From a virus, in IMG/VR virus record IMGVR_UViG_3300043015_001144, positions 1 through 21,043 of that record: a stretch of DNA of 21,043 nucleotides; one strand, given 5' to 3'. Made by a program: the position numbers and the translations under genes. Each line of letters starts with the position of its first letter. The first letter of the stretch is position 1. A model generated the notes under the pieces. The model was not told where the DNA came from and made no database searches. It saw only the letters and a program-made list of their open reading frames with translations. Below, one piece after another: positions 1 to 21,043 of the stretch.

Positions 1-8
1 GAGATCTA

Positions 9-476
9 ATGTCATCAGATGCCTACCGGTCGAAGGTATTACAGCCAGTTATCAACGAAATAGCTAGGCTAATTGATTACGGCCAGCCTTGTATTGCCTC
101 CGGTGTGACAACCGGTAAATTCGCAGGTGGCCATTTTATTAGTGTTGGAGCCAATAGGGCAACTGCACTAAATTTGCACAATATCCATATTCAAGCTTAC
201 CACTCGAACGGTCCGCAAGGTGGCCAGCCTTTGGAATACCTGGCAGGGATAAAGCAAACATACGGCAACGATTACGCAGACTACCTCCTATCATTCCGGG
301 GCTATTCAAACGCCAATCGGATAACTAAGCAACAGATGGTCGAAGCGTACCCAAAAGCGAAACGGGTTCGTAATTGGCTCAGAAAAAATAAAGCGGTGCG
401 ATCTGCTGAAAAGCGAATCAGGCTCCGCAATTTGGTAAACCAATATTTAGAGATATATGAGCAGGAATATAGATAA
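9..476 (+). CDS. NinG-like recombination protein, cysteine-depleted; possibly 5' partial
   Basis: It resembles the core and C-terminal part of lambda NinG (Rap), which acts in phage recombination. The stretch from P27-C28 through G41-H42 to N58-I-H60-I-Q and N67 lines up with the NinG segment containing PCISCG, AGH, NIH and QCVVCN. In NinG four cysteines sit in two CxxC pairs. Here only C28 remains: the others are S31, A63 and S66, while H42, N58 and N67 are kept. A basic helical C-terminus (about 105-155) follows. The frame is still open at the left edge, and NinG proteins normally have an extra N-terminal zinc-finger region, so the true start could lie upstream. ATG at 9 is simply the first start visible. 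The gene overlaps the next one by 20 bases. Family assignment is fairly good; activity without the cysteines is unknown. Confidence 0.72.
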   Translation: MSSDAYRSKVLQPVINEIARLIDYGQPCIASGVTTGKFAGGHFISVGANRATALNLHNIHIQAYHSNGPQGGQPLEYLAGIKQTYGNDYADYLLSFRGYSNANRITKQQMVEAYPKAKRVRNWLRKNKAVRSAEKRIRLRNLVNQYLEIYEQEYR

Positions 477-690
477 CTACGATTACGTAGACCCGGACCA
501 TTACCAGCGGTACGGAATGCAAGCCTGGGAGATGATGGTACACATCTTCGGTAAAGATGCATTTGTAAAGTTCTGCGAAATGAACGCGTTTAAATACCGG
601 ATGCGAATTGGTGACAAGCCAGGTCAGGATATTGAAACGGAGCTGCAAAAAATCAAGTGGTACGAAAACAAAGCGGACGAACTACGATGA
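457..690 (+). CDS. DUF3310-family phage protein
   Basis: This is a 77-residue protein with the pattern of DUF3310 proteins: a PDHYQ motif near residue 13, an aromatic 'WEMMVHIFGKDAF' stretch where the family has its conserved helix, an N-A-F/V-K-Y-R core around residues 43-48, and a closing 'E.ELQKIKWYENKADE' helix. DUF3310 proteins are common in phage replication and nucleotide-metabolism regions, and their biochemical role is not established. The start lies inside the preceding gene, and the stop shares the bases ATGA with the start of the dCMP deaminase gene, which suggests translational coupling. Its position between a recombination gene and a nucleotide enzyme fits the family. Confidence 0.7.
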   Translation: MSRNIDNYDYVDPDHYQRYGMQAWEMMVHIFGKDAFVKFCEMNAFKYRMRIGDKPGQDIETELQKIKWYENKADELR

Positions 691-1121
691 CGAACTGGCA
701 AAATAGATGGATGGAGCTAGCTTTCCACTTTGCAAAATGGTCAAAGGATAAAAGTCGCAAAGTAGGTGCTGTCATTGTTTCAGATGACAAACGGCTTTTG
801 TCAATTGGATATAACGGAATGCCATCCGGTGTAAACGATGACGAGCCGGAACGCTCAGAACGACCTGAAAAATATTTCTGGTACGAACACGCAGAACGAA
901 ACGCCATCTACAACGCTGGCCGGCATGGTGTCAGCCTAATTGGTTCGAATATGTATTGTACCCTTTTCCCGTGTGCAGGTTGTACCAGGGCAATTATTCA
1001 GGCAGGGATTAAAACCGTACAAGCGCCAAAGCCAGATTTTAAAGATGAAAAGTACGGCCAAGAATGGAGATCAGCCGTACAAATGTTAAAAGAAGCAGGA
1101 GTTGCTTACAAACAATTTTAG
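687..1121 (+). CDS. dCMP deaminase
   Basis: This is a 144-residue zinc-dependent cytidine/deoxycytidylate deaminase. It would convert dCMP to dUMP, the substrate of the ThyX encoded downstream. The signature residues are present: H68-A69-E70 (zinc ligand and catalytic glutamate) and P95-C96-A-G-C99 (two zinc-ligand cysteines), preceded by the 'GAVIVSDDKRLLSIGYNGMP' substrate-binding region. I start it at 687 rather than at an in-frame ATG at 657. The 687 ATG gives the ATGA overlap with the DUF3310 gene, and the MTNWQNRWMELAF beginning matches the usual N-terminus of the family. The length is typical of short phage dCMP deaminases. I see no extra zinc-binding or allosteric dCTP-site insertion of the T4 type. 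Confidence 0.93.
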   Translation: MTNWQNRWMELAFHFAKWSKDKSRKVGAVIVSDDKRLLSIGYNGMPSGVNDDEPERSERPEKYFWYEHAERNAIYNAGRHGVSLIGSNMYCTLFPCAGCTRAIIQAGIKTVQAPKPDFKDEKYGQEWRSAVQMLKEAGVAYKQF

Positions 1122-1123
1122 AC

Positions 1124-1399
1124 ATGAATCTGAAAGTATCACATACGCACATCATATCAAAGTTGATGGACAAAAACGATATATGCGTGAAGGATATACT
1201 GCAAAAAATAGCTCACACGAAGCGAACCGATAAAGGGTTTAATGTTTGCCAATTCCATAAAGACCTCAAAGATTACTCAGTAATATTTACCGAAGAATGG
1301 CAGGCAGAGGTATTTGGTCTAAGCGTAAACGAAATAGAATGCCGGGTAAAGTACTACCTGAACTATTGGACACACATATCGAACAAGTTAAAATATTAG
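1124..1399 (+). CDS. Hypothetical protein, 91 aa
   Basis: I do not recognise this protein. It starts two bases after the dCMP deaminase stop; a longer in-frame start at 1064 would overlap the deaminase and is less likely. It looks like a soluble, mostly helical protein with many charged residues, two cysteines near its middle (C21, C42) and an aromatic C-terminal stretch (KYYLNYWTHISNKLKY). It has no signal peptide or membrane segment. It is the last gene before a strong hairpin terminator and so appears to be the final gene of the metabolic transcript. Confidence 0.6.
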   Translation: MNLKVSHTHIISKLMDKNDICVKDILQKIAHTKRTDKGFNVCQFHKDLKDYSVIFTEEWQAEVFGLSVNEIECRVKYYLNYWTHISNKLKY

Positions 1400-1421
1400 G
1401 TTAATAAGGTCATCTTTAAAC

Positions 1422-1450
1422 GCTTGCTGGATTCGTCCGGCAGGCTTTTT
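1422..1450 (+). terminator. Intrinsic (rho-independent) terminator
   Basis: GCTTGCTGG (1422-1430) pairs with CCGGCAGGC (1437-1445) across a six-base ATTCGT loop. This gives a 9-bp stem with two G-U pairs, immediately followed by five T residues (1446-1450). It lies 22 bases after the stop of the 91-aa gene and only 11 bases before the thyX start codon. It should therefore end the upstream transcript or attenuate entry into thyX. Confidence 0.82.
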
Positions 1451-1461
1451 CAATCTAAAAA

Positions 1462-2163
1462 ATGAAAGTAGAACTACTCACAAAGACGATAGGAACAGGA
1501 AGCTATTCTCAGCTAAGCGCAGACGAAATAATTGGAGCAGTAGCCCGGCACGCTGTCATAAAAAAAGAAGCAGGCCGATTAGTCCGCTATTTAATCAGCC
1601 ACGCACACTGGTCACCAATGGAGCATATACATTACACCTTTCTAATCGAAACCAGTCGCGCAATTGCAACGCAAATCCTTCGGCATAAGTCCGGCCATTT
1701 TCAGCAGCACAGTCTGCGATATAGCTCCGGAATAGGTATAGAACCAATCGAATTTAGATTAGAACACGAAACGAACCGTCAAAGCTCAACGGAGCCAGTC
1801 GGAACAATTAACCCGGACTATACTGTTACAGGTATAGAAGCTGCTAACTGGGAACAGCACAACGCGATTCAAAGCACAAGGCGAGCTTTACAAGATTTGC
1901 AGAATGCCTACAATGATTTAATCGAAGCAGGAATTGCAAAGGAAACAGCCAGAGCTATCCTTCCGCTCGCAAGTACGACCCGGCTACACTTTACGGCCAA
2001 TCTGCGCGACTTCTTGGCGTTCCTCAACGTTCGATGCGATGAACACGCTCAGAAGGAAATAAGGGATATTGCAACGGCTATCGGGGAAGAACTGGAACGA
2101 CACCACAAATACCTCAAAGAAATAGACTGGCGCAATGGTATGTTTATGTGGGTGAAAATATAA
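1462..2163 (+). CDS. thyX: FAD-dependent thymidylate synthase ThyX
   Basis: This is a 233-residue flavin-dependent thymidylate synthase. It methylates dUMP to dTMP with methylenetetrahydrofolate and reduced FAD. The ThyX signature is at residues 74-87: R74-H75-K76, seven residues, then S84, followed by L-R-Y. The canonical motif is RHR(x7)S, so the third position is lysine here. The region 'HWSPMEH' (49-55), the LPL at 167-169, N180-L-R182 and the following 'FLNVRCDEHAQKEIR' match the usual substrate- and flavin-binding C-terminal half. Its length is normal for the family. The gene begins 11 bases after a terminator, with an A-rich leader and no clear Shine-Dalgarno. With the upstream dCMP deaminase it forms a thymidylate supply pathway for phage DNA synthesis. 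Confidence 0.95.
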   Translation: MKVELLTKTIGTGSYSQLSADEIIGAVARHAVIKKEAGRLVRYLISHAHWSPMEHIHYTFLIETSRAIATQILRHKSGHFQQHSLRYSSGIGIEPIEFRLEHETNRQSSTEPVGTINPDYTVTGIEAANWEQHNAIQSTRRALQDLQNAYNDLIEAGIAKETARAILPLASTTRLHFTANLRDFLAFLNVRCDEHAQKEIRDIATAIGEELERHHKYLKEIDWRNGMFMWVKI

Positions 2164-2180
2164 CCATAAAAAAAAAGAAT

Positions 2181-2522
2181 ATGAACCTTTACAAGATTGA
2201 CCACGCAAAGAGTTTTGCTCAGGGTATGTATATGGCCGAACTGGTTGATATGCACGATTACGATGCAAAGCAAAGCAGCAACTTCTTCGCAGCTAACAAA
2301 GACCTGAGCGAATTTAAGCAAGGTAAGCGAATCAGAATCACGGACATCGAAACCGGAACGCAATCAATGGGCAAGGTTGCTGTCGCAAAGAACGGCATCC
2401 CTCAAGCGGTACAAACCGATGACGGTAAGTTTATGCAGGTAGTTGGGCTACTTATCGAGATACTGCCACTGCTCAAGATGCTGGTAATAACCGTCAAGGA
2501 TATTTTCAAACGTAAAAAGTAG
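2181..2522 (+). CDS. Hypothetical protein with hydrophobic C-terminal helix, 113 aa
   Basis: I do not recognise this protein. The chosen ATG follows a run of A residues, a typical leader in this genome; an in-frame start at 2148 would overlap thyX. The first 80 or so residues are polar, with a 'GKRIRITDIETGTQSMGKVAVAK' stretch that looks beta-rich. Residues 87-105 are strongly hydrophobic (VVGLLIEILPLLKMLVITV), followed by a basic tail KDIFKRKK. The hydrophobic part contains one Glu and one Lys, so it could be a single membrane anchor or an amphipathic helix. The gene ends one base before the next start. A holin-like role is conceivable but has no direct support. Confidence 0.6.
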   Translation: MNLYKIDHAKSFAQGMYMAELVDMHDYDAKQSSNFFAANKDLSEFKQGKRIRITDIETGTQSMGKVAVAKNGIPQAVQTDDGKFMQVVGLLIEILPLLKMLVITVKDIFKRKK

Positions 2523-2523
2523 T

Positions 2524-2913
2524 ATGGCATATATACCTAAGCAGGAACGCAAAGAATACGAACCTAAACCTGTCGCAAAGTTTGGCCAGGATAAATTTTA
2601 TAATACAGCCAAATGGCGCAAGCTAAGTAAAGCTATCAGGTCTGAGTTTGTTATCTGTCCTGTATGTGAGTTAAGACCTTCGCAAGTTACAGACCACATC
2701 GTCAGCAGACCAGAAGGCGCAGACTTCGACAAAGATAACCTGTTGCCTATGTGTCATCAATGCCATAACGTTAAACGCGGACTTGAAGCGAACACAAATA
2801 GCCCACTTGTTGAAACGAAACATAGCGATACTGAACCGAAGCTAGTACCGGTGGATAAGTTTAGTATTGTGGCTGTAATCAGGGCAAAAAAAAGCAAATA
2901 CAGGCTCAGGTAA
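2524..2913 (+). CDS. HNH endonuclease (terminase-associated)
   Basis: This is a 129-residue HNH nuclease. The motif runs C45-P-V-C48, D57-H58, N72-L-L, then C77-H-Q-C80-H81-x-x-K84, so both CxxC zinc pairs and the catalytic His-Asn-His are intact. The 'FYNTAKWRKLSKAIRSE' lead-in (25-41) is typical of phage HNH proteins encoded next to terminases. In HK97-like phages a neighbouring HNH protein works with the terminase in cos cleavage. Here the gene sits directly upstream of the G-rich non-coding gap and the small terminase gene, which fits that role. A homing-endonuclease role is the alternative. The C-terminal 40 residues, after the motif, are not recognised. Confidence 0.88.
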   Translation: MAYIPKQERKEYEPKPVAKFGQDKFYNTAKWRKLSKAIRSEFVICPVCELRPSQVTDHIVSRPEGADFDKDNLLPMCHQCHNVKRGLEANTNSPLVETKHSDTEPKLVPVDKFSIVAVIRAKKSKYRLR

Positions 2914-3073
2914 ATCAAACACGAAGTGTTAAAATTGTTTGAAAAGTTGCACGGGGGAGGGGGGTAGTGCGCAAAATGCCGAACGTCAGACTATCGAGCT
3001 GGGCACGGGGCATATCTTTTTTCCCAGATTGAGCCTTTTTAAAATTTTGTTGGAATTGTTTTAAAATCGAATT
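2914..3073 (+). other. Non-coding gap upstream of terS; candidate packaging (cos/pac) region
   Basis: This is the largest gap between genes in the window (160 bases). It contains GGGGGAGGGGGG (2953-2964), then a second G-rich patch, GGG and GGGG at 3001-3010. The 8-mer GCACGGGG occurs twice in direct orientation, at 2949-2956 and 3003-3010. The right half (3031-3073) is very AT-rich, with TTTAAAA/TTTTAAA inverted repeats. The position between an HNH gene and terS is where many phages carry their terminase recognition or cos site. The function is inferred from position and base composition only. I saw no convincing promoter here. Confidence 0.4.
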
Positions 3074-3484
3074 TTGAAGAAGTACAGATCGGACAGAATC
3101 AGACCTGCAATTACAGGCGTGAGATTTGAAAGTTTACCTGAATGTCCAGAGCATATTCAGAACAAGTCAGCTATTGATTTGTGGAATGATGTAGTTTTTG
3201 ACCTTAACGAAAGAGGTCGTTTATCTACTGTGGGGATTCATATTGTAAGGCAGTATGTAGAAAGTTTTGCGATTTACGATAATGTATCCAGGCAGATATT
3301 CAAGGGGGAGGATGCTGTAAGTAAAAACACATACGACACAAGGAAAAACCCGATATATTCCATCAGGTCTAAGGCTTTAGAAGAAATGGGTAAGCTAGAA
3401 AAGCTATTAGGTCTATCTCCATACAGCCGCGATCGCATTACAGTAGCTGAGCCAGAAGACGAATCGGATCCAATAGATTTTTAA
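3074..3484 (+). CDS. terS: Terminase small subunit, P27 family
   Basis: This is a 136-residue small terminase subunit, which recognises phage DNA and hands it to the large subunit for packaging. Its pattern is that of the P27 family: an N-terminal 'LPECPEHIQNKSAIDLWN' segment, the helical 'RLSTVGIHIVRQYVESFAIYD' region, a spacer with an N-P motif, and the terminal 'LEKLLGLSPYSRDRI' motif. An in-frame stop at 3062 leaves TTG at 3074 as the best start; the only other reasonable start is GTG at 3119, which would remove 15 residues. No good ribosome-binding sequence is visible. It is followed by the second HNH gene and then terL. Confidence 0.87.
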   Translation: MKKYRSDRIRPAITGVRFESLPECPEHIQNKSAIDLWNDVVFDLNERGRLSTVGIHIVRQYVESFAIYDNVSRQIFKGEDAVSKNTYDTRKNPIYSIRSKALEEMGKLEKLLGLSPYSRDRITVAEPEDESDPIDF

Positions 3485-3496
3485 AACTGTAAGCGA

Positions 3497-3862
3497 ATGC
3501 ATCCAGGTAAAACCGGAAATATAAGTGAGATGTTGCAGGAATTGCAAGCCTTAAATTGTTATAAAGATGGTTTTGAGGTTAAATCAATGAATGAATGGAT
3601 GAACCAATCATATAAAAATTACAAACCTGAAATTAAAAAACATAAGCGTAAATCTATAAGTAAGTCAAAAAGGTTTAGGATATTGAATCGAGATAAATTT
3701 AGATGCCAATGTTGCGGTAGAAATCCTAAAGAAGATGGCGTAAAATTGGAGATAGACCATATATTACCAGTTTCAAAAGGCGGTAAAAATGATTATAATA
3801 ATTTGCAAACTTTATGCAGAGATTGTAACAGAGGTAAAGGCGATAAGATTTTCAGCAAATGA
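3497..3862 (+). CDS. HNH endonuclease, possible homing-type insertion
   Basis: This is a 121-residue protein with an HNH domain in its C-terminal half: C70-Q-C-C73-G, I86-D87-H88-I-L-P-V-S-K-G-G, N101-N102-L, C107-R-D-C110-N111-R-x-K114. The third catalytic position is Asn rather than His (HNN form), common in the McrA-like group. A basic stretch KKHKRKSISKSKR (47-59) precedes it and could bind DNA; the first 45 residues are unrecognised. Base composition is unusual: about 30% G+C over 3541-3840 by hand count, against roughly 50% in two sampled 60-base lines of terL and about 36% in terS. The gene separates terS from terL, which are usually adjacent, and ends with an ATGA overlap on terL. Confidence 0.87.
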   Translation: MHPGKTGNISEMLQELQALNCYKDGFEVKSMNEWMNQSYKNYKPEIKKHKRKSISKSKRFRILNRDKFRCQCCGRNPKEDGVKLEIDHILPVSKGGKNDYNNLQTLCRDCNRGKGDKIFSK

Positions 3863-5556
3863 ACATAGCTGAACAATACATTGACGATGTAATAAACAAG
3901 CGTATAACCACTGGCCAGGATATACGTAGGCAATGTGAACGCCATAGACGTGATTTGGCTCAAGTTGATAAAACCGAGTTTGCATACTATTTCGATGAAG
4001 AAGCCGCAAGTAATGCTATCCAGTTTGCTTCGGTTTCTTTTTTTGGAAAGGGTCGTTTGTCTGGTAAACATTTTCAGCTAGAGGGCTGGCAGGCTGCTTT
4101 GCTATGGCAGGTTTACGGATGGAAGCGAAAAGAAACGGATACACGTAAGTATAAACAGGTTTACGTTAAGGTAGCCCGCAAGAATGGCAAAACTGAATTT
4201 TTATCCTTGATTGGCAATTACGGATTTACAAACGAAGCTTTCAAGGGGCCAGAGCGTGACCCGGAGATATATTGGGCAGCAACGAAAAAGGACCAGGCTA
4301 AATACGGCTGGCTGATTCAAAAGGCACAGCTCCGGCATCTGTCCAATTTCAGTAGCAAGGTTGGGAATTATTGCAAGATATTAACTCACAATATCGATAC
4401 GACAAAAGGTACAGGATTTGTCAGGTATCTGGGTAAGGATTCAAAGACGGAGGATGGCCTTTCGCCTTATTATGGGCTTGTAGATGAATATCACGAACAT
4501 CCGTCCAATGACATGGTAAACGTGCTTATATCTGGTATGGGTGCGCGTATCAGTCCTTTGCTTTGGATTATTACAACGGCTGGCTTTAATCCTCAATCAC
4601 CATGCGCGCAATTTGAAAAACGGTGCAAAGACATACTTAGCGGAGCAATTGATAACGATACTATTTTACCCTGGATATTTGATTTAGACCCAGAAGACGA
4701 CTGGCACGATGAGGATACATGGCAAAAAGCAAACCCGAACTTAGGCGTATCTGTAAACATGGAGTTTTTGCGTGACCAATATCGGGATGCTGTGACGATG
4801 GGAGCGGATAAAGAGGCTAACTTCCTGACAAAAAACCTGAATAAATGGGTTTCTGCGCGCGTAACGTTCATCAAGGATGCTACATATTGTAAAAACATGG
4901 GCGAAGTTGATATAAATGCGCTTAAGGGTAAAAAATGTTACGGTGGGCTTGATTTGGCATCAATTAACGATACAAACGCGCTTGCTTTATTCTTTCCTGA
5001 GCAGGATGGTATAGATACGCCAATAGCTATTTGGTGGTACTGGATGCCAGAGGATAATGTAAGAGACAGGGTGTCAAAAGACGGGATTCCGTATTTAGAT
5101 TGGATAAATGAAGGCTGGTTGACTGTCACACCTGGAAACGTGACGGACTATAATATACTGAAACAGGAAATAATCGAAATAGCTGAGCAGTTCGATCTGG
5201 TTAGTGTCGGGTACGATAGATGGAACAGTAGTCAATTAGTTATTGACTTGTTAGAGGAAGGTTTACCGTTTGTCAAGTTTGGACAGGGGTTTGGTAGTAT
5301 GAATGCTCCTACAAAAGAATACCAGCGACTTATGCTAACGGAATCTATTAACGTTGGGCAGAATCCTGTGTCCAGATGGCACAACAGCAATATTAACATC
5401 GATATGAACCCGGCAGGGGATATAAAGATAACAAAGGCGAAAAGTAGTGAAAAGGTGGATGGAATGGTTGCTTTGATGATGGCCATCGGTGAGAAGATGG
5501 ACAAACACAATAACCAGGGCAGTGTTTACGATGACCGGGATATAATTATATTGTAA
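3859..5556 (+). CDS. terL: Terminase large subunit (Terminase_1, HK97 type)
   Basis: This is the 565-residue packaging ATPase and nuclease. The ATPase half has a Walker A variant at 106-112 (ARKNGKT) and a Walker B at about 207-210 (LVDE, with D209 and E210). The nuclease half has the three expected acidic positions: D365 in GGLDLAS, D453 in VGYDRWNS and D534 in KVDGM. The N-terminal 'GKHFQLEGWQAALLWQVYGW' region is characteristic of the Terminase_1 family used by HK97-like phages. Length and domain order are normal. The ATG overlaps the HNH stop by four bases, and the stop shares a base with the next start (TAATG). It would power DNA filling of the prohead through the portal encoded downstream. 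Confidence 0.96.
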   Translation: MNIAEQYIDDVINKRITTGQDIRRQCERHRRDLAQVDKTEFAYYFDEEAASNAIQFASVSFFGKGRLSGKHFQLEGWQAALLWQVYGWKRKETDTRKYKQVYVKVARKNGKTEFLSLIGNYGFTNEAFKGPERDPEIYWAATKKDQAKYGWLIQKAQLRHLSNFSSKVGNYCKILTHNIDTTKGTGFVRYLGKDSKTEDGLSPYYGLVDEYHEHPSNDMVNVLISGMGARISPLLWIITTAGFNPQSPCAQFEKRCKDILSGAIDNDTILPWIFDLDPEDDWHDEDTWQKANPNLGVSVNMEFLRDQYRDAVTMGADKEANFLTKNLNKWVSARVTFIKDATYCKNMGEVDINALKGKKCYGGLDLASINDTNALALFFPEQDGIDTPIAIWWYWMPEDNVRDRVSKDGIPYLDWINEGWLTVTPGNVTDYNILKQEIIEIAEQFDLVSVGYDRWNSSQLVIDLLEEGLPFVKFGQGFGSMNAPTKEYQRLMLTESINVGQNPVSRWHNSNINIDMNPAGDIKITKAKSSEKVDGMVALMMAIGEKMDKHNNQGSVYDDRDIIIL

Positions 5557-5774
5557 TGAATAAAGAAACGCCTTCACTTGAGCAAATTCAGAAACTATAC
5601 ACGCGCAAGGGCTACTTTGAGCGGTTTTTTGAATTGTGCATTGAAAACCCAGGTCAAACCTACAAAGCTATTTACCATATCCTCGAATCTGAGTACATAA
5701 TGATTTTTGGCCAGAACAGATACGACAATTACGAATCTTTTAAGTCTGCAAAAAGTCAATTCCTGAAAAGTTAA
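5556..5774 (+). CDS. Hypothetical protein, 72 aa
   Basis: I do not recognise this small protein. It begins on the last base of the terL stop codon (TAATG), so it is probably translationally coupled. It looks fully helical and soluble, with aromatic residues throughout (YFERFFELC, TYKAIYHILE, NYESFKSAKSQFLK). There is one cysteine and no signal peptide. It sits between terL and the portal gene, a place where small accessory head or packaging genes are often found, but no function can be assigned. A 57-base gap with no recognisable promoter or terminator follows. Confidence 0.65.
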   Translation: MNKETPSLEQIQKLYTRKGYFERFFELCIENPGQTYKAIYHILESEYIMIFGQNRYDNYESFKSAKSQFLKS

Positions 5775-5831
5775 TAAACTTTACCCTCATTTGGTTGAAA
5801 TAGTTGCAAATTGTACCCAACAAAGTATATT

Positions 5832-7064
5832 ATGGGTTTATTTGACGGACTTTTTGGCCTTTCAGGTTCTAAACGTAGTTTAGAGAACCCAAATACGCCT
5901 ATAACGGACACAACGCTTGACGAAGGCGGACAAGACCCGGACGCTATCCGCATCGATGCCAATACAATCCTATCTATTCCCGAATTTTACCGGGCAGTTC
6001 AAATCAAAAGCGGTGTTATCGCTTCGCTTCCTTTTTCAGTCGTTCGTGTTGAGGATGACAGACAAGAAAAGCTATTAACCCATCCAGTAACGCGCCTAAT
6101 CAATATTAGGCCGTCCGACCTTTACACTTCCTATTCTTTTCTGGAAACACTTGTATTACATCTGGAGCTATACGGTAATTTCTACGCTGAGATAAGACGG
6201 AGGCAAACCGGAGAGATACGGAGCCTGGAAATTATGGACCCGGCTACAATCAAAATTGAAAAGACGGAACGGGGCGACATTAGATACGTTGAACGGACGA
6301 GTGGCAGCAAAGAAAGAAAACTGTTTTCTGATCGTGTCTTTCACGTACACGAAACAGGTGTAACTGGCATGGCCGGTATTGATAAAATAAACGTACACAA
6401 AAAGAACTTTGCTTTGGCTATTGCTGCGCGTGACTATTTGGCCAACTTTAACGCAAATGGCACTTTTCTATCTGGTGTACTAACACATCCATCACAGTTA
6501 AAAAGCGAATCAGCTAAAAGGCTGCGCTTATCCTGGTCTAAATTATACTCAGGTTCTGGTAAGGCTGGCAAGGTGGCCGTACTTGAGGAGGGCATGGATT
6601 ATAAGCCAATCACAGTTACACCGATGGATGCAGGTAGCGAATTTACCAAAAACCAAATTACGGCAGATATTGCCCGTATTACCGGTGTACCTAAAATCCT
6701 ACTGGAAAATTACGAAGATGCTACCCTGAACAATGCCGAAAGTATTGCGCAGTTTTTCGTCAATTATACGATTCGTTTATTGGTAGAAAAGATTGAAGCT
6801 GAAATATACGCTAAACTTATACCAGAAGCGCAACAGGATAACCACAGGGCCTATTTTGATCTGAAAGGACTACTTAGACCTGATGCGCAGGGTAGAGCTT
6901 CATATATAGATGCCATGATGAAATATGGCATTATTAATCGAGATGAAGCGCGGAAAATGGAGGGGCTGAATCCGATTGAAGACGGCAGCGGTAAAGAATA
7001 TCTTGTACCGTTGAATATGTTTAATCCAAATGAACAACCAGATGGAAACCTTGAAGACAATTAA
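5832..7064 (+). CDS. Portal protein, HK97 family
   Basis: This is a 410-residue portal, the dodecameric ring at one capsid vertex through which DNA enters and leaves. Recognisable stretches include the MGLFDGLFG start, 'FYRAVQIKSGVIASLPFSVVR' (about residues 47-67), 'LHLELYGNFYAEI', 'VFHVHETG' and 'FTKNQITADIARITGVPKILL' (about 272-292), then 'TLNNAESIAQFFVNYTI'; these are typical of the HK97-type portal family. I prefer ATG at 5832 over an in-frame TTG at 5811 because it gives the usual N-terminus. Length is normal. Its last 35 bases overlap the prohead protease gene, the standard next gene in this module. Confidence 0.94.
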   Translation: MGLFDGLFGLSGSKRSLENPNTPITDTTLDEGGQDPDAIRIDANTILSIPEFYRAVQIKSGVIASLPFSVVRVEDDRQEKLLTHPVTRLINIRPSDLYTSYSFLETLVLHLELYGNFYAEIRRRQTGEIRSLEIMDPATIKIEKTERGDIRYVERTSGSKERKLFSDRVFHVHETGVTGMAGIDKINVHKKNFALAIAARDYLANFNANGTFLSGVLTHPSQLKSESAKRLRLSWSKLYSGSGKAGKVAVLEEGMDYKPITVTPMDAGSEFTKNQITADIARITGVPKILLENYEDATLNNAESIAQFFVNYTIRLLVEKIEAEIYAKLIPEAQQDNHRAYFDLKGLLRPDAQGRASYIDAMMKYGIINRDEARKMEGLNPIEDGSGKEYLVPLNMFNPNEQPDGNLEDN

Positions 7065-7713
7065 AACGGCTTTTCGCGGGGCTTTTTCTCCGGCAAGCTA
7101 TAACGAAGATAATAACAGTTTTGACGTGACCTTTACCACTTCTGCACCTTATGCCAGATATGACTTTATGCGTGATGAGTGGTACGATGAGGTTTTAAGT
7201 TTTGAAGACGATCACGTCAAGCTAAACCGATTAAACGCAGGTGCGCCTGTATTGAATAATCACGACCGATACGGAGGTTTATCTTCTCAAATCGGTGTAG
7301 TTGAACGTGCATGGATAGAAAACGGCCAAGGTGGAGCTACAATTCGCCTGTCAAACCGGGAAGACGTGAGAGGTATAGTTCAGGACGTGAAAGACGGGAT
7401 AATCAAAAATATATCCATTGGGTACGAAGTCAGGTCAGTACAAAGAGAGGAGCGGGGAAAAGGCGAGCGACCCATATACAGAGCTATCGACTGGGAGCCT
7501 TTCGAGATTAGCCTGGTTCCTATTCCAGCTGACCCGGCTGCACAAGTTAGGACAGTTGAAAATCAAATGCAGGAAATTGAGATAATTGATAAGGAAGAAA
7601 TTAGGGAGCTAGAGAATGAAAATACTGATTCGACAGCTACCATTGAAGAGATAAACAAAAGCTATGCGGACGTAGACGCGGCCTGTGTAGGTATATTTTT
7701 AACTAAATTCTAA
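7030..7713 (+). CDS. Prohead (capsid maturation) protease, Peptidase S78/U35 family
   Basis: This 227-residue protease would cleave the scaffolding domain from the capsid protein and itself during head maturation. The expected residues are H78 in NNHDRYG, S129 in KNISIGYEV, and an acidic third member in the 'WEPFEISLVPIPADP' motif, most likely E159. The core domain covers about residues 10-175. The remaining tail is acidic and helical, then ends abruptly with a short, partly hydrophobic CVGIFLTKF. The start at 7030 overlaps the portal gene; a second ATG at 7042 is equally possible. The gene lies directly before its presumed substrate, the major capsid protein. Confidence 0.9.
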   Translation: MNNQMETLKTIKTAFRGAFSPASYNEDNNSFDVTFTTSAPYARYDFMRDEWYDEVLSFEDDHVKLNRLNAGAPVLNNHDRYGGLSSQIGVVERAWIENGQGGATIRLSNREDVRGIVQDVKDGIIKNISIGYEVRSVQREERGKGERPIYRAIDWEPFEISLVPIPADPAAQVRTVENQMQEIEIIDKEEIRELENENTDSTATIEEINKSYADVDAACVGIFLTKF

Positions 7714-7717
7714 AAAA

Positions 7718-8917
7718 ATGAATTTGAAAAGTCTGTACGACAAAAAGGCTGCGATCTATGCCGATATGCAAGATTTGAGCAGCCGTCTGAAAAGTGAAGA
7801 GCGCGGCATGAATGCTGACGAACAAGAACGCTTTGAAAGAGCTAACAACGATTTTGAATCAATCGAAAAGCAGATTCAGAACTTGGAACGCTTGGAAGCT
7901 ATCACGAACACAGTTGAAGAGCGCAAAGAGGCTCAGGTAGACAATCGTTCACAAGATGAACAGTACCGGGATGCTTTTATTGCTTATGTTCAGAATCGCG
8001 ACTTAGACCAGGGTCAGCGTTCTATCCTCCAGCGTGGAACTGAAACAATCACTACTACCACCTCCGGCACTACTTACGGTGGCTACACTGTACCGACTGA
8101 GCTGTTTAACCAGCTTGATGTAGCCCTGAAGGCTTTTGGTGGCATGATGGATGTTTCTCGCATTATTGATACTGCTGGCGGTGGTGTGTTCAATATGCCT
8201 ACTTTGGATGATACATCTGCAAAAGCTGTTATTGTAAGCGAAGCAGCTTCTTCTACTGTTCAGGACATGACATTTAGCCGGATTACACTTGGTTCTTTCA
8301 CTTACCGTGACTTGGTTAAACTGTCTGAGGAGTTCATTCAGGATGAAGCCGTAAACGTGTTGGGCGAACTGGCTAATCTGATGGCTATTCGCTTTGGACG
8401 CGCATTAAATGAGCATTTCACAACTGGCGACGGTTCTGGTAAACCCACTGGATTTGTAACAAGTGCGACAACTGTGACAGGTGCTTCTGCTTCTGCTATT
8501 ACTGCTGATGACATCTTTGACCTGCTGCATGGTGTTGACCCTGCTTATCGTTCTATGCCAGGTGCTGCCTTTATGATGAACGATGCCACATTGAAGGCTA
8601 TCAAAAAGCTGACTATCGGCACTGCTGATGATCGTCCGCTTTGGGTTCCTTCTTTGCGTGATGGCGAGCCTTCTACCATCTTGGGCAAACCTTACGTAAT
8701 TAATCAGGACATGGCCGATATTGGCGCAAGTGCTAAGCCTATGGCATTTGGTGACTGGTCCAAGTATGTAATCCGTCGTGTACGCGGTACAAACATCCGC
8801 AGACTGAACGAACGCTACGCAGACGACCTTTCTGTTGGGTTCCTTGCGTTTGCTCGCTACGATGGTAAATTGCTGAACACAAGCGCAATTAAGACGCTTG
8901 CACAACCTGCTTCCTAA
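7718..8917 (+). CDS. Major capsid protein, HK97 fold, with N-terminal delta (scaffold) domain
   Basis: This is a 399-residue HK97-type capsid protein. Residues 1 to about 105 form a charged, heptad-rich helical segment (DMQDLSSRLKSEERG, then FESIEKQIQNLERLEAI) that matches the delta domain that acts as an internal scaffold and is removed by the prohead protease. The shell domain begins near 'SGTTYGGYTVPTELFNQ' (116-132). It contains the usual 'MPTLDDT', 'LVKLSEEFIQDEA', 'GDGSGKPTGF' and 'GKPYVINQDM' motifs. The cleavage point is probably between residues 100 and 116. Codon use looks more biased to C/T-ending forms than in the neighbouring genes, as expected for a highly expressed protein. Whether it forms HK97-style crosslinks cannot be told from sequence alone. 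Confidence 0.95.
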   Translation: MNLKSLYDKKAAIYADMQDLSSRLKSEERGMNADEQERFERANNDFESIEKQIQNLERLEAITNTVEERKEAQVDNRSQDEQYRDAFIAYVQNRDLDQGQRSILQRGTETITTTTSGTTYGGYTVPTELFNQLDVALKAFGGMMDVSRIIDTAGGGVFNMPTLDDTSAKAVIVSEAASSTVQDMTFSRITLGSFTYRDLVKLSEEFIQDEAVNVLGELANLMAIRFGRALNEHFTTGDGSGKPTGFVTSATTVTGASASAITADDIFDLLHGVDPAYRSMPGAAFMMNDATLKAIKKLTIGTADDRPLWVPSLRDGEPSTILGKPYVINQDMADIGASAKPMAFGDWSKYVIRRVRGTNIRRLNERYADDLSVGFLAFARYDGKLLNTSAIKTLAQPAS

Positions 8918-9078
8918 TGAAAGTAGTTTTTAATACCACGTGTGTTACGACCTTTGGCAAATATGTCAAGGGTCGTACATACGATTTAGACGACAAAGAA
9001 GCTAAGCAATTCATTAAAGAAGGTTTAGCTGATGCTGTAAAGGTTCCTGTAAAGAAAACAACACGCAAGACTAAATAA
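8917..9078 (+). CDS. Small head-region protein, 53 aa
   Basis: This is a short gene that fills the space between the capsid and connector genes. It begins on the last base of the capsid stop (TAATG) and ends on the first base of the next start (TAATG again), so all three are likely coupled. The protein begins MKVVFNTT and has the pattern Y-x-K-G-R-T-Y-D-L-D-D-K-E-A-K-Q-F-I-K-E-G-L-A-D-A-V, ending in a lysine-rich tail. Small proteins with this 'KG..Y.L...EA..LI..GLA..V' pattern are common beside phage capsid and connector genes. They look like a small beta domain followed by a helix. Their function is not known to me. Confidence 0.8.
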   Translation: MKVVFNTTCVTTFGKYVKGRTYDLDDKEAKQFIKEGLADAVKVPVKKTTRKTK

Positions 9079-9644
9079 TGAGTTATAAGGTCACATCGCA
9101 GCCAGCAGTCGAACCAGTTACATTAGCTGAGGCTAAAAACTGGTTAAAGGTCATTGGTACTACTGATGATAGCCTGATTACTATGCTGATAGAATCGACC
9201 CGGCAGACGCTGGAAGATAGACTAGACCTTAAATTCATTACGCAGACGGTAGTACAAAAGATTGACAAATGGCCAGCTCACAGCGTTGAGTTTAACCTAG
9301 AAACATACCCGGTGCAATCTGTCACAAGTATTGAGTACAAAACGGGTACAGGTACGGCTACATTTTCAACTGACCAATATACAGCTGATACGACAAGACA
9401 GCCGGCTAGGATTTACCTAAATGAAGGTGCGACCTGGCCAACATTGAAAGCAGAACAGGAAGCGGTTTCGATTACGTTTGTAGCTGGATATGGAGATACT
9501 GCTGATGATGTACCGGTAAAGCTAAAACAGCTATTGCTACACTTGTTAGCTTATGCTTATGAGAATCGGATGAACCCGATAAATGAGCGCGTGACGTATA
9601 TTGATAAGTTAGTTCACCTGCATAGAAATTTCACTTTTGAATAA
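9078..9644 (+). CDS. Head-tail connector (gp6-like / phiE125 gp8 family)
   Basis: This is a 188-residue adaptor that would form the ring beneath the portal. The N-terminus has the classic 'EPVTLAEAKNWLKV' followed by 'DDSLITMLIESTRQTLEDRLDLKF' (roughly 11-53), the helical hallmark of the family. A beta-rich middle with 'WPAHSVEFNLETYPVQSV' and a late 'ITFVAGYGDTADDVPVKLKQLLLHLLAYAYENR' segment complete it. The order capsid, connector, closure, gp10, tail terminator is the standard neck arrangement. It overlaps the next gene by eight bases if that gene starts at its TTG. Confidence 0.9.
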   Translation: MSYKVTSQPAVEPVTLAEAKNWLKVIGTTDDSLITMLIESTRQTLEDRLDLKFITQTVVQKIDKWPAHSVEFNLETYPVQSVTSIEYKTGTGTATFSTDQYTADTTRQPARIYLNEGATWPTLKAEQEAVSITFVAGYGDTADDVPVKLKQLLLHLLAYAYENRMNPINERVTYIDKLVHLHRNFTFE

Positions 9645-10137
9645 AGGGAACGTCATAGGGCAGATGCGGCACGAGCTGCAATTCCTCTCTCCGTTATCCG
9701 GTAGAGATGAGAACGGCTCTGAGATTGAAACCTGGGTAGCTTCTCAGAAGGTTTGGTGTAATATTGAATATAAGCAAGCCGGAAGCGATGAAATGAGTGT
9801 AGGCGCAAGGATTCAGTCTTTTACGGCTGCTATTATTACGCTCCGTTATTTAGATGGCATTGATGCCAAAATGAGGATGTATGCGGACGGATACGAATTT
9901 GATATATTGACTGTTCTTCCTGATTTGCGCAAAAGCTATTTGACATTAGAAGTAGAAATTGACCGGCCAACCACTTTACAGGCATGGAGTACAGAGGATG
10001 GCCAATACTGGACGGATCCAGATGGCAATTACTGGATATTCGAAGACCCGTCTGCTACGCTTGCAAATGCGACTGGTATAAGTTGGTCAGATGGTACAGG
10101 TCGAATTTGGACACCTAAAACGACTTTGAATGATTGA
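9637..10137 (+). CDS. Head-closure / head-tail adaptor protein with Trp-rich C-terminal extension
   Basis: The first 111 residues match the phage head-tail adaptor (SPP1 gp16-like) family, with 'IGQMRHELQFLSPLS', 'ETWVASQKVWCNIEYKQAG' and a closing 'LRKSYLTLEVEI'. This protein would close the neck after packaging. The family is usually about 110 residues, but this one has 166. The extra part (112-166) contains five tryptophans at 117, 125, 133, 150 and 158, mostly 8 residues apart, in units like DGQYW, DGNYW and DGTGRIW. The TTG at 9637 gives the usual N-terminus and an eight-base overlap with the connector gene. ATG at 9664 would remove nine residues and is the alternative. Confidence 0.84.
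   Translation: MNKGNVIGQMRHELQFLSPLSGRDENGSEIETWVASQKVWCNIEYKQAGSDEMSVGARIQSFTAAIITLRYLDGIDAKMRMYADGYEFDILTVLPDLRKSYLTLEVEIDRPTTLQAWSTEDGQYWTDPDGNYWIFEDPSATLANATGISWSDGTGRIWTPKTTLND
9982..10137 (+). repeat. Trp-rich short repeats at the C-terminus of the head-closure protein
   Basis: The last part of the adaptor gene encodes W117, W125, W133, W150 and W158, with spacings of 8, 8, 17 and 8. Each unit has an Asp-Gly turn shortly before an aromatic pair. The pattern suggests short beta-hairpin repeats that could be exposed on the neck. Confidence 0.6.
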
Positions 10138-10612
10138 CGTAGATGAGCAGCAGTTGTTATCTATACAAAAAAACTTTCAGGAATTAGGTAAGAGTATTAA
10201 CGATAGATATATTCGGAGAAGGGCATTTCTGAAAGCTGCACAAATTGTAAAGAAGGGTGTTCAGTCTAAGATTAAGGACAGTAAAAGGCCGCATTACCGG
10301 CAGGATGTTGGTCGAAAAATCACCTATTATCCTGGCAACTTACGAAAATCAATTAAAAGGCTTCAATTTAGAAGGTCGCCTGATGTTTTTGTAGGTCCAT
10401 TATTAAGGAATAGAAAAGCTGGTGCAAGCGTAGGTAAAAGCGCAGGTACAGCAGAGGGTTATTATGCTGCAATGAGTAGAGGTGTTAATAGTGATGCTGA
10501 TAAGTTTGATAGAGAAGTATTAACGCCTGGTGTTGCTAGTTCATCTGCTTCAGCTATTGAAGCTGCTAAAAAGGAAGTTGATAGGCTAATGAAAAAATTT
10601 AATTTTAAATAG
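10130..10612 (+). CDS. Neck protein, HK97 gp10-like
   Basis: This 160-residue protein has the features of the HK97 gp10 family of neck or tail-completion proteins. It has an N-terminal helical segment with 'RRRAFLKAAQIVKKGVQSKI' (about 29-48), then 'YYPGNLRKSIK' (the conserved G-x-L-R/K-x-S-I core), a 'DVFVGPLLRNRKAGASVGK' strand-and-loop region and a helical end 'AIEAAKKEVDRLMKKF'. It is very basic. It overlaps the closure gene by eight bases and is followed four bases later by the tail terminator gene. Confidence 0.87.
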   Translation: MIDVDEQQLLSIQKNFQELGKSINDRYIRRRAFLKAAQIVKKGVQSKIKDSKRPHYRQDVGRKITYYPGNLRKSIKRLQFRRSPDVFVGPLLRNRKAGASVGKSAGTAEGYYAAMSRGVNSDADKFDREVLTPGVASSSASAIEAAKKEVDRLMKKFNFK

Positions 10613-10616
10613 CATT

Positions 10617-11009
10617 ATGAATATTGCCCCGGCACTATACGAATTACTAAGAAAAGACAATACCATCAAGGGTATTGTTAAGGGGCGTATTTATCCGGAT
10701 CAGATTCCGCAGAATGTACCCTACCCTGCCCTGGTTCACTACAAGACCAATGTGCAGCAGACGGTAATTAAATCAGCTCCAACACAGAACTACAAAATAA
10801 CCTGGCAGGTAGACATCTATTCCGAAAAGTACGGAGAGAGCGCAACATTAGCCCAGGCTATAAAAAGTTTACTTGACAATTACAGCGGCACGGTAAAAGG
10901 CATCTATTTACAGGGGTGCTATTTCCAGAGCCAGAACGATGATAAATATATTGAACAATTACAAGCATACGCTACCCAGATGCAATTTTTGATAAGGGTG
11001 GTAAACTAA
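10617..11009 (+). CDS. Tail terminator / tail completion protein (DUF3168)
   Basis: This 130-residue protein resembles DUF3168 tail-completion proteins, which form a ring that ends tail-tube growth and joins tail to head. Diagnostic parts are the N-terminal 'PALYELLRKDNTIKGIVKGRIYPDQIPQNVPYPALVHY' region, 'TWQVDIYSEKYGESATLAQAIKSLLDNY' in the middle, and a final 'YATQMQFLIRVV' strand. Its place between the gp10-like gene and the major tail tube gene is the usual one. The start ATG at 10617 lies four bases after the previous stop. Confidence 0.88.
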   Translation: MNIAPALYELLRKDNTIKGIVKGRIYPDQIPQNVPYPALVHYKTNVQQTVIKSAPTQNYKITWQVDIYSEKYGESATLAQAIKSLLDNYSGTVKGIYLQGCYFQSQNDDKYIEQLQAYATQMQFLIRVVN

Positions 11010-11020
11010 ACTAAAATAAT

Positions 11021-11437
11021 ATGGCAACTACTGGAATTGTAGACGGTAGTCTACTCAGAATCAAAATCGGCTCTTCTGTCGTAGCTTATGCGACTGTTTC
11101 AAATTATAGCCGTACTCGTAACGTTGAAGACCGGATTCACAAAGACCTGTCTTTAGGTCAGGTCGAAAAATCGCTTAAAGAAGCATCTGGTACTGTTTCA
11201 ATCGAAGGATTTTACGCTGAAGATGCGACTAGTAACAGTGTAGAAACGCTGGAAGGTGCATTTGCAGACAAAACGCTTTTGAGTGTTGAATTTACAACAG
11301 GTGTAAGCGGTGATTCGTTGCGTTCTTTTTCTGCCTACATTTCAAGTATTGAAATTAACGCAGAAGCTCAGCAGGACGTGACTTTTTCCGCTACTTTGGA
11401 GATTGACGGAGCTGTGACAATCACAACAAACGCATAA
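11021..11437 (+). CDS. Major tail tube protein
   Basis: This 138-residue, beta-rich protein with no cysteine is placed between the tail terminator and the tail-assembly chaperones, the standard position of the major tail tube subunit. It resembles the TP901-1-type tail tube family: 'IVDGSLLRIKIGSSVVAYAT' at the start, 'EASGTVSIEGFYAED', 'FADKTLLSVEFTTG', 'SFSAYISSIEINA' and a final 'ATLEIDGAVTITTN'. It is clearly related to a second protein at 14332-14736 just after the tape measure gene. The start is preceded by an A-rich leader, as in the capsid gene. Confidence 0.88.
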   Translation: MATTGIVDGSLLRIKIGSSVVAYATVSNYSRTRNVEDRIHKDLSLGQVEKSLKEASGTVSIEGFYAEDATSNSVETLEGAFADKTLLSVEFTTGVSGDSLRSFSAYISSIEINAEAQQDVTFSATLEIDGAVTITTNA

Positions 11438-11440
11438 TAA

Positions 11441-11788
11441 ATGAGAGAAGTAAAAAGGATAGCATTTAATGGGGTAGAGTTTCCAATGAGTTTCAACCGA
11501 TATGCTTTAGGTCGCTTCATGCGCGATCAGGGAATAAGTATTTCCCAGATGAACGAGCTGCCGGAGGATTTGGAAACGGTGCAAAAGCTGGCTTATTTTG
11601 GTATTGTAGGTGGATTTGCTGCTGAAAAGGGAAAAGACCCTGATTTGACATATATCCAGTTCTGTCTGGATTATGCCGATGATTCAGACGGTTTAAACCT
11701 GGCTATGGAATTGTTTGCAGAGCAGCAAGCGGAACAAGACGAAGGCGGTACCGAAAAAAAGCCGAAAGCGACAGCAAGCAAGAAGTAA
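11441..11788 (+). CDS. Tail assembly chaperone (gpG-like)
   Basis: This 115-residue helical protein is in the position of lambda gpG, the chaperone that binds the tape measure protein during tail assembly. It begins 'MREVKRIAFNGVEFPMSFNRYAL' and its helical body includes 'LAYFGIVGGFAAEKGKDPDLTYIQFCLDYADD'. Its lysine-rich end is read across a slippery A AAA AAG (11755-11761). Ribosomes that do not slip stop at TAA 11786-11788. Ribosomes that slip back one base would continue to 12114 as a longer G-T product. Placement between tube and tape measure, and the frameshift arrangement, support the call more than sequence identity does. Confidence 0.88.
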   Translation: MREVKRIAFNGVEFPMSFNRYALGRFMRDQGISISQMNELPEDLETVQKLAYFGIVGGFAAEKGKDPDLTYIQFCLDYADDSDGLNLAMELFAEQQAEQDEGGTEKKPKATASKK

Positions 11789-11796
11789 AGCTGTCG
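11755..11796 (+). promoter_or_regulatory. Programmed -1 ribosomal frameshift site (slippery heptamer plus stem-loop)
   Basis: The heptamer A AAA AAG occupies 11755-11761 in the correct reading phase (GAA AAA AAG). It is the same heptamer used in E. coli dnaX. Seven bases later CGACAGC (11769-11775) pairs perfectly with GCTGTCG (11790-11796) around a 14-base loop that holds the zero-frame TAA. After a -1 slip the frame is open from GCC at 11761 to the TAA at 12112-12114. Confidence 0.85.
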
Positions 11797-12114
11797 GACG
11801 TAGATGGTTTAGTTCTGGGTGTTGTTGGCATATCGTACACGGATTATATGCTGATGACATTCAGAACCATCAACGCAATCATAAAGGCTTACAGGCACGA
11901 ACAGCAAGAGAACATAAAGATAAGCTGGGAGCAGTCGCGTTTGATTGCGTTTTATTCAGCGAATCCGGAAACGGTAAAGAAAGCAGGTTATAAGGCAACC
12001 GGGTTGATTAAATTCCCTTGGGAAGTACCCGACAGTAAACCTAAGTCGTTAGCAGATTTGAAGGCGCAATTCGCTGACATTGATGCTAAAATAAAGCAAA
12101 TCGATGGCCAGTAA
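11761..12114 (+). CDS. Tail assembly chaperone T part, expressed as G-T fusion by -1 frameshift
   Basis: This is the -1 frame continuation of the chaperone gene. With 107 residues from the zero frame and 117 from this segment, the fusion would be 224 residues. The segment reads AESDSKQEVKLSDVDGLVLG and continues with 'YTDYMLMTFRTINAIIKAYRHEQQ', 'SWEQSRLIAFYSANPETVKKAGYK', 'LIKFPWEV' and a helical end. The 'R..A......NP' and 'FPW' features fit the second chaperone domain of siphoviruses, where the G-T form is needed in small amounts. The first ATG of this frame is at 11848, so a separate 88-residue product is possible, but it would lose the conserved beginning. The end overlaps the tape measure start by 11 bases. 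Confidence 0.82.
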   Translation, partial: AESDSKQEVKLSDVDGLVLGVVGISYTDYMLMTFRTINAIIKAYRHEQQENIKISWEQSRLIAFYSANPETVKKAGYKATGLIKFPWEVPDSKPKSLADLKAQFADIDAKIKQIDGQ

Positions 12115-14329
12115 ATTAACGGTAAGGTTAGGATTAGACCCATCTGGCTTTAATAAGAGCTTAAAGCAAGCCAGGCGCAGTCTGAACAAGTTTTCAAAAC
12201 AGACTAGGGAGATAGGTTCGAGCCTTACCCGTAGTCTTACTGTGCCTTTGGGCGGTTTAGGTATTGCCGCTATCAAATCCGCTGCCGATTTTGAAAAGTT
12301 GGAAAAGCAGCTAACTTCTGTTACTGGTTCGGTTGATAAATCTAGGGAACAGATAGCAAGGCTTAAAAAGATTGCTGAGGCTCCTGGTTTAGGCTTTGAG
12401 CAAGCTGTAAGTGCATCAGCTAGATTGCAGGCAGTTGGATTGAACGCTGAACAGGCGGAAAAGTCAATTGCCGAATTTGGTAATGCTGTTGCCAGATCTG
12501 GAGGTGGTGCGCAGGAATTTGACGGGGCTATCCTTGCATTAACTCAAATTGCAAGTAAGGGTAAAATATCAGCTGAAGAAATTAACCAGCTCAATGAGCG
12601 CATCTTTGAGATTAGACCAGCTTTGAAAAATGCTTTTGGCACAGCTAATAGCGAAGAATTGCAAAAGCTAGGTATTACATCCGAAGAATTTATTGCAAAG
12701 GTCACTGAAGAGTTTGCAAAACTTGACCGGGTTCAAGGTGGACTTGCAAACGCATTTGAGAACCTTACAATCGGTGTAAAATCGTTTTTGGCTGACATAG
12801 GTGGTGTTATTACTGAGCTGTTCCCAGTTCAGCAGATTGTTAGCCGTATTACTGACGGATTAACACGATTGGCGGAACGGTTTAAAGGTTTGGATGCGCC
12901 TTCGCAAAGGTTAATAATTATCCTGGGTGGCATCGCTGCGGCTATTGGCCCGGTTATTTTAGCTGTTTCATCCATTGCATCTGGTTTAGCTGTTTTAGCA
13001 TCTCCTATCGCTTTAACTGTTGCTGCTATTGCTGGTTTGGCTGCTATTTTTGTTACTGCCTATCAAAAGTCGGAAGTATTTCGGGATACAGTTCAGGTTA
13101 TTGGACTGGTCCTGAAGACGATTGTTGTAAACGCTTTCGAGTTGTTAGGTTCAGCGATTAGGACGGTTGTAAACCTGTTCGGACTTAATAACAAAACTTT
13201 AAAGAATAGCAGCAATAGTTTTAAAGAGTTCGGAGCTAGTTCTGTTGTGACTATTGATGGCGTAATTAATGCAATTAAACTACTGTTTAAGGCTTTCACG
13301 TTTGGCCCTAGATTAGTTAATGCTTTGGGTAGATCTTTGGCTGATGCATTTATAAAAGTGCGTCAATTCATAAAAACAGGTAATACAAGCCTATTAGGTG
13401 ATATAGGTAAGGGTTTTATTGACAATCTTGAAAACACGTTCAAGGGCGAAGGTATAAATAGGTTTTTTGATAAGGTCGAACGAGATGTAAAGTCAGCACA
13501 AAAGCGGATAAACGCAGCAAGGTTTAAGGCATCAATCGAAACACCTGTTGTTACAGGTGGCGGAGGAGATACGGCTGCGGCTCCAACTTCGGCAGGTGGT
13601 GCTGTTGCTGGTGCCGGGGTTTCTTCAGCTGGCGGTGGGTTTGTAGATGTTGCTGCTGCTGAAGCTGACAGATTAGAAGTCTTAAAAGTTGCTTTACAAC
13701 GTGCTTATGACCAGACTATATTAGGTTCATCTGCAATCAAACAGGATATTACCGAAATAGGTGTACAATCGCAAACAACAGGTGATTTAGTAGCTAGTTC
13801 GTTTGAAAGGGTTAGTACAGTATTATCTGAAAGCATTAACAAAACGACTGCACTACAAAAAGCTCAACAGCTTTACAACAAATCACTATCGGTTAATCAG
13901 GTCATTGCAGACAAATTAGGTTCTACTTTCGATGCTGTTTTTAATGCAGTAGCTGAGGGGAAAAACGCATTTAAGGCATTAAGCCAGGGTATTAAGCAAA
14001 TCGTTATCGACTTAATCAAAGCAGCGGCTAAGGCTGCTATTTTTGCCGTAATTACGTCTATTATCGTACCTGGTGGAGCTGGCTTTGCATCCTTATTTAA
14101 ATCTGGATTTAGTGCTTTATCTGGTCTACCAATCGGTAAAGCGGCCAGTGGTGGTATTGTTCCGAATAGTCAAATATTGAACGTAGGTGAACAGGGAGCT
14201 GAGGCGATTATTCCGCTGGATCGGATTAACGAATTTACAAAGGCTCAGGAGTTGCAGGTAAGAATAGAAGGTACTGAATTAGTTGCGCTGTTGAAGAATA
14301 GCGAAGATACTTATAACCGAATGTTTTAA
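12104..14329 (+). CDS. Tape measure protein
   Basis: This is a 741-residue tape measure protein that sets tail length. The N-terminus has the tape-measure domain pattern 'VRLGLDPSGFNKSLKQARR', 'AADFEKLEKQLTSVTGS', 'IAEAPGLGFEQAVSASARLQAVG' and 'ISAEEINQLNERI'. A long hydrophobic stretch at about 268-320 would insert in or cross the host membrane at injection. A glycine/alanine-rich linker occupies about 485-525. A second hydrophobic stretch is near 640-662. The end has the usual 'SGGIVPNSQILNVGEQGAEAIIPL' motif. By the common rule of about 0.15 nm per residue, the tail would be about 110 nm. The gene begins inside the chaperone fusion stop region, as usual. Confidence 0.95.
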   Translation: MASKLTVRLGLDPSGFNKSLKQARRSLNKFSKQTREIGSSLTRSLTVPLGGLGIAAIKSAADFEKLEKQLTSVTGSVDKSREQIARLKKIAEAPGLGFEQAVSASARLQAVGLNAEQAEKSIAEFGNAVARSGGGAQEFDGAILALTQIASKGKISAEEINQLNERIFEIRPALKNAFGTANSEELQKLGITSEEFIAKVTEEFAKLDRVQGGLANAFENLTIGVKSFLADIGGVITELFPVQQIVSRITDGLTRLAERFKGLDAPSQRLIIILGGIAAAIGPVILAVSSIASGLAVLASPIALTVAAIAGLAAIFVTAYQKSEVFRDTVQVIGLVLKTIVVNAFELLGSAIRTVVNLFGLNNKTLKNSSNSFKEFGASSVVTIDGVINAIKLLFKAFTFGPRLVNALGRSLADAFIKVRQFIKTGNTSLLGDIGKGFIDNLENTFKGEGINRFFDKVERDVKSAQKRINAARFKASIETPVVTGGGGDTAAAPTSAGGAVAGAGVSSAGGGFVDVAAAEADRLEVLKVALQRAYDQTILGSSAIKQDITEIGVQSQTTGDLVASSFERVSTVLSESINKTTALQKAQQLYNKSLSVNQVIADKLGSTFDAVFNAVAEGKNAFKALSQGIKQIVIDLIKAAAKAAIFAVITSIIVPGGAGFASLFKSGFSALSGLPIGKAASGGIVPNSQILNVGEQGAEAIIPLDRINEFTKAQELQVRIEGTELVALLKNSEDTYNRMF

Positions 14330-14331
14330 TT

Positions 14332-14736
14332 ATGGCTATAATCGATGGAGGCGAACTTCGGGTTTATATTGGTGGCACTCCGATTGCTTATGCAACAAGT
14401 AGTACAATAAACCTAACGGCACAAGTTGACGAACTTGCGCCTACTTCTGTTTCAGATGCTCCATTTACCGTAGTTAAGCCCAGACGGAAGAGCGGGAATA
14501 TTTCAACCAATAGCTTATACGGTACAAGCACCAATTACGATTTTAAGCAGATGTTTGATGCCTGGAATAATGGCACACAGCTAACTATTGCTTTTAAATC
14601 TGGAGGCGGCAACGAATGGGAGGTAAGTAGTTCAGCATACATTACATCTTTGTCAGCTACTGGTGCGGTAAGTGAAGACAGTAGCTTAAGGGCTACAATT
14701 ACATTCTCAGGAACGATAACAATATCAACAAACTGA
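14332..14736 (+). CDS. Second tail-tube-like protein (paralogue of the major tail protein)
   Basis: This 134-residue protein aligns along its length with the major tail tube protein at 11021. Shared positions include I-x-D-G-x-x-L-R-x-x-I-G near the start, A-Y-A-T at about residue 19, S-G-x-x-S in the middle, S-A-Y-I-x-S near 101, and the ending A-T with G-x-x-T-I-x-T-N. It starts two bases after the tape measure stop and ends three bases before the large tail-tip gene. A tube-fold protein here would suit a distal-tail or tube-cap ring that joins the tube to the tip complex. A tail tube duplication is seen; the specific role is inferred. Confidence 0.75.
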   Translation: MAIIDGGELRVYIGGTPIAYATSSTINLTAQVDELAPTSVSDAPFTVVKPRRKSGNISTNSLYGTSTNYDFKQMFDAWNNGTQLTIAFKSGGGNEWEVSSSAYITSLSATGAVSEDSSLRATITFSGTITISTN

Positions 14737-14739
14737 TAA

Positions 14740-17700
14740 ATGGCGGCACGCTTACAGAATACGATATATGATGCCAATGGTCAGGACTGGACTATTATAA
14801 TCGATGACGCGGATTATAGTGGTTCAGTCTTTGATATTGATATTACAGCTGCTAAAATTCAATGGCAGGCATCAAGTTCGGAGCGTTTCGCTCCTGTTAT
14901 GCCATCGGTGGCAGATATCGGATTCCGGGTAAACGGTGCAATCGAAAACGCTTTTGTTACAGATTACATTGCCGCATCTGAGCAGAGGTTTAAGCTGATA
15001 ATTTACAAAGGTGTAAACGTATTTTGGGTCGGTAATATCCAGACCGATAACGTCCGAAAGGAAGATAAAGAATATCCGTATATTTTCACGATTCGAGCGG
15101 CTGACGGTTTAGCCTTGTTAAAAGACATAGAGTATAATGATGATGGCAATCCGTATGAGGGAGTTCAGCCTTTATCTGTTCACCTGACAAATGCACTAAA
15201 CAAAACAGGTCTTACTGGATTACTTACTGATGTTTTGGCAACTAACATACATTGGTACAGCGACCAGAATACCGTTAGTGATAATGTTTTTTTGCTTACT
15301 GAATTAGACCACAGGAGGTTTATCAATATCGATACATCTGGTACTAGGTCTTATGAAAGTTGCTATAAAGTATTAGAAAGCATCTGCGAAGCATTCGGGG
15401 CCAGAATTGTACTAACTGATGGATCGTACAGGGTTATTCAAGTTAATGAGTACGAAGGAGGGGAATTAGATTTTTTTAATTTTGATTCTACCGGTAGTGC
15501 TATAAATTCAACTTCAGCTACAAGTTACAGGTTAGAGGATGGTGTTGATGTTATCAGATTAGGTGGCGGTTCGTTTCAATATTACCCGGCTTTAAAAAAG
15601 GCTGTTGTAAAATATACGCATTTTCAGGCTCAAAGCATTATACCTCCTGATTCGGTAAATAGCACATTGTTTAGTATTGACAACGTAGATAGCGGTGGAG
15701 GTACGAGTACAATACTTTTTAAAACTAAATACGAGGCTGAAACCGAGTTTACCGGAGATTATGTAAATGACCATCGTATTAAGTTTGGCGTTCAAATAAA
15801 GATTGGCCAGAAATACCTGCACAGACCTGCAAGTATGAGCGCAAACGGTTCAATATATTACGGAACTGCAATATGGAGGGATGCAATAAGCTACGTTGAA
15901 TATTACACTAAAGCACTATCAGAAGGCGCACCTATTGCCTTTGTTGATACTGCAATTATATACAGCCCAGGTATACCTGCTGATGGGCAAATGGATATAA
16001 GGGGGCAATATTTGGCGACGGTTGGGAAGGATGGCGTTAATTTAACGTTTGGCACATTTTCAAGTACAATATCCTTTTTTGATTCTTACCTTGAAATAGT
16101 ACCGGCTGGTGTGTTGTCAAGTAGGGCAAATGAAACTATTTATACTACTGAGAATGCAGCTACTGACAACAGCAAGAAAATAGAACTATCTGTTGAAATT
16201 GGAGATGGACCAAGTTTCAACGCTTTAGGTGCTTTACTTGTGCCGGATTCAGGTGCAATAAATACGTTAATTAAAGCTTCTGGATGGGCTAAAGACAATG
16301 TAGGCGTTGATACGCCAATTAGTAAGCTTTTGGCAAACGAGATAGTAAAAAGCCAATCTAAACCAGTAAGAATAATCGCAGCATCTTACATAGGTTCAAT
16401 CACCCCAATTAATAGCGTTTATTACAAGCTCAACGACTACGCTGTAAGACAAGCTACTTTGGATTTGGTTCAAGGCAAGACACAAGGATTGTTTTTTGAA
16501 TGTAACACTTCAGGAGCCGTCATAATCGAAAAAGACCCTGAACCTGTCTTTAATCCAGAGAACGAGCCAATCAGTCCGATTACACCTATTGGCGACATCG
16601 TAAAGAATCCAAATGCAGAGGCAGAAATTGACCCGGCTTTACAATCCACTTTTGATAGTATCAAGGTATTTGTTACAGACCAGGATATAAACGCAGGCGA
16701 TCTGGTTTCATCCGTTCAAATCGTACCAAGCGGAACGGATTACTTGATTAAAGATGGTGACGAATTTCAGGTCGTTGACAGCATTACCGGACAGATACAG
16801 ACGTTTACTGCGACGGCTGACGTTTTGGCTTCAGATACATCTGTAAGCGTTCAAAGTGTTACGGCTGATCACGATATTCTATCTGGTTCTAATATCAGCT
16901 TCAACCAGGAGCAGGTAATAATTAAGATAAACGAAAATTCAAGCGGTGGCGGTGGTGCTGTTTCCAGTCTGACCGGAGGCGAAGGTATAGACGTAGATGT
17001 AACGACCGGAGATGTTACGGCTAGCTTAGACTTAACTGAATTGCCTTTAGCTGGCTTTGGGTTCGATGCAAATGATTACATAGCTGGCAACAATGGCAGC
17101 TCCAATATTCAGGGAACTGTTTTAAGTATGTTTCAGAACCTGCTTTCTGCGGGTTCAAATATTACATTAACCAATACTGGTACTGGTATTCAAATATCCG
17201 CAACTGTACCTACTTCTGGGGTAGATAGTATATCTGTTGGAACGGGTTTAGATGGTGGCGGTACAGGTGCGGTTAGTATTACGCTCGATTTGAGTGAGTT
17301 GCCGCTTAGTGCTGGATATGATTATAACGATTATTTGGCGGGTACAACAAGTTCCGGGACGCTTAGTAAAACAAACGTTCTGGATATGTTCGCTAATATG
17401 ATTACAGCTGGCTCAAATGTGACTGTATCCAATACCGGTACACAGATTCAAATTAGTGCCAGCAGTTCTACGTATAGCTGGACAGTACGAGCTGAAGATT
17501 CCAATACTGAAGTAATTACGAACGGAGAGGTATTAGATGTAATAGCTGGAAATGGATTGACTACTACTGTAAGCGGTGGCAACTTGACTGTATTCTTGTC
17601 TGGACCTGGTTTATTAGGTCTTGGTGGTATTGACGGGGATTATGAAGCCTGGGTATTTGATGGCATTATAACAGGTCGTAGGAGCCTTAAAAGTATCCTG

Positions 17701-18129
17701 ACTGACATACTAACCAGTTCCGACGGTAGTGTCACAATCGGAACGAGCGGATCAAGTGTAAACCTGACGGCCAGCGGTGGAGGTGGTGGTACTGATGGGG
17801 ATGCTAATTGGGATGATGCTAGTGTAAATTTGCAGTATCTAAATGTGGATATGAGTAGCACAATTATTAGTACTACTTATTCCAATAAAAGACATTTTAC
17901 AATTGGCGCAAGCGTAACGAATACAGCAACAAGTGACACCTTGATATTATTGCCGTCTCCAAGTTCCACTTATCAGCATCACCAAATATGGGTAGCTGCT
18001 TATGATAATTCAGCTAGTTATTCAGTTAGGATTACATCTGGATCAACTATCAAGACATTAACGAATGGCGAGCTTGTTTGTGTTAGATGTGCAAGACTAG
18101 TTGGAACTTGGACATGGTTAGCGACTTAA
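14740..18129 (+). CDS. Large tail-tip / baseplate hub protein with C-terminal fibre-like repeats
   Basis: This 1129-residue tail protein lies directly after the tube paralogue. Its N-terminal 600 or so residues look like a globular, beta-rich tip or hub domain (beginning 'DANGQDWTIIIDDADYSGS', then 'VFWVGNIQTDNVRKEDKEYPY'). I know this layout from tail-tip proteins of Bacteroidota siphophages, but no named domain can be proven here. From about 740 the composition changes to Gly/Ser/Thr-rich. Three related units of about 76 residues lie at 746-823, 834-909 and 937-1012, separated by glycine runs, and are followed by a terminal domain of about 100 residues (1025-1129). The C-terminal part could act as a short trimeric fibre that contacts the host. 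There is no signal peptide. Confidence 0.78.
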   Translation: MAARLQNTIYDANGQDWTIIIDDADYSGSVFDIDITAAKIQWQASSSERFAPVMPSVADIGFRVNGAIENAFVTDYIAASEQRFKLIIYKGVNVFWVGNIQTDNVRKEDKEYPYIFTIRAADGLALLKDIEYNDDGNPYEGVQPLSVHLTNALNKTGLTGLLTDVLATNIHWYSDQNTVSDNVFLLTELDHRRFINIDTSGTRSYESCYKVLESICEAFGARIVLTDGSYRVIQVNEYEGGELDFFNFDSTGSAINSTSATSYRLEDGVDVIRLGGGSFQYYPALKKAVVKYTHFQAQSIIPPDSVNSTLFSIDNVDSGGGTSTILFKTKYEAETEFTGDYVNDHRIKFGVQIKIGQKYLHRPASMSANGSIYYGTAIWRDAISYVEYYTKALSEGAPIAFVDTAIIYSPGIPADGQMDIRGQYLATVGKDGVNLTFGTFSSTISFFDSYLEIVPAGVLSSRANETIYTTENAATDNSKKIELSVEIGDGPSFNALGALLVPDSGAINTLIKASGWAKDNVGVDTPISKLLANEIVKSQSKPVRIIAASYIGSITPINSVYYKLNDYAVRQATLDLVQGKTQGLFFECNTSGAVIIEKDPEPVFNPENEPISPITPIGDIVKNPNAEAEIDPALQSTFDSIKVFVTDQDINAGDLVSSVQIVPSGTDYLIKDGDEFQVVDSITGQIQTFTATADVLASDTSVSVQSVTADHDILSGSNISFNQEQVIIKINENSSGGGGAVSSLTGGEGIDVDVTTGDVTASLDLTELPLAGFGFDANDYIAGNNGSSNIQGTVLSMFQNLLSAGSNITLTNTGTGIQISATVPTSGVDSISVGTGLDGGGTGAVSITLDLSELPLSAGYDYNDYLAGTTSSGTLSKTNVLDMFANMITAGSNVTVSNTGTQIQISASSSTYSWTVRAEDSNTEVITNGEVLDVIAGNGLTTTVSGGNLTVFLSGPGLLGLGGIDGDYEAWVFDGIITGRRSLKSILTDILTSSDGSVTIGTSGSSVNLTASGGGGGTDGDANWDDASVNLQYLNVDMSSTIISTTYSNKRHFTIGASVTNTATSDTLILLPSPSSTYQHHQIWVAAYDNSASYSVRITSGSTIKTLTNGELVCVRCARLVGTWTWLAT
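16975..17208 (+). repeat. Tail-tip protein repeat unit A
   Basis: Residues 746-823 of the tail-tip protein. It contains DLTELPL, then D-x-N-D-Y-I-A-G, then L-x-M-F-Q-N, and ends AGSNITLTNTGTGIQISA. It is closely matched by unit B. Confidence 0.8.
17239..17466 (+). repeat. Tail-tip protein repeat unit B
   Basis: Residues 834-909. It contains DLSELPL, DYNDYLAG, LDMFANM and ends AGSNVTVSNTGTQIQISA, matching unit A at most conserved positions. Confidence 0.8.
17548..17775 (+). repeat. Tail-tip protein repeat unit C, diverged
   Basis: Residues 937-1012. It keeps the G-x-G-L start, the D-Y-E-A near the middle (in place of NDYxAG), the SILTDIL helix and an ending SSDGSVTIGTSGSSVNLTAS that parallels the AGSN-V-T end of units A and B. 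The LELPL-type segment has diverged. Confidence 0.6.
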
Positions 18130-18142
18130 AAAACCTATTCAA

Positions 18143-18196
18143 ATGAAGAATATAACCGTATTAGCATTATTGCTATTTCCTGTTTTGATTCAGGCG
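18143..18196 (+). other. Sec signal peptide of the fibre-like protein
   Basis: Encodes an N-region MKN, a hydrophobic core ITVLALLLFPVLI and a C-region ending Q-A before Q19. The predicted cleavage after A18 leaves an N-terminal glutamine, a very common arrangement in Bacteroidota secreted proteins. Confidence 0.75.
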
Positions 18197-21043
18197 CAAA
18201 TACTGCCGAATCAGACTTCACAAAAAGACCCAGAGGGGACAGATGCGATTTACACGCAAGAAAACGGAACGCTGAATAAAATTCTATTCGATTCTGCTTT
18301 TCATTTCTTTATTCCCAGAATCAAAACGGCTGCACTCTCCTACTCGATTACATCCACAGACAATCCGGACAGTTTACGCGGTTATTTCGTGCTGGACAAT
18401 ACAGCTACCTGGTATTACATTGATTCCGCTTCTGCTGCCGTTTCACTTGGAGGCGGTGGCGGTGGCGGCACAACGCAGCTATTAAGCTATTCAGGTACTG
18501 ACTTATCTATTAGCGGTGGCAATACGGTTAGTTTATCAAATCTACTGGACAATACCGATACACAACTAACTGAGGCCGAAGTAGATGCCTATGTTGCTGA
18601 CAATGGCTATCTGACATCATACACAGAAACGGATCCGGTATGGACAGCGGATAAGCCGAATTACGCTACAACTGCTTACGTAGATGCAAACGATGATACA
18701 GGTACAGACGACCAAACAGCATCCGAGGTAAGTGTTACGCCTACCGGCAATCTGGAAAGTACAAACGTTCAGGACGCTTTAGAAGAAATACAAACACAGG
18801 TAGACGGATTAGGTGGAGGCGGAACTGCTGACGGTGTGGCTACGGCTGGAACGTATAACGCAGGAACGGAGAGTATTGATGTGACTGTTGCTTCTCCTGG
18901 TTCTAACTTTAGTATTGATGTTTCCGCTTTATTGGATAATACGAACTTAACTGAAGCGGAAGTCGATGCTTTTGTTGATAATAACGGATATTTAACTAGC
19001 GAAATAGATGGCAGCGTAACTAACGAAATACAAGACCTGCAATCTGTTACTGATGAGGGCGCAACTACTACGAATCCTGTTATTTTAGCTGGTGGTGTAA
19101 CATCTGGAGCGAATGGCGGCACTAATGGATTTATAAAATTGCAAAGCAATATTGGACCATCTGCTACCTTATCTGCTGTTGGTTCTGGTTTAAGAATAAA
19201 TCCAGACCCAGGTGGTGGGCCTACTGGAGTTGTAAGTATAAATAGACAGGCAGATAAAAACCCAACTACTTTTATACTTGAGGATGCTACTTCTATTTTA
19301 ATGGAATACGAAGACAGTGGAACATCTGGTGATATTGTAATTGAATCAGGACCATTAACTAACGGTTCAACCTTGACTTTAGGAGCTAACGCATCTGGCC
19401 CTAGGATAGTTATGGGTAGATATGGTCTTGTTGGCAATCCAGCTAACTTAAGGTTCAACGTGTTTAATACGTCAACGGAAGTTGAGGACACTAAAATGAT
19501 TTTAACGACAAATGGTCGCTTAGGAATCGGAACGACTACACCTACTACCCTACTCGATGTAAACGGAACAGCTAGTATTTCAGGTGCTTTAACATTAGGT
19601 TCAGTTACACAAGATGACACAGAAACAAATCTACTTGTACTGCAATCAGATGGTGAGGTACAATACCGGGACGTTTCCACAATTAGCGCGGGAACAGATG
19701 ACCAGACGGCTGCGGAAGTGCCTGTAACACCTACCGGAAATTTAAATAGTACAGATGTTCAGGCAGCCTTAGAGGAACACCAAGCGGATATTGATGCTAT
19801 TACCGGTGGAGGGGGAGTTGCTGACGGTGTTATTACCGGAGCTTCGTACAATGCAGGAACTGAGCAAATAGATGTAACTGTTAATGCTCCGGGTTCAAGT
19901 TTCAGCTTTAATGTATCTGCATTGTTGGACAACACGGATGCGCAAGATTTAAGCCTTGATGGAACGACTTTGAGCCTTACCGGAGATGCTACACCGGTAG
20001 ACCTTTCGGTAGTTCAAGACGGAACTGGTACAGATGACCAGGTAATAGACGTTTTTTCGATTACAGGAAATACCTTGAGTTTATCAATCGAAGACGATGG
20101 CGAAGCGACAAAGACAGTTGATTTATCCGGATTGACAGCTAGTCCGAACTTTGACTACATCCAATTAAATACGGCTTTTGATAATCAAGACTTTTCCGTT
20201 GGTGAGATGGGCTGGGATGAAACCGGGGCTTTTCGGTTTGGCGTTGATGACAATTACAGCTTCGCAGTTGGTCAGGATATGTATAAGGAAGTACATAATA
20301 CAACGGCTTCGCTTATCCCTCAAGGTACGGCTTTGATGATGACAGGTGCAGACGGTGCATCGAATGTGTTTACAGTTGCACCAATGAACTACCCTACTAT
20401 CGGATCTGAGTTTTTAATCGGTATAGCTGCAAACGATATTGCTGCTGGTGGGTTTGGTGTGGCAGTTCAAAATGGATATGTAAAAGGAATTGACGTTAAT
20501 GGGGAAGGCTGGAGCGAAGGCGATGTACTTTACTTAGACGAAACGAGCGCAGGAGGTTTAACTACAACCGTAGGTAATGTTTTGGTGGCAGCTGTAACTA
20601 AAGCAGGTTCAAATGGTACAATCTACGTTCGTCCTGACTTTTATGCTAGAAACGAAATACAAACACTTAGCTTAGGTGCAAATACGCTTTCGCTTACAGA
20701 TGGCGGCAGCGTTGATTTGAGCGGGTATTTGGATGACACGAACTTAACAGAAGCTGAAGTGGATGCTTTTGTTGCCAACAATGGTTATTTGACATCTTAT
20801 ACTGAAACTGACCCTATTTGGACAGCGGAAAAATCAGATTATGCCACTATTGCCTACGTAGACGCAAACAGCGGAGGTTTAACATGGGGCGATCAGAGTA
20901 TTTACAACAATGTATCTGCTACGACCTTAGATTTTGCGACTTATGCTGCGGCTAATTCGGATATTAGAAACTTTAATTTCGGGTTGACTGCTACTCCATT
21001 AAGTGCAGACCCGGATGTTATATTAAACCTTCCTGCTGATGCT
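18143..21043 (+). CDS. Fibre/adhesin-like protein with Sec signal peptide, 3' partial
   Basis: An open frame starts at ATG 18143, 13 bases after the tail-tip stop, and runs to the window edge without a stop (967 codons). The N-terminus MKNITVLALLLFPVLIQAQ is a typical signal peptide with likely cleavage after A18. A seven-glycine linker (residues 103-109) follows a domain of about 80 residues. The rest is repeat-rich: 'LTEAEVDAxVxxNGYLTS' units at 142, 269 and 868, a pair of units of about 82 residues at 187 and 517, and LGIGTTTPTTLLDVNG at 460-475. A domain at about 715-835 has the 'GWSEGDVLYLDETSAGGLT' pattern seen in phage fibre and decoration proteins. It is probably a receptor-binding fibre or a secreted adhesin. 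The stop and any C-terminal chaperone or anchor lie beyond the window. Confidence 0.85.
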   Translation, partial: MKNITVLALLLFPVLIQAQILPNQTSQKDPEGTDAIYTQENGTLNKILFDSAFHFFIPRIKTAALSYSITSTDNPDSLRGYFVLDNTATWYYIDSASAAVSLGGGGGGGTTQLLSYSGTDLSISGGNTVSLSNLLDNTDTQLTEAEVDAYVADNGYLTSYTETDPVWTADKPNYATTAYVDANDDTGTDDQTASEVSVTPTGNLESTNVQDALEEIQTQVDGLGGGGTADGVATAGTYNAGTESIDVTVASPGSNFSIDVSALLDNTNLTEAEVDAFVDNNGYLTSEIDGSVTNEIQDLQSVTDEGATTTNPVILAGGVTSGANGGTNGFIKLQSNIGPSATLSAVGSGLRINPDPGGGPTGVVSINRQADKNPTTFILEDATSILMEYEDSGTSGDIVIESGPLTNGSTLTLGANASGPRIVMGRYGLVGNPANLRFNVFNTSTEVEDTKMILTTNGRLGIGTTTPTTLLDVNGTASISGALTLGSVTQDDTETNLLVLQSDGEVQYRDVSTISAGTDDQTAAEVPVTPTGNLNSTDVQAALEEHQADIDAITGGGGVADGVITGASYNAGTEQIDVTVNAPGSSFSFNVSALLDNTDAQDLSLDGTTLSLTGDATPVDLSVVQDGTGTDDQVIDVFSITGNTLSLSIEDDGEATKTVDLSGLTASPNFDYIQLNTAFDNQDFSVGEMGWDETGAFRFGVDDNYSFAVGQDMYKEVHNTTASLIPQGTALMMTGADGASNVFTVAPMNYPTIGSEFLIGIAANDIAAGGFGVAVQNGYVKGIDVNGEGWSEGDVLYLDETSAGGLTTTVGNVLVAAVTKAGSNGTIYVRPDFYARNEIQTLSLGANTLSLTDGGSVDLSGYLDDTNLTEAEVDAFVANNGYLTSYTETDPIWTAEKSDYATIAYVDANSGGLTWGDQSIYNNVSATTLDFATYAAANSDIRNFNFGLTATPLSADPDVILNLPADA
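18566..18694 (+). repeat. Fibre protein repeat R, copy 1
   Basis: Residues 142-184, from LTEAEVDAYVADNGYLTS to AYVDAND. Nearly the same 43 residues recur at 20744-20872, about 2.2 kb away, and a partial copy is at 18947. Confidence 0.85.
18701..18943 (+). repeat. Fibre protein repeat S, copy 1
   Basis: Residues 187-267, beginning GTDDQTASEVSVTPTGNL and ending VSALLDNT. It contains a QDALEEIQTQVDGL coiled-coil-like helix, a GGGG linker and the 'YNAGTESIDVTV' strand region. Confidence 0.85.
18947..19000 (+). repeat. Fibre protein repeat R, partial copy 2
   Basis: Residues 269-286 encode LTEAEVDAFVDNNGYLTS only. The downstream YTETDP part present in copies 1 and 3 is replaced by an unrelated EIDGSVTNEIQD segment. 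Confidence 0.8.
19691..19936 (+). repeat. Fibre protein repeat S, copy 2
   Basis: Residues 517-598, beginning GTDDQTAAEVPVTPTGNL and ending VSALLDNT, with the same helix (QAALEEHQADIDAI), GGGG linker and 'YNAGTEQIDVTV' region as copy 1. One residue longer than copy 1. Confidence 0.85.
20744..20872 (+). repeat. Fibre protein repeat R, copy 3
   Basis: Residues 868-910, LTEAEVDAFVANNGYLTS to AYVDANS, aligning without gaps to copy 1 with about nine substitutions in 43 positions. Confidence 0.85.

Follow-up and report, generated by a model that had tools for sequence, protein, structure and literature searches.

The gene at the 3' end of IMGVR_UViG_3300043015_001144, a linear virus fragment of 21,043 bases (the whole of which is called here the window), encodes a fibre that is cut off by the contig end and that starts with a signal peptide of the Bacteroidota type. 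Judging from its sequence and from that of its relatives, it is rather probable that this product is the distal tail fibre, either receptor-binding or adhesive, of a Bacteroidota phage, and that it would be exported via Sec and joined to the tail at lysis. What directly supports this idea is the leader itself, its conservation, its lineage-specific concentration on genes for fibres and depolymerases and on a small partner gene, and the annotation of leader-bearing relatives as virion components on the basis of MS/MS data.

According to the model that we propose, the fibre might be synthesised as a Sec preprotein and reach the periplasm by export, where signal peptidase I (SPI) would presumably cut behind residue 18 and the Gln thus exposed at the N-terminus would presumably be cyclised to pyroglutamate; maturation would take place outside the cytoplasm, and lysis, by mixing the periplasm with the particles assembled in the cytoplasm, would allow the fibre to attach to the tail. 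Export, cleavage, and pyroglutamate formation are suggested by the literature on Bacteroidota signal peptides, while periplasmic folding and the joining of fibre and tail at lysis are put forward more tentatively.

The Fibre Gene and Its Genomic Context

The late structural cluster of the window comprises, on the plus strand, an HK97-type major capsid protein (7718..8917; PF05065), a tail tube protein (11021..11437; PF06199, phrog_1407), the tape measure protein (12104..14329; PF20155 and PHROG tail families), a second tail-tube-like gene (14332..14736; phrog_1407), and a presumed tail tip of 1,129 aa (14740..18129), assigned from its position after the tape measure and giving no family match. 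Terminase, portal, and protease genes are also neighbours of the fibre gene. The two tube-like genes, which flank the tape measure and belong to the same PHROG, are 28% identical in an alignment. Two overlapping small frames (11441-11788 and 11715-11993/11848-12114) occupy positions 11441-12114, between tube and tape measure, where a frameshifted tail assembly chaperone is usually encoded. The tip protein used as a query retrieved no relatives from the phage collection or IMG/VR, and the capsid query retrieved none from IMG/VR.

As originally predicted, the fibre frame begins 13 bases past the tip gene, which ends at 18129, and comprises 967 codons (18143..21043, plus strand), being still open at the record end; its first codon is ATG. 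The statement that its body looks like a phage fibre is equally borne out by its composition, which is rich in Gly, Ser, Thr, and Asn, with 2.7% K+R and no Cys, by its location in the tail cluster downstream of the tape measure and tip, and by a domain common to annotated tail fibres. This mid-domain (residues 640-860; 20060..20722, plus strand) is about 25% identical to the fibres of relatives and contains a PF09956 (Phage_cement_2)-like match above the cutoff at residues 750-827; residues 633-836 match the "tail fiber" of MW202796 and the "putative tail protein" of Nitrincola 1M3-16. The PDB sequence matches are weak (8on4, E 0.001, residues 406-507), and when the whole protein was compared with 84,980 species genomes, one weak match was returned, in a KSB1 MAG. 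On the minus strand, a GTG-started frame of 303 aa (18769-19680) runs antisense to the fibre and is probably a by-product of its composition.

A Q-Rule Leader on the Window Fibre

The N-terminus had been described as a clean 18-residue signal peptide, and indeed the first 18 codons (18143..18196, plus strand) encode MKNITVLALLLFPVLIQA, the N-terminus reading MKNITVLALLLFPVLIQA^QILPN; the n-region is basic, the core is hydrophobic, and Ala occupies -1 of the predicted QA^Q cleavage site. The Gln codon at +1 (18197..18199, plus strand) opens the predicted mature fibre (18197..21043, plus strand), which is recognised from the open frame, the composition, and the domain similarity to tail fibres. 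Gln at +1 characterizes about 71% of the SPI substrates of Bacteroidota and few elsewhere (the Q-rule; PMC5837995). The window fibre combines an n/h/c leader, a small residue at -1, and Gln at +1, and on these grounds it may be regarded as a Q-rule Sec preprotein, whose leader is presumably used and cleaved.

The leader calls were made with a rule-based Sec/SPI scorer (not SignalP), and the false-positive rate of this caller, close to 1%, might suggest that the hydrophobic N-terminus is due to chance or to a wrong start. The scorer accepted 241 of 20,000 shuffles (1.2%) of the same 39 window residues and 14 of 2,302 internal segments (0.6%) of the leader-bearing proteins analysed; it called no leader on any other window gene. 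Upstream of the fibre, the frame is closed by an in-frame stop at 18119, and the next in-frame GTG and ATG are codons 83 and 387, respectively; since no in-frame alternative start outside the leader exists before codon 83, the leader is not explained away by a misplaced start. These tests, together with the conservation of the leader in the syntenic loci and in all the N-module loci described below, speak against an origin by chance or by a wrong start, which we reject as excluded in practice.

Syntenic Relatives and the Fibre-Partner Pair

Syntenic loci (L numbers) were found in IMG/VR using the tape measure as the query and anchor. Where a fibre-size gene with a complete start follows the tip in these loci, a leader with +1 Gln is almost always present; this is the case for L008, L012/L014/L016, L040, L045, L055, L065, L070, L071, L076, L077, L079, L082, L085, L088, L089, and L093, as well as for phage phi39:1 (L099), in which tip and fibre are separated by a 107-aa gene. 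L041 is doubtful in this respect, and L044 lacks a leader fibre despite belonging to the same tape-measure group. In L046, the leader of the gene after the tip, which starts at 6820, is of the lipoprotein type (SA^C) and not of the SPI type, and this gene resembles the window fibre (65% over 37 residues).

Downstream of the fibre, a further leader gene of about 200-250 aa (alignment A3) is often present, examples of which (L065:15436-16086, L048:7574-8188, and L008:16823-17467; about 204-218 aa) have only three invariant residues. No family and no PDB sequence match could be assigned to this partner of about 200 aa, and its AlphaFold model was poor (pLDDT 61), with no confident fold or meaningful PDB match. 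In other loci (L048, L050, L057, L060, L061, L063, L067, L072, L075, and L078), the pair is located upstream of the tape measure instead; because the pair can sit at either side of the tape measure, fibre and partner appear to move as a cassette, and we therefore expect a leader-bearing partner of about 200 aa to follow the truncated window fibre. The fibres of the L065 group are conserved over their first ~460 residues, including the leader, and vary in their C-terminal parts, as receptor-binding fibres would be expected to do.

Two further observations concern these neighbourhoods. Directly 3' of the pair in L065 (16096-16827), L070, L076, L077, L079, and L082 lies a gene whose 243-aa product carries caspase-like motifs (HIGINKY, HSGHG, and DTCYSE) and gave no Pfam match at E 0.01. 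A phage with a different gene content carries in its tail cluster a Q-rule leader fibre (L004:4707-5654, MKNFILFILFIVSLEVTA^QQ) with DPxWTADKPNYVTTSYL repeats that resemble those of the window fibre.

Conservation of the Leader in the N-Module Family

In part of the leader family, the cleavage site is directly followed by a mature N-terminal module, Q[FWY]..P....LGxQTTGDGLxYRG. A search for this N-module yielded 80 loci with 38 distinct leaders. A hydrophobic leader ending in [AGS]^Q immediately precedes the module in 80/80 loci, residue -1 being A, G, or S in all of them, and the +1 Gln is encoded by CAG in 58 and by CAA in 22. The 38 distinct leaders have a mean identity of 30% over their last 16 residues, versus 82% over the first 30 mature residues, and none of them has a charged residue in its last 13 positions. 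The leader appears to be constrained in its properties and not in its sequence, its function probably being kept while the sequence drifts.

In a subgroup (L178:5878-8124, L202:5839-8034, and the L147-L212 group), the leaders are extended to 58-66 residues, compared with an ordinary length of about 17-30 residues in other fibres, and their hydrophobic core is preceded by a basic amphipathic stretch that is conserved (MEEIKAPKKERKFLK...). In outline, these leaders are similar to the extended signal peptides of autotransporters. In some of the genes, an internal ATG 27 codons ahead of the Gln could yield a short leader.

The next gene was readable in 62 N-module loci and encodes a leader-bearing partner in 18; in most of the remaining loci it encodes a 134-aa protein, which in L178 is a holin followed by an amidase. 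Many leader fibres have a holin and then an endolysin directly downstream.

Leaderless Fibres

A leader is not found on every fibre of this host group: leaderless fibres occur in Bacteroidota phages of Croceibacter, Polaribacter, and Nonlabens, in phi17:1 and phi18:1, and in Flavobacterium phage 11b, and since several Bacteroidota phages carry them, export is not a general requirement. The mid-domain was found in 34 loci or records, with a leader only in L110 (a 102-kb contig), L111-L113, L115, L129, and L132; it is present without a leader in the fibres of the Limnohabitans DC31 and Nitrincola 1M3-16 phages. It had been proposed that homologues starting downstream of the leader would argue against export. 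The comparison gave a twofold answer: the syntenic fibres keep the leader, and the leaderless fibres found elsewhere share the middle domain alone. A profile comparison between the mature N-terminus of the leader family and the N-terminus of the leaderless phi17:1/phi18:1 fibres revealed no similarity, so that a common docking domain is not supported.

Leader Proteins Annotated as Virion Components in Cellulophaga Phages

Virion evidence comes from four isolated Cellulophaga phages, whose records assign 11 fibre or pectate-lyase proteins with leaders to the virion on the basis of MS/MS, an annotation that is the depositors' own and that exported proteins co-purifying with virions could also produce. 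These are gp25 and gp26 of phi39:1, for both of which GenBank notes MS/MS evidence, gp091-094 of phi10:1, where five consecutive genes (gp091-gp095) have leaders, gp101-104 of phi19:1, and gp08 of phiSM. Gln occupies +1 in 10 of the 11, the sole exception being phi19:1 gp104 (L220:8752-10092), with a predicted Lys at +1. Leaders are absent from all 29 other virion proteins with an MS/MS annotation, which come from three of these phages and one sister phage. In phi39:1, the leader proteins are the only fibre candidates besides the tip.

Leader genes are common to several families, as seen in phi46:3 and phi13:2 (Pachyviridae), Nekkels (Assiduviridae), and Ingeline (Duneviridae). An identical leader and short mature N-terminus (MKHTISIVLFFILSLGLNA^QTVEGTVGSDGSLIPYNVS) starts both a fibre of ~310 aa and a pectate lyase of 658 aa; because they are common to such different proteins, leader and N-terminus seem to travel as a module.

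These proteins call into question the premise of the original prediction that virion proteins should not be exported. Of the options that it raised, the best fit is that of a component that would be exported and joined to virions at release: leader proteins at a like position are annotated as virion components in the four isolated phages.

Alternative Explanations

According to the main rival, the infected cell exports the leader protein as a surface adhesin, a depolymerase, or a decoy that blocks receptors, and the protein sticks to particles or membrane fragments and co-purifies with virions without being a functional part of them. The pectate-lyase-like leader proteins of the Cellulophaga phages would work as exported enzymes, and the Q-rule genes of Porphyromonas gingivalis phages have been read as possible outer-membrane modifiers (PMC10367356). 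However, the MS/MS annotation as virion components extends to all eleven leader proteins in four phages, phi39:1 would be left with only its tip and no other fibre candidate, and the conserved N-terminus with a variable C-terminus is what receptor-binding fibres typically have; we thus regard this reading as unlikely, even if a surface-adhesin or receptor-blocking role could coexist with a role in the virion. A second rival, membrane-tethered assembly, is quite unlikely in our judgement: here the leader would target the fibre to the inner membrane, and tails would be finished either across this membrane or from its cytoplasmic side, with the fibre, cleaved late or partially, remaining tethered and not periplasmic. 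The extended leaders with their basic amphipathic stretch fit such a scheme, as does the fact that most extended-leader genes directly adjoin the holin, but the invariant +1 Gln and the small -1 residue point to normal SPI cleavage and Gln cyclisation outside the membrane, and the other leaders are of ordinary length.

That the fibre gene was recently captured from a host secreted protein, with its leader kept by accident, appears very improbable. The leader does obey the host rule, and the GIGTT motif at residue 461 of the window fibre, which resembles repeats that occur in secreted Bacteroidota proteins, was counted in favour of a capture; against it, leaders persist over many divergent loci under strong constraint, and the species genomes gave just the KSB1 match. 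A captured gene with a retained leader, one of the options originally listed, fails to explain a leader that is present in every N-module locus in 38 different sequences, although the leader may have originated in a host long ago.

Features of other kinds of exported proteins were also considered. A C-terminal sorting domain (T9SS, e.g., TIGR04183) is absent in the complete fibres tested, the window fibre being truncated, and one partner protein gave a sub-threshold match to such a domain (E 0.0035). Regarding trimeric autotransporters, the L065 fibre has YadA_head repeats and no anchor, and the truncated window fibre has neither. Lom-like outer-membrane morons are short OmpX-type beta-barrels of about 200 aa; the window fibre exceeds 967 aa and has a fibre domain. 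Nor do the sequences support the idea that the fibres are exported because they require disulfides, as the window fibre has 0 Cys and other fibres have 0 to 8.

Significance and Comparison with Known Systems

Extending the preferred reading, that of a fibre exported via Sec and joined to the tail at lysis, we give about even chances to the broader idea that many tailed Bacteroidota phages build two-compartment virions, with head, tail, and tip made in the cytoplasm and a fibre/depolymerase set passing through the periplasm (Sec, SPI, and pyroglutamate), the two being joined at lysis; the leader and a short N-terminal docking peptide would form a module moving between fibres and phage families. 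If this is true, a widespread set of phages would have a second assembly compartment, and this would also account for a possible coating or masking of the producing cell by fibres ahead of lysis. Fibres starting with pyroglutamate would be predicted in virions, the N-termini expected for phi10:1 being pyro-QTTDVVK (gp091), pyro-QNIR (gp092), pyro-QTVIK (gp093), and pyro-QTVEGTVGSDGSLIPYNVSGGLDETAVDTK (gp094). For annotation purposes, a Q-rule leader beside tail or lysis genes could flag fibres and depolymerases of Bacteroidota phages that are otherwise hard to recognise.

According to the textbook view, the fibres of tailed phages are made and attached in the cytoplasm. The gene itself is a tail fibre, that is, of a known kind; the assembly route that it implies, if confirmed, would be new for tailed phages. 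A literature search, which left most subscription papers and bioRxiv preprints outside its scope, returned no paper on export leaders of tailed-phage fibres or on a link between the Q-rule and virion fibres.

The window fibre shares with distal fibres, receptor-binding proteins, and fibre depolymerases the late position, the repetitive polar composition, the mid-domain, and, in its relatives, the conserved N-terminus and variable C-terminus; it differs from them in its Sec/SPI leader, which the homologues from the examined Proteobacteria phages and from most other phages lack. The coat proteins of filamentous phages are also virion proteins with signal peptides, assembled at the envelope, but these phages are filaments extruded through the membrane and not tailed particles assembled in the cytoplasm. 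The target proteins of phage DGRs have been reported without signal peptides (PMC6199706). The Q-rule SPI substrates described in Bacteroidota have the same n/h/c regions and Gln at +1, but are host proteins, whereas here the leaders belong to phage fibre genes, some of them annotated as virion components. In P. gingivalis phages (Nixviridae), five Q-rule genes without an assigned function have been reported (PMC10367356; repeated in PMC10653852); their leaders are of the same type and, unlike that of the window, are not tied to fibres or virions in the passages concerned. Lastly, Lom of lambda, the fOg44 endolysin Lys44, and the SAR endolysins are phage products that take the Sec route of the host (PMC12309495, PMC6116005), and thus share with the window fibre the use of Sec during infection, but they are membrane or lysis proteins and not fibres.
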